Below are positions 1 to 44,113 of a DNA stretch of 44,113 nucleotides, piece after piece; positions within the stretch are counted from its first letter, which is position 1; each line of letters opens with the position of its first letter. The position numbers and the translations under genes were made by a program. The stretch is from a virus. The stretch lies in IMG/VR virus record IMGVR_UViG_3300018815_000428, positions 1 through 44,113 of that record; one strand, given 5' to 3'. Under the pieces are notes generated by a model, which had not been told where the DNA came from, searched no databases, and worked only from the letters and a program-made list of their open reading frames with translations.

Positions 1-40
1 GCGCCCTACTGTGCCATAATTTGGGGCTTCACGAATTCCA

Positions 41-125
41 GCCCGGGTGGTGAAATTGGTAGACGCAGGGGACTCAAAATCCCCCGCCGCAAGGCGTGCC
101 GGTTCGATTCCGGCCCCGGGCACCA
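41..125 (+). tRNA. tRNA-Leu (anticodon CAA)
   Basis: Complete class II leucine tRNA of 85 nt with encoded CCA. The 7-bp acceptor stem pairs 41-47 with 115-121, A122 is the discriminator and CCA is 123-125. The anticodon stem GGGGA/TCCCC encloses the loop CTCAAAA, giving anticodon CAA for UUG codons. The T arm holds the usual GTTCGATTC core. Its 3' 24 bases recur at 821-844, so the gene is the integration target; integration restored an intact tRNA. Confidence 0.97.
102..125 (+). repeat. attachment core, tRNA copy
   Basis: The last 24 bases of the tRNA gene (T arm through CCA) are identical to 821-844. Such duplications of a tRNA 3' end are left by tyrosine recombinases. This copy is part of the functional tRNA. 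The sequence on its right (126-820) is foreign to the tRNA. Confidence 0.9.
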
Positions 126-141
126 CTAAAACAGTGGTTGT

Positions 142-168
142 AGTGCTTCTTGATTGATAGCACTTTTT
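142..168 (+). terminator. intrinsic terminator after tRNA-Leu
   Basis: Inverted repeat AGTGCT (142-147) and AGCACT (159-164) followed by a run of T. A second small inverted repeat, ACCACT/AGTGGT (122-127 and 133-138), overlaps the tRNA end. This ends tRNA transcription in the present arrangement; the other core copy has its own terminator at 842-866. Confidence 0.6.
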
Positions 169-183
169 GCGAAAGCGCCAAAA

Positions 184-789
184 TTAGGCGCATCCCGCGT
201 CGGTCGTTGGCGCGATGATGGCCCGAGCAAGCCTCAGAACCGGCTCAATTCCCCAGGTATTCATTGCAACGTTTGCGACATGGCACACCAGACGAACGTT
301 GCCAGGCTCGTAGCCCTTGGCGCACTCGATGCGATCTAGACTTGGAGCAAAAGGGGAGTTGGTCTGCGTCTTGTCGAACGGTATCCCAGAGAGTTGGCAG
401 ACTCCGTTCGCCTCTGCAACCAAATTCAACATGTCAGCAGGAGTGATGGTGAATGGCCGCCCCATCTTCATGGCTCTGCGCTCAGCGTTGAAGAACATCG
501 TTCGCACCCATTGGGCCGAAGACAGCCAAGCCAGATCTCCGACCACCCTGCGTTTCTTTGGCTGCGCAACCTTTAACACCACTGACGCCCGCTTCCTCTT
601 CGAGCCTCCGGGTATTACGCCTTTTTCGCACTGCGCCCACAGCTCCAGCGCGCGATCACGATCTTTGCCAAGTCGGATCTCTCCAAGGCCCCGACCTCGA
701 CCATCCCACACATAGTAGGTATGGACGGTCCCGTCACGCATCTTGTATGACTTGGCGCGGAATCTTGGAATAGGTGCACTATTGCTCAT
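184..789 (-). CDS. HNH-type nuclease with integrase arm-domain-like N-terminus
   Basis: 201 residues. The C-terminal third has the pattern of phage HNH proteins: a CxLxGIPFD segment, then SLDRI, KGY-PGNVRLV and a conserved Asn in HVANVAMN, about residues 130-180. The N-terminal 60 residues (YYVWDG, then IRLGKDRDRAL and WAQCEKG) resemble the arm-type DNA-binding domain at the start of many phage tyrosine recombinases; this is my reading of the pattern and not a search result. A basic linker (KRKRAS, PKKRR) follows. The ATG at 789 is preceded by no clear ribosome site but directly by a TAGGCGC motif also found beside both cores. It is the only gene of the islet between the two attachment cores. 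Function unknown; nuclease activity is inferred. Confidence 0.75.
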   Translation of the reverse strand: MSNSAPIPRFRAKSYKMRDGTVHTYYVWDGRGRGLGEIRLGKDRDRALELWAQCEKGVIPGGSKRKRASVVLKVAQPKKRRVVGDLAWLSSAQWVRTMFFNAERRAMKMGRPFTITPADMLNLVAEANGVCQLSGIPFDKTQTNSPFAPSLDRIECAKGYEPGNVRLVCHVANVAMNTWGIEPVLRLARAIIAPTTDAGCA

Positions 790-820
790 GCGCCTATTGT
801 ACTGTTTTTATCAACAGCAC

Positions 821-844
821 GTTCGATTCCGGCCCCGGGCACCA
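821..844 (+). repeat. attachment core, second copy
   Basis: 24-bp exact copy of tRNA positions 102-125, without the rest of the tRNA. The prophage lysis genes begin about 110 bp to its right, so this is probably the prophage's own left attachment site, and the 719 bp to its left a separate insertion or a remnant of one. Confidence 0.85.
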
Positions 845-866
845 TAGCTTTTATGCTATGGTTTTT
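842..866 (+). terminator. intrinsic terminator behind second att core
   Basis: CCATAGC (842-848) and GCTATGG (855-861) form a perfect 7-bp stem with a 6-nt loop followed by TTTTT. The stem begins inside the CCA of the core copy. This would terminate a tRNA reconstituted from this core. Confidence 0.7.
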
Positions 867-917
867 GAGTCAATAGGCGCATCGTAGGCGCTGCCGTTGG
901 CGCAAAAGCACACAATC

Positions 918-952
918 AAGGCCCTGCCGCACCGAGCGCCAGGGCCTTTTTT
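918..952 (+). terminator. hairpin with T run, plus direction, before lysis cassette
   Basis: AAGGCCCT (918-925) pairs with AGGGCCTT (941-948) and is followed by a T run on the plus strand. It lies just downstream of the end of the minus-strand Rz1 gene. It would stop transcription entering from the tRNA side; in the minus direction it lacks a T run. Apart from this hairpin and the repeats described separately, I see nothing in 845-953. Confidence 0.6.
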
Positions 953-953
953 G

Positions 954-1232
954 TCACTTCGGCCACGCCTCTTGCAGCCCCTGCACCTTGTCCTGGCAGT
1001 CCTGATACTGCTTCACCGCGCGCGAGATCCACGGCGCAATAACCCGACCTGTAGTCCCCGGGATGGGCTCAAGGTTTGGGCAGGCGGATGCCAGGTTCGC
1101 CGGGATCGGCGGCGCGGCTGATCTGGGCATTGAGCTGCTGCAGGCCATCAGGATCGACGCACTGCTGCAGATACACAGGGCGTTCAACGACCTTTTCCAG
1201 CGTAACGGTGACGGTGCGGTATCTGGTTTCAT
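954..1232 (-). CDS. outer-membrane spanin lipoprotein (Rz1-like)
   Basis: 92 residues from the ATG at 1232, lying largely inside the Rz gene in another frame, which is the classical Rz/Rz1 arrangement. A positively charged start and a hydrophobic stretch lead to a lipobox ILMAC (Cys about residue 30), followed by a Ser/Pro-rich linker as in Rz1. The mature lipoprotein would sit in the outer membrane and bridge to Rz to disrupt the outer membrane at the end of lysis. The frame is open upstream to 1427, but the internal ATG gives the expected signal peptide. The C-terminus is longer than in lambda Rz1. Confidence 0.8.
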   Translation of the reverse strand: MKPDTAPSPLRWKRSLNALCICSSASILMACSSSMPRSAAPPIPANLASACPNLEPIPGTTGRVIAPWISRAVKQYQDCQDKVQGLQEAWPK

Positions 1233-1431
1233 TGGTGGCCCTCTTGTCTTCGAATGTGGCGCTGGCAGTGTTGGCGCGGTCAAGTTGCTTCTGGCGCTCC
1301 TTGGCCTCCAGCTCGATGCGCTGCTTGTCGGCCGCGTCCCAGCGCCAGCCTTGTGTTTTCCAACCCCCTGCGAAGCCGAGCGCAAGCGCCACAACGGCTG
1401 TGGCGGCGTAGGTGTAGAGACCTGCAATCAC
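1069..1431 (-). CDS. inner-membrane spanin (Rz-like)
   Basis: 120 residues. One N-terminal membrane segment (about residues 6-24) is followed by a long charged, helical periplasmic part (WDAADKQRIELEAKERQKQLDR region), the layout of lambda Rz. The start is GTG at 1431, overlapping the endolysin stop as GTGA, which implies translational coupling. The Rz1 lipoprotein gene is nested in another frame. Together they would fuse inner and outer membranes after endolysin action. No family search was possible; position and architecture carry the call. Confidence 0.85.
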   Translation of the reverse strand: MIAGLYTYAATAVVALALGFAGGWKTQGWRWDAADKQRIELEAKERQKQLDRANTASATFEDKRATNETRYRTVTVTLEKVVERPVYLQQCVDPDGLQQLNAQISRAADPGEPGIRLPKP

Positions 1432-1976
1432 AGCAGCACCGCCCTTGCCGCCTCATACAGCGCCTGCCTGTCGGCCAGCCCGTTGGTGCCGCCGTTGATG
1501 CGCTTGGTGATGCGGATGAAGTCGCCCAGGTCGGCAAAGGCGTTCAGCTCCTTGCTGTGCCAGAACCATGCGGCGCTCATGGCGGCCAGGTCCGGGCGCT
1601 CCAGCAGAGCGGGCACGGCCTCCAGGTCTGGCATGTTGGGCGCGTAGGCGGCCAGGCCGTCGCGGGTGGCGCGGTAGTTGGCGCGGCCGGTGGTCTGGAT
1701 CAGGCCGCGCCCCATGTAGCGTTTGCCGTCCCCGGGCTGGGTGTTACCCAGATCCGCCCTGCCCTCATACCGCTGCTGCGCGGGGGTGGGGCCCCAGATT
1801 TCGCGCACGTACACCAGGCGGCCGGATTCGTGGCCGATCTGGGCCAGGAAGGCCGCCAGCCGGGCTGGCGTGTTGATGGAGAAGGTTTCGCAGGCCTTGA
1901 CGATGTGCGGCAGCCATTCGTCGGCCCGGGCGGCGGTGCAGCCGGTGGCGGCGCGTAGTTGGGATGCGGTCAGCAT
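1428..1976 (-). CDS. endolysin, glycoside hydrolase family 19 (chitinase-like)
   Basis: 182 residues from the ATG at 1976, preceded by AGGGGG. The frame is open further upstream, but the family similarity begins here. GH19 signatures: IGHES with the presumed catalytic acid Glu50, a second Glu at 59, then YMGRGLIQTTGRANY in the substrate groove and FIRITKRINGG near the end. It cleaves the peptidoglycan glycan backbone. There is no signal peptide, so it needs the holin encoded just upstream. It overlaps the holin gene by 7 bp and Rz by 4 bp in a compact lysis cassette. Confidence 0.93.
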   Translation of the reverse strand: MLTASQLRAATGCTAARADEWLPHIVKACETFSINTPARLAAFLAQIGHESGRLVYVREIWGPTPAQQRYEGRADLGNTQPGDGKRYMGRGLIQTTGRANYRATRDGLAAYAPNMPDLEAVPALLERPDLAAMSAAWFWHSKELNAFADLGDFIRITKRINGGTNGLADRQALYEAARAVLL

Positions 1977-2254
1977 GAATTCCCCCTGTTGAAACTCCCG
2001 GGCACACCGCCCGACCAGTAATGCGATGTGACCCACTGAACCTGCACGATGGCCAGGGCCAGCAGTACCCCAAACCACGGCAGTGGCCAGCCCATCAAGG
2101 GCCAGGCCATGCCCAGCGCGGCCACGGTGCCCAGGGCCCAGAATGAAAGCCGGATGGCGGCGCGCGTGCGCCTGTTGGTCTTCTGCATGCGGCAGAACAC
2201 CGTGAAGAACAGCAGCAGGCACGCCACCTCATGAGCGATCAGCAAGGTGTTCAT
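1970..2254 (-). CDS. putative holin, three membrane segments
   Basis: 94 residues with hydrophobic segments at about residues 4-20, 38-56 and 58-77, separated by a basic loop (MQKTNRRTRAAIR). Size, topology and place directly before the endolysin fit a phage holin that forms the lethal membrane lesion. The start overlaps the stop of the upstream membrane protein gene as ATGA. With a second small membrane protein beside it, which is holin and which antiholin cannot be told from sequence. Confidence 0.7.
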   Translation of the reverse strand: MNTLLIAHEVACLLLFFTVFCRMQKTNRRTRAAIRLSFWALGTVAALGMAWPLMGWPLPWFGVLLALAIVQVQWVTSHYWSGGVPGSFNRGNSC

Positions 2255-2628
2255 GGCTTGGGCCCTCCGCTGGCACGGGAAAGCACGGCCTGCAGGGCGG
2301 AGCCGATGGCCTCGAAGACCGGGCGCCAGCCGTTGCCCAGGGCGCCAATGGCGAACGCCACCGGGGCCAAGGCCTCATTGGCAGGGATCTGCCACCGGCT
2401 TTGCAGCAGCAGCGACAGCGCAGAAGTGAGCGCCACGGCTGTGAGCGTGCAGCGCAGCATCAGCCAGAAGCCAGCGCTCCTGGTCATGGTGTCGGCCGCG
2501 CTGAGTGGCCACAGCGCACCGGCCAGCGCGGCAAACACGATCAGGGCATACGGCCCGGCCATGGGCCCGAGCAGCGCAATGGACACTGCGGCCAGGCTGA
2601 TGCCTGATGTTGAAGTCGGTTCTGGCAT
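2251..2628 (-). CDS. phage lysis-cassette membrane protein (holin/antiholin candidate)
   Basis: 125 residues with several hydrophobic stretches (about 10-45, 52-75 and 87-100) and an amphipathic C-terminus. ATG at 2628 has a good ribosome site (GAGGGGG, 5-6 nt away). It is the first gene of the lysis cassette, separated from the tail genes by a terminator at 2662-2683, so lysis genes may be transcribed partly by read-through. No family recognised with certainty. Confidence 0.65.
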   Translation of the reverse strand: MPEPTSTSGISLAAVSIALLGPMAGPYALIVFAALAGALWPLSAADTMTRSAGFWLMLRCTLTAVALTSALSLLLQSRWQIPANEALAPVAFAIGALGNGWRPVFEAIGSALQAVLSRASGGPKP

Positions 2629-2661
2629 TGATCCCCCTCGGCTATCGTTCTTCTGCGGTCG

Positions 2662-2683
2662 AAAAAAAACCCGCCGAGGCGGG
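2662..2683 (-). terminator. terminator between tail and lysis genes
   Basis: CCCGCC/GGCGGG hairpin (2670-2683) followed, in the minus direction, by eight consecutive T (the A run at 2662-2669). It lies between the stop of the last tail gene and the first lysis gene. Late antitermination would be needed for full expression of lysis genes. Confidence 0.8.
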
Positions 2684-2706
2684 CTGCGTGTTGGCGCGGG
2701 CGCTGG

Positions 2707-3138
2707 TCACGGCACTTCGTGCGGCAGCACTGGTGCGTCGATCACCGCCTCCGCGTCGATCTGGTGTCCTGCGCTTTGCAGGATGGCGAGGCCGCCCGGC
2801 AGATCAGGGTTGCTCAGATCAATGTGGCGGCGCACCTGGGCGTCACGGATGACGGCCTGCACCAGGGGCGACTGGTCGGCCAGGATCTCCCACTTGAGCG
2901 GGCCGAAGCGGTCGAAGAATGCGCCGACGGTGACCAAGCGCGGCGCGGGCGGTGGAGCGGGCGTCGCGGGCGGCTCCGCATAGGCCAGAAGCACCCAGGC
3001 ATCGCCCGTAAAGTTGGGCCAGGGCTGGCCCACCACGCGCTCGGCGGGCAGGTTGTCGGGAGCTACGCCCGTAGCGCGCCCGGGAATCTCGGCGGGCGAG
3101 TACCAGCCCCAAAGGTCGAAATGGTGCAAAGTGGTCAT
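2707..3138 (-). CDS. small tail-tip/fibre-associated protein
   Basis: 143 residues from the ATG at 3138, 2 nt after the stop of the fibre gene. The N-terminus has a short Trp/Tyr-rich block (FDLWGWYSPAEIPG), then a Pro/Ala linker (about 65-80) and a mixed C-terminus. Place behind a putative fibre gene suggests a fibre chaperone or an accessory receptor-binding part. No family recognised. Confidence 0.55.
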   Translation of the reverse strand: MTTLHHFDLWGWYSPAEIPGRATGVAPDNLPAERVVGQPWPNFTGDAWVLLAYAEPPATPAPPPAPRLVTVGAFFDRFGPLKWEILADQSPLVQAVIRDAQVRRHIDLSNPDLPGGLAILQSAGHQIDAEAVIDAPVLPHEVP

Positions 3139-3140
3139 GG

Positions 3141-4280
3141 TCACAAGGCCTTGATAAATACGGGCTCGGAAGCGATGGGGTTGCCAGACACCGCTGGGCT
3201 GTAGCTCTGCAGCATGGGTACGCAAAAGTCCGTCGCGGATTCGGTGAACGAGTAGGCTGTTGCGCTGGCCTGGATCTGCACGATGGCCGATACCTTCTTG
3301 GCAAACCCGGAATTGAGCGCGCGGGCCTGCAGGGATTGGGATTCGACAAACCACTCTTTGCCGTCCATGGACATCGCCACACCTGCGGCCGTTGGGATGA
3401 AAAACCGGTCGCCCGAATAGGTCACCTTCCAGGCGTTAGAGCTTGCGATCCCTGGGATGCCGACAGCGCACCAGGTCACGCCATGGTCAGAGCTGACCCA
3501 CAACCCAGACGCTGCGCCAGTCATCACAATGACGCCCGCGCCATTGCTGGCGATGTCCCCCGACGATGCTGCAATGGCCTCGGGGATCTGGGACTCAGCC
3601 CAGGTGATGCCGTCAGTGGATGAACTGACCACAGCGGCGTTCTCGCACACGATGAAGAACTTCTGACCGGACCAACAGACGCCGCGCCGATTGAGCGAAG
3701 TCAGCCCCGTGCGGTTGGTCCAAGCAGTCGATCCGTTGTCGAGCGTGTACACGTTCGTGTTTGATGACCCGCCGACACTGACGATACGCGCCGGAGTCGA
3801 ACCGTAGGCCAGCAAATTCAGCAGCCCAGCGGGGACACTGTTGATGCCGCCCGATGTGGATGTCCATGTCGAATTCGGGTTGTCGCCCGTGGTGACGAAC
3901 GGCTGGGTGGTGGTGGTGTTGACGGCGCAAAACCGGGTGCCCGCCCAGATGATGCACGCCACAGACGCCGATGGCGTGGAAACAGATGTCGATGACCAGG
4001 TTGCGCCATCGGTTGAATACTGCATGCCCGGGTTGCCAGCCGCCAGTGGCGTGACAAAGTAGGTCGGGCTGGCTGCCACGCTGTAGCTGCTGGGCGTGCT
4101 GCCGAGTGTTCGGATGGTGCCGGTGAGGCGGCCGCAGGGAAACTTGGTGGACAGGCGCGGATACCCGGAACGTGTGAGCGTGCGGCCATCCGCGCGCACC
4201 CATTGCGGCTCCGTCAGGCCGTAGCCCTTGGCCGTGGAACCAAGCGGCATGCCGCCGCCAAACTGACTTGCTGCGCTCAT
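3141..4280 (-). CDS. putative tail fibre / receptor-binding protein with Asp-box repeats
   Basis: 379 residues rich in Ser, Thr and Gly. At least four Asp-box (BNR) motifs of the form S-x-D-x-G-x-x-W are visible near residues 89-95, 221-227, 264-270 and 304-310. Asp boxes sit in beta-propellers of sialidases and many surface-binding proteins, so a propeller that binds host glycans is likely; no catalytic set was identified. It overlaps the upstream gene by 4 bp (ATGA) and lies between tail tip and lysis genes where host-range proteins are expected. Confidence 0.65.
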   Translation of the reverse strand: MSAASQFGGGMPLGSTAKGYGLTEPQWVRADGRTLTRSGYPRLSTKFPCGRLTGTIRTLGSTPSSYSVAASPTYFVTPLAAGNPGMQYSTDGATWSSTSVSTPSASVACIIWAGTRFCAVNTTTTQPFVTTGDNPNSTWTSTSGGINSVPAGLLNLLAYGSTPARIVSVGGSSNTNVYTLDNGSTAWTNRTGLTSLNRRGVCWSGQKFFIVCENAAVVSSSTDGITWAESQIPEAIAASSGDIASNGAGVIVMTGAASGLWVSSDHGVTWCAVGIPGIASSNAWKVTYSGDRFFIPTAAGVAMSMDGKEWFVESQSLQARALNSGFAKKVSAIVQIQASATAYSFTESATDFCVPMLQSYSPAVSGNPIASEPVFIKAL

Positions 4281-4942
4281 AGGAGCCTCCAGGAACCGTT
4301 GATGAATCGGAGTTGGTAGGTGGTAGGGTTGTCGAGCAGCATGTCCTCGGCCAGCGCCATGATCGTGCTGCCGTTACGGGCGATGCTGTTGTCGTACCGG
4401 CCGTTTGCAACGGTGACCCACACCATGGCGCCCTCGGCGGGCGATGCGGGCAACGTGAGGGTGGTGGAACCCGCAAACTCCAGCGAGTAGTTGTAGCCAG
4501 CAACGGCTGTTTGGGCTGCGGTGGTGACGTGCTCCAAGGGCAGCACCACGTCATATGCACGCCAGCTGGCAGAAACACCAGGCTCTGCCGCCTCGATGTT
4601 GGGCAAGTCAGCCAGCAGCATCCAAATGCGGCCGATATGCGCGGCGGAGGCAGGTCGGAGCTGCTGACCTGTCTTGCCAGCCCAGTCGCCGATGAAGTTG
4701 GAGCCCGCCATGGATGTGACGGCCGAGGCCTCGGACGCGGCTGCGCTGGCAGCCGATGCCGTGGCGCTCTCGAAAGCACTCAGCGCGTTCTGGTATGCGT
4801 CGGCCACCACGTTGGTGATCCAGGTCACCAAAGTTGGAAGCCAAGTGCCCCAGGTGTAGGCCTTGCTGTTGAACGAAGGATCGCCAAGCGCCGGGAACTC
4901 CGGCACGGACGGCGCCGCATCTGGCGCGACAGGACTGGTCAT
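4277..4942 (-). CDS. tail fibre-like structural protein
   Basis: 221 residues. An N-terminal tract (about 1-50) is followed by an Ala/Ser-rich helical stretch (about 52-80), typical of trimeric fibre coiled coils, then a beta-rich C-terminal domain ending in YQLRFINGSWRLL, which resembles ends of phage fibre domains that wrap a solvent-exposed trimer. It overlaps both neighbours by 4 bp. The exact role is not recognised; a connector between tail tip and the propeller protein is plausible. Confidence 0.55.
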   Translation of the reverse strand: MTSPVAPDAAPSVPEFPALGDPSFNSKAYTWGTWLPTLVTWITNVVADAYQNALSAFESATASAASAAASEASAVTSMAGSNFIGDWAGKTGQQLRPASAAHIGRIWMLLADLPNIEAAEPGVSASWRAYDVVLPLEHVTTAAQTAVAGYNYSLEFAGSTTLTLPASPAEGAMVWVTVANGRYDNSIARNGSTIMALAEDMLLDNPTTYQLRFINGSWRLL

Positions 4943-5892
4943 GGGTTGCCTTTGATTTGTATGTCCACTTGGGCGGTGGGCCAGTTGGGATTCCGGACTG
5001 AGCCGGTGACTCTTCCCACCGTTGCCAGGTGGGAATACTTGGGAAGCTCGCTCACCTCGATGGCTACGGCCTTCCCGAGAATCTGCTCAAGCAAGAGGGC
5101 CGCCGCTGGCGCCTCTTCGGATGCGATGACGCAGGACAGGTTGATATCGGTGGCCTTGCGGCCTTCCACATCGATGTACGTGCCGTCCTTGTATTCCTGG
5201 CTGTACGAGTAGTCCCGCGTGGTGGCTTCGACCCCGTACTGCACGCCGCTGGCCTGCGTGAGTGGCGCGAGCAGCGTCTTCCAGTTGCCCACGCTGATAA
5301 AGCCGACTGCGGCCTCGGTCGATGGGTTGTTGCGGCTGATCGTGATCGTGATCTTGGCGTTGGGGTTGATCGGGATGTCCTTGAGGGCGTAGTAGTCGCC
5401 GCGCTCAAGTTCGCCGAACAGGTACTCCCACAGGCCCGGGGCCTGCTCCCACAGCTCAATGTCAATCGGGGTGATCAGATCGGTGGCGCCGTCCTTGACG
5501 GTGATTTCGAGGTTGTCCCCCTCAATCTCGTAGATCGCCGCGCCGTTGACGAACCCCGGGGTCAGCTCATAGACGATGGAGCCCGCGCGCCGCGCCTTCG
5601 TGAACAGGTACTTGTCGAAGGGGGCCATGCGGTTGGTGGGGGCGCCTTCGTCTTTCAGCCAGTAGCCCTCTGCTGCCGCCGTGCCGGGTTCAATGGCATT
5701 GGTCGGCGCGGTGGTCATGGCCTGAACTGCCTCGTACCAGTAGCCCTTCCATGTGCGCCGCGTGCCGTCAGCAAATGAGCCGCCAGTGACCCATTCAACC
5801 TCTGCGGGCGTGGTTAAAGAGTCCACAGCCGGGATGTTGGTCCCGGCGCCGAACATGGCGTTCGTGATGGTCTTGGGTAGAAGGATGTTCAT
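4939..5892 (-). CDS. tail protein downstream of tape measure (hub or distal tail candidate)
   Basis: 317 residues, first gene after the tape measure and overlapping its stop by 1 nt. The N-terminus contains a block of the kind seen in virion baseplate proteins (WVTGGSFADGTRRTWKGYWYEAV and a second Trp/Tyr block near residue 75). The body is beta-rich with no membrane segment. In siphoviruses this position normally holds distal-tail or tail-hub proteins; I do not recognise a specific family. Confidence 0.5.
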   Translation of the reverse strand: MNILLPKTITNAMFGAGTNIPAVDSLTTPAEVEWVTGGSFADGTRRTWKGYWYEAVQAMTTAPTNAIEPGTAAAEGYWLKDEGAPTNRMAPFDKYLFTKARRAGSIVYELTPGFVNGAAIYEIEGDNLEITVKDGATDLITPIDIELWEQAPGLWEYLFGELERGDYYALKDIPINPNAKITITISRNNPSTEAAVGFISVGNWKTLLAPLTQASGVQYGVEATTRDYSYSQEYKDGTYIDVEGRKATDINLSCVIASEEAPAAALLLEQILGKAVAIEVSELPKYSHLATVGRVTGSVRNPNWPTAQVDIQIKGNP

Positions 5893-8800
5893 CAGACTGC
5901 CCTGGTGATAACGCGGCCTGTACCGGCCACTTGGTCAAACTGGCGCCCCATCTGCGGCATCAACCGGGTGTTGCCTGCTGTTTCGTCTGCGGCGGCCTGC
6001 AGCGCTGCGACGGCCTCACGCAGAGCGCGCACCTCGGCCACCAGTTCGGCATTACCGCCAGCCCCACCACCGCCCGCCGCCGGGTTGTAGGCCTTTGGCA
6101 CCACAGCCTCGCCCTCATGGATGTAGGCCAGCATGTCGCGCGGCACGTAGTTGGTGCCAATGTCGAACTTGGGGATGTTGGTGGCGCCCTTGGCGCGCAG
6201 GTTGGCCTCCAGCTCGGCCACAGTGAGGCCGTAAGCCGCTGCCACGTCCTGCATGGATGCGCCTGTAGAACTGATCGCATCTGCAATGTCCTGGGCCGTC
6301 TTGCCTTGCGCCATCGCATCGTCAAGGCCCGACTTGATCTTGGCGTAGTAGTCGGCTTCTGTAGCCCCACCCTGTACCTGGCTGTTGTACAGCGCCGAGC
6401 GCGTGGCGTCGCCGTAGCTGCCGCCCGAGGTGCCAAGGAAGGCCGAGCCGTACACGCTGGCCATCAGGTCGCGCCCGGCCATGCCCAGGTACTTGCCGTC
6501 TGGCGAGTAGATGGTGCCGTCGAGGTTGACGATGTTGCCGGTGGCGTTGTCGTAGCGCGCCAGGTTGTAGCCTGCGTAGGGCTTGGCCGTGTCCAGCGTG
6601 TTGTTGGCCGATACCACACCGCCATCTGTCCACTTGTGGGTGCGCAACCATTCCGTAAAGTTCTCGCGCTTTATGTCCAGCCCAAACTGGCCGGGGCCAT
6701 CCTTGTAGAGCTTGTACGCCAGCACCGGGTCCAGGCCAAAGCTCTCATAGCTCAGCAGGCTGTTGCGGTCGTTCTTGAAGAACTCAGCAGCATCGGCGGG
6801 CATCTTGGACAGATCGCTGCGCACCAGCGTGCTGCCATCCGTTGGCAGGCTGGACACGCCCGTGGTCATGATCTGCTGCAGGTCGCGCGCAAACTGGGAA
6901 TTGTTCTTGAGGTACAAGTACGAGCCGAGCGTGTCGCTCTCGCTGCCAGTGCCAAAAAAGCCTGCCATGCGCATCCAGTCAGGCACCTTATAGGCGTCAC
7001 TCTGCAGCAATGACGTGGGCGCATTGGTCATGAGGCCCTGGAACCATGCTTCGAATTTTTCAAAGCTGGTCAGCGCTTCATCGGCGCCATAGGCCACTCG
7101 GGGAACCGTACCGCGATCACGGTAGCCAGGGCCGACAACACCACCGCCGCCGCTGCCGCCCGACACCGTGGCGGGCTTGGTGTTGCCCGACAGGCCCAGC
7201 GAGCCGCTGAGCTGCTGGATGGCCGATTCCACGCTCAGGACGCCCTGGTACGTGCCATTGGCGATGTCGATGGCCTGGCGCCAGTTGTCCAGCACCTGCT
7301 CGTTCTGGTCGATCTGCGTTTCGAGCGCGCGCACGGTCTTCTGTGCGTCGGTGAGCTGCTTCTCGGCGATACCCTCCAGCCCGGACAGCTTGCCCGCCAG
7401 CACCAGGCGGTCGCGGTCGGATGCAAACTGGCTGGTGTAGGCCCCGCCGTCGATGCCACCGCGCACGGCGCTGATCGCCTCGGCCAGCTTGTCGGCGTCG
7501 GGCAGGTAGCCCGACGCCTTCGCGGCCGCCAGAGCCTGGTCGATGAACGCGCTGCCCTGGCTGGCGAGCATGCCGCGCGTGCCGTCCACCTCGCCGTACA
7601 GCTCCCGCACGTTGCTGCGCAGGATGCCGAACAGGTTGTCGAGCGTGCTCTCCACCTCCTGTGCGGCGCTCAGCTGGCTCTGCAGGGACTTGTTGCGGGC
7701 AGAGACTGCATCTTGCAGCGCGCCGTAGTAGGCCTGGCGCTGCTGCTCCAGGGTCTGGGTGGTGGTCTGTGCGGCCTGAGTTAGGGACGCAAAGGCACCC
7801 GACAACTGCAGCAGAGCAACATACGCCTTAAGCCCTTCTTCGGTGTTGCGGTCCTGCGCCTCGGCCAGCGCGCGGTACTGCTCGCGCGCGTTTGCGGCGT
7901 CGATGTCTGGCAGAGTCAGGTTGAGCTTGTCGAGCTGCCCTTGGATCTGGCGACGCATGGCATCGCGCTGCTCGTCGGCGCCATAGAAGTTTTGGAAGTA
8001 GCTGCCGGTCGTGGCGGACATCGCCTCCAGACCGCCGAAGGCTTCTGCGATCCGGCTCGCCGCGTCTGCGCCAGCCAGGCTCGCCTGGAGCATGTCGTTA
8101 CCCAGCTGGTCCCAGATGGTGTTGACGGTGCTCAAGCTGCTCGCAAGCCGCGTCAGGGTGTCAATGGCCTTCTCGCCATCCTTCGCGTACTCGCTTGCAA
8201 CGTAGCGGGTTTGGGTGATCGTGTCCGTCAAGGTTTCCCACGACGTGACCATGCCGCTCTCTTCCGCGCTGCCGAAGGATGTGGCGATGACTCGGCTGAC
8301 TTCCTTGCTCGTGGTTTCCCACGTCCCGATTACCTGCTGCGCCAGTTCGTTGTTTGCGGTGGCAAGGGCCTCTGCAACCTTGGCTTGCTGCTGTTCAGCA
8401 TTCAAACCGTCAAAATTCAGACCCTTTTCACCGCCCAGTTGCGTGGTGAACTTGCGCGCAGCGTCACTGCTCAATCCGAGCGTGTCCGCCATGTCGCCAG
8501 CGCTCTTGCGCATGGCGTCGTACGCAGTCTGGATGACCTTAGACTGTTGGGCCGTAGCGTCAGCGAGCCCGCCGTAAGTGGCTTCCAGTTGGTCAACGAT
8601 GAGTTGCTGCGTTGCAAGCACCTGTGGGTTGCCCAGAGTGCCTGCCGCGCTGGACGCCTGCAGAGAGGCCAGACGCTCGCGCGCCCGGGCTAGTTCTGCC
8701 ACCGGGTTCATGGTGCTGTAGCTGGGGCCGCTGAACAGCGTGCCGCCTTCGCGCCATTCTTCCCAGGGGCTGATGCTGCCACTGCCCAGCGTGCCCATCA

Positions 8801-11489
8801 AACCGCCGCCGACCTTGCGCTCGGATTTAAATGCGCCTAGAGCGTTGAGCACCACAGCGGCAACCGCAGCAAATGCCCCTGCGCCTGCCAGCGCAGACGT
8901 GCCAGCAGTGCCAGACGCCCCCATGCCCAGCACGCCATTGCCGCCACCAGCAAGGGACGCGGCATTCGCGGCAGCAATCGAGCTGCTTGATCCAAGTCCT
9001 AGAGTCGTGCCAAGCGCTGCATTGCCAGCGGCAGTTCCGAAGATTGACCCGACCCCAGAACCCACCCAGCCAGCCAGGCCGCCGTTATAGAGGCTCAGTG
9101 CATTTGAGCCCAGGCTGGCAAGGTTCATCGCGCTGCCAATCCCCCCACCGCCAGCACCTCCAGCCCCGCCAAACATGCTCCCCAATGCACCAGACACAGG
9201 TGACAGGACCGCACTGATAACAGGACGCAGCACCAGGGTGCTGAACATGTTCTTGATGGTGTCACGCAGGTTCTGGGCGAAGTCCTTGCCGCTCTCGAAC
9301 CCTCGCAGCAGGGCGTCGGTCAGGCTGCGGTTGATGTCGGCCGCAGCGCGGTCCCACTCGCGCGCCGCGTCCTTAGCAGAATCCTCTGCAGCCTTGCGGG
9401 CTTCTTTGGAGCCGATAAGGCCCACCAACTCCTTTCGGGCGTCGATTTCCTTCTGCACGGCCAGGTAGGCCTCTTCATTGCCCAGCAGGCCCTGTTGCTG
9501 CTCTTCCAGCCGGGCAATAGTCACCAATTCGATCGCCTGCGCCAGCGAGTAATAGCCATCTGCCGCAATGGCTGCTGCAGCCTCTTCGGTGCGCAACTGG
9601 TCGGCCTGCTGCTGGGCTGCAGCCGCGCCCTTGCCAAAGCTCTCCACGTATTTCAGGTGGGCCTTTGCAGCCTCTTCGGATGCCTTGGCCTGGGCCTTGG
9701 TGGCGTCGGCCTGCTCCTTGGCAATGGCAACGGCAAAGGGCTGCTTCTTGATCAGGTCTTCAACCGCCTGCACATACTGCTGTTCGGTGATGACGTTGTT
9801 TGCGCGCTGCTTCTGGTAGTTGGCCAGCTCGGTGTAGTAGGTGGACGAAACGCCCGCCAGGTCAGCAAAGACGCGCATCTGGTCGCGCAGCTCTTTGTTC
9901 TCGGCGGCGGTGCTGCCCTTCTTGGCAAAGCTCTCGCGGATCTGCGCCAGGCGCTGCTCAATCTCGGCCTGGCTTTTCCCGGCTTCGGCGCCCTGCACGC
10001 GCGCGGCGGCCAGTTCGCGCTCCATCTTGGCCTTGTCGGTCAGGAACTTCTCGCCCGCCTTGTCGAAGGCGGCTGTGGCCTTGACCTGCTCGCCGCGCTT
10101 GCGCTCTTCTTCGGCGGCGACTCGGCTCTGGTTTGCAACGCCCTCCAGCGCCGCCGCCTGGGCCTGCAACGCGGAAAGCTCTGCCCGCAGGCGCTCCGTT
10201 GCAGCTTGGCTCGGCCGCCCAAAGGCCGCACCACCGCCGTTTGCGCCAAATCCGCCGTTTGCAAGCTGGTTTTCACGGTCGGCAATTTGCTTGCGCACGG
10301 CTGCCAGTTGGTCAACATTGGTGGACGCCCTGCCAACGTTCAGGATGGCATCCCATGCGCTCTTGGCTGCGTCCTTGACGGCCAGCCACCCGCGTTCCAC
10401 CGTGCCGAGGTTGCGCTCCATCTCTCCAGCGCGACCGGACAGCGTGTCGGCGAATGCACGCTGAGCAACGTTCGCCGCCTCGGCGGTCTTGCCCTGCTCT
10501 TCCAGGCTCTTGATCTGCTTGTACGTGCTGTCCGTCAGGAAATTCATCCCGTCGTTCAGCTTCAGCACGGCCGCCAGCGGCTCATTGCGCAGAGAGGCGA
10601 ATTGCTCTGCCGTCTTTTCCACCGCCTGCCCGGTGGCGCGCTCATACTGCACAGCAGCCTGGGCGGCCTCTTTCAGAGACTCCGCGCCGATCTTCCCGGT
10701 GGACGCAAGCGCAGCCAGAGACTCTGCCGCCTTGCCTTGCGTGCCAACAACAGCGCTGATTTCTTGGGCGTAGGCCTTGAGCTGGGCCGCATTGGTTCCT
10801 GCAGCATTGCCGGTTGTGATCAGCGCCTTGTTGTAGGCGTCAGCCTCTGCGCTGCCCTGCTTGTAGGCCAGCGCCAGCGCAACCCCAGCGGCTGCAGCCA
10901 CGGTGAACGGGTTGATCAGCCCAACCACATAACCACCCAGGGCGCGCGCGGCCGCACCAGCCCCGCCGAACATGTCCTTGAGCTGGCCGCCCTGCTGCAG
11001 GAACACCGTGAGCGGAGCTTGTCCGCCCTGCAGGCTGGTCACGATGTCGGTGAACTGTGCGGGAACGCCGCGCAGCGCTGCGGCCGTCTGGGCGGCGCTG
11101 ATGCCCATCTTGTCGAGCGAACCGGTGGCGATGCGCTGGGCGGCCTCCGCCTTCTTCAGCTCTTCGATGTAGGGGGCGAACTTGGACGCGTCGAAGCCCC
11201 TGTTCGCCGCCCGCATCTCAAACACTTCGCTGGCCGACTTATTCAGCTCCTGCAGCTTTTGCGTTGACTTGATGATCGAATCGCGGAAGCTGGCTTGCGC
11301 CTTTGTGAACTTCTCTGCGCTGGCGCCCGCGCCATCGCCGATCTTGTCAACGGCCTGGCCTGCCTTGGTCGCAGACGTGGCGACCTCATTGGCCATCTGC
11401 TGGGCCTTGTCGCCTACCCGGTTGAAGGCGCTTTCAGCCTGTTCCGAGTTGACGACTACCTCGCCCTGAATTCGCAGGTCAGATGTCAT
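5892..11489 (-). CDS. tail tape measure protein
   Basis: 1865 residues, by far the largest gene. The N-terminal third is helical and Ala-rich with the lambda-H-type block FLQQGGQLKDMFGG near residue 165 and a hydrophobic segment (about 186-210). A central coiled-coil region is rich in Glu, Ala and Gln, a Gly/Ala-rich hydrophobic segment lies near 755-860, and a C-terminal coiled coil precedes the end. It sets tail length and is ejected with the DNA. The usual rule of about 0.15 nm per residue would give a tail near 280 nm; that figure is an estimate from the rule. A shorter processed form is known for lambda H and may occur here. Confidence 0.95.
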   Translation of the reverse strand: MTSDLRIQGEVVVNSEQAESAFNRVGDKAQQMANEVATSATKAGQAVDKIGDGAGASAEKFTKAQASFRDSIIKSTQKLQELNKSASEVFEMRAANRGFDASKFAPYIEELKKAEAAQRIATGSLDKMGISAAQTAAALRGVPAQFTDIVTSLQGGQAPLTVFLQQGGQLKDMFGGAGAAARALGGYVVGLINPFTVAAAAGVALALAYKQGSAEADAYNKALITTGNAAGTNAAQLKAYAQEISAVVGTQGKAAESLAALASTGKIGAESLKEAAQAAVQYERATGQAVEKTAEQFASLRNEPLAAVLKLNDGMNFLTDSTYKQIKSLEEQGKTAEAANVAQRAFADTLSGRAGEMERNLGTVERGWLAVKDAAKSAWDAILNVGRASTNVDQLAAVRKQIADRENQLANGGFGANGGGAAFGRPSQAATERLRAELSALQAQAAALEGVANQSRVAAEEERKRGEQVKATAAFDKAGEKFLTDKAKMERELAAARVQGAEAGKSQAEIEQRLAQIRESFAKKGSTAAENKELRDQMRVFADLAGVSSTYYTELANYQKQRANNVITEQQYVQAVEDLIKKQPFAVAIAKEQADATKAQAKASEEAAKAHLKYVESFGKGAAAAQQQADQLRTEEAAAAIAADGYYSLAQAIELVTIARLEEQQQGLLGNEEAYLAVQKEIDARKELVGLIGSKEARKAAEDSAKDAAREWDRAAADINRSLTDALLRGFESGKDFAQNLRDTIKNMFSTLVLRPVISAVLSPVSGALGSMFGGAGGAGGGGIGSAMNLASLGSNALSLYNGGLAGWVGSGVGSIFGTAAGNAALGTTLGLGSSSSIAAANAASLAGGGNGVLGMGASGTAGTSALAGAGAFAAVAAVVLNALGAFKSERKVGGGLMGTLGSGSISPWEEWREGGTLFSGPSYSTMNPVAELARARERLASLQASSAAGTLGNPQVLATQQLIVDQLEATYGGLADATAQQSKVIQTAYDAMRKSAGDMADTLGLSSDAARKFTTQLGGEKGLNFDGLNAEQQQAKVAEALATANNELAQQVIGTWETTSKEVSRVIATSFGSAEESGMVTSWETLTDTITQTRYVASEYAKDGEKAIDTLTRLASSLSTVNTIWDQLGNDMLQASLAGADAASRIAEAFGGLEAMSATTGSYFQNFYGADEQRDAMRRQIQGQLDKLNLTLPDIDAANAREQYRALAEAQDRNTEEGLKAYVALLQLSGAFASLTQAAQTTTQTLEQQRQAYYGALQDAVSARNKSLQSQLSAAQEVESTLDNLFGILRSNVRELYGEVDGTRGMLASQGSAFIDQALAAAKASGYLPDADKLAEAISAVRGGIDGGAYTSQFASDRDRLVLAGKLSGLEGIAEKQLTDAQKTVRALETQIDQNEQVLDNWRQAIDIANGTYQGVLSVESAIQQLSGSLGLSGNTKPATVSGGSGGGGVVGPGYRDRGTVPRVAYGADEALTSFEKFEAWFQGLMTNAPTSLLQSDAYKVPDWMRMAGFFGTGSESDTLGSYLYLKNNSQFARDLQQIMTTGVSSLPTDGSTLVRSDLSKMPADAAEFFKNDRNSLLSYESFGLDPVLAYKLYKDGPGQFGLDIKRENFTEWLRTHKWTDGGVVSANNTLDTAKPYAGYNLARYDNATGNIVNLDGTIYSPDGKYLGMAGRDLMASVYGSAFLGTSGGSYGDATRSALYNSQVQGGATEADYYAKIKSGLDDAMAQGKTAQDIADAISSTGASMQDVAAAYGLTVAELEANLRAKGATNIPKFDIGTNYVPRDMLAYIHEGEAVVPKAYNPAAGGGGAGGNAELVAEVRALREAVAALQAAADETAGNTRLMPQMGRQFDQVAGTGRVITRAV

Positions 11490-11499
11490 GGGTGCCCAA

Positions 11500-11556
11500 A
11501 TAAAAAAGGCCCGCCAGTAGCGAGCCCATGAATAGGAAAAGCCACCCGCAGGTGGC
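11500..11556 (-). terminator. hairpins between chaperone and tape measure genes
   Basis: GCCACC (11541-11546) and GGTGGC (11551-11556) form a stem whose minus-direction 3' side is TTTTCC; it overlaps the stop codon of the chaperone extension. A second GC-rich inverted repeat with a T run toward 11500 follows. These may attenuate transcription or protect the mRNA end before the tape measure gene. Confidence 0.45.
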
Positions 11557-11897
11557 TATTTGTCGGAGCGGTTTTCGCTCATTTGGTCGAGCGCAGTGCG
11601 CTCCAGTAGCTGGATGTCTTCAAAGAACTCCAGCCACTCTGCATTGCTTGACGCAACGCGGTCCAACAGGGGGTAAATGGCGCCGTAGTCCAGCCCACAC
11701 GGGGTGCTTATCGAGCCCCCAATGAACGACTGCATTCGCATGCGCCACTGGGTGGACACCTGGCAGAACAAAGTCCATGCCTGCCAGTTCTCCGGCCATA
11801 CCTCTACGACATCCAAGCCATAGTCGGCAGCGGAGAAAACAGCCCCTTCTTTTTCCTGAAAGTAAGCCGCCTGGGCGGCCGCTTTCAGGTTTGCTAC
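11556..11897 (-). CDS. T-like extension of tail assembly chaperone (read after -1 frameshift)
   Basis: Open frame of 113 codons counted from the frameshift site. Without slippage its only start would be a TTG at 11816 (86 codons) with no ribosome site; with a -1 slip at 11897-11903 the upstream chaperone frame continues into it without a stop. The product matches the lambda GT arrangement: an N-terminal chaperone domain plus an extension that recruits tail tube subunits onto the tape measure. The extension is Trp/Gln-rich (VWPENWQAWTLFCQVSTQW) and resembles the small phage proteins found at this position. Confidence 0.75.
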   Translation of the reverse strand, partial: VANLKAAAQAAYFQEKEGAVFSAADYGLDVVEVWPENWQAWTLFCQVSTQWRMRMQSFIGGSISTPCGLDYGAIYPLLDRVASSNAEWLEFFEDIQLLERTALDQMSENRSDK

Positions 11898-12268
11898 TTT
11901 CCCTCCAGGCAGGCGCTCCGGTAGGTTTCCATGATCGCAGATGCGGCTGCAGGGAACTCGTCCGCCAGCTGCTGCACGTTCGCCTTGGTCAGCTGCTCGC
12001 CCAGACTCCAGCCATCGAGCACGTCCATGATGTAGGACGCGTTCTGACCGGCGGTGCGCTCCATCAGTTCGGCCATGCTGAACTTTTCGCCTTCGGGCTT
12101 TTCCCCGGCGCCAGATGCCTCCACCACCTTGTCAATGAAGGAGCCGAATTCAGACCGAGTGCGGTATTTGTAGTTGCATTCGATGGAGCCCTCGCCGCCT
12201 TCCAGCAATGGGAACTTGACGATGCGCTTGAAGTTTTTTGGCTTGTTGCCGAGCTTGATGGTTGCCAT
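11894..12268 (-). CDS. tail assembly chaperone (lambda G-like)
   Basis: 124 residues, soluble, acidic, lying between tail tube and tape measure genes as the chaperones of long-tailed phages do. The N-terminus is basic (KLGNKPKNFKRIVKF), followed by a helical C-terminal half. Its last codons contain the heptamer GGGAAAG at 11897-11903, and the stop TAG follows at once. A fraction of ribosomes should slip to make a fusion of 237 residues ending at 11556. Both forms are needed in lambda for tail assembly but are absent from the virion. Confidence 0.8.
   Translation of the reverse strand: MATIKLGNKPKNFKRIVKFPLLEGGEGSIECNYKYRTRSEFGSFIDKVVEASGAGEKPEGEKFSMAELMERTAGQNASYIMDVLDGWSLGEQLTKANVQQLADEFPAAASAIMETYRSACLEGK
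11897..11903 (-). promoter_or_regulatory. -1 programmed frameshift slippery site GGGAAAG
   Basis: In the minus strand the chaperone frame reads GAG-GGA-AAG-TAG, so the heptamer is G-GGA-AAG in the correct phase. After a -1 slip reading continues GTA-GCA-AAC and so on for 27 codons before joining the extension frame at 11816. The heptamer is the same one lambda uses between G and T. Confidence 0.85.
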
Positions 12269-12278
12269 ATGAGTCTTT

Positions 12279-12328
12279 CTTCGCGGGGTTACAAATGCCC
12301 GTGCGCAAGCTGCCGCTTCCCCGCGAAA
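12279..12328. other. inverted repeat upstream of chaperone gene
   Basis: TTCGCGGGG (12280-12288) and CCCCGCGAA (12319-12327) pair perfectly, with an imperfect extension. There is no T run, so it is more likely an mRNA-stabilising or attenuating hairpin between the abundant tail tube message and the chaperone gene. Confidence 0.45.
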
Positions 12329-12374
12329 GGAAGACAGCAGCCTGCGTCGGTGCTGGGGTGGCTTTCGCCGGGGA

Positions 12375-13028
12375 TCAGGAGGCGTAGCGCGTGGTGCGGT
12401 TGTTGCCCGAGATGGAGGCCGTCACGGTGTTGATCTGGCCGTCATTCATCTGCACGGACTCGTTCAGCGCCACGGTGCCGGGGATCAGCTGGATCTGGCC
12501 CGAGCGGGTCACAACACGCAGGATGGTGCTGGTCTGAACGTCGGTCAGGTTCTTCAGGGCCGTGTAGCCAGCGGTGCTGATGGCGTCAGCGTCCATGGTC
12601 AGCGTGTAGTCGGTGCCGTTGAAACCGTCGTTCATCTTGTAGCGAACGTCCGATTCCAGGTACTTGTAGTCCACGGTCACGGGATCGCCGCCATTGCTGG
12701 ACACGGCCGTGATCATGGTGATCTGCTGCCAGGTCGAAACCTTGCGCACGCTGCCAGCACCAGCACCAGCTGGGAAGAACGTGGTGGACGTGGTGTCCAT
12801 GCCTTCCAGCGTGATCGAGGTGTTGAGAACCACGCTCTTGATGCGTGCGGCGCGCAGATTCAGGCGCCCCCAGCCGCTGGAGACTTCCACGAAGTCGCCA
12901 TTTGCCAAGCCAGTGGTGCTGGCCATGGTGAGAACGCATTCAGTGGCGTTGCTGGCTGCGCTAAAGGTCAGCGCGGATGCGAAAACGGATGCAACGAAAA
13001 TCGTGGTGCCGGTTGGGACTTGTGCCAT
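12375..13028 (-). CDS. major tail tube protein (lambda V-like)
   Basis: 217 residues, beta-rich, directly upstream of the tail chaperones. It opens with MAQVPTGTTIFVASVFA and contains a WQQITMITAVSSNGGDPVTV block (about 100-120) and a C-terminal SGNNRTTRYAS. Length and neighbours match the tube subunit of long-tailed phages, which stacks as hexamers around the tape measure. It is flanked by terminators upstream (13052-13126) and a hairpin downstream, as expected for a gene needing its own high expression level. The specific Pfam family was not verified. Confidence 0.8.
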   Translation of the reverse strand: MAQVPTGTTIFVASVFASALTFSAASNATECVLTMASTTGLANGDFVEVSSGWGRLNLRAARIKSVVLNTSITLEGMDTTSTTFFPAGAGAGSVRKVSTWQQITMITAVSSNGGDPVTVDYKYLESDVRYKMNDGFNGTDYTLTMDADAISTAGYTALKNLTDVQTSTILRVVTRSGQIQLIPGTVALNESVQMNDGQINTVTASISGNNRTTRYAS

Positions 13029-13051
13029 GGTGAGGGCCTTTCAGAAGTGAA

Positions 13052-13072
13052 AAAACCGCCTCTGGGGCGGTC
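13052..13072 (-). terminator. terminator upstream of tail tube gene (second of two)
   Basis: ACCGCC/GGCGGT hairpin followed by TTTTTT in the minus direction. It lies between the tail terminator gene and the tail tube gene, behind another terminator at 13094-13126. Confidence 0.7.
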
Positions 13073-13093
13073 GGGTTGCTGCCCTCAGCGGGC

Positions 13094-13126
13094 ATGAAAA
13101 AAGCCCCGCCCGGTTTCCCGAGAGGG
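13094..13126 (-). terminator. terminator after tail completion gene (first of two)
   Basis: GCCCCTCTCGGGAAA and CCGGGCGGGGC form a GC-rich hairpin with a T run in the minus direction. Two tandem terminators here suggest separate control of head-completion and tail tube transcription, or dependence on antitermination. Confidence 0.7.
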
Positions 13127-13160
13127 GCTTGCTTTGTCGGCTTTCGCCTAATTCAGTGGG

Positions 13161-13514
13161 CTATCGCGCGGCCCAGATCGAAAAGCGCTGGATGGCGCCG
13201 TAGAGCTTGGTGTCGGGCTCATAGGTGGCCAGCGGCTCACCCATTGGGGTACAGGTGAACGCAGGGCTGGCGCACATCGCCTCTTCTGCCGCACGGATCT
13301 TGGTCAGCGACTCCAGACGGGTCGTGCTGTAGACCGACACCTGCACATAGCTGTTTCGCTTGTCGAGCGCGGTGTTGTCCAGCGCCCGCAGGGATTCACC
13401 CCCCAGCAGCTGCCAGGCAATGAACGGCGGCGCGGTGCCGATGTCGGCCACGTCCGGGAACGTGCGCGGGCACACGGTCTTGAGCAGCGTCGAGAGGTCG
13501 GCTTCCATGCTCAT
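13161..13514 (-). CDS. tail terminator / completion protein (DUF3168-like)
   Basis: 117 residues, order and length as for the small proteins that cap the tail tube (lambda U position). It begins MSMEADLSTLLKTV and has PPFIAWQLLGGE near residue 30, a pattern typical of DUF3168 proteins. It overlaps the upstream tail completion gene by 4 bp. Inferred to close the growing tube and to form the tail side of the head-tail interface. Confidence 0.75.
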   Translation of the reverse strand: MSMEADLSTLLKTVCPRTFPDVADIGTAPPFIAWQLLGGESLRALDNTALDKRNSYVQVSVYSTTRLESLTKIRAAEEAMCASPAFTCTPMGEPLATYEPDTKLYGAIQRFSIWAAR

Positions 13515-13942
13515 TTGTTGACCTCTTCGATGTAGCGCGCCTTGATGGCCGCCCGAACTTGTGTGCGGGTTTCGACAACTGCCTTGCTGATGAACGGATG
13601 GGCCGCCGTGCGGCTGGTGCCGTTGTGGACGATGAACCCATACGGCGCCTCGCTCTTGTTGAAGCTGATGTGGTACGTGCTCACGTCCTTGAAGCTGTTG
13701 TCCTTGCTGAACACCTGATAGATCGCGTCCCGCAGCGTGCCGGGTGCGTAGGGGCCGTACTTGCGGCCCCGGATGTAGAAGAAGTGGCTGTCAGCCGATA
13801 CAGGGGCCTCGATGCGTGCGCGCTCGTAGATGATCTGGGCGCCCGCCTGGGCCGCCGGGCGGGTGGCCGCGTGCAGCTTGTCCACCTCGGCGCGCAGCTG
13901 CTCCTTGAAGCCAGCCACGTTCATGCGCACACCCATGCCCAT
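13511..13942 (-). CDS. tail completion protein (HK97 gp10-like)
   Basis: 143 residues. An N-terminal helix (about 8-45) is followed by a beta-rich region with YGFIVHNGTSRTAAHPFISKAV near residues 100-122; the xxHNGTxxxxAxPF segment is characteristic of the HK97 gp10 family. It begins 1 nt after the head closure gene; ATGs at 13942, 13936 and 13924 are all possible starts. Expected at the head-tail connection. Confidence 0.8.
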   Translation of the reverse strand: MGMGVRMNVAGFKEQLRAEVDKLHAATRPAAQAGAQIIYERARIEAPVSADSHFFYIRGRKYGPYAPGTLRDAIYQVFSKDNSFKDVSTYHISFNKSEAPYGFIVHNGTSRTAAHPFISKAVVETRTQVRAAIKARYIEEVNK

Positions 13943-13943
13943 G

Positions 13944-14261
13944 TCAGTTCACCACTTCGCAGGCCAGATCCAGGAACACACGCCCCGACACATCCGGCAT
14001 CACCGCCTTGATCTCGTAGGCCACCAGGTTGTGCACCACGCGCATGCCTGCGTTCACGCCAGCCCGGTAGCGGATGCGGATCGATGCAGCAACGACCGAC
14101 ACCGGGGCGCCCGCCTTGATCGACTCCAGGCCCGACTTCATGCGGATGTCGGCCCACACAGTGGCGAAGTCCGTCCAGCCGGGGGTAGGCTGGCCCAGCT
14201 CGTCCTGGGCGGTGCCCGGGGCCTGAATGACGCAGCGGCGGTTGAGGCGTCCGGCTTGCAT
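13944..14261 (-). CDS. head closure / head-tail joining protein
   Basis: 105 residues beginning MQAGRLNRRCVIQAP, then GWTDFATVWADIR near residue 28: the classic start of the short head-tail joining proteins related to SPP1 gp16 (about 110 residues), which plug the portal after packaging. Overlaps the upstream connector gene by 1 nt. Confidence 0.85.
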   Translation of the reverse strand: MQAGRLNRRCVIQAPGTAQDELGQPTPGWTDFATVWADIRMKSGLESIKAGAPVSVVAASIRIRYRAGVNAGMRVVHNLVAYEIKAVMPDVSGRVFLDLACEVVN

Positions 14262-14731
14262 CAGCGGTACACCTTCAGGTGCTCGACCAGGTACTCGGCG
14301 CCGTTGGGCAGGGTCGCCACGGTCACACCGACAACCACGTCCTCGCGGTGCTCGTACAGGTGACCCAGCACCAGCATCACCGCAGCCTTGAACGAATCAT
14401 TGGTCACGATGCCAGCGCGCGCCATGCGGGCCAGGGTCTGGGCGTCCAGGTACTCCTGTTCGGCGGCTTCGATGGCGGCAGCCTTTTCGACCACGCTTTC
14501 GACCAGGGCAGCGGCCTCAATGGCCGCGTCATAGACCACCGTGGCGGCCGACAGCGCGGTGGGCGCGGCGGTCTTGGCGGTGTTCAGCGTGTTCTGGTCT
14601 GCATACACCCCACGGTTGATGTACCGGCACACCAGGGACTCGGCCGCGATGATCTTGGAGGTGATCAGCGCGTCTTCGTCGTCGTGGTCAACGCGCAGAT
14701 GCAGCTTTGCTTCTGGCAGGGTGATGATCAT
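14261..14731 (-). CDS. head-tail connector (HK97 gp6-like) with long Ala-rich insert
   Basis: 156 residues. The first 40 (LPEAKLHLRVDHDDEDALI) and the last 45 (KAAVMLVLGHLYEHRE, then LPNGAEYLVEHLKVYR) match the gp6-like adaptor that docks under the portal. Between them is a stretch of about 60 residues rich in Ala and Glu, predicted helical, which makes the protein longer than the usual family size of about 100. It begins with a normal ATG. The insertion may form an extra helical pair on the ring. Confidence 0.85.
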   Translation of the reverse strand: MIITLPEAKLHLRVDHDDEDALITSKIIAAESLVCRYINRGVYADQNTLNTAKTAAPTALSAATVVYDAAIEAAALVESVVEKAAAIEAAEQEYLDAQTLARMARAGIVTNDSFKAAVMLVLGHLYEHREDVVVGVTVATLPNGAEYLVEHLKVYR

Positions 14732-14756
14732 TGGTGCGTCCTGTTCGTGATCTGCA

Positions 14757-14780
14757 AAGCGCCCGCGTGGGCAGGCGCTT
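14757..14780 (-). terminator. weak terminator-like hairpin before connector gene
   Basis: AAGCGCC (14757-14763) and GGCGCTT (14774-14780) form a 7-bp stem with a loop of 10 nt; only three T follow in the minus direction. More likely an mRNA processing or stability element. Confidence 0.4.
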
Positions 14781-14786
14781 CACGCA

Positions 14787-15230
14787 TCAGGCGGCGACGC
14801 CTGGGCCCATTGCCGAGGCGATGACCGTCGCGGCTTGGGTGGTGGGCCGGAATTCAGCCTTGTATTGGATGGCGATGACCCCATTCACCACGGCGTTGGC
14901 CACGGTGCGGGTCAGGCTGGCGAACACGTAGCGCAGCTGCGGGTCGTACACGTCCACCACCAAGGCCTTGTCGTCGCCGCTCGTGGCGTCAGCGGTGAAG
15001 GCGGCGGTTGCCACCTGCGTCACCGGGGTGGGCGAGCTGGTGGAGCTGGCGGTGTTGCCCTTGGCGGTCAGTGTCAGCACAGACGTGGTGGTCACATCGC
15101 CCAGCAGGGCAATGAACATCACGCCGTCGTAGCCGGACATGTCCAGCACGCTGGTCAGAACTTCGGTCGTCGCGGCTGCAGCAGATGCGGCAACGGGCGT
15201 GACCTTCACGTTTTTGAGCATGGATGTCAT
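14787..15230 (-). CDS. probable capsid-associated (decoration-like) protein
   Basis: 147 residues, rich in Ala, Thr, Val and Ser, apparently all beta, with no Cys and no membrane segment. It sits directly downstream of the capsid gene, where decoration or head-fibre proteins often lie. The N-terminus carries an Ala-rich tract (AASAAAATTEV). No family recognised; role inferred only from position and composition. Confidence 0.5.
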   Translation of the reverse strand: MTSMLKNVKVTPVAASAAAATTEVLTSVLDMSGYDGVMFIALLGDVTTTSVLTLTAKGNTASSTSSPTPVTQVATAAFTADATSGDDKALVVDVYDPQLRYVFASLTRTVANAVVNGVIAIQYKAEFRPTTQAATVIASAMGPGVAA

Positions 15231-15287
15231 GGGTATTCTTTCAAGTGGTTGGGGTTGGAGCCCACCGGATGGCGGGCCCCTGGCCGA

Positions 15288-16766
15288 TCAGGTCGAGAAC
15301 TTGAGGAACTTCAGCGCCTCGGTGTTCTGCGCGCCGCCGCCGGTGCGCTTGGTCGTGTAGAACACGACATAGGGCTTGGCGGTGAAGGGGTCGCGCAGCG
15401 TGCGCACGCCCATGCGGTCCACGATCAGGTACGCCTGGCGGAAGTCACCGAATGCCAGCGACAGCGAGCCGGTGCCCAGGGCGGGCATGTACTCGTCCAC
15501 GCGCACGGGGTAGCCCATCAGGCGCTCTGGCGAACCGACTTGCATGCCGGGTTCCCACAGGTAGCGGTTGGTGGTCGATTCCTTCAGCAGGCGGGCCGCG
15601 GTGCGGACGCTGCGGCGCATCGTGAAGGATGCGTTGGCCAGGTACTGGTCTTTCAGCGCGCCGATCAGGTTGACCACGGGGTCAAACTGCGTCGTGTGGA
15701 AGGCACCGTTGGCGCCCGTCACCACATGCTCGAACGTGCCCCAGGCGCGGCTTGCATCGCCGGTTGCCGCCGTGTCGTAGGACGTCAGGCCCTTGGGCTG
15801 GCCGACGCCGGTGCCGGTCCAGAACGCGGCGCCTTCAACGCGGGCGAACTTGTCGGCGATCTTGCCGGACAGCCAGGCTTCGACGTTGGTTGCAGCGTCG
15901 TCCAGGATGCGCTGCGACACCTTTGGCATGGCGTACATCTCGTGCGCCTCGATGCGCCACTTGCCGACCTGCGGGGTGGACGTATCCGAGCGGGTGCCCA
16001 GTTCCGACACCCAGCCGGCGCTGGCTTCGTCGTTGTCCAGCAGACCTTCGATGTCGTTGGTGCTGATGGTCTGCACGGTGGCCAGCTGACGCATGATCGA
16101 CTGCTCGTAGATCTTGCCCAGCATGGCGCCTTGGGTGGCGTGGGGCAGCAGGTAGCCGCCATCGGGGTCCGAGCCGGCCGACATGGCTTTGCGTTCGTCG
16201 GGGGTCAGGTCGTCCACGGAAACGCCAGAAACGACCTTGAAGAAGCCCGACTTGTACTGCGTGTACGCATCAGCATTCAGCTCGCCAGGGAATGGCTTGC
16301 CCTTGGCCTGGAACTCGGCGCGCAGAGAGATGTTGAAGCCCTTGACTTCGGCGGCCAGATCGTTGGCGGCCTTGGCTTCGGTGTCGTTCTGCGGACGGGC
16401 GGCCTTCTTCTGGATCTCTTCGATGGCGGTCTTGAGTTCATCGAACTTGTCGAGCGCCTTGCCGAGTTCCGCTACCTTCGCTTCCAGGTCGCCGACAGCC
16501 TTGCCATCGGCCTTAGCCTTGATCAGGTCGTCATTGGCCTTCTTGAACTCTTCGAAGGCCTTGCCTTGGCCCTCCAGGACGTTTTTGATCTCCAGCAGCG
16601 TGGTTTCGCCCGATGCGACGAAGGGCATAGAGCCCGCAGCCGCCAGGCCGGCCAGAACTTCAGGCGGCAGGTAGTTGATGATGGGATAGCCGGCGAATGC
16701 GGCCACCGCGACGAGCGCCATCACAGCGCAGAACGCCAGGGCGAGATTTTGACGGGTGATTTTCAC
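15288..16766 (-). CDS. major capsid protein, HK97 fold, with scaffolding delta domain
   Basis: 492 residues from a GTG at 16766 with GAAAGG 8 nt upstream; an in-frame TTG at 16802 lies inside a terminator and is unlikely. Order: a hydrophobic stretch (about residues 7-26), a coiled-coil delta domain rich in Lys, Glu and Ala (about 55-115), then the capsid body with DPDGGYLLP near 200, WVSELGTR near 255, the MPKVSQRILDD segment near 280 and a C-terminal DPFTAKPYVVFYTTKR block. The delta domain is normally removed by the prohead protease encoded next upstream. The N-terminal hydrophobic segment is unusual for a capsid precursor. Confidence 0.95.
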   Translation of the reverse strand: MKITRQNLALAFCAVMALVAVAAFAGYPIINYLPPEVLAGLAAAGSMPFVASGETTLLEIKNVLEGQGKAFEEFKKANDDLIKAKADGKAVGDLEAKVAELGKALDKFDELKTAIEEIQKKAARPQNDTEAKAANDLAAEVKGFNISLRAEFQAKGKPFPGELNADAYTQYKSGFFKVVSGVSVDDLTPDERKAMSAGSDPDGGYLLPHATQGAMLGKIYEQSIMRQLATVQTISTNDIEGLLDNDEASAGWVSELGTRSDTSTPQVGKWRIEAHEMYAMPKVSQRILDDAATNVEAWLSGKIADKFARVEGAAFWTGTGVGQPKGLTSYDTAATGDASRAWGTFEHVVTGANGAFHTTQFDPVVNLIGALKDQYLANASFTMRRSVRTAARLLKESTTNRYLWEPGMQVGSPERLMGYPVRVDEYMPALGTGSLSLAFGDFRQAYLIVDRMGVRTLRDPFTAKPYVVFYTTKRTGGGAQNTEALKFLKFST

Positions 16767-16786
16767 GATGTTTGCCTTTCGGGAAT

Positions 16787-16812
16787 GAAAAAGCCGCCTC
16801 AAGGGCGGCCAG
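16787..16812 (-). terminator. terminator between protease and capsid genes
   Basis: GGCCGCCC/GGCGGC hairpin followed by TTTTTC in the minus direction. It lies immediately before the capsid start, which argues that the capsid gene relies on antiterminated late transcription or on a start within this gap. Confidence 0.7.
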
Positions 16813-16832
16813 TGCTACGGGGATTGCGTTGG

Positions 16833-17483
16833 TCAGAAGACGGCACGCGCTTTCAGGGAGCCGACGAGATCGGCCAACGATCCAGAGCCATCCCCGGGAT
16901 CACCCCGGCTGACAATGCTCTTCATGCGGGACACCAGTGCGGTGGCCTCGCTCTTCGAGAATCCACCGACATCACGAAGGTGGCGCTCGAATTCGGACAG
17001 GCTGTCAAGATCCTCGATGGTCTTGACAGCCGAGACGCGCGAAGCGTCGTTCATAGGGAAGGTGACCGGGGAAATCTCCACCAGGTCGGCCTGTTTGATG
17101 GTGCGCACGCCGGTGACGCGGTCCCAGCTGTCATCGCGCACGCGGTAGCCGATGGACAGGCCGGTCAGGGCGCCCATCTTCATGAGTTCGTAGGCCTCGG
17201 AGCCGCGTTGCGTCTTGAGCGCCAGGCGGCCCTTCACGCGCAGGCCTACCGCGTCCTCCGACATCTCGGAATAGACGCCGATGGGCTCGCGCTGGTTGTG
17301 CTGCCACAGCATCGCAGGCATCCGGCCGGCCTTTTTCGCTTCGGCCAGGGTGTTGGCGAAGGCGCCAGGGATGACGATGTCGCCGCCTCGGTCGGTGATG
17401 TTGAACACCGACCCGTAGCCCTCAAAGGTGCCGTCATCTGCGGCCTTCAGCTCGAAGGCGAAATCCAGGTTCTTGGTGGTCAT
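16833..17483 (-). CDS. prohead protease (HK97 family)
   Basis: 216 residues. The HK97 gp4-type serine protease pattern is clear: EGYGSVFNITDRGGDIVIPGAF at the start, the catalytic His in LWQHN (His62) and the catalytic Ser in GLSIGY (Ser110). It cleaves the capsid delta domain and then itself inside the prohead. The C-terminal 60 residues (SEFERHLRDVGGFSKSEA) form the usual helical tail. It lies between portal and capsid as in HK97. Confidence 0.95.
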   Translation of the reverse strand: MTTKNLDFAFELKAADDGTFEGYGSVFNITDRGGDIVIPGAFANTLAEAKKAGRMPAMLWQHNQREPIGVYSEMSEDAVGLRVKGRLALKTQRGSEAYELMKMGALTGLSIGYRVRDDSWDRVTGVRTIKQADLVEISPVTFPMNDASRVSAVKTIEDLDSLSEFERHLRDVGGFSKSEATALVSRMKSIVSRGDPGDGSGSLADLVGSLKARAVF

Positions 17484-17493
17484 GTCTGCCCTT

Positions 17494-18732
17494 TCAAGGG
17501 GTCGCCGCGCTCGGGTCGGACGATGGTTTTGGTGGGACGTTCGTGGCGACAGGCAGTTCGCCTGCGTCGCCGCCCTTGGGGTTCAGTTCTTCGAGCGCGC
17601 GCACCTCGTCTTGAGTCATCCAGGCCGGGCTACCGCCCGCGCCCAGGGCTTTTGCGTAGTATTCGGCCCGGTCTTTCGCGGCGCCGCGCAGCAGGCCGGC
17701 GGCCACGAACTTGAAGTAGTGGCCATCGGCCCGCTCTTTCTTCGTCAGCAGGTGGACATCGGCGCTGTTCTCGATCCGGGCATACCAGGGCGACAGCGTG
17801 TGCACCACGTGCGACAGGAACATCTGCTCGGCGCTGGCGTAGGTGGCCGCCTTGTCGGAGTACCCGACCATGATTGGCATCACACCAAAAAAACGGCAAA
17901 TTTCCTCGATCTGGAACTTGCGAGTCTCCAGGTGCTGGGCGTCCAAGCCGGTCATGGCCATGGGCAGCCACTTGGCGCCCCGGTCCAGGATCATGGCGGT
18001 GCCGGCGTTCTCGGCGCCCGCGAATTCCTTGTCAATCCAGGCCTTGAGCTTGCCGTATTGCTCCACGTTCAGCGTGGCATCAACGGTGTACATGCCCGAA
18101 GGCCGGACGCCCTTCTCGTGCAGCTTGGAATGCGATTCCTCGGTCGAAATTGCCAGGCCCAGGGCCTCGCGGGCGAGGTTCAGGGTGTCCATGCCCTGCA
18201 GGCCTGTCCAAGATGGCCCCTTGACGTGCCAGATGGCCTGCGCGGGGAATTCCTGCACAGCACCACTGCGGCCGGTCACCTTGTAGACGATGGACCAGTC
18301 CGGCTTCTGCTCTTTCTGCACCTTGGCGGGGTCCAGCAGGATCAATTCGAGGATTTTCCCGCTCGATCCGGCCCGGTTGATGAATGCGTAGGCATCGCCC
18401 AGGGCCGCGTGCAGGATCAGCGTCTCGCGGAACTCGAAGGACGTGGTCCAGTCGTTCGGCGCGGTGGCCAGAAGGTCGTACAGCGGGTGCTTTTTCGCTG
18501 GCGAAATGTTGCTCAGGCCGTCGATTTCAGTCTCTTGGAACAGCTTGAAAGGCACCTGCGCGCCGCCCTGCGACAGCACTTTGAGGCAGGCGAAGGCCAC
18601 GGACACCTTGAAAGCGTTCTCCAGGGTGATCGTGACGCCCGATTTCGAGGTCTTGCCGCCATAGATCTCGCGGAACAGCTCCAGCGAGTCGTAGGACTTG
18701 CGCTCGGACACCGCCCGGGCCAGGAACCCCAT
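17494..18732 (-). CDS. portal protein (HK97 family)
   Basis: 412 residues, typical length. Recognisable blocks: AFACLKVLSQGGAQVPFKLF near residue 48, HPLYDLLATAPN near 82, FRETLILHAALGDAYAFI near 100, and PSGMYTVD then EEICRFFGVMP near 275. It forms the dodecameric ring at the packaging vertex, the channel for DNA and the docking site of terminase. A small membrane protein gene overlaps its start by one base. The C-terminus is Pro/Ser-rich and disordered. Confidence 0.95.
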   Translation of the reverse strand: MGFLARAVSERKSYDSLELFREIYGGKTSKSGVTITLENAFKVSVAFACLKVLSQGGAQVPFKLFQETEIDGLSNISPAKKHPLYDLLATAPNDWTTSFEFRETLILHAALGDAYAFINRAGSSGKILELILLDPAKVQKEQKPDWSIVYKVTGRSGAVQEFPAQAIWHVKGPSWTGLQGMDTLNLAREALGLAISTEESHSKLHEKGVRPSGMYTVDATLNVEQYGKLKAWIDKEFAGAENAGTAMILDRGAKWLPMAMTGLDAQHLETRKFQIEEICRFFGVMPIMVGYSDKAATYASAEQMFLSHVVHTLSPWYARIENSADVHLLTKKERADGHYFKFVAAGLLRGAAKDRAEYYAKALGAGGSPAWMTQDEVRALEELNPKGGDAGELPVATNVPPKPSSDPSAATP

Positions 18733-18920
18733 TACTTGCTACCTCGCGCCAGCACAATGCCGGCCACTAGGGCGAAAACACCGCCCGCCACGTAGCCAGC
18801 CGGGCCGTACACCAGCCAGGCACCATAGGACACCCCATAGGCCCCGCCGATCATGAGCACATCAGGCAAAAAGCCTGCCGCCGCTACCGCCGCGGTGTGC
18901 AGTTTGTCTTTGATGGTCAT
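18732..18920 (-). CDS. small membrane protein between terminase and portal
   Basis: 62 residues from the ATG at 18920, which overlaps the terminase stop as ATGA. Two hydrophobic segments (about 9-30 and 34-55) separated by a short loop. Small two-helix membrane proteins are frequent at this place in HK97-like phages but have no established role. A TTG 12 nt upstream is also in frame. Confidence 0.65.
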   Translation of the reverse strand: MTIKDKLHTAAVAAAGFLPDVLMIGGAYGVSYGAWLVYGPAGYVAGGVFALVAGIVLARGSK

Positions 18921-20650
18921 GCGGTTTCCCAAAAGGACTTCTCCGTAGAGAGAGTTGTGTTGATCAGGCCAGCGGCCATGACGGCAGCGACAGCCAAGTC
19001 AATCCGGCCGGTCGCTTTTTCCTTCGACAGCTTGCGGTTCTCCGCGCCGTCCTGCTCGATCACTGAATTGCTCATGCACCAGTCGAGCACCTTGTGGCCC
19101 GAGTGGGCAATCTCGCCGTTGAGCAGCATCCGCTCGAACGTCTCCAGCGCTGGGCTGAAGTCCTTGTAGCCCTGCCCTACTGGCTTCATTTCCGGCAGCG
19201 AAATCCCGTCATCCGCAGCCATGGCCATCAGATCCTCGATGCGCCAGCGGTCATACCCACACGCCACGATCTCGAAGAAGTCGCACATGGCCGACAGCTT
19301 CTGCAGGATCACCCGCTTGCTGATGGCCCGGCCTGGCGTGGTGTCCAGATACCCCTCGGTGCGCCACTGGATGTAGGGCACGCGGTCGGTGTCGGCCTTG
19401 CGCTGCAGCTCCACGTCAGGCAGCCAGCAGAACGGCACCAATAGCCACGGCTCGCCCTCTTTCAGCGGCTCCACCAGGAACACCAGGCCCGTCAAGTCGG
19501 TGGTGCTGGACAGATCCAGCCCCGCGACCGCCCGCCGGCCGCGCATCTCTTGCCAATCGAAGTCTCGCTGCGCCGCGCGCCACACCTCGCCCGAGATCCA
19601 AGGCGATTCCGCGTCGGTCCACTGGCAGAAGTTCAGGCGCCGGACGATGGCCTCCTTGGAGGGCATGCCCTTTGCCTCGACCACCTGCTCGCGGATGTAC
19701 TTCATCCCCGGCAAATCGGCGTCCTGCAGGCTTGGGTTGGCCTTCGACCAGCAGGATTCATCGGCGAACGGGTCGTCCTTTTCGTCCAGGCTGCACACGT
19801 AGGGGAAGAATGCGTCGTCTTCCACCTCGCCCGAGGCAACCTTCGCGCCGTACTCGTGATACCCCCAGCAGGGTCCCATGCGGTTGTGCCCGGCGTTGGT
19901 GATCATGAAGATAAGCGCCTGGCGCCGGCTCTTGGTGCCGGCCCGCATCATTTCCACCACCGTGTTCGTCTTGTGCTCGTGCAGCTCATCGATCAATCCG
20001 ATGTGCGGCCGGGGACCAGACTGCCCGTCATCGCTGCTGATGGGCCGGAAGAAGGCGCCCTGGGCGGTGTAGGCCAGGTTCCAGGCCCGTTCCCCTGTGC
20101 CGCTCTTGGTCAGGCGCTTGGCGAGCTCTGGGGACTGGTCCACCATGGCAACAGCGTCACGGAACAGGATCATTGCCTGATCCTTTTTCGTGGCAGCGCT
20201 GTAGATTTCCGCGCGTGGCTCGTTGTCGGCCACCAAGCCCTTCATCCCCACCCCGGCCGCCAGTGGGCTCTTGCCCGAACCCTTGGCGGTTTCGACGTAG
20301 GCCACCCGAAACCGGCGGTATCCATCCGTGCCCTGCCAGCCGAACAGCGAGCCGACCACGAATTTCTGCCAGGGCAGCAGGTTGAACGGCTTGCCCTCGA
20401 AGTCGCCGCCGTTGAGCTTCAACACGTTGCTGTAGAACCGTAGCGCCTTGTTGGCCTCGTCCACGTTCCACACCAGGCCGCGCTTTTTGCCCTCTTTCAG
20501 GTCCCGCAGGTGCCGCGCGCACTGGCCGCGCACATGCGGCCCCGCCACTCGAGCACCATCCACCACCGATTGCGCGTACTCCGTGACCGGATCAGCTCCC
20601 GAAGAACTCGGCGAGCGGGTCTTTTTTGTTGTCGTCATCGGGGGTTGCAT
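18917..20650 (-). CDS. terL: terminase large subunit
   Basis: 577 residues. Walker A is ETAKGSGKS near residues 120-128, Walker B is IGLIDELH near 217-224, and the nuclease domain starts with AGLDLSSTTD near 375 (Asp378), continuing to a DLAVAAVMAAG block near the end that carries the last acidic residue. It is the packaging ATPase and DNA-cutting enzyme of the HK97-type terminases. The start overlaps the small-subunit gene by 59 bp; the ATG at 20650 has AAGG three bases upstream. A second ATG lies 12 nt inside. Confidence 0.96.
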   Translation of the reverse strand: MQPPMTTTKKTRSPSSSGADPVTEYAQSVVDGARVAGPHVRGQCARHLRDLKEGKKRGLVWNVDEANKALRFYSNVLKLNGGDFEGKPFNLLPWQKFVVGSLFGWQGTDGYRRFRVAYVETAKGSGKSPLAAGVGMKGLVADNEPRAEIYSAATKKDQAMILFRDAVAMVDQSPELAKRLTKSGTGERAWNLAYTAQGAFFRPISSDDGQSGPRPHIGLIDELHEHKTNTVVEMMRAGTKSRRQALIFMITNAGHNRMGPCWGYHEYGAKVASGEVEDDAFFPYVCSLDEKDDPFADESCWSKANPSLQDADLPGMKYIREQVVEAKGMPSKEAIVRRLNFCQWTDAESPWISGEVWRAAQRDFDWQEMRGRRAVAGLDLSSTTDLTGLVFLVEPLKEGEPWLLVPFCWLPDVELQRKADTDRVPYIQWRTEGYLDTTPGRAISKRVILQKLSAMCDFFEIVACGYDRWRIEDLMAMAADDGISLPEMKPVGQGYKDFSPALETFERMLLNGEIAHSGHKVLDWCMSNSVIEQDGAENRKLSKEKATGRIDLAVAAVMAAGLINTTLSTEKSFWETA

Positions 20651-21104
20651 GGACCTTCGACCTGGCGGCAGGCGTCAGCCCGAACTCCACCAGGTAGCTC
20701 TTGAATCGGCGGTCGGCGTCGGCCATCATTGCCACCGCCGGGTTTGCTTTCAGCAAGGACTTGACCTCTTCGACGGTCGTTTCCTCGCCCTCTTCGCTCG
20801 TTGTGCGCGTCGTGACGCTGCTGTAGGTGCGCCCGTCACGCGCGATCAGCTCGCGGCACTCCAAAATCTCGGTGTAGCAGTCGCACAGGCGTTCAAGCGC
20901 GAGCGAATCAGCCTCTGTGAGGACGCCCATGCGGTCCAGCAGCACGCACAGGCGCCCCCAGGCCACCTTCCCCGCGTCCGAAAGGTACGCAGGGCATGCC
21001 GGGATCACCCGCTTGGGCTTCGGCTCCTTCTTGTTGACCGCGCGCTTGCCAGGATTGCCTTCAACCAGCCGCAACGCAGTGGGTTTCGGGCGTCTGCCTG
21101 CCAT
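20592..21104 (-). CDS. terS: terminase small subunit (P27 family)
   Basis: 170 residues from the ATG at 21104 with AGGAG 8 nt upstream; a GTG at 21113 touches the ribosome site and is less likely. It starts MAGRRPKPTALRLVEGNPGKR, the hallmark of the P27-type small subunit, followed by a helical domain (WGRLCVLLDRMGVLTEADS). It recognises the packaging site and hands DNA to the large subunit. The C-terminus is acidic (DDDNKKDPLAEFFG). Confidence 0.93.
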   Translation of the reverse strand: MAGRRPKPTALRLVEGNPGKRAVNKKEPKPKRVIPACPAYLSDAGKVAWGRLCVLLDRMGVLTEADSLALERLCDCYTEILECRELIARDGRTYSSVTTRTTSEEGEETTVEEVKSLLKANPAVAMMADADRRFKSYLVEFGLTPAARSKVHATPDDDNKKDPLAEFFGS

Positions 21105-21202
21105 CGTGGCCACTCCTAAAAAAGGTTCTCATTACGCGGGTGTGCGCGAAGAGGGAACAGGTCGGTTTCCAGCCTGAAAGACCCAAAGACCGAAGCCCCC
21201 GG

Positions 21203-21445
21203 CTATGCCTCGACCGACAGCGCAACAGGCGGCATGGTCGAGCCACATACCCACAGCGCGACCGACTGCCCAGCGTTCAGGGCCGCCAGCTCATCGGCTG
21301 TTGGCTTCCAGAACGACACAACAGCGGGCATGCCGCCCATCTCCGTGCGCGTGATGGCCAGCGCGCCGCATGGCACATCCTTCTGGTCCCACCCTTGTGG
21401 TGCGCCCAGTACGGCGTTGTTCGTTGGGTGCTGCGTGCGGTCCAT
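21203..21445 (-). CDS. conserved small phage protein of unknown function
   Basis: 80 residues from the ATG at 21445, which has AGGAG 5 nt upstream. Begins MDRTQHPTNNAVLGAPQGWDQ and ends in a compact beta-rich part (FWKPTADELAALNAGQSVALWV). I recall similar short proteins in Betaproteobacterial prophages; none has a known function. It is placed between the HNH gene and the terminase small subunit, so a role near packaging is possible but unproven. The stop and the next gene are separated by about 100 bp without other features. Confidence 0.65.
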   Translation of the reverse strand: MDRTQHPTNNAVLGAPQGWDQKDVPCGALAITRTEMGGMPAVVSFWKPTADELAALNAGQSVALWVCGSTMPPVALSVEA

Positions 21446-21464
21446 GTGTACTCCTGAAATCGAA

Positions 21465-21746
21465 CTACCAGAGCACGCGCCCATCGGCATCGAACTTGGC
21501 CCGCTCCTTGAACCCCATGTCCTGCGCCGTCTTCACCTGGTGGCAAGGAGGGCAAAGCACCTGCATGTTCTCGTCATCGTTGCTGCCATCCTTGTGCAGC
21601 GCTTGCTTGTGGTCCAGCTCGAACCCATGGGGATAGGCCAGCAGCTTGCGGCACATGGCGCAGTGCGGGTCGCTCGACCAAATGCGCAGCCTGGTCGCTT
21701 GGAGCTTCCTACCCCGCAGACGACCATCACTGTTGTCGTAGGCCAT
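21465..21746 (-). CDS. HNH endonuclease next to terminase (possibly the 3' part of a split gene)
   Basis: 93 residues with a complete HNH core: CAMC, then ELDHKQALHKDGSNDDENMQVLCPPCHQVKTA, giving the CxxC...CxxC zinc cage and the catalytic His in LDH. HNH proteins beside the terminase are needed for packaging-site cleavage in HK97-type phages. The start MAYDNSDGRLRGRKLQ follows the homing nuclease stop by 8 nt. In related genes known to me, an N-terminal segment like the one encoded at 22832-22945 precedes the GRLRGRKLQ part, so this gene may be truncated at its 5' side. Confidence 0.88.
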   Translation of the reverse strand: MAYDNSDGRLRGRKLQATRLRIWSSDPHCAMCRKLLAYPHGFELDHKQALHKDGSNDDENMQVLCPPCHQVKTAQDMGFKERAKFDADGRVLW

Positions 21747-21754
21747 GTCACCCT

Positions 21755-22762
21755 TCAGAGCAAGGATGTGATCTCTGCGCCCTTGCGTATATTGTCAAGT
21801 GCCCACATGGGGCGCAAATTAGTGAAGTGGTTAAGCCGCACCACATCGTCTTCTGTGATGGCGGTTGCAATCGGGATGATGTGGTCAATGTGCCACGCCG
21901 ACCTGTTACCCCAATGCATGCCTTTCACAAACTGCCGCTCGATGTGAGTCTTGAACTCCATCCAGCTACAGCCCAATATCGCTTGCGTCTTTGAACGCTT
22001 CGTGTAGCCCATTCGCCTAAATGCGTCACCTACGGCGGATCTGATGCGACACGTCATGGCGAACACAGGATCGGTCTTTCTCCTGGCTTTGGACCGCCGA
22101 CTATTGCCATTGATGAAGGTCTGCTTGTTTCGTACGTAGTACGCATCGTTGTAGGCTTTGCGTGTAGCAGCGTTCTTTTTGGCCCACTCACTCCGCTTGT
22201 CGGCCACGTATTTCTTGTGCTTCTTCGCCCACTCCTTGAGTTGTTCTTTCACCAACTCAGGGTTTGTTTCTCTGTAGCTCTTTCGATAGGCAAGGCAGCA
22301 TGCGATGCATCTAGATGTGCATCGTCCGCGGTCAATGTAGAAGTGCTCTGCAGTCGCGGCCTTGATTGCTAGGCAACAAGAGCACTGCTTCTCCCCGCGC
22401 ATCTCCAGCTTCCGCCTCTGCGCCAGAGCCGGGCTTTTATCCAGCCGCTTCTTTGACTGCGCCTCAAGCTGGCATGGCCTACATAGCGTGGTGACAGATT
22501 TCGCCTTCTTGTAGAACTCCGCAAGCGGCTTCGTGCATGAGCAGCCGACGCAATGCTTCAAGCCATGCAATAGATCTTGCTTGGCCTGGTGATACTCTGG
22601 ATTGTCTGCAATCCCCTTGGCCGCTTTGGCCGCTGCCGTGCACGTCTTGCAGTGCGACTGCAGCCGAGATTTCCTGGCGTAATAAAACTCCAAAGTGGCC
22701 GGCTTGCTTTCGCCGCACTTCGGGCAGGTCTTTGTAGACGTAGAATCTTCGACAGCTGTCAT
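21755..22762 (-). CDS. zinc-ribbon HNH homing-type endonuclease
   Basis: 335 residues. Three tandem Cys-pair zinc modules come first (CPKC...CKTC near 13-40, CVGC...CRPC near 71-96, CSCC...CIAC near 126-155), each with a FYxxR/K-like link. A basic helical linker rich in Lys and Arg (about 160-240) follows, then a C-terminal nuclease domain with AILGCSWMEFKTHIERQF and the active-site block WHIDHIIPIA, ending in LNHFTNLRPMWALDNIRKG. This C-terminal type is common in free-standing phage homing nucleases. Lower GC and unusual length among short genes fit a recent insertion. A 9-bp direct repeat (TCACCCTTC) borders it at 21748-21756 and 22769-22777. Confidence 0.85.
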   Translation of the reverse strand: MTAVEDSTSTKTCPKCGESKPATLEFYYARKSRLQSHCKTCTAAAKAAKGIADNPEYHQAKQDLLHGLKHCVGCSCTKPLAEFYKKAKSVTTLCRPCQLEAQSKKRLDKSPALAQRRKLEMRGEKQCSCCLAIKAATAEHFYIDRGRCTSRCIACCLAYRKSYRETNPELVKEQLKEWAKKHKKYVADKRSEWAKKNAATRKAYNDAYYVRNKQTFINGNSRRSKARRKTDPVFAMTCRIRSAVGDAFRRMGYTKRSKTQAILGCSWMEFKTHIERQFVKGMHWGNRSAWHIDHIIPIATAITEDDVVRLNHFTNLRPMWALDNIRKGAEITSLL

Positions 22763-22831
22763 ACGAACTCACCCTTCGTTGATGGTTAGAGCCTCCTTGG
22801 TATGTCCAGTACCTTGGGGGCTCGCCTATTT

Positions 22832-22945
22832 TCAGGCTTCCACTTCCTGTCTGCAATCAGTATCTGTGCCTGCCTTGGCTTGGAGCGCTGGCAGGCGGTT
22901 GGTTGCGATGGATGCCAGCCTGTTGGGGATGCGCTGGAGCTTCAT
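22832..22945 (-). CDS. short open frame, possible 5' part of the split HNH gene
   Basis: 37 codons starting at an ATG that overlaps the upstream stop as ATGA, a strong sign of a genuine start. The product begins MKLQRIPNRLASIATNRL; starts of this kind head HNH genes next to the terminase in related prophages. The frame closes soon after (ending RQEVEA) and the HNH core resumes only at 21746, beyond the homing nuclease gene. Either a 5' gene fragment or a separate peptide gene; about 70 bp between its end and the homing gene hold no other feature. Confidence 0.45.
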   Translation of the reverse strand: MKLQRIPNRLASIATNRLPALQAKAGTDTDCRQEVEA

Positions 22946-23088
22946 GACAAGCGCACGCCCTTGATCACCCTGGCCTTGACCTTCTCCATGTCGGGCTCCA
23001 ACCCAGTTAGCAGGGAGCACAGCGCCACGCCGGAGATATACCAACGCACCCACCATGCAATGCGAACTTTGATGGTCATGGATGCCAT
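22942..23088 (-). CDS. small membrane-associated phage protein
   Basis: 48 residues from the ATG at 23088 (GGGGAAG six bases upstream); a second ATG lies at 23079. Sequence begins MASMTIKVRIAWWVRWYISG, with one amphipathic to hydrophobic helix (about 8-30) and a charged tail ending KARVIKGVRLS. Proteins of this shape precede the HNH gene in many related prophages; function unknown. First gene of the late operon after the tRNA-like element. Confidence 0.6.
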   Translation of the reverse strand: MASMTIKVRIAWWVRWYISGVALCSLLTGLEPDMEKVKARVIKGVRLS

Positions 23089-23310
23089 GCACTTCCCCAG
23101 TTAAGAGCCCTTCGGACAACGACCCACATGGGCCGCAGGGCTTGCCGTCGCACCTTGGCTGATGACCTGTGGGCACAGGCGGAGTTCAAGCGCCATTTAC
23201 CCCTGGCGCTCCCGGTCAGTTTCCAGGATGAACGGGGAGCGGAATGTGTTGCGGGCGCTGCTGCTTTTGGGAACGGGGTCCGACAAGATTTTTCAGCAGG
23301 CCCGCGAACG
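23089..23310. other. intergenic region, presumed late control region
   Basis: No convincing gene. Two perfect inverted repeats are visible: CCTGTG-GG-CACAGG (23167-23180) and AGCGCCA/TGGCGCT (23190-23196 with 23205-23211). The region separates the early operon's end from the late genes and so should hold the late promoter or antiterminator target, but I see no clear -35/-10 pair. Confidence 0.35.
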
Positions 23311-23414
23311 TGGTGCCGCGCTGGGATTCGAACCCAGGAAGTCAAGCGCATTGGCTCTAGGCGCCGCGCAGACCTTTTGCTCTAGTCACCCTTAGGCCTC
23401 TCGGGCACACGGCA
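23311..23414 (-). tRNA. tRNA-like element, class II, aberrant anticodon arm
   Basis: In the minus strand a 7-bp acceptor stem TGCCGTG/CGCGGCA (23408-23414 with 23314-23320, one G-U pair) is followed by TG, a D arm CCC...GGG, and a canonical T arm CTGGG-TTCGAAT-CCCAG. A long variable arm has a GCGC/GCGC stem with an inner GGC/GCC. The anticodon stem has four pairs and an A-A mismatch; the loop reads GAGCAAA, which would put GCA at the anticodon but with A where U33 is normally invariant. The CCA follows the stem without a separate discriminator base. It is a diverged phage tRNA or a tRNA mimic. Confidence 0.45.
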
Positions 23415-23420
23415 GAAACG

Positions 23421-23451
23421 AAAAAGCCCGCGGGGCGAACCAGCGGGCTTT
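23421..23451 (-). terminator. strong terminator at end of early lytic operon
   Basis: AAAGCCCGC (23423-23431) and GCGGGCTTT (23443-23451) form a 9-bp stem; TTTTTCGTTT follows in the minus direction. It lies between the putative antiterminator gene and the tRNA-like element and late genes, the place where a Q-type antiterminator would act. Confidence 0.8.
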
Positions 23452-23584
23452 AAAAATTCAGGGCGAGTTGTGCCATCAGCATCTACCGCAGTCGCTACAG
23501 GCGATGGCCAGGCTGTGGCTGCGGGCATCCGGCAGAACTTCGAGGCGCGAGAGAATCAGCATTCTCTGCGGCCCTCTACCGCAA

Positions 23585-24256
23585 TCATACACGGCCAGCG
23601 GCTGGGTGCAAGCGTTTCTTGATCGATTGGCGTGCGCGGTGCACACAGTCATCCATGAAGTTCGCCAGCCTGCGCCCCGCATCCCCGTGCGGAATCCGTA
23701 ACTTTCCCGTGGCTCCGCAGGGCTTGCACTGCTTGCTCGAAAGGCGGCCGGTGTCAGGTATCACTTCGAACTTGCGGCCGTGGCAGGCGTGGCAGTTGGG
23801 GGCCAGCCACCAGCGCAGCAGGGCCCCGGCCACCTGCTCGGCGTCTTCCACCTTCCACTTCAGGAGCTGCAGGGTCAGCTGCTCGCGGACGACTGGCATG
23901 GTCTTCAAGTGCGACATCAGCAGTTTGGCCTGCTGCTGGTTGTGCTCGGCGGCCAGCTTCTCGGCCTTGGCCCGGGCGGCTGCCGGGGTCTGCGGCGGCT
24001 TCTGGGTGTCGGCGGGCCGCTGTTGGGCGGCACGGCTGAAGTCCGCCCCGGCTGCTGGCCGCAGGTGCTCGGCGCCGTCCCACTCGGTGTGCAGGCGCAG
24101 CAGTGCGGCCCCGATGCGGCTGGGCGACCAGCCTGCGGCGATCAGCAGGTCCGTGTCTGAGCGCGGCGCGCCCTCGCGGGTGTCACAGCGCAGGTCAGAG
24201 CTGGCCGTTGCCGATGCGTAGCTTTCCTCAATGGTGCGGCGGTCGTCTTGGTACAT
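23585..24256 (-). CDS. putative late antiterminator / zinc-ribbon regulator
   Basis: 223 residues. The C-terminal third carries a DnaJ-like double CxxC ribbon, CHACHGRKFEV...CKPCGATGKLRIP (about 154-190), followed by a basic helix (RRLANFMDDCVHRARQSIKKRL). An Ala/Gln-rich linker precedes it, and the N-terminus contains LLIAAGWSPSRIGAALLRLHTEWD. Zinc ribbons of this type occur in Q-like antiterminators of some lambdoid phages. It is the last early gene, just before a terminator and the late region, which is where Q lies. The functional call is inference from that. Confidence 0.5.
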   Translation of the reverse strand: MYQDDRRTIEESYASATASSDLRCDTREGAPRSDTDLLIAAGWSPSRIGAALLRLHTEWDGAEHLRPAAGADFSRAAQQRPADTQKPPQTPAAARAKAEKLAAEHNQQQAKLLMSHLKTMPVVREQLTLQLLKWKVEDAEQVAGALLRWWLAPNCHACHGRKFEVIPDTGRLSSKQCKPCGATGKLRIPHGDAGRRLANFMDDCVHRARQSIKKRLHPAAGRV

Positions 24257-24266
24257 GTTCTCCCTT

Positions 24267-24521
24267 TCAGTTCATCCAAATCGTGTGCAGCGCTGGCCGC
24301 AGGCGGATCGCCCGGGCCACGGTGGTTTCAACGGGCGCGGCTTGCTCAGGCTTTGCAGGTGGTGGTTGCTCGGCCTGGACTGGCTGCCGGTCGTAGTCCG
24401 TGAACCGGTGAAGGTTGGCGCACTCGACGCGCCGGGCAACGGCCCCGGTCTGGCGGCGGCGGGTTTCCAGGACTTCGGTCCATGCGCCGCAGACTGGGCA
24501 GGGTGGCGGCTGGTAAGTCAC
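24267..24521 (-). CDS. NrdR-like zinc-ribbon protein
   Basis: 84 residues from a GTG at 24521 with AGGAG 7 nt upstream. The first 45 residues (CPVCGAWTEVLETRRR...RRVECANLHRFTDYD) match the zinc ribbon at the start of NrdR, the ribonucleotide reductase repressor: CPxCG, the TR..GxxRRxEC block and RFT. The last Cys is replaced by His, and the ATP-cone domain of NrdR is missing. The rest is Pro/Ala-rich. It may bind DNA or RNA; whether it touches nucleotide metabolism is unknown. Overlaps its upstream neighbour by 4 bp. Confidence 0.65.
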   Translation of the reverse strand: MTYQPPPCPVCGAWTEVLETRRRQTGAVARRVECANLHRFTDYDRQPVQAEQPPPAKPEQAAPVETTVARAIRLRPALHTIWMN

Positions 24522-24973
24522 GTTGGTGCTCCTGCAGTCTTGGGCCAAACACCCTTGGCCTGAATCCGGCGCTGGGTGTCGGCCACCCACGCGGGCTCGA
24601 TCAGGCGGCGGGCCTCCTTGCTGAACAGCGCGCCCTGGTCGAAAAGGCTGTGGCATCCGCGCTGGCCCGGGCGGTCGGAGCACAAGGGGAAGGTCTGCAG
24701 GTCGCAGGCCTTGGTGCCCATGCCTTTCCCAGCGTTGGCGTGCGCGGCCTGGCTGTAGCCCCAGATGCCGCAGGCCTTGCACGGCAGCTGGGCCACCAGG
24801 CGCAGGTAGGCCTTGCAGCGGATGGGCTCCACCTTCGGCACCGGGGCTGGGGCGGTGGCCACCGGCTGCGGCGCGCGGAATGCGCCGGGCGTCACGGCGG
24901 GCATGCTGCGCACGCGGTCTGGGTCGCGCTGCTCGCGGCGGGGCGCGCGGGGGCGGAAGCCGGTTCTTTTCAT
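24518..24973 (-). CDS. HNH-like nuclease of the DUF968/Ref type
   Basis: 151 residues. A basic, Pro/Arg-rich tail (about 1-50) precedes a compact domain: CKACGIWGYSQAAHANAGKGMGTKACD, then FPLCSDRPGQRGCHSLFDQG. The C-x2-C pair, the AAHAN histidine, KGMG-K and PLC...CH spacing match the zinc-bound HNH nucleases found in phage ninB/ninG-like slots, including RecA-dependent Ref. It probably processes recombination intermediates with RusA next to it. It starts with ATG at 24973 overlapping the upstream stop. Confidence 0.7.
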   Translation of the reverse strand: MKRTGFRPRAPRREQRDPDRVRSMPAVTPGAFRAPQPVATAPAPVPKVEPIRCKAYLRLVAQLPCKACGIWGYSQAAHANAGKGMGTKACDLQTFPLCSDRPGQRGCHSLFDQGALFSKEARRLIEPAWVADTQRRIQAKGVWPKTAGAPT

Positions 24974-25422
24974 GCCCAGCCCTCCACGATCATCTCCATC
25001 AGGTGGTCGGCCATCTCGCGCGGCATCGTCGGCAAGATGACCTGCAGCACTCCGTCCAGGGCGGCGCTGTAGAAAGCCTCGAAAGCGTCCTGGTCCATGG
25101 CGTCGTAGCTGACGCTGTGCAGCACCGGCACGATTTCGCCCGTGCGCGGGTCGGGAACCGGGTCGAAGTAGCCTGCGGCCAGCTTCACCGCCACCAGCGC
25201 CTTTTCGGGCGTGTTGTAGGTTTCGCTGTTCTCGGCCACCAGCTGCAGCAGCGCGAACATCTTGCGGTGGTGGGCTCCGTTACGCGGCCGGCTCCACTCC
25301 ATCCGCAGCCAGGTGCCGGGCTTCATGGTTTCCAGGCGGCGTTTGAACTTGGCCCATGCGTCCTGATCAGCGGGCGTGCTGCCGACCAGGCCCTTGGGGG
25401 ACTTGATGAGCATGGCTTTCAC
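24970..25422 (-). CDS. DUF1367-like phage protein
   Basis: 150 residues from a GTG at 25422 that overlaps the RusA stop as GTGA, with GGAGG 7 nt before it. The central part (MEWSRPRNGAHHRKMFALLQLVAENSE) and the following KLAAGYFDP block are the pattern I associate with DUF1367 proteins, which sit among replication and recombination genes of lambdoid phages and are of unknown function. The N-terminal half also recalls NinB-type proteins. Confidence 0.65.
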   Translation of the reverse strand: MKAMLIKSPKGLVGSTPADQDAWAKFKRRLETMKPGTWLRMEWSRPRNGAHHRKMFALLQLVAENSETYNTPEKALVAVKLAAGYFDPVPDPRTGEIVPVLHSVSYDAMDQDAFEAFYSAALDGVLQVILPTMPREMADHLMEMIVEGWA

Positions 25423-25766
25423 GCTGTGACCTCCACGCGCACGAATCCGCCGATCTCGTCGGACCGGTCGATCTCCAGCTTCCAATGGCGGTCATCCACC
25501 CCCAGCACGTCGGCGAGCCCATCCAGGCCAGACTTCATCCGGGCCAGCAGGTTGTCCAGGTCGTAGGCCCGGCGCGTCGGCGGCACGAACACCAGGGAGA
25601 CGTGCAGCTTCTTCGCATAGGAGCGGGACGCGCCCTGCTGGCGGGCGGTGAGGGCGCAGGCGTGGCGGTAGGCCTTCTTGGCGCGCGAGAGCGAGGACCA
25701 GTGCTGGCGGGTGTTTGGGCTCAGGGCCGTGGGCGGCCATGGGAGCGTGAGGTGCAGCGTGGTCAT
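25419..25766 (-). CDS. rusA: Holliday junction resolvase RusA
   Basis: 115 residues, the usual RusA length. It opens LPWPPTALSPNTRQHW, the family start, and carries the catalytic acids in YDLDNLLARMKSGLDGL (Asp69, Asp71), Lys78 and the Asp pair 91-92 in GVDD, matching the three Asp and one Lys of E. coli RusA. It resolves four-way junctions made during phage recombination and replication and could trim branched DNA before packaging. ATGA-type overlaps on both sides place it in one operon. Confidence 0.95.
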   Translation of the reverse strand: MTTLHLTLPWPPTALSPNTRQHWSSLSRAKKAYRHACALTARQQGASRSYAKKLHVSLVFVPPTRRAYDLDNLLARMKSGLDGLADVLGVDDRHWKLEIDRSDEIGGFVRVEVTA

Positions 25767-26035
25767 GCCTCCACAACCTCACAGCTGGGCACCGGCAGCC
25801 AGGACAGGGTTTCATCCCGGGCGTCTTCGCCTGGGTCGCGGATGGGGCGAAGTTTGCTATCCATACACCCAGTGAATTCGCCCTTCTCAACCGGGCCAAA
25901 GTCCCCAATGGCATAGCTATGCACGCGAACGCGCCATGCCCCACGGAATAGAGCGTGAGGCTCTACAACATCAACCAGTACTCCGGCGTTTTGCCCTCGG
26001 ACAACCACCGCCAAATCTCCAGGTTTGCAATTCAT
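25763..26035 (-). CDS. conserved small phage protein, SH3-like beta fold predicted
   Basis: 90 residues from the ATG at 26035 (AAGGAG 8 nt upstream). MNCKPGDLAVVVRGQNAGVLVDVVEP opens a KOW/SH3-like barrel pattern; the rest is beta-rich and acidic. It overlaps RusA by 4 bp. Similar short proteins accompany replication genes in Betaproteobacterial prophages; function unknown. Confidence 0.6.
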   Translation of the reverse strand: MNCKPGDLAVVVRGQNAGVLVDVVEPHALFRGAWRVRVHSYAIGDFGPVEKGEFTGCMDSKLRPIRDPGEDARDETLSWLPVPSCEVVEA

Positions 26036-26036
26036 T

Positions 26037-26180
26037 TCAACCACTCCTTGGCCGTGAGGCCGACAACTTCCCCACCCAGGCCACGCGCGCGGCCACGCGG
26101 CCAAAGGGCTGGGCACCGATGACTACGGCGGGGTGCAGTGTGACGCGGCCACAGCGGGCGCAGTGGAGCTTCTGCGGCAT
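26037..26180 (-). CDS. tiny zinc-finger-like protein
   Basis: 47 residues, start ATG at 26180 one base after the helicase stop, with GGAGG 9 nt upstream; the stop is one base before the next start. It begins MPQKLHCARCGRVTLHPAVVIG with one CxxC pair; the second pair seen in comparable phage peptides is absent and the C-terminus is basic. Either a one-ended zinc knuckle or a version whose second Cys pair was lost. Confidence 0.55.
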   Translation of the reverse strand: MPQKLHCARCGRVTLHPAVVIGAQPFGRVAARVAWVGKLSASRPRSG

Positions 26181-26181
26181 G

Positions 26182-27147
26182 TCAGCAGTCCTCCGGGTGG
26201 CGGTACATGATCAAAGGCTCGTCGCCGGGCCCGCCCACGTACTGCATCGACTGACGGTCAAACCACAGACCAATGGAGCCCTCCCACTCGCCGTTGCGCT
26301 GCTTGTCGCAGATAAGCAGGGCGTCAGGCTCCTTGTCCTCGACGGGCTTGCCTTCGTCGCGCTTCTTTTCCTTGGCCTTGTTGCGCCACACGCTGATCAC
26401 GTTGTCCACCTGATCGGTGATGGCGCCAGTGCCCTTGTAGTCGTACTTGCTGGGCTTGTGGTTCTCGTCGGCTGGCTTGCGGATGTGGTGCACCAGGTGG
26501 ATGTGGATGCCGTGGTCCCGCGCAATGGCGGTCAACTCGTCCACGAACATCTTCTGGCCGTTGTAGTCGTCCTCGCTGGCCACGCACTTCATGAGGCTGT
26601 CCACGAAGAAATGGGTGATGCCCTTCTCCTTCGCGCAGTAGCGCACCACGGCGGCCACCTGGGTTGCTGTGACGGTGCCCTGCTGGTCGTACAGCCACAG
26701 GCGGCCATTGGTCCACTCCTTGAATTCCTCGTAGACCTTGACCAATTCCAGCTTCGCTGCGGTGCTGCCAGCGAATGCCGGATCGTCGGCGTTGAATCCG
26801 GAATACTGGCGGCCCATGCGCTCCAAGGTCTTGGCAGGCTTCATCTCGAAGCTGGCAATGCACACCTTCTCGTCCTGCGCGATCAGGCTCAGGGCGATCT
26901 GGCCGGTAACCAGGCTCTTGCCGTTGCCGTTGGCACCACCCCACACGGTCACCTCTCCCTTGCGGAAGGCCACCATGTTGTGGGTCTTGCGCCAAGGCAT
27001 CAGCGCGCGGCGCTCCTTGATCGGGTTGTTGATGCGGTCGATCAGCTCTTGCACCCACTGCGATGCGGGCTTGACCTTCTGCTTTGCATCCGTCTCGCGC
27101 TCGTACTTCGCGAAGTCGATTTCGTCCTCGTAGATCACCTGGGCCAT
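26182..27147 (-). CDS. DnaB-type replicative helicase (RecA-fold domain)
   Basis: 321 residues. Walker A is GGANGNGKS at about 70-78, Walker B is HFFVDS at about 179-184, with a His-rich motif (HIHLVHHIRKP) near 215 as in DnaB motif H3, and a final Arg-rich region (CDKQRNGEWEG) that fits the arginine finger/H4 block. There is no DnaB N-terminal primase-binding domain; only about 50 residues precede the motor. This resembles stand-alone helicases of phage replication modules. The upstream initiator-like gene (27485-28201) would load it. Confidence 0.88.
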   Translation of the reverse strand: MAQVIYEDEIDFAKYERETDAKQKVKPASQWVQELIDRINNPIKERRALMPWRKTHNMVAFRKGEVTVWGGANGNGKSLVTGQIALSLIAQDEKVCIASFEMKPAKTLERMGRQYSGFNADDPAFAGSTAAKLELVKVYEEFKEWTNGRLWLYDQQGTVTATQVAAVVRYCAKEKGITHFFVDSLMKCVASEDDYNGQKMFVDELTAIARDHGIHIHLVHHIRKPADENHKPSKYDYKGTGAITDQVDNVISVWRNKAKEKKRDEGKPVEDKEPDALLICDKQRNGEWEGSIGLWFDRQSMQYVGGPGDEPLIMYRHPEDC

Positions 27148-27488
27148 GTCAAAACTCCTTGCGTGTCGGTGATGCGAACAACCGTCGATGACGGGCGGCC
27201 CAGCCAGTCCATCTTTTCGCGGTTGATCAGGTGGGTGGATGCGATGACGCGCTTGGCGTATTCGGCGCAGGCGGCGGCGATGCGCTCCACGCGCCCCGCG
27301 TCTTCCCCGGACACCATCACCTGCAGGCCGACCAGGAAACGCCAGTCCTGCTGCTCGGGCACGTCGCGGGCGGCCAGGGTGACGTGCGCCCCATCGTTGA
27401 GACAGGTGGCAGCGCAGTCATCCACCCACACGTAGCCCGGGGATTTCCCGTTGCGGCGCATGTTGAGGATTGCGTCCTGGCCAGTCAT
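27135..27488 (-). CDS. conserved hypothetical protein in replication module
   Basis: 117 residues from the ATG at 27488, overlapping the initiator gene by 4 bp and the helicase by 13 bp. Soluble, with an N-terminal GYVWVDDCAATCLNDG block and a helical centre (RIAAACAEYAKRVIAS). No catalytic motif recognised. The tight overlaps argue that it is translated with the replication proteins. Confidence 0.6.
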   Translation of the reverse strand: MTGQDAILNMRRNGKSPGYVWVDDCAATCLNDGAHVTLAARDVPEQQDWRFLVGLQVMVSGEDAGRVERIAAACAEYAKRVIASTHLINREKMDWLGRPSSTVVRITDTQGVLTWPR

Positions 27489-28201
27489 ACGAACGCTCCA
27501 AGGTCCTGCTGATGCGCCCTGCGTGCGCCGCCCTTGCCGCTGTCCTGCTCCTTGCCCAGCCAGCGGACGATGAATGCGTTCACGCCCCGGGCGGTCTTGC
27601 GGTTTGGCAGGTTGGCCAGGCTCCAAGCCCGCATCTCGCGCAGCTGCTGCTCAACATCGACAGCGGGGTAGGCCTGCTGCCACTCGGCGATCATCTCGGC
27701 CGTCACCGGGTACTCGGAGCTTTCCACCAGGGGGATGGAAACGACGGGCGGGGATGTCGGCGGGGAGTCGTCGCGGCGCGAGGGCTCATCGCCATCCTCT
27801 CCTTTCCCTTCCCTTCCTCTCCCTTCCGCAGCTGAATCCTCGCGAAGCTTCGCGAGCTTTCGCGATTTCGTGGGTGGTTCGGGCAGTTTCGAGGCGCTGG
27901 GCTTGTCGATCTTCTGGTGTTCGAGCCAGGCGCTGATCTGAACGTAGCTTGTGCCATCAACCTCGTAGCGGGCGATGCAGCCCTCGCTGGAAAGTTCGGC
28001 AAGCCACCCGTCAATCAGGTTCTTGGCGTCGTCGTCGTAGGGGTACAGAAGGCTCGCGAGCATTCGCGAATTGCCGCGAAGCCTTCCGGCGTCATCAGCA
28101 AGGGTCCATAGCAGAACGAAGCACAGGCGGGACTCGCGTGAGACGCGTCCCATACTCTCGGACTGGGGAAACTCGGGCTTGATAGTGCGGATACGGGCCA
28201 T
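27485..28201 (-). CDS. replication initiator-like winged-helix protein
   Basis: 238 residues from the ATG at 28201, which overlaps the upstream stop by one base; AAGGCGG precedes it. The N-terminus (MARIRTIKPEFPQSESMGRVSRESRLCFVLLWTLADDAGRLRG) is the typical start of phage winged-helix replication proteins. A charged linker (about 115-155) separates it from a C-terminal helical part, RGVNAFIVRWLGK. The layout is that of lambda O/DnaT-like loaders: origin binding at the N-terminus, helicase contact at the C-terminus. Some such phages keep the origin inside this gene; I saw no clear iterons. Confidence 0.8.
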   Translation of the reverse strand: MARIRTIKPEFPQSESMGRVSRESRLCFVLLWTLADDAGRLRGNSRMLASLLYPYDDDAKNLIDGWLAELSSEGCIARYEVDGTSYVQISAWLEHQKIDKPSASKLPEPPTKSRKLAKLREDSAAEGRGREGKGEDGDEPSRRDDSPPTSPPVVSIPLVESSEYPVTAEMIAEWQQAYPAVDVEQQLREMRAWSLANLPNRKTARGVNAFIVRWLGKEQDSGKGGARRAHQQDLGAFV

Positions 28202-28572
28202 CAGCACACCGCCTTTTCATATGGGTTGCTGGCATGCCATGGGTGCTCGCCGGTCGCCTCGTAGAGGGTGCGGTCTACCCATGCCAAGTTGTCACGGTGA
28301 TGGAAAAACAAGGCCGCAATCAGCTCAAGCGGAGCGCTGAAAAACTCACGGCAATGGTTTGGCCTGTATCGAGCGAGCATGTTGTGGATCTCGCGTTCCA
28401 CGCGCTCGGGCTGCTCGCATTCGAAGTAGCAGATGACCCAATAGGGCGAAGGCACGCCGGTGCCGCGCGAGATTTCCTCTGCTCGCTGCGTTGGGGAACG
28501 CTCGGTAAAGCCGACCTTGTACAGGCCTGGGAAAGACTCGTTCCCCAGGCAGTAGATGAAACCATAGCGCAT
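28201..28572 (-). CDS. GIY-YIG-like nuclease (T5orf172/MUG113 type)
   Basis: 123 residues. It begins MRYGFIYCLGN and continues GLYKVGFTERSPTQRAEEISRGTGVPSPYWV, the pattern of the T5orf172 branch of GIY-YIG nucleases (first Tyr, KVG, the Arg of QRAEEIS), and has the later Glu in ERVEREIH. Probably nicks DNA in recombination or acts against other DNA; the role is not established. One-base overlaps (TGATG) connect it to both neighbours. Confidence 0.75.
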   Translation of the reverse strand: MRYGFIYCLGNESFPGLYKVGFTERSPTQRAEEISRGTGVPSPYWVICYFECEQPERVEREIHNMLARYRPNHCREFFSAPLELIAALFFHHRDNLAWVDRTLYEATGEHPWHASNPYEKAVC

Positions 28573-28688
28573 CAGACCCCCAGCCGCTCTGCAATCGCCC
28601 GCATTGCTGCGTCGTATTGCTCAGGTGTTGCGCCAGGGTGCGCGGCGATCCATGCGCGTTTTGCGGCTTCGTAGGCTTGATAGCTCAT
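28572..28688 (-). CDS. 38-residue conserved phage peptide
   Basis: Starts with an ATG at 28688 overlapping the upstream stop as ATGA and ends with TGA overlapping the next ATG. Sequence begins MSYQAYEAAKRAWIAAHP and ends AIAERLGV: an amphipathic two-helix peptide with an AATPEQYDAAM-like turn, of a type I recall from other phages of this group. Function unknown. Confidence 0.6.
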   Translation of the reverse strand: MSYQAYEAAKRAWIAAHPGATPEQYDAAMRAIAERLGV

Positions 28689-28969
28689 ACCGCCTCCCAC
28701 ACCCGCGCACCACCACGGATCAGATCCATGCCGCCACGCTGCACGACCTGGACACGGCCAGCCCTGAGCAATTCTGGGAGGCGGCGGTCGATCTGCACCA
28801 CGGTCAATCCGGTGATGCTCTGCAGTTCGTGGGCGGTGGCTTGGCGGCCGTTGGCCAGAGCGGCCAGGATTCGGTCGCAGTGGTTGCCTGCGAACTTGAT
28901 AGCGCGCTCGGCTGCGAGAACGCTGGAGAGAGGGTCGCTGGCGCGAACCAGGTGCTGGGCTTGCATCAC
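28685..28969 (-). CDS. small winged-helix DNA-binding protein
   Basis: 94 residues. The central part (CDRILAALANGRQATAHELQSITGLTVVQIDRRLPELLRAGRVQVV) is a clear helix-turn-helix with wing, residues about 31-77. It probably acts as an early transcription regulator. Overlaps of 4 bp on both sides. Confidence 0.65.
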   Translation of the reverse strand: MMQAQHLVRASDPLSSVLAAERAIKFAGNHCDRILAALANGRQATAHELQSITGLTVVQIDRRLPELLRAGRVQVVQRGGMDLIRGGARVWEAV

Positions 28970-29208
28970 TTGGTGCCCCCTTTGCTGATCTTGCGGCGCT
29001 TCGCCACGCTGGCGGCGCTCTGCTCGCGCGATTCGATGGTGATAGCGCCAGCAGTGCGTGGCGACAGGCTCACCGTGCGTCGGCCGTTGCGATCCAAGGC
29101 CTGCTGCACATTGCCCTCAATGGGCGCGCGGCTGAGGTTGGTCTTGCGCGGTGCCTTGGAGGGCGCGGTGTCTTGCCCGCGTGGGCGGGCCATCTGGAAA
29201 GCATTCAT
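28966..29208 (-). CDS. small basic phage protein
   Basis: 80 residues, strongly basic, low complexity (RGQDTAPSKAPRKT and VAKRRKISKGG), no folded core evident; possibly a nucleic acid-binding peptide. Translationally coupled to both neighbours. No family recognised. Confidence 0.5.
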   Translation of the reverse strand: MNAFQMARPRGQDTAPSKAPRKTNLSRAPIEGNVQQALDRNGRRTVSLSPRTAGAITIESREQSAASVAKRRKISKGGTK

Positions 29209-29420
29209 GGGGTCACTCCCGCGTCATCCGACAGCAGCGGATTGCCCTGCAGGCAGCGAGCGACGACCATTGCTTCATGGCCCACTTTCACTACCTCTGC
29301 CGTCAGCACAGCTTCGATGTATGCGTGGCGCTCCAAGCCCTTTGCCATGGCGATGGCGTCAAGGGCTTGGAGCAGGTGGTTGGGGGCGAGCTGGCGCAGC
29401 TCGGACTTGTCTGCGGCCAT
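29205..29420 (-). CDS. small helical phage protein
   Basis: 71 residues, mainly helical (LAPNHLLQALDAIAMAKGLERHAYIEAVLTAEVVKVGHEAM). The pattern of a short N-terminal strand and two helices is compatible with a ribbon-helix-helix-like regulator, but no clear match. It lies third after the Cro-like gene. Confidence 0.5.
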   Translation of the reverse strand: MAADKSELRQLAPNHLLQALDAIAMAKGLERHAYIEAVLTAEVVKVGHEAMVVARCLQGNPLLSDDAGVTP

Positions 29421-29423
29421 GGG

Positions 29424-29699
29424 TTACGCGGCCTCTGTGGTGGGCTTGGCTTTGCGGTCGAACCACTCAAAGACCAGCTCCCAGAAGCCTTTTTTGTGCG
29501 GGAACTCAATGAACTGAGGCTGCGGCTCAGACAACTCGACTGCCTGGCCCTCAGCAGTGCGGTAAACATCGACATGGCTTGGGATTACCAGCACGGCGTA
29601 CTCTTCATTGACCTGCGAGTGCATGTACTCGCGCAGGTTGTCGAGGGCTTCAACGGCGATGGTGTGGCGCGGGCGAACTACGATCAAAGGTTTTGTCAT
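29424..29699 (-). CDS. small hypothetical early protein
   Basis: 91 residues, good ribosome site (GGAGG 9 nt upstream of the ATG at 29699). Begins MTKPLIVVRPRHTIAVEALDNLREYMHSQ, ends in a Trp-rich amphipathic helix (KKGFWELVFEWFDRK). No family recognised. It is the first minus-strand gene after the oppositely oriented gene at 29794-30030. Confidence 0.55.
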   Translation of the reverse strand: MTKPLIVVRPRHTIAVEALDNLREYMHSQVNEEYAVLVIPSHVDVYRTAEGQAVELSEPQPQFIEFPHKKGFWELVFEWFDRKAKPTTEAA

Positions 29700-29793
29700 T
29701 TACGCGGCCTCCTGCTGCTTTGGCTCTGGAAGATTGGTGGCCGGGGTTGCTCTACGATTGAGGTTCCCCAACTTCAAAAGAGAGGCCCCGGCC

Positions 29794-30030
29794 ATGAACG
29801 AAGAAATAGACGTGCTCAATGGGCACACCTTGGCGTTGTCAATGACGTTGAACGCGATCATTCAGACGCTCCCGGCGCTTGCTTGCGCTCAGGCAGCTCT
29901 GCACCTGAAGATTGCTCAGGAAGAAGCGCTTCAGGACGACGAGGAAACGCCACCTGCGGAAGCGCGAGCGCGGAATGCAGTTCTGGAGAACTACGTTGCG
30001 CTTTTTTCAGCCGCTGCAAAGAACGGCTGA
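29794..30030 (+). CDS. small acidic protein, encoded against the right operon
   Basis: 78 residues from the ATG at 29794 (GAGAGG 9 nt upstream). MNEEIDVLNGHTLALSMTLNAIIQTLPA opens two long helices; the C-terminal half is acidic and Ala-rich. It lies on the plus strand between the Cro-like gene and the rest of the right operon, so transcription from that operon's promoter would be antisense to it. A weaker minus-strand frame of 68 codons (29858-30064), starting inside the Cro-like stop, competes for the same DNA; I prefer the plus gene because of its start and composition. Confidence 0.55.
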   Translation: MNEEIDVLNGHTLALSMTLNAIIQTLPALACAQAALHLKIAQEEALQDDEETPPAEARARNAVLENYVALFSAAAKNG

Positions 30031-30056
30031 TACCCAGAACAATGCGGGAGGTCGCC

Positions 30057-30317
30057 TTATCCATGGGCGGCCTCCGAGTGCTTGGCTTTGCGGGCGGGCT
30101 TGGCCAGCTCGGGCCAAATCAGGTGCCAGTCGTCGGGGCGCAGGTCGCGGCGGGTGACGGCGCCTTTGGTTTGCTGCTCAATCGCCACGCAATGGGCGGC
30201 AGGAACACGGCGGTCTTCGTCTTTCCACTGGCTGACGGCGCCCTTGCTGACGCCCAGCACTGCCGCCAGTGCGGTTTGTGAGCCGATGATGTCGGCGGCT
30301 TTGTCGATCGGGTGCAT
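30057..30317 (-). CDS. Cro-like repressor (YdaS type)
   Basis: 86 residues. The first 55 (DKAADIIGSQTALAAVLGVSKGAVSQWKDEDRRVPAAHCVAIEQ) form a helix-turn-helix of the YdaS/Cro kind; RRDLRPDDWHLIWPEL follows, the usual C-terminal block. It starts 29 nt after the -10 box of the promoter at 30346-30375, diverges from the CI gene, and should be the first gene of lytic growth. The ATG has AGGA 6 nt upstream. Confidence 0.88.
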   Translation of the reverse strand: MHPIDKAADIIGSQTALAAVLGVSKGAVSQWKDEDRRVPAAHCVAIEQQTKGAVTRRDLRPDDWHLIWPELAKPARKAKHSEAAHG

Positions 30318-30331
30318 CGGTTGTCCTGTTC

Positions 30332-30407
30332 AGAATTTCGATACCAGTATAGAACTTCTGCACCCACAAGGTCAAGCATTTCAGTACCCAATTTGTTCAG
30401 ATGTTCT
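30332..30407. promoter_or_regulatory. candidate CI/Cro operators (three sites)
   Basis: Three 9-bp partial palindromes of the form AGAA-N-TTCT occur in the CI-Cro gap: AGAATTTCG (30332-30340), AGAACTTCT (30351-30359) and AGAACATCT on the minus strand (30399-30407). The middle one lies between the -35 and -10 boxes of the right promoter. Flanking TGTTCAGA repeats (30327-30334, 30394-30401) overlap the outer sites. Operator function is inferred. Confidence 0.5.
30346..30375 (-). promoter_or_regulatory. right early promoter (PR-like)
   Basis: In the minus strand TTGACC (30370-30375) is followed after 18 bp by TATACT (30346-30351), a near-consensus sigma-70 promoter with the Cro-like start about 30 nt downstream. 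Its spacer contains an operator-like palindrome, so repression by CI in the lysogen is expected. Confidence 0.8.
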
Positions 30408-30420
30408 TTACATTTCCTCC

Positions 30421-31038
30421 ATGAGCACGAATGAATGGGTCCGGGCGGCCCGCAAGCACGCGCAGCTGACGCAGGACGGATTGGCCGAAAAACTGGAGAT
30501 GTCGAAAGGCAATGTCTCCGGCTGGGAAAATGGGCGACACAAGCCCAGCTTCGAGCAGATGAAGCGCGTTTCAGCCCTGACTGGCTACCCGCTTCCGCTT
30601 GAGGGCGTCGCCAATACAGAGCCAGGCCCAGACTTGCGTGGCAAGGTGCCGTTGATTTCCTGGGTGCAGGCCGGTGAGTGGTGCAACGCTGCAGATCCAC
30701 ACCTGCCAGGCCAGGCCGACCGCTGGATGGATTGCCCCGTCAGCCACAGCGGCAGCACGTTTGCTCTGCGCGTGCGCGGCGACTCCATGACGGCGCCCAG
30801 CGGCAACAGCAGGACCTACCCCGAGGGCTGCTACATCTTCGTGGACCCAGAGCGCAAGAACCCCAGCAACGGAGATCGGGTGGTGGCCTGCCTTGATGGC
30901 ACCGACGAAGTGACGTTCAAGGTCTACAAGAACGAGGACGGCCGCCAATGGCTGCAGCCGCTGAATCCATCCCACGAGCCCATCCGGGAGAAGTTTCACA
31001 TCCTGGGCACGGTGCTGGGGAAATGGGAAGACGGATAA
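30421..31038 (+). CDS. CI-type phage repressor, self-cleaving (HTH plus S24 peptidase)
   Basis: 205 residues. An XRE helix-turn-helix (about 5-58; LTQDGLAEKLEMSKGNVSGWENG) is joined to a LexA/S24 domain: cleavage bond Ala84-Gly85 in VQAGEW, nucleophile Ser122 in RGDSM and general base Lys167 in TFKVY. RecA-stimulated cleavage after DNA damage should induce the prophage. No Shine-Dalgarno sequence is visible before the ATG (TTTCCTCC), so the message may be leaderless as for lambda cI. A divergent copy of its last nine codons lies at 31719-31748. Confidence 0.95.
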   Translation: MSTNEWVRAARKHAQLTQDGLAEKLEMSKGNVSGWENGRHKPSFEQMKRVSALTGYPLPLEGVANTEPGPDLRGKVPLISWVQAGEWCNAADPHLPGQADRWMDCPVSHSGSTFALRVRGDSMTAPSGNSRTYPEGCYIFVDPERKNPSNGDRVVACLDGTDEVTFKVYKNEDGRQWLQPLNPSHEPIREKFHILGTVLGKWEDG

Positions 31039-31048
31039 CGGAGGATTG

Positions 31049-31432
31049 ATGGCACTGATTGCATGCGCCGAATGCGGCAAGGAGATTAGCGACAAGGCGG
31101 CGGCCTGCCCACACTGCGGCGCGCCAGTGGCAAGCGAAGCGCCGAAGGTCGGGCGCTACTACCAGGACATGCCGCCACCAGTGATGAACCCGCCAAAGAG
31201 TGGTGGGTCGAGCTGGTGGAAGTGGGCGCTGGGCGTGCCCGCTGGTGGCTTTGCGCTGCTGGTGCTCATTGGGTCTTGCTCTGGCAACACGCCACAAGGC
31301 AAGGCCAAGTCAGCGCAGCAGTCGGCCATTGAGCTGTGTTGGAAGGATTTTGGGAAGAAATCCAACGACCCAGACACAGCGAGATTCATTGCCAGCACAT
31401 GCGAAAAGATGGAATCGGACGCGCGCAAGTAG
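31049..31432 (+). CDS. membrane protein with N-terminal zinc ribbon
   Basis: 127 residues from the ATG at 31049 (GGAGG directly upstream). A CxxC...CxxC ribbon (CAECG near 6, CPHCG near 20) is followed by a Pro-rich linker, one membrane helix (about 57-75, WALGVPAGGFALLVLIGSC) and a soluble C-terminal domain with paired Cys. In the orientation suggested by the charges the ribbon is cytoplasmic. First gene behind the repressor, so likely transcribed in the lysogen; possible role in exclusion or host modification, not shown. Confidence 0.65.
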   Translation: MALIACAECGKEISDKAAACPHCGAPVASEAPKVGRYYQDMPPPVMNPPKSGGSSWWKWALGVPAGGFALLVLIGSCSGNTPQGKAKSAQQSAIELCWKDFGKKSNDPDTARFIASTCEKMESDARK

Positions 31433-31713
31433 CTGCCCTACTGGCCGCCCTACTCCTGACCCTGCCCACCTTCGCAAAGATCCCGCGCGACCAGGCCCAG
31501 GTGCGGGCGTTCCGCAATGAGAACCCCTGCCCGGTCACCGGACTCAAGCGCGGGGCCTGCCCGGGCTGGGAGGTGGATCATGTGACGCCGCTATGCGCGG
31601 GCGGCGAGGATCGGCCCAGCAACATGCAGTGGATCACCAAAGAGGACCACCGGTTTAAGACGCTGGTGGATGTGAAGGAGTGCCGCAAGTCGCGGCGCCT
31701 TGTTGAACGGTAG
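31399..31713 (+). CDS. exported HNH-type nuclease
   Basis: 104 residues from the ATG at 31399. A signal peptide (basic MRKDGIGR, then ALLAALLLTLPTFA) is followed by CPVTGLKRGACPGWEVDHVTPLCAGGEDRPSNMQW: a Cys pair, the VDHVxPLCAGG HNH core and the NMQW Asn. This class of small HNH proteins often carries signal peptides. It overlaps the preceding gene by 34 bp. Expression from the repressor side would place a nuclease in the periplasm of lysogens. Confidence 0.75.
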   Translation: MRKDGIGRAQVAALLAALLLTLPTFAKIPRDQAQVRAFRNENPCPVTGLKRGACPGWEVDHVTPLCAGGEDRPSNMQWITKEDHRFKTLVDVKECRKSRRLVER

Positions 31714-31718
31714 CCCGC

Positions 31719-31748
31719 ACAGTGCTGGGCAAGTGGGAGGATGGCTAG
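31719..31748 (+). pseudogene. second, divergent copy of the CI gene's 3' end
   Basis: Codons 31719-31745 encode TVLGKWEDG followed by TAG, the same nine residues that end the intact CI at 31009-31038, but with different third bases in most codons. It lies just after the cargo genes 31049-31713. This is what remains of the end of a related repressor gene. Confidence 0.75.
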
Positions 31749-31810
31749 AACCAGGGTCGATATGCCCAGGCATAGCCAAGCAGTAGCGACACCAAAAAGG
31801 AAATCACACA

Positions 31811-32215
31811 ATGGAGCAAGAGAGCTTCCAGGAGCTGCTGCGTAGTCCGGTTGTCCAGCTTGCCGCCCCTTTGGTTACTGGCTTGATCGGGTTCATTCTT
31901 GGCCACCGCCTGGCCATCGGACGGGATCGGCGCAACGAGTACAACGCCATCGCCGACCAGGTGCGCAGCCGCCTCATTCGCATGCGCGGCGCGCACTGCT
32001 CTTGCATTGCCGACATCAGCGAGAGCGATTGGGATTTGCTCTACCGCCGCGCCGGGCGCATCCAGGCCGCCCGCTTGCGCAAGGCCCTGCAATGCACCAA
32101 GGAAGCAGAGAAAAGCGGCTCTGCGCCTGATGCGCTCAATCAGGCCGTTTTTACCGACCCTGCGGCCATGACTGCCGAACGCGAACGGTTGATCGACTTG
32201 CTGAAACACCGCTGA
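31811..32215 (+). CDS. membrane-anchored protein downstream of repressor
   Basis: 134 residues. One membrane helix (about 14-33, VQLAAPLVTGLIGFILGHRLAIG) near the N-terminus, then a cytoplasmic helical domain with SCIADISESDWDLLYRR and a C-terminal helix. Good ATG at 31811; no strong ribosome site. Sits between the repressor-linked cargo and a terminator. Membrane proteins at this place often block superinfection; that is a guess here. Confidence 0.55.
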   Translation: MEQESFQELLRSPVVQLAAPLVTGLIGFILGHRLAIGRDRRNEYNAIADQVRSRLIRMRGAHCSCIADISESDWDLLYRRAGRIQAARLRKALQCTKEAEKSGSAPDALNQAVFTDPAAMTAERERLIDLLKHR

Positions 32216-32232
32216 CACACAACGCCCCGCGC

Positions 32233-32257
32233 GCCCGCCATGAGCGGGTTTTTTTTC
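32233..32257 (+). terminator. terminator of the repressor operon
   Basis: CCCGC-CATGA-GCGGG hairpin followed by eight T on the plus strand. It closes the CI transcription unit before the promoter at 32361. Confidence 0.85.
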
Positions 32258-32360
32258 GCCTGTCGCTTCTGTCATGTGTGGCTCCTGTTGCGCGCCGGGG
32301 TGGCGCTTGGCGCGAGTTTACAGAAAGTGCAGAATTTCCACACTTTTAGTTCAGAAACGC

Positions 32361-32388
32361 TTGACACCATGTATAGAGTCTCTATACT
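32361..32388 (+). promoter_or_regulatory. strong promoter with palindromic operator
   Basis: TTGACA (32361-32366), 16-bp spacer, TATACT (32383-32388): close to perfect sigma-70 consensus. A perfect palindrome, GTATAGAGTCTCTATAC (32371-32387), fills the spacer and overlaps the -10 box, so a dimeric repressor bound there would shut the promoter. The palindrome differs from the CI/Cro-like sites. Start of transcription expected near 32395. An AGAATTTCC (32331-32339), like one CI site, lies 22 bp upstream. Confidence 0.85.
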
Positions 32389-32394
32389 TCAACC

Positions 32395-33027
32395 CATCGC
32401 AGCAAAACGCAGCGACAGGGTGAGCGGATCGGCGGTCACCACGAATGAGTTCATTAAAAACTGAGGATGAGCAATAGCCGCGTGCAGTGATCAACAGCGC
32501 GCAGCGCGGGAAACCGTCTCCAGTCCCCAAAGTGGGTAAACGGAGTAAGCGAAGGCGCCGCGAGGTGCTGACGACGCGGCAGGGCACACCGCGTGAGACA
32601 AAAGAGCCGCCCTTTCCGGTGCGGGCGATAGCACCTCAACAACCAGGCAGCCCAGCGCTGCGAAGGAAAACACATGCAACCCACCTGAGCCGGACGACCC
32701 GGCCACTCAGCAAAAGCACGCGAAAGCCGCGCGACAGACGGCATGGGATTCAAGTTGGCTGATGGCTGCGGGAGCGCCCACCCCGCGATAGCCAGGAGAC
32801 GCCGCCACAACGTATATGCAGCCTCAGATCGGAGCTACCAAGCTGGATTCAGCGACTCAAGACATGAAGTGCTTGGGCGGCGCCAGCGGCATACATCGGG
32901 CCTAAACGCGGGTGCAATACCGCCGGATTGCGTAACCGGCATCGCCATTCGAGAGAGTGGCAAACCCAAAGCCGCCTTCACCAAGACCGCTTTGGATTTT
33001 CAACAGCCACCTCCGGGTGGCTTTTTC
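32395..33027 (+). ncRNA. large structured RNA, about 630 nt
   Basis: Between the promoter at 32361 and the terminator at 33005 there is no convincing gene, but dense base pairing on the plus strand. Examples: GGTGA/TCACC (32419, 32436); GCGG-GAAA-CCGT (32506-32517); GCGCC-GCGA-GGTGC (32555-32568); ACGCGG/CCGCGT (32574, 32589) and CGCCC/GGGCG (32608, 32623), both enclosed by GAGGTGCT/AGCACCTC (32562-32569, 32630-32637); CTGAG-CCGG/CCGG...CTCAG (32685-32710); TGGCT-GCGGG/CCCGC...AGCCA (32763-32794); GCCGG/CCGGC (32922, 32936); GCCATTC-GAGA-GAGTGGC (32944-32961); CCAAAGC/GCTTTGG (32966, 32989). Several loops are GNRA. The 8-mer GCGATAGC recurs at 32625 and 32785, each time at a helix junction. 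The picture resembles the large ornate phage RNAs (GOLLD, ROOL), though no sequence identity is claimed. Confidence 0.7.
33005..33026 (+). terminator. terminator of the large RNA
   Basis: AGCCACC (33005-33011) and GGTGGCT (33016-33022) form a 7-bp stem with a TCCG loop, followed by TTTTT. It ends the putative RNA 15 nt before the lipoprotein gene, so partial read-through could also express that gene. Confidence 0.85.
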
Positions 33028-33040
33028 ATTGGGGAATCAC

Positions 33041-33736
33041 ATGCGTCACTTACTGGCCATCGCGCTTGCAATTGCCCTGGTGGGCTGCGGCGCATCTGCT
33101 CAAGAAGTCAACCACACCAAAGGGCTGGAAGCCTGCACGGTCGAGCTGAACGGGGACAGCGTCCTGTTCGGGTTCGTGAACAACAAGACCACATGGCGAC
33201 TGAAAACCACTCCGGCCGACTGGCTGCGCAAGTTTGGCTACACGGTCACCGACAAGACGGCCGGGGGGCTGCGGACCTATGACCTACTGCGGGGCTATGC
33301 AACACCCTTCCCGGAAGCCTGGGTTGATCTGTTCCCATCCGGCCCTCAGCAGGCCTACGGCGCGGAAGACCACCCGAGCAACATCGTCGTCATCCAGACC
33401 GGCATCAACGACTTCCGCACAGAGCCCTTCCACGTTGCCCAGGTCGCCCACGACTACCGCGTGCTGGTGGACTACATCCGGATGCAGGGAAAGATCCCCG
33501 TCATCACCGGCATCACCAAGCTCGACCAGAACCGGGTTGAGCCAGAGATATACGCCCGGGTCGCCGCCATCAGGACCGCAGTGCGCGGCGTGGCCATAGA
33601 GCGGAACGTCCATTACGCCAGCTTCGATGCTGTGGAAGTGGCATGGACTGACGGCATTCATCTGGACCAGGACTCCAGCAACGGAGTTACTGAAAACCTC
33701 CGCTATGTGCTGGGTGTGATTTGCGGGACGAACTAA
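33041..33736 (+). CDS. SGNH/GDSL-type hydrolase lipoprotein
   Basis: 231 residues from the ATG at 33041. Signal sequence with lipobox LVGC (Cys16) predicts a lipid-anchored envelope protein. SGNH blocks: GDS with Ser40, GIND (121-124, Asn in block III) and DGIHLD with Asp204 and His207 (block V). These enzymes remove or transfer acyl groups, often acetyl from glycans. Alone in its transcription region and without a phage structural counterpart, it looks like a cargo gene that modifies the lysogen surface, for example to alter phage receptors; that is inference. Confidence 0.8.
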   Translation: MRHLLAIALAIALVGCGASAQEVNHTKGLEACTVELNGDSVLFGFVNNKTTWRLKTTPADWLRKFGYTVTDKTAGGLRTYDLLRGYATPFPEAWVDLFPSGPQQAYGAEDHPSNIVVIQTGINDFRTEPFHVAQVAHDYRVLVDYIRMQGKIPVITGITKLDQNRVEPEIYARVAAIRTAVRGVAIERNVHYASFDAVEVAWTDGIHLDQDSSNGVTENLRYVLGVICGTN

Positions 33737-33762
33737 CCACCCCCGCCCTGCTCACGCGGGGC

Positions 33763-33800
33763 TAGCCCAAGTGCCTGTGAAAGAGGTACTTGGGCTATTT
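33763..33800 (+). terminator. long hairpin after lipoprotein gene
   Basis: TAGCCCAAGT (33763-33772) and ACTTGGGCTA (33788-33797) pair perfectly over 10 bp, followed by TTTAA. It probably ends the lipoprotein message. The preceding CCCGC...GCGGG repeat (33741-33760) may add to it. Confidence 0.6.
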
Positions 33801-33816
33801 AACCAAGGAGAGAAGC

Positions 33817-34161
33817 ATGGAAGAACAACTTGAAATTCCCGGCGCACGGCCAATGAAATGCAAAGTGCCGCAGAAGCGCGCGAACCGGCTGCTGCTGGAC
33901 ACAGGCGGGCATGCCGCGCTCGCGGTGACTCAACGCGAGCTGGAAAAGATGCGTGAACAGCACCCAGGCGTTGCGGGCCTGACGCTGGCCATCGCAGTCG
34001 TCGCTAGGCACTCGGCCGAATTGCAGATGAATTCATCGCGGAAGGTGCTGATCCATGCCGCACAGGCAGGCATGCCGATTGAGGAGCACGCAATTGCCTT
34101 GTCCTTTGAAGCTGACGGGTTGTATCTGCAAGCCTCGACCGGGAAGTTCGAAGGCGAGTAG
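33817..34161 (+). CDS. conserved hypothetical early protein
   Basis: 114 residues from the ATG at 33817 (AGGAGA 5 nt upstream). An N-terminal basic part (MKCKVPQKRANRLLLDTGGHAALAV) is followed by a helical C-terminal domain (REQHPGVAGLTLAIAVVARHSAELQ). No motif recognised. First gene of the early-left series. Confidence 0.55.
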   Translation: MEEQLEIPGARPMKCKVPQKRANRLLLDTGGHAALAVTQRELEKMREQHPGVAGLTLAIAVVARHSAELQMNSSRKVLIHAAQAGMPIEEHAIALSFEADGLYLQASTGKFEGE

Positions 34162-34404
34162 CCCCGCCCCATTCAGTGAGTGGGATGAGGCTTTGAGGGG
34201 GCTTGTATGGGCGGCGGCGCTGAAGGAAGCGCGCGACGAGGAATGCCCAGCGTTTGGGGTTCAGCTTCGGCTGCCCGCATGAATACCTCCGGTCGAATGA
34301 CGTAATGGTCGGACCCGAAAACACGCTTAAGCCGGAATCAAGCCCGGCCCGTCCATACACGCCCCTTCGGATCAATGAACTATGAAATATGAAGGAGATG
34401 AGAG
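34162..34404 (+). other. leader region with small hairpins
   Basis: 243 bp without a clear gene. CAGC-TTCG-GCTG (34262-34273) is a UUCG-capped hairpin and GCCGG/CCGGC (34331-34348) a second. The end (34368-34407) repeats at 34656-34687 and carries the ribosome site of the next gene. A start-less open frame of about 35 codons crosses 34165-34282; I do not call it. Confidence 0.4.
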
Positions 34405-34617
34405 ATGCGGCACGTCTTTTACGAAGTGGCGATCAAACGGACTCGCCGCTGGAAGGACCCTGAGTCTGGGAAAAATAGGCAGGAAACGCGCAAGTTCTTC
34501 CAGACCATCAATCCATTCAACACGAACGCCGAGGGCCTCCCGAAAAGCCGCGAAGAAATCATGGATGAAATCAAGGCCGAAGGCGACAAATGGCTAGCAG
34601 AACCGCATAGCAACTAG
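34405..34617 (+). CDS. small early protein
   Basis: 70 residues, ATG at 34405 with AAGGAG 9 nt upstream. MRHVFYEVAIKRTRRWKDPESGKNRQETRKFFQTINPFN begins a short beta-rich domain; the rest is a charged helix. Soluble and basic at the start, acidic at the end. No family recognised. The stop lies inside a 6-bp hairpin (GTAAGC/GCTTAC, 34617-34631). Confidence 0.6.
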   Translation: MRHVFYEVAIKRTRRWKDPESGKNRQETRKFFQTINPFNTNAEGLPKSREEIMDEIKAEGDKWLAEPHSN

Positions 34618-34684
34618 TAAGCGCAGCTTACAGGCTGCCTCCAACCCAGCCCCCTCGGATCAATGAACTTGAAGGAGATGAGAG

Positions 34685-34966
34685 ATGGTCGAAGACTTAC
34701 ACGCAGAGTTTGAGAAGAACGATGGTGTCTTTCTGAAAAACAAAGACATCCCGGGTCGTCCTGATTTGCACGCTTTCAACTTGCTTGACAAGCTGCTACC
34801 CGGAAGCAAACGAGACATAGTTTCGTCGGCGGGACATGACGAAATCTGGCTCGACATTGATTGTGACGAGTTGGCAAAAGTTGCCACGCCAGAAGACATC
34901 GAAGTTCTTGCACGTTGCGGCATCCGATACAGCAGCAGCGAAGATAGCTTGGCGATGTTTGTCTAG
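34685..34966 (+). CDS. small early protein
   Basis: 93 residues, ATG at 34685 with a leader almost identical to the one at 34368-34407 (AAGGAGATGAGAG). Acidic, with a C-terminal alpha/beta part (EIWLDIDCDELAKVATPEDIEVLARCGIRYSSSEDSLAMFV). No motif recognised; soluble. Followed by structured element A. Confidence 0.6.
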   Translation: MVEDLHAEFEKNDGVFLKNKDIPGRPDLHAFNLLDKLLPGSKRDIVSSAGHDEIWLDIDCDELAKVATPEDIEVLARCGIRYSSSEDSLAMFV

Positions 34967-34974
34967 CCACCAAA

Positions 34975-35092
34975 CCACCTGGGCGGGATGCCCAGGACTT
35001 TCAGGCAAGCAAGTGCAAGGCAGCTCGAAAGAGTCCTCACGACAGCCCGCAAGGGAGTAAGCCGTGTCGCTTGCTTGCCAGATGGTGAATGC
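34975..35092 (+). ncRNA. structured RNA element A
   Basis: Starts CCACC, then the hairpin CCTGGGC-GGGAT-GCCCAGG (34978-34996). A 10-bp helix GGCAAGCAAG/CTTGCTTGCC (35004-35013 with 35070-35079) encloses GCTC-GAAA-GAGT, CCC-GCAA-GGG and a CGACA/TGTCG stem (35040-35044, 35065-35069), and TGGTGAATGC (35083-35092) closes it. The ends are shared with element B at 36912-37025 whereas the helices differ in sequence but not in position. Could be a riboregulator, processing site or a protein-binding RNA. Confidence 0.65.
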
Positions 35093-35157
35093 ATTACCGC
35101 GCCGGTAGAAGTCCGGGGCCATCTTCAATCCCTCCCCTCCTGCCTTGCGCAGGGGTT

Positions 35158-35182
35158 CGCCCCGCAAGCCGGGGCGCTTTTT
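35158..35182 (+). terminator. terminator after element A
   Basis: CGCCCC (35158-35163) and GGGGCG (35171-35176) with a 7-nt loop, followed by a T run interrupted once. It lies 66 bp after element A, so element A may control passage through it. Confidence 0.75.
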
Positions 35183-35204
35183 ATTCAGCGCAGATAGGAG
35201 ATAT

Positions 35205-35363
35205 ATGACCGCAACAGTAGTTGCAGCACGGCTGCGCGAGTTGCTGGATCGCGTGGGGCATCAAGGCCTACGACAAGGCGAAGCAGCCAGCAACAACCAC
35301 CTAACCCAACAACCCGCACCACGCGGGCTTTTTTACGCCCAGGAGGCGCAATGCAAAACATAA
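35205..35363 (+). CDS. very small open frame, uncertain
   Basis: 52 codons from the ATG at 35205 (TAGGAG 4 nt upstream). MTATVVAARLRELLDRVGHQ is a plausible helix, but the frame runs through the terminator at 35313-35334, where protein-like character is lost. In the +1 frame the same DNA ends GIKAYDKAKQPATTT, also protein-like, so a frameshift may have broken a gene here. Confidence 0.3.
   Translation: MTATVVAARLRELLDRVGHQGLRQGEAASNNHLTQQPAPRGLFYAQEAQCKT
35313..35334 (+). terminator. terminator before repeat protein gene
   Basis: CCCGC-ACCAC-GCGGG hairpin followed by six T. It separates the small open frame from the next gene 17 nt downstream. Confidence 0.75.
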
Positions 35364-36016
35364 CCCAAGGAGCCAGTATGGCTGATTCGACCGCGACCAC
35401 CAACAACCTCCAGATCACCAAAGACCGCGTGAAGTCGTGGGCCGCATGCAGCGATGGCTACCGCTGGTTTCTGGGCAAGTTCCCCGAGGGCGCTGAATTC
35501 GTGCCGGTGTACCGCGCGCTGATCGCTGAAAAACGCGGTGATGACGCTGATTGGCTGGTGGGCAAGTTGTTTGACGAGCTGGACACTACCACCCGCGTAA
35601 AGCAAACGGCCATCATTGCTGGCGCTGATGCGGTGGCGATTGCGGCGCAGGTTGCCTCAGGCGCAGAAGCCGCCACCACGGGCTACCGGGCGAACGCCGC
35701 CACCACGGGCGAAGGGGCGAACGCCGCCACCACGGGCTACGGGGCGAACGCCGCCACCACGGGCGAAGGGGCGAACGCCGCCACCACGGGCAACTGGGCG
35801 AACGCCGCCACCACGGGCAAGCACGCTGTGGCAGCCGCTCTGGGCATTGATGCGAAGGCAAAGGCAAGCGCTGGCGGTGCGATTGTGCTGACGCATCGCA
35901 ACGATGACGGCGACCTGATCTGCATCCGCGCTGCGATGGTCGGCCAGGACGGTATCAAGCCTGACGTTTGGTATGAGCTGAGCGCCGATGGCGAGTTTGT
36001 GGAAAGCGAGGTGTGA
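35351..36016 (+). CDS. protein with nine-residue tandem repeats
   Basis: 221 residues from the ATG at 35351 (AGGAGG 4-5 nt upstream); ATG at 35378 also has AAGGAG and gives 212. The N-terminal domain (about 25-80; KSWAACSDGYRWFLGKFPEGAEF) is alpha/beta. Residues about 107-157 are five full and one partial repeats of AATTG-x-x-AN, alternating Tyr/Glu at one place, which suggests a small beta-solenoid. The C-terminal domain (GGAIVLTHRNDDGDLICIRAAMVG) is beta-rich. Similar Gly/Ala/Asn repeats occur in some phage early proteins; function unknown. Confidence 0.7.
   Translation: MQNITQGASMADSTATTNNLQITKDRVKSWAACSDGYRWFLGKFPEGAEFVPVYRALIAEKRGDDADWLVGKLFDELDTTTRVKQTAIIAGADAVAIAAQVASGAEAATTGYRANAATTGEGANAATTGYGANAATTGEGANAATTGNWANAATTGKHAVAAALGIDAKAKASAGGAIVLTHRNDDGDLICIRAAMVGQDGIKPDVWYELSADGEFVESEV
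35669..35820 (+). repeat. 27-bp in-frame tandem repeat
   Basis: Five complete 27-bp units and a 17-bp partial unit, each starting GCCGCCACCACGGGC. The second and fourth units are identical. Length variation by slippage is likely between relatives. Confidence 0.9.
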
Positions 36017-36045
36017 CGTAAGTCAGCTTCAAGCAGATTTCACGC

Positions 36046-36100
36046 GCAGCTCTTGCGACGAACCCGGCAGCACCGCCACCAATCTCCCCGCAAGAGCTGC
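36046..36100. repeat. 12-bp perfect inverted repeat
   Basis: GCAGCTCTTGCG (36046-36057) and CGCAAGAGCTGC (36089-36100) are exact reverse complements with a 31-nt loop, in the gap between the repeat protein and the next gene. A stop-free frame without a start codon (36022-36200) crosses it, so it may also be a remnant gene. Confidence 0.55.
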
Positions 36101-36203
36101 AGCGCCTGCGCAATCAGGCCTGGGCAGAGGTGGCCGCCATGGAAGCCTGCGATTCCCGCCTGGGGCACCAATCCCCCCAAATTCAACAAACTAGGAGAAG
36201 AGC

Positions 36204-36452
36204 ATGGAAGCAGGTCAACACGTTTGGCTGGTCAAGCACGCGCTTACCGCTGGAGTTACAGAAGAGGTCGTGAAATCAAACAGCACAGACAAGTATGTCT
36301 TTCTTGAACGCGCGCCCTGGAACATATATGCGGTAGGCCGCGATGTTTTCGCTGACTACGGCGAAGCAGTAAAAGCAGCCGAGGCGCTGCGCCAAAAGAA
36401 GCTTGGCAGCTTGCGCAAGCAATGCATGAAGCTGGAGAAGCTCAAGTTCTAA
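36204..36452 (+). CDS. small early protein
   Basis: 82 residues, ATG at 36204 with AGGAGAAGAGC immediately upstream. MEAGQHVWLVKHALTAGVTEEVVKSNSTDKYVFL forms a beta-rich start, and a basic helix (AEALRQKKLGSLRKQCMKLEKLKF) ends it. No family recognised. Confidence 0.6.
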   Translation: MEAGQHVWLVKHALTAGVTEEVVKSNSTDKYVFLERAPWNIYAVGRDVFADYGEAVKAAEALRQKKLGSLRKQCMKLEKLKF

Positions 36453-36499
36453 CCCCTCCCTGTCTTCCTATAGACAGGGCAAGCCACCTGGAGAAGGCA

Positions 36500-36817
36500 A
36501 TGAACAAACCAAACTGCTACGAGTGCAAGCACCGTAAGCAACTCGAATTCGACGCACACGGCCAATGTGTGCACCCCGCTTATGACGGAGTGGCTGGGCC
36601 GCTCACCATGCTTGTTGCAACGCTTCATGCAAGCCGCCGGGGCGGTCCTATTGAAGCGCCAAACCAGGAGATCACCGTGAAAGGTAATCCACACGGCATT
36701 GCCAAGGGATGGTTCATGCATCCGCTGAACTACGACCCCGTATGGCTTGAGGAATGCTCAGGTTTCGAAGCAAAACAAAGTACCGCAGTAAGTGGCGCAG
36801 TAAGTCAGGCAGCTTAG
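36500..36817 (+). CDS. conserved zinc-binding phage protein
   Basis: 105 residues from the ATG at 36500. CYECKHR (Cys7, Cys10), CVHP, and later GNPHGIAKGWFMHPLNYDPVWLEECSGFE place several Cys and His for metal binding; the GWFxxPxxxDPVWLExCxGFE end is shared by small proteins of many Betaproteobacterial prophages. Function unknown. Its last codons overlap the GCAGTAAGT repeats. Confidence 0.65.
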   Translation: MNKPNCYECKHRKQLEFDAHGQCVHPAYDGVAGPLTMLVATLHASRRGGPIEAPNQEITVKGNPHGIAKGWFMHPLNYDPVWLEECSGFEAKQSTAVSGAVSQAA

Positions 36818-36893
36818 GGGTAATGGCGGATAGACACCGTTCCGCCCCTTGTAAGTCCTGCGATTAGTCGCCCTGTTAGTCGAGAAACGTGAG
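36782..36893. repeat. short direct repeats with 12-bp period
   Basis: CGCAGTAAGT occurs twice 12 bp apart (from 36784 and 36796), and TTAGTCG twice 12 bp apart (near 36864 and 36876); GTAAGT occurs again between them. GGCGGA/TCCGCC (36825-36830, 36841-36846) forms a hairpin in the middle. Regular spacing suggests a protein-binding array. Confidence 0.45.
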
Positions 36894-36911
36894 CTTAGAA
36901 ATTTGTGCAAG

Positions 36912-37025
36912 CCACCTGGGCGTGATGCCCAGGGCCTCCAGATAGCAGCCTGCAACGAATGGCATTCGGCAGCAGGGACATTGCCAGTCCTATGACTGCG
37001 CGGGCTGCTTTCTGGTGGTGAATGC
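36912..37025 (+). ncRNA. structured RNA element B
   Basis: Same build as element A: CCACC and hairpin CCTGGGC-GTGAT-GCCCAGG (36915-36933); CCAG/CTGG and AGCAGCC/GGCTGCT (36944-36950 with 37003-37009) as the main helix, enclosing CGAAT-GGC-ATTCG (36956-36968) and CAGTC-CTAT-GACTG (36985-36998); GGTGG (37014-37018) can pair with the opening CCACC; TGGTGAATGC (37016-37025) ends it. The helices match element A in place but not in bases. A GCCC/GGGC hairpin follows (37024-37040). Confidence 0.65.
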
Positions 37026-37130
37026 CCAGTGGTGATGGGCAATGGACTGAATGTCGTCAAAAGACGCTGGCTCAACCGGTCCGCCAGCAAGCCGGAGATA
37101 CCACCGGCCACCACCAACCCCACACAACCC

Positions 37131-37153
37131 AAGCCGCCTAGTGCGGCTTTTTT
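37131..37153 (+). terminator. terminator before the 37170 gene
   Basis: AAGCCGC-CTAGT-GCGGCTT followed by TTTT. As with element A, a terminator stands behind the structured element and before the next gene's ribosome site. Confidence 0.8.
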
Positions 37154-37169
37154 CATGCCAGGAGGCCCG

Positions 37170-37457
37170 ATGTCATTTGAAGTCCTGATGCGCCAATGCG
37201 CAGACCACGAAGACCAATTGCAGCGCGAGGCCGCAGAGCTTGAGCGCGAAGAAGCCCGACTTGCAGCCCTAGCGCTGATTGAGGCGCGAATGGGTGATGT
37301 CGACAAGATTTGGTCAGCAACAGACCACGGAGACAACGCCAAGGAGGTGATCGCGGCCCTGCTGCAGTGTGCGCAAGACGGGCACCAGTCAGCAAAGCTG
37401 GTGATCAAGTTGCTGGTGAATACGTATGGTGCAAATAACGCAGAGGTAAAAGCATGA
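37170..37457 (+). CDS. small helical early protein
   Basis: 95 residues from the ATG at 37170 (CAGGAGG 5 nt upstream). The first half is a charged coiled coil (HEDQLQREAAELEREEARLAALALIEARMG), the second a helical domain. Overlaps the next start as ATGA. No family recognised. Confidence 0.6.
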   Translation: MSFEVLMRQCADHEDQLQREAAELEREEARLAALALIEARMGDVDKIWSATDHGDNAKEVIAALLQCAQDGHQSAKLVIKLLVNTYGANNAEVKA

Positions 37458-37798
37458 GCATGTTCAAGGACTACGTCACCAGCACAGCCTTCGCGCTGAC
37501 CATTTCCCGCCGCCAGATTGAGTGCATGTGCCAACTCGATCAACTTGGCGATTCGTGGATGTTCCTGACAACGTTCCGCGCGCTTGAGGGCAAAGGACTT
37601 GCGGAGCGTGTGAAACAAGACTTGGACCAGCACCAGGGCACCTATGTGCGGCTGACTGAGGCAGGCCGCGCAGTCATCCCGCTGCTCAAGTTGGCGGGGC
37701 TGTACATCACCTATCCGAAGTGGCCGGAGCCGGTCGAACTGCCGCCCATCAATGTTGTCGTCAAGCGCAAGCCAGCTCCGACCGAGGAAACACAATGA
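37454..37798 (+). CDS. putative winged-helix regulator
   Basis: 114 residues. ISRRQIECMCQLDQLGDSWMFLTTFRALEGKGLAERV gives a helix-turn-helix pattern and TYVRLTEAGRAVIPLLKLAGL a wing and dimer helix in the MarR style (about 17-85). The C-terminus is Pro/Lys-rich. Coupled to both neighbours by ATGA overlaps. Confidence 0.55.
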   Translation: MSMFKDYVTSTAFALTISRRQIECMCQLDQLGDSWMFLTTFRALEGKGLAERVKQDLDQHQGTYVRLTEAGRAVIPLLKLAGLYITYPKWPEPVELPPINVVVKRKPAPTEETQ

Positions 37799-38031
37799 AC
37801 CGCATTCACCCCAATTGGCAAACAGCCGCAGCAATAGCAGCCCTCCTAGGCTGCTTTTTTTTGGCGCAATGGCTGGATGGCCCTGGCGAGATACAGGCCC
37901 AAGAGGACACCGCAGCAAGCCTGCGCGATGCCCTAGCCCAGGCACAGAAAGACCGCCCCGAACTGTGGACAGCAGAGCACAAGGTAAGGGCTGATGTTGC
38001 GGTGGGGATTGTTGCAAGGAGTGAGAGATGA
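37795..38031 (+). CDS. small membrane-anchored protein
   Basis: 78 residues from the ATG at 37795. One N-terminal membrane helix (about 12-30, AAIAALLGCFFLAQWL), then an acidic helical part (EDTAASLRDALAQAQKDRPELW). The composition of the segment and the TCCTAGGCTGC around 37845 is also hairpin-forming. Coupled by ATGA on both sides. Function unknown. Confidence 0.55.
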   Translation: MNRIHPNWQTAAAIAALLGCFFLAQWLDGPGEIQAQEDTAASLRDALAQAQKDRPELWTAEHKVRADVAVGIVARSER

Positions 38032-38300
38032 AAACAACCATCAAGGGGTTTATTACCCACTGCGAAGGCGATTTCCAGTTCTTCTCGGCGGAAATGCAGG
38101 AGTACGGCTACGCAACCGTTATGCCTTACTCCATCGAGGTTGAGATACCTGACGCTTTCGACCCGACTGCGGCGCAAGTTGCCTTGTTGGAGGCCTCCAA
38201 GCAAAAGGCCCGCGCCGACTTCCAAGCCCGCATCACCGAGATTGACCGCCAGATCCAAAGCCTGTTGGCAATCGAGCACCAGGAGGCCAGCCATGGGTGA
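38028..38300 (+). CDS. small phage protein with C-terminal coiled coil
   Basis: 90 residues. The beta-rich start (MKTTIKGFITHCEGDFQFFSAEMQEYGYATVMPYSIEVEIPDAFDP) is a pattern shared with other small phage proteins; the second half is a coiled coil (ASKQKARADFQARITEIDRQIQSLLAIE). Function unknown; translationally coupled to its neighbour upstream. Confidence 0.6.
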   Translation: MKTTIKGFITHCEGDFQFFSAEMQEYGYATVMPYSIEVEIPDAFDPTAAQVALLEASKQKARADFQARITEIDRQIQSLLAIEHQEASHG

Positions 38301-38682
38301 AATGAAGCCGACGCCGGGGCCTTGGTGGACCGATGAATATGGTGGTTTGCGCCATGGGTCCGCGCGAGAGAACGACACCGTTCCTGTTGAAGGAGTGGCT
38401 CTAATTAGCGGGAGTCTTGATTCCCCGCGAGTACGGCAGGCTCGCGCCAACCGGGATCTATTGCTGGAAGCCGGAACAGTGTTTCACAACACTGGCCTGT
38501 CACCTGTGCAGTTAGTGGAGATGGTGAAGGAGTTGAAAGAGGCGCTGCGAGATATGAATGCAGGATGGGACTACATCCGGCGAACGCATGGCGACCTCTA
38601 CGGCGTAGGCTGGGATCGCTGCGAAGAAAAGGCCAGCGCCGCACTAGCCAAGTGCGAAGGAGTGGGCAATGACAGAGCATGA
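38293..38682 (+). CDS. conserved phage protein with TPGPW motif
   Basis: 129 residues from the ATG at 38293 (AGGAGG 6 nt upstream, inside the previous gene). It starts MGEMKPTPGPWWTDEY, a motif that opens many short phage proteins, followed by VALISGS and then ARANRDLLLEAGTVFHNTGLSPVQLVEMVKELKEALRD, a form often seen in these proteins. Function unknown. Confidence 0.65.
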   Translation: MGEMKPTPGPWWTDEYGGLRHGSARENDTVPVEGVALISGSLDSPRVRQARANRDLLLEAGTVFHNTGLSPVQLVEMVKELKEALRDMNAGWDYIRRTHGDLYGVGWDRCEEKASAALAKCEGVGNDRA

Positions 38683-38866
38683 AATCGTTCAGGTCAACCC
38701 AGAGCGCGAAACGTTCGGCGGCTGCATGGTGGTTGTCACCGAAGTCAAGCCGTGGGGCATTCAGGGCTATGTGCAGTCTGCTGGAGTGCCTGGGCAGCAG
38801 TACATACGACTCAAGACCGAAGAGTTCCAGCCAACTGGAGGAAAGGCCGTGTGGGTAGTGCCATGA
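38669..38866 (+). CDS. small beta-rich early protein
   Basis: 65 residues with an SH3-like strand pattern (ETFGGCMVVVTEVKPWGIQGYVQS). ATG at 38669 overlaps the previous gene by 14 bp. Similar short proteins occur beside recombination genes in related phages; function unknown. Confidence 0.6.
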   Translation: MTEHEIVQVNPERETFGGCMVVVTEVKPWGIQGYVQSAGVPGQQYIRLKTEEFQPTGGKAVWVVP

Positions 38867-38982
38867 CCAACACCGATGACATAGAGATAGGCCTAGACGA
38901 CCTGCTATTTCTGATCGTCTTGGCTACTCCATTTATTGCAGTCTTCAGCTTTGCTGCTGGGGTGCTGTATCCCTACTACTGA
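38863..38982 (+). CDS. 39-residue single-span membrane peptide
   Basis: ATG at 38863 overlaps the previous stop as ATGA. An acidic N-terminus (TNTDDIEIGLDDLL) is followed by one membrane helix (LFLIVLATPFIAVFSFAAGVLY). The charge pattern puts the N-terminus outside or in a polar pocket. Function unknown. Confidence 0.5.
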   Translation: MTNTDDIEIGLDDLLFLIVLATPFIAVFSFAAGVLYPYY

Positions 38983-38991
38983 AAGAACACC

Positions 38992-39501
38992 ATGAGCAAG
39001 ACGCACTACAAGCGCTTGATGAACCCCGACTACATCGGCGCCTATTCGCTCAACGAAGGCGAAGACCTGACGGTGGTTATCGCCCATGTTGCGCGTGAAG
39101 TCATCACCGGGACCGGCGGCAAGAAAGAGGAATGCACAGTGGCTCACCTCAAGAACCAGAAGCCGATGATCCTCAACAGCACGAACCAGAAGAGCATTGC
39201 GAAGCTCTACGGGCCGTATATCGAGGATTGGGCGGGTAAGCCCATCACCCTGTTTGCCAGCACCACGAAGCTCGCTGGCGACACCGTGGAGTGCCTGCGC
39301 ATACGTCCGACTGTGGCGAAGCGCACCCTGCCCAAGATCACCGATGAACGCCTCAAAGCGGCGGTGGACAAGATCAAAGCCGGGGAATACACGGCAGAGA
39401 AGGTGCGCGGCAACTTCACTCTGACGCAAGAACAGGATGAATGGCTCACACAAGAACTGCAAGTTGCATCGGCTGGCGTACCTGAGGATGCGCCCGCATG
39501 A
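38992..39501 (+). CDS. conserved protein of the recombination module
   Basis: 169 residues, directly upstream of the exonuclease and overlapping it by 4 bp. Opens MSKTHYKRLMNPDYIGAYSL, with a mixed alpha/beta body and a C-terminal helical region (LKAAVDKIKAGEYTAEKV). In comparable phages this position is held by proteins always paired with a YqaJ exonuclease, so an annealing or loading role is possible. No motif identified. Confidence 0.6.
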   Translation: MSKTHYKRLMNPDYIGAYSLNEGEDLTVVIAHVAREVITGTGGKKEECTVAHLKNQKPMILNSTNQKSIAKLYGPYIEDWAGKPITLFASTTKLAGDTVECLRIRPTVAKRTLPKITDERLKAAVDKIKAGEYTAEKVRGNFTLTQEQDEWLTQELQVASAGVPEDAPA

Positions 39502-40223
39502 AGCCGTTCAAGTTCCGTGCATCCAGCTTGGGACGGATCATGACGGATGCACAGTCCATCGACCCGGCTCTGCTGACAGATGACCTCGCAGCCATTGCGC
39601 GCAAGACCAAGAAGACCGGCGAGGAAAAGGCCTTGCTGGCGCCGCTGAAAGAGCAATCCCTTTCGGCGGGTGCCAAGACCTACCTGGACCAGCTCGCAAA
39701 GGAGTTCGTCTACGGCTACGAACAGACGTTCTCCAGCAAGTTCACGGAAAAGGGCCAGATGGTCGAGCAAGACTCCATCGACCTATACAACTCGGTGTTT
39801 TTTTCCTCAGTCGAAAAGAACTCCGAGCGCCGGGACAACGAATGGATCACCGGAGAGTGCGACATCGTGCAACCGCGCCGCATCACGGACATTAAGTCAG
39901 CGTGGTCGCTGGCGACGTTTCCGGCCACCGCCGCACAGGCCCACGACGCCGACTATGAATGGCAAGGGCGTGCGTACATGTGGCTATGGGACAAGCTCGA
40001 GTTTGAAGTGGCGTGGTGCCTTGTAGATACCCCGCCCGATCTGATCGGCTATGAGGATGAATCGCTGCACTACGTGTCGCACATCAACCCGGCCTTGCGC
40101 GTGACCCGCGTTCTCTACCGGCGTGATCTAGCGGCAGAAGAGCGCATCAAGATCAAGGTGCAGGCTGCAAACGCCTACATCGAAAAGACCATCCACGAAA
40201 TCGTGGAGCAACACCCCGTTTAA
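39498..40223 (+). CDS. YqaJ / lambda-Exo-like nuclease
   Basis: 241 residues with the PD-(D/E)XK signature: Glu in EKGQMVEQDSI (about 90), Asp in ITGECDIV (about 120), and Asp-x-Lys in ITDIKSAWS (about 130), then a Gln/Tyr helix (YEWQGRAYMWLWD) as in YqaJ proteins. It would chew one DNA strand to start phage recombination, together with the SSB-like protein downstream and RusA elsewhere. No RecT/Bet annealase is recognisable in this window. Confidence 0.85.
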   Translation: MKPFKFRASSLGRIMTDAQSIDPALLTDDLAAIARKTKKTGEEKALLAPLKEQSLSAGAKTYLDQLAKEFVYGYEQTFSSKFTEKGQMVEQDSIDLYNSVFFSSVEKNSERRDNEWITGECDIVQPRRITDIKSAWSLATFPATAAQAHDADYEWQGRAYMWLWDKLEFEVAWCLVDTPPDLIGYEDESLHYVSHINPALRVTRVLYRRDLAAEERIKIKVQAANAYIEKTIHEIVEQHPV

Positions 40224-40268
40224 CCAACTCCTGCCGCGCTGGGCGGCGGGCAATTTGAAAGGGCCATC

Positions 40269-40535
40269 ATGGCACGCAAGTACGAAGTAACCGCAGTCAC
40301 TGGCAAGTACACCGACAGCACCGGAGCAGAGAAGAGCCGCTATCAAACGCTGGGCTCTGTGATCGAAACAAAGAACGGGCTGATGCTCAAGCTGGAGGCT
40401 GTGCCCATCGGCTGGGATGGCTGGGCCTACCTGAATGACCCGAAGCCGCGCGATGGCCAACAGGCGCCGCAGCAACGACCGCAGCAGCGACAGGCGCCGC
40501 AGCAGGACGGCTACGACGACATCCCACCCTTCTGA
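40269..40535 (+). CDS. SSB-like single-strand binding protein, short
   Basis: 88 residues. A small beta-rich N-terminal part (KYEVTAVTGKYTDSTGAEKSRYQTLGSVI and LMLKLEAVPIG) is followed by a Gln/Pro-rich linker (about 62-80) and the acidic tip YDDIPPF, which copies the C-terminal partner-binding tip of bacterial SSB. The core is shorter than an SSB OB fold. Positioned right after the exonuclease. Confidence 0.7.
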   Translation: MARKYEVTAVTGKYTDSTGAEKSRYQTLGSVIETKNGLMLKLEAVPIGWDGWAYLNDPKPRDGQQAPQQRPQQRQAPQQDGYDDIPPF

Positions 40536-40556
40536 CCTCCCCCACCCCACACACAG

Positions 40557-40575
40557 GCCCGCAATAGCGGGTCTT
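40557..40575 (+). terminator. weak terminator after SSB-like gene
   Basis: CCCGC-AATA-GCGGG hairpin (40558-40571) followed by TCTTTC. The T run is broken, so termination should be partial. Confidence 0.5.
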
Positions 40576-40593
40576 TCTGTTTCTGGAGCCACC

Positions 40594-40926
40594 ATGACCA
40601 AGACCGCCACATACAAAGCCATCGACCCATCTGAACTGAGCATCTCCAACGACCCGTACACAGGGCGCGAGCGCTCAGAAGAAGGCAAGTACGCCCCACT
40701 GTTCCGCAAGGTCAAGCAGGGCCAGCGCATCGTCTGCCCAGAAGGCCGTGCCGGTGGTATTGCCAACGCTTACGCCAAGTGGCTCAAGAAGAACGTTGGC
40801 GCCAAGCAGCCGATTGTCCGCACCAAAGACCGCTGCGATGACGGCAAGGGCGGCGTGTGGTGGCTGGGCGAGAAAGAGGCCAAGCCTGCATCAACCGTCT
40901 GGGCGCCACTCAAGAAGGCCGCATAA
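40594..40926 (+). CDS. conserved hypothetical protein
   Basis: 110 residues from the ATG at 40594. Basic and rich in Lys (YAPLFRKVKQGQRIVCPEGRAGGIANAYAKWLKKNVGAKQPIVRTKDRCDDGKGG); probably a small nucleic-acid-binding fold. It follows the recombination module. No family recognised. Confidence 0.55.
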   Translation: MTKTATYKAIDPSELSISNDPYTGRERSEEGKYAPLFRKVKQGQRIVCPEGRAGGIANAYAKWLKKNVGAKQPIVRTKDRCDDGKGGVWWLGEKEAKPASTVWAPLKKAA

Positions 40927-40950
40927 CTAGCCGTTGCACAAGGATTCCCC

Positions 40951-41856
40951 ATGACCGATAAAACAGACATGAGCCTGCGCGATGCAGCGCAAGCAGTTAT
41001 TGACCGCTGGGAGACGCCTCTATGGAAGGATGCGCCAGCGACGGCGGTTTTCATCGCGGATCTGCGCAAGGCGCTTGCCCGGGATGCTGGCCGCGCCTCC
41101 CTCGCAGCAAGTGCGGGGAGTGCTATCACACCCGAAACGGGAAATCCCGTTTCGGCACAGGGAGCGGCTATCACATCTGAATCCGGCGCAGCAAGTGCTG
41201 GGAGTGAGCCAGTGGCGGCTTATTCCATTGACGCCGACCCGCTGGGCATTCGCTCAACCGTTGCAGAGTCAATCACCGGGGCGCTTGCATTTGGAGCGCA
41301 GGGCGTCAACCCGCCGCCAGAAGGTCATTGGCTGGCGCCATTCTGGAAGGCCGCCATGGAAGACAAGGAGGCCTTGCGAGTCAAGCGTGATCTGCGGAAC
41401 GAGTTGCAACAGCAGTGTTCGACGTGGGGGACGTACTGGCGCGGGTCGGATGCTCACGGCGTAGTGCTTTCCCATCCGCAGGCGGTGGAGCTGTTGGAGA
41501 ACGCTCTTGGTGTCGAGGTGGAAATAAAGGTTCAGGGGTGCCAAGTATGCGATTACACCGGGGCAATCGGCGACATGCCGTGTCCTGCCTGCCCCCACCT
41601 CTCTCCCCTAGAGGGAGCAGGGTGGCAACCAATCGAGACAGCTCCGAAGGATGGAGTGGAGATCATTCTTCGGCGCGGAGATCGCATAGGGTGTGCAATG
41701 TGGTGCCATTGGCCAGCTACCGAGGTCGAAGAAGCTGGGGCCGGATGGTCAGTAGGCCTTGATGGCTACACATGGGATGGCCAAGATGCACCTACCCACT
41801 GGATGCCCCTTCCTCCACCGCCCACCTCATCTGCGGATAGCAGAAAGGGGGAGTGA
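40951..41856 (+). CDS. composite protein with DUF551-like C-terminus
   Basis: 301 residues from the ATG at 40951. An N-terminal helical part (DMSLRDAAQAVIDRWETP) is followed by a low-complexity Ala/Ser/Gly tract (about 48-85) that contains an 11-bp DNA palindrome, a middle region, a CxxC...CPACP segment (about 192-210) and a C-terminal domain WQPIETAPKDGVEIILR...HWMPLPPPP that matches the DUF551 pattern. Such mosaic proteins are assembled from modules in early regions of many prophages. Function unknown. Confidence 0.65.
   Translation: MTDKTDMSLRDAAQAVIDRWETPLWKDAPATAVFIADLRKALARDAGRASLAASAGSAITPETGNPVSAQGAAITSESGAASAGSEPVAAYSIDADPLGIRSTVAESITGALAFGAQGVNPPPEGHWLAPFWKAAMEDKEALRVKRDLRNELQQQCSTWGTYWRGSDAHGVVLSHPQAVELLENALGVEVEIKVQGCQVCDYTGAIGDMPCPACPHLSPLEGAGWQPIETAPKDGVEIILRRGDRIGCAMWCHWPATEVEEAGAGWSVGLDGYTWDGQDAPTHWMPLPPPPTSSADSRKGE
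41132..41155. repeat. palindromic insert inside coding sequence
   Basis: CCGAAACGGGA (41132-41142) and TCCCGTTTCGG (41145-41155) are perfect inverted 11-mers with a 2-nt gap. It sits in frame in the Ala/Ser tract as PETGNPVSA. The look is of a small mobile palindrome of the REP-like kind. Flanking copies of GCAAGTGC-GGGAGTG (41107, 41193) suggest local duplication. Confidence 0.65.
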
Positions 41857-42209
41857 TGGCTAAATTGACGATTTCCCCTGTAAGCTTCCGCGAGGCATGC
41901 GAGTTTGTGGCCGCTCATCACCGGCACAACAAGCCGCCGCGAGGGCACAAGTTCAGCATAGGACTGGTGCGCGATGACCTGCTGCCGGATGATCCACGAC
42001 TCGTCGGTGTGGCGATGGCTGGCCGCCCAGTGGCGCGCGCTCTAGATGATGGCGTGACGCTGGAGGCCAACCGGACCTGCACGGACGGCACGCGCAACGC
42101 CAACAGCATGCTCTACGGAGCAGTCTGGCGCGCAGCTGTTGCGTTGGGCTACCGCCGCTGCCTCGAATCTATCCTCGCAGCCCGCAAGCAAGGAGCAAAC
42201 CATGACTGA
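41856..42209 (+). CDS. XF1762-like protein, C-terminus truncated
   Basis: 117 residues from the ATG at 41856, overlapping the previous stop. ISPVSFREACEFVAAHHRHNKPPRGHKFSIGL, VGVAMAGRPVARALDDG and EANRTCTDGTRNANSMLYGAVWRAAVALGYRR match the XF1762 phage family, which is related to acyltransferase-like folds. Family members known to me run on for about 50 more residues after GYRR; here the frame leaves the family and ends within 16 residues. Likely a truncated, perhaps inactive copy. Confidence 0.7.
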   Translation: MAKLTISPVSFREACEFVAAHHRHNKPPRGHKFSIGLVRDDLLPDDPRLVGVAMAGRPVARALDDGVTLEANRTCTDGTRNANSMLYGAVWRAAVALGYRRCLESILAARKQGANHD

Positions 42210-42657
42210 GCCGACACAACCATGCGGCACCTGCGGGATGCCCTGCACTCCCGGCGAGTACCACCCCTACGCAGCCTGCCTGATGTTCCGGGCGTGCCAC
42301 AACTCCGAGACGGTGCGCGCGAATCTGGAGGCTGTGCGGGGCACGCCGCCAGCAGTGGCGGGAGAGCCAGAAGGCTGGATAACGTGGTTCCGCACCCCAA
42401 ACGGTAGCAGGGAGCCGATCTACTCTCACGGAACAAAGAAGCCAAGTCACGGCGCTGAGCTGGATGCATTGTTGCGCAAGTATCCGGTATTCACCACCCC
42501 GCAGCCCACCCAGGCGCAGGCCGGGGCGGTGCCGCTGACGGAGGAGCAGGTTGCAGAGGGTTTCGCAAAACGATCACGCCACATCGGACTTTTCATGAGC
42601 GGCGTGCGCTTCGCAGAGCAGCACCACGGCATCAAAGGAGGCCAGCATGGCCTGTAA
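42202..42657 (+). CDS. mosaic phage protein with N-terminal Cys cluster
   Basis: 151 residues from the ATG at 42202 (AAGGAG 6 nt upstream). CGTCGMPCTPGEYHPYAACLMFRAC contains a Cys/His cluster likely to bind zinc; the middle (GWITWFRTPNG) and the C-terminal LTEEQVAEGFAKRSRHIGLFMSGVRFAEQHHGI are modules also seen in other short prophage proteins. Ends in GGQHG, shared with the next gene because of a repeated ribosome site. Function unknown. Confidence 0.6.
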   Translation: MTEPTQPCGTCGMPCTPGEYHPYAACLMFRACHNSETVRANLEAVRGTPPAVAGEPEGWITWFRTPNGSREPIYSHGTKKPSHGAELDALLRKYPVFTTPQPTQAQAGAVPLTEEQVAEGFAKRSRHIGLFMSGVRFAEQHHGIKGGQHGL

Positions 42658-42775
42658 CATCGAAGAAATCAAAGGCTTGATGTGGTTGGCTGCTTCGCTT
42701 TTCATCTTGGCAGTCTGGAACATCGCCGCTGTGTGGCTGATCATTTCGACAAGAAAAGGAGGCCAGCATGGCTAG
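42647..42775 (+). CDS. 42-residue single-span membrane peptide
   Basis: ATG at 42647 with AAAGGAGG 6 nt upstream, inside the preceding gene. MACNIEEIKGLMWLAASLFILAVWNIAAVWLII forms one membrane helix; the basic tail ends RKGGQHG. Too short for family recognition. Confidence 0.5.
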   Translation: MACNIEEIKGLMWLAASLFILAVWNIAAVWLIISTRKGGQHG

Positions 42776-42908
42776 CCGCAGACTCCGAGAGCGCGAGGAC
42801 GTCTACAACACAAAGCACTACCCCGAGCGCTGGCAGGACGGCCGAGACAGCGACGACTACGAACTGCCAGAGCCGGAGGAAGAAACCCCGGTGAACACCA
42901 CTCACTAG
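42768..42908 (+). CDS. small charged protein
   Basis: 46 residues, ATG at 42768 with the same AAAGGAGG site as the gene before. The first half is basic with RERED, the middle has YNTKHYPERWQDGRDSDDYEL, and the end is acidic and Pro-rich. No family recognised. A terminator begins at its stop. Confidence 0.5.
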   Translation: MASRRLREREDVYNTKHYPERWQDGRDSDDYELPEPEEETPVNTTH

Positions 42909-42929
42909 CCGCCTTGAGCGGCTTTTTTC
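42907..42929 (+). terminator. terminator after the 42768 gene
   Basis: AGCCGC-CTTGA-GCGGCT followed by TTTTT, starting in the stop codon of the preceding gene. Confidence 0.8.
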
Positions 42930-42942
42930 ATGGAGAAGCGAG

Positions 42943-43239
42943 ATGGACATTCAGCGATTGCGCAACCTGACAACGGGGCGCCTACACACCGCAATTGACC
43001 ACGTTTACCAGGACATCGAATTCTTCACTGGGTCACCGGGGATCTTCACGCACATGCTCCCGAACGCTCACCGCGCTATGGAGCCATTCATGCGCGAACA
43101 ATTCACAGACCCGCGACTTTGGGACGGAGCCTACGACGTTTCGCACGTTGGCGAGGTGGATGCAAAACCCATGAGCGCAGAGCAGCAGAAAGCGTTTTGG
43201 GAGCGATACCAAGCGCTGCCCAACCCTCTATTCGCATAA
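42943..43239 (+). CDS. conserved phage protein of unknown function
   Basis: 98 residues, ATG at 42943. MDIQRLRNLTTGRLHTAIDHVYQDIEFF, then HMLPNAHRAMEPFMRE and LWDGAYDVSHVGEVD, and a helix (EQQKAFWERYQALPNPLF) make up a conserved-looking soluble protein that I recall from early regions of related prophages. Function unknown. Confidence 0.6.
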   Translation: MDIQRLRNLTTGRLHTAIDHVYQDIEFFTGSPGIFTHMLPNAHRAMEPFMREQFTDPRLWDGAYDVSHVGEVDAKPMSAEQQKAFWERYQALPNPLFA

Positions 43240-43245
43240 CCACAC

Positions 43246-43266
43246 CGCCCCTCTAAGGGGCGTTTT
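43246..43266 (+). terminator. terminator (first of a pair)
   Basis: CGCCCC (43246-43251) and GGGGCG (43257-43262) with TTTT behind. It directly follows the stop of the 42943 gene. Confidence 0.75.
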
Positions 43267-43275
43267 CATTTCAAC

Positions 43276-43299
43276 AGCCCGCCGAGTGCGGGCTTTTTT
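43276..43299 (+). terminator. terminator (second of a pair)
   Basis: AGCCCGC (43276-43282) and GCGGGCT (43288-43294) followed by six T. With the first one it insulates the last gene, whose start lies 14 nt further on. Confidence 0.8.
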
Positions 43300-43312
43300 A
43301 CGCCCCTACACC

Positions 43313-44113
43313 ATGCGAATCATTCAACTGCTTTTGCTTGTGCTGCTTACTGCCTGCGGTGGTGGCGGCTCCCTGTACTCGGACGGATCGCCCGACTACT
43401 ACGACTTCAACTATCAGCCCGAGCTGGACGAGCCGCACTATGCGCTGGGCCCAGGCGTCACGCTGCAGGCCCGCATTGTGTGGGACGGCGAGCCGGGCGC
43501 GCCCATCGAAACCACCCAGCATGTCCCCATGGGGTTCGTGCAGATCACCGACCCGAACACCGTGAAGAATTTCGCGCGCCAGCCCATCTGGACGCACGGG
43601 GCAGGTGCTTTTGTCGGCGCTGACGGCTTGGCGCTGGAGTTGTGGAGCCGGGTGGATGGTGTGACCGTTGGCACGTTCTGGACACAGGGCTCTGGCCGGT
43701 GCATGTTCAACACGCTGGGCACGGCCGTGGGCACCGATTACTGCCTTGATCCATCCCCGAGCGAGAGGGGTTACCTCACATCTGCGCCGCAGTTCCAACT
43801 CAAGAAGGGCGTGCCGTACATCCTCACGGTGTACCTGAACGAATCCGCCCCTGGGTGGATGGTGCTGCGTGCCAAGCTGTACGAGGCCCGCCGATTCGAT
43901 GAAGTGGTGCAGGTGCAAGAGGGGATGGTCGGCTTCGAGAAGGCCCGCCACCTCCCGGACCAGTCCCAGCAGCTCCGGGCGGCCATTGCCAGAACACCAG
44001 GCTCCATTGGGGAGCCTTCGGTGAGCTACGACTTCCTGGGCGATTTGATCGCATGGGAAGACACCGGGCGCCGGTTTAGCGCGCAGGAAATCGCCATGCT
44101 GGCGGGGGAGTGA
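43313..44113 (+). CDS. putative lipoprotein, last gene in the window
   Basis: 266 residues from the ATG at 43313. Signal peptide MRIIQLLLLVLLTAC with lipobox LTAC (Cys15), then a Gly-rich tract and Tyr/Asp-rich DYYDFNYQ. The beta-rich middle (VTLQARIVWDGEPGAP; LALELWSRVDGVTVGTFW) and a helical end are not a family I recognise. No ribosome site is visible before the ATG, which follows closely on a terminator, so it may be transcribed from within the terminator gap. An envelope-located cargo protein is likely; function unknown. The stop codon is the last base triplet of the window. Confidence 0.6.
   Translation: MRIIQLLLLVLLTACGGGGSLYSDGSPDYYDFNYQPELDEPHYALGPGVTLQARIVWDGEPGAPIETTQHVPMGFVQITDPNTVKNFARQPIWTHGAGAFVGADGLALELWSRVDGVTVGTFWTQGSGRCMFNTLGTAVGTDYCLDPSPSERGYLTSAPQFQLKKGVPYILTVYLNESAPGWMVLRAKLYEARRFDEVVQVQEGMVGFEKARHLPDQSQQLRAAIARTPGSIGEPSVSYDFLGDLIAWEDTGRRFSAQEIAMLAGE

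Follow-up and report, generated by a model that had tools for sequence, protein, structure and literature searches.

What is a single gene doing between two copies of the attachment core of a prophage? The question is raised by the stretch of DNA analysed here, a 44,113-nucleotide IMG/VR virus record (IMGVR_UViG_3300018815_000428, hereafter the window), which carries a tRNA-Leu(CAA) gene close to its left end, a duplicate of the 3' end of this tRNA gene 719 bp downstream, and an islet with one gene in between. We consider the odds somewhat in favour of this gene encoding an attachment-site-directed, homing-type HNH endonuclease. At the level of sequence, this reading is supported by the domain architecture, by the match of the arm class, by the insertion relative to an islet-free relative and by the recurrence of the architecture beside attachment sites with integrase-matched domains. 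The comparisons are to be read with the three instances, the small counts, the phylogenetic relatedness and the missing integrase of the window in mind.

The integration target, identified by ARAGORN, is the tRNA-Leu(CAA) gene at 41-125 (+), which adjoins cysM in contig L003 and in Comamonadaceae genomes; the nearest cysM-tRNA loci are those of Acidovorax and other Comamonadaceae. The 24-bp sequence GTTCGATTCCGGCCCCGGGCACCA has two exact copies in the whole window, both on the plus strand: core1 (102-125) is the 3' end of the tRNA from the T-arm to CCA, and core2 (821-844) is a copy of this T-arm part without the anticodon block. Shuffled sequence gave no match to the 24-bp core, even with three mismatches allowed. 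This result bears out the duplication that an earlier note, made from the letters of this DNA alone, had placed at 821-844, as well as its claim of a single arm-domain/HNH gene between the cores: the only plausible gene in the islet (126-820) lies at 184-789 (-) and encodes 201 amino acids. The islet has a GC content of 0.548 versus 0.621 for the phage, and the surroundings of the 201-aa gene showed no sigma-70-like promoter.

Another contig (L056), identical to the window at 99.99% over 12,173 bp, has both cores and the same structure and runs on beyond the tRNA into cysM, which makes an assembly join unlikely; the two contigs may derive from one strain. At the opposite end, neither an integrase (no PF00589 match) nor attR was found within the window, so that the prophage is cut off before its right end; the last gene (43286-44113) is lipoprotein-like with no match in Pfam, and the record ends on its stop codon. 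A prophage-borne GDSL-like lipase/acylhydrolase gene (Pfam 4e-10) is located at 33047-33733.

The earlier note would have given up its idea had strains shown the islet only as the constant end of a complete prophage, which is not the case. A search of Comamonadaceae genomes led to one (G332) with a prophage colinear with that of the window, the matching segments of 69-94% identity, and also shorter exact stretches, being spread from window 821 to 42651. This prophage occupies the identical site, window 1-125 being 100% identical to the corresponding contig (L224), and in this contig window position 125 joins position 845 directly, that is, the P' arm sits on the tRNA core with no islet. The P' arm is likewise joined straight to the tRNA in five further contigs (L031, L008, L106, L057 and L061). 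Because a colinear prophage at the same site is without the islet, the islet is a clean insertion of 719 bp, counting one copy of the core. No comparable double-core islet at tRNA-Leu was found in the 80 cysM loci and 99 viral loci scanned, and the islet itself was found in one lineage only.

Other repeats of the core were observed at this tRNA gene. Tandem units of about 105 bp, each with a T-arm core, lie downstream of a Polaromonas tRNA-Leu (L178:9566-9899), and similar units are present in Curvibacter and Hylemonella (L138 and L124). In Ramlibacter (L140:6384-9897), two cores 3.5 kb apart surround an acyltransferase-like gene, with no integrase evident among the listed frames; this segment is possibly a small island at the same tRNA.

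Where, then, does the prophage begin? The phage P' arm (845-905, +) comprises a hairpin/terminator at 841-862 and three direct arm-type sites. Hairpins with T-runs stand right behind the tRNA 3' end twice, one supplied by the phage (841-862) and one by the islet, the latter behind core1 (142-168, +) as a possible replacement tRNA terminator; after integration, both possibly give the tRNA gene a transcription terminator again. The earlier note had the prophage proper begin only after core2, and the P' arm does start there, but for recombination this boundary is probably wrong. An attR of this phage type contains a tRNA segment of about 57 bp that starts at the anticodon stem and ends with CCA, and this block is present only left of core1, core2 being the 24-bp T-arm part alone. 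Integrases of the anticodon type cross over in the anticodon region; if this is so here, attL is to the left of core1 and the islet would leave with the prophage on excision; the islet is thus probably inside the excisable unit for this integrase type. The islet stands between the anticodon block and the P' arm, whose sites beside core2 are intact. In that case the islet would hold crossover site and P' arm apart and would offer a terminator-like hairpin of its own, together with arm-type sites beside core1. T-arm-only copies at this tRNA are found in other elements (L012, L015, L025, L037, L048 and L085), and the islet may have originated via a T-arm-only element.

The islet gene, delimited as an open reading frame with its stop codon at 184-186 and characterized by phrog_3322 and tblastn, joins two domains. 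Its C-terminal part matches phrog_3322 (2e-23), and residues 94-191 (217-510, -) form a PacI-like HNH domain containing D152-R153, N164 and N173, four residues that are invariant across eight aligned relatives. A 3-sequence profile reached PacI (3ldy) at E=6e-4, and the alignment brought the D-R...N motifs together. PacI belongs to the HNH family and has a tyrosine where the histidine base usually stands (PMC4081073). Among the PHROGs matches of the islet protein are HNH-fold relatives of the sigma-decoy and anti-sigma kinds, and the PADLOC defence models gave no match to the protein.

Residues 1-60 (610-789, -) were assigned to an integrase-type arm-binding domain from tblastn, alignment and AlphaFold2. 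Residues 8-58 share 51% identity over 51 residues with the integrase of a prophage at the same tRNA site (L069; tblastn E=3e-9), other same-tRNA integrase N-termini match residues 1-60 (L076, 4e-9; L029, 4e-8; and further ones), and phmmer returned the relation to integrases at 2e-13. AlphaFold2 modelled the N-terminal part with high confidence as three strands (9-16, 22-29 and 37-41) and a helix (44-55), and the HNH half with low confidence. Foldseek gave no meaningful match with either the full model or the arm domain alone, so that the assignment rests on sequence homology; by that homology, the N-terminus is a genuine integrase arm-binding domain, in agreement with the relation to recombinase arm domains that had been suspected from the letters. 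Pfam returned no match on the islet protein, including none to the tyrosine-integrase catalytic domain PF00589. In 50,697 phage records, tblastn with residues 1-70 found no match, and the relation surfaced only against same-site prophages.

Which sites would such a domain recognize? In many phages at tRNA-Leu, the P' arm consists of three direct repeats at a spacing of about 10-12 bp, and the P arm, on the integrase side, has one direct and one inverted copy, which precede the T-arm core by about 124 and 80 bp. Different phages use different words (WWGGCGC, GTTCCGC, GTTCCGG, GTCTGC, TTTCCTC and others), and the P and P' words agree wherever both arms are visible, L077 excepted. In that contig (L077:10445-11860), a TTTCCTC-class P arm is joined to a WWGGCGC-class P' arm at the tRNA-Leu core, which, going by the arm words, looks like the junction of two different tandem prophages. 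The P' arm of the window prophage is of the WWGGCGC class (TAGGCGC at 874 and 885, TTGGCGC at 897).

Strand beta-1 bears the signature KxY[KR] in 7/7 of the integrases whose P arm is of the WWGGCGC class (L029, L050, L069, L076, L186, L187 and L190) and in 0/17 with other identified P-arm words. The comparison integrases, among them L005, L006, L009, L019, L027, L046 and L100, have strands ending in RR, RK or similar, with GTTCCG-type, GTCTGC or TTTCCTC sites. These counts suggest an apparent arm-site recognition code in tRNA-Leu integrases, in which KxY[KR] pairs with WWGGCGC. The islet protein reads AKSYK at the position of the signature and scores higher against WWGGCGC-class integrases (Mann-Whitney p=6e-4; the integrases are interrelated and p-values are indicative only).

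The islet itself holds six WWGGCGC words versus a mean of 0.97 and a maximum of 4 in contig windows of the same size, about a sixfold excess. According to the word scan, three arm-type sites beside core1 overlap the 3' end of the gene (GCGCCAA at 175-181, inverted; TAGGCGC at 185-191; TTGGCGC at 207-213), and another, TAGGCGCAT at 788-796 (-), falls on the start codon (TAGGCGC-ATG) as a candidate operator. Since an arm site overlaps the start codon, we infer autorepression, which is known for the homing enzyme I-TevI. Going by the signature and the word counts, the specificity class of the islet arm domain is predictable, and it fits the arm sites of its own prophage as well as those of same-site competitors.

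The earlier note had proposed to look for the same gene beside attachment sites, and the architecture indeed recurs in two unrelated elements, which brings the arm-HNH instances found to three. The order in L052/L184 (L052 being a 59-kb viral contig) is integrase, HNH gene, 59 bp, tRNA-Leu core, and in L220 (genome G361) it is tRNA-Arg, 16 bp, HNH gene, integrase. The HNH domains of both genes are phrog_3322, and the N-termini of both proteins differ from that of the islet protein and from each other. Each N-terminus best matches the adjoining integrase, which ranked first of 61 distinct integrases in both cases; the scores are modest (16.1 bits for L052, 11.3 bits for L185), and the joint chance of both results is about 3e-4 if ranks are random. 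The sole Pfam lead for the L052 protein is Arm-DNA-bind_2, at E=0.05 and below the cut-off. For the islet, whose own integrase lies beyond the window, the integrase of the closest relative (L186/G332) ranks third against the N-terminus with 39.0 bits.

One arm-HNH gene was found in 401 Comamonadaceae genomes. No further arm-HNH gene turned up when genomes were searched with the L185 protein, with phrog_3322 and with the 3-sequence profile, the genome matches of the profile and of phrog_3322 being other HNH families, and scans of viral and genome contigs with single proteins led back to nothing but the contig of the query itself or the duplicate contig. We found no integrase-arm/HNH fusion in the literature searched, whose coverage left subscription journals mostly aside.

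The nuclease half has relatives in virulent phages, where conserved genes flank them. PaMx28 carries two, one between portal/morphogenesis genes and one between thyA and dCMP deaminase, and the relative in LUZ100 is a neighbour of the gene for the large terminase subunit. Phages related to PaMx28 match just the flanks on either side of the portal gap, and their span is shorter by about 490 bp. The N-termini of these virulent-phage proteins do not resemble arm domains, and their genes, to judge from where they stand, show the pattern of free-standing homing-type genes. The islet gene agrees with free-standing HNH homing endonucleases in having a nuclease domain with catalytic residues and in being an insertion relative to an equivalent allele (G332). 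A close HNH domain (NVRLVCTIANFAMNRWGE) is also encoded on a Skermanella plasmid (L215:3644-4273), with a different N-terminus and no evident arm domain. In the literature found, a single PacI-like phage HNH, that of a Skunavirus, has been tested; its activity against the two phages chosen was not significant (PMC12724721).

We hypothesize that the N-terminal domain was taken from the arm-binding domain of a WWGGCGC-class tyrosine integrase, the class that integrates at this tRNA-Leu, and that the C-terminal PacI-like HNH came from the family of free-standing mobile phage genes. The arm domain would bind arm-type sites flanking attP or attL of phages with matching integrases, and the HNH domain would nick or cut near the bound sites. 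Repair from the islet-bearing copy would then spread the gene to the cut position (intron-less homing), competing phages with the same arm sites would be damaged as a by-product, and protein bound at the start-codon site would repress its own expression. Binding, cleavage, homing, autoregulation and competition are thus what we infer for the islet protein. Against homing stands the finding that the prophage's own P' arm keeps intact sites of the target class, so that self-protection needs explaining.

Competition between phages is plausible, on this analysis, as either a side effect or the main function of the nuclease, and the earlier note's idea that the protein may cut or block the attachment sites of competitors is likewise a plausible one. 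As the main function, it would make the gene a domesticated weapon carried as prophage cargo, one that destroys attP or blocks the integration of superinfecting phages with the same arms, homing not being its selected function. This tRNA-Leu is a site for many prophages, some alike and some different in arm class, two arm classes meet at the tandem junction in L077, and Odn (PMC10448857) and PhiPA3 gp210 (PMC11620839) provide precedents; however, the prophage itself has the target class and the family relatives resemble ordinary mobile insertions, and we regard the weapon as unlikely, at perhaps one chance in a handful. More doubtful is a regulator of integration and excision, whose arm domain competes with the integrase and whose HNH domain is inactive or structural. 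The arm sites at the gene start and around att would suit such a role, and the sigma-decoy and anti-sigma relatives indicate that non-nuclease uses of the fold may exist, but the PacI-type catalytic residues D152, R153 and N173 are kept in all aligned relatives.

Both origins that the earlier note had entertained for the islet lost ground. It is very improbable that the islet is the last stub of an earlier tandem prophage, decaying and with no current function: the 201-aa frame is intact with its conserved residues, there is no other phage gene and no full attR block (the 57-bp junction block) at core2, and the arm sites are enriched rather than decayed, even though tandem arrays occur at the site (L077) and the GC content of the islet is below that of the phage. 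A tiny non-autonomous unit using the prophage integrase in trans would account for the 24-bp cores with arm-type sites at both ends, and 24-bp T-arm-only att copies do exist in other elements at this tRNA. At core2, however, the anticodon-region block of the same-class attR sites examined is missing, so that recombination between core1 and core2 is not expected of the phage integrase, and the islet was found in one lineage only, with no comparable islet in the same-site prophages and cysM loci examined; we hold this explanation to be the least probable.

The preferred reading, an attachment-site-directed homing-type endonuclease, may extend beyond this locus. With a probability that we put somewhat short of even, the three genes represent an unrecognised class of HNH enzymes that repeatedly capture the arm domain of a neighbouring integrase and police or colonise attachment sites, with same-code prophages competing by attP cleavage. 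If true, the competition of temperate phages for one tRNA site would be fought at the attachment site itself, the targeting domain of a nuclease could be read from an integrase, and the KxYK-WWGGCGC code would make the targets of the nuclease predictable.

Several known systems resemble the islet protein in part. The restriction endonuclease PacI shares the HNH variant with the D-R...N motif, but is without an arm domain and very distant in sequence from the islet protein (profile E=6e-4). The free-standing PacI-like phage HNH genes (phrog_3322) have the same nuclease domain and are mobile single-gene insertions, whereas the N-termini of the members aligned are different ones; the arm domain of integrase type and the position at att are new in the islet gene. 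HNH-AP2 proteins (IPA-HNH) also combine an HNH with a separate DNA-binding domain; there the HNH is N-terminal and the AP2 C-terminal, and the islet protein has the reverse order and a domain clearly related to same-site integrases. PhiPA3 gp210 is an HNH homing endonuclease that interferes with a co-infecting phage and so provides a case of interference competition between phages (PMC11620839); unlike the islet protein, it is intron-encoded, targets gp178 of the other phage and has no known integrase domain. Odn of the Vibrio phage ICP1 carries a RepA_N domain of the satellite type and cuts the origin of the satellite; it, too, is a nuclease derived from a homing endonuclease and joined to a DNA-binding domain like the machinery of a rival mobile element (PMC10448857). 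Odn combines T5orf172 and RepA_N against a replication origin, the islet protein a PacI-like HNH and an integrase arm, presumably against attachment sites; if our reading is true, the islet gene would be a parallel case of domain capture, aimed at integration and not at replication.
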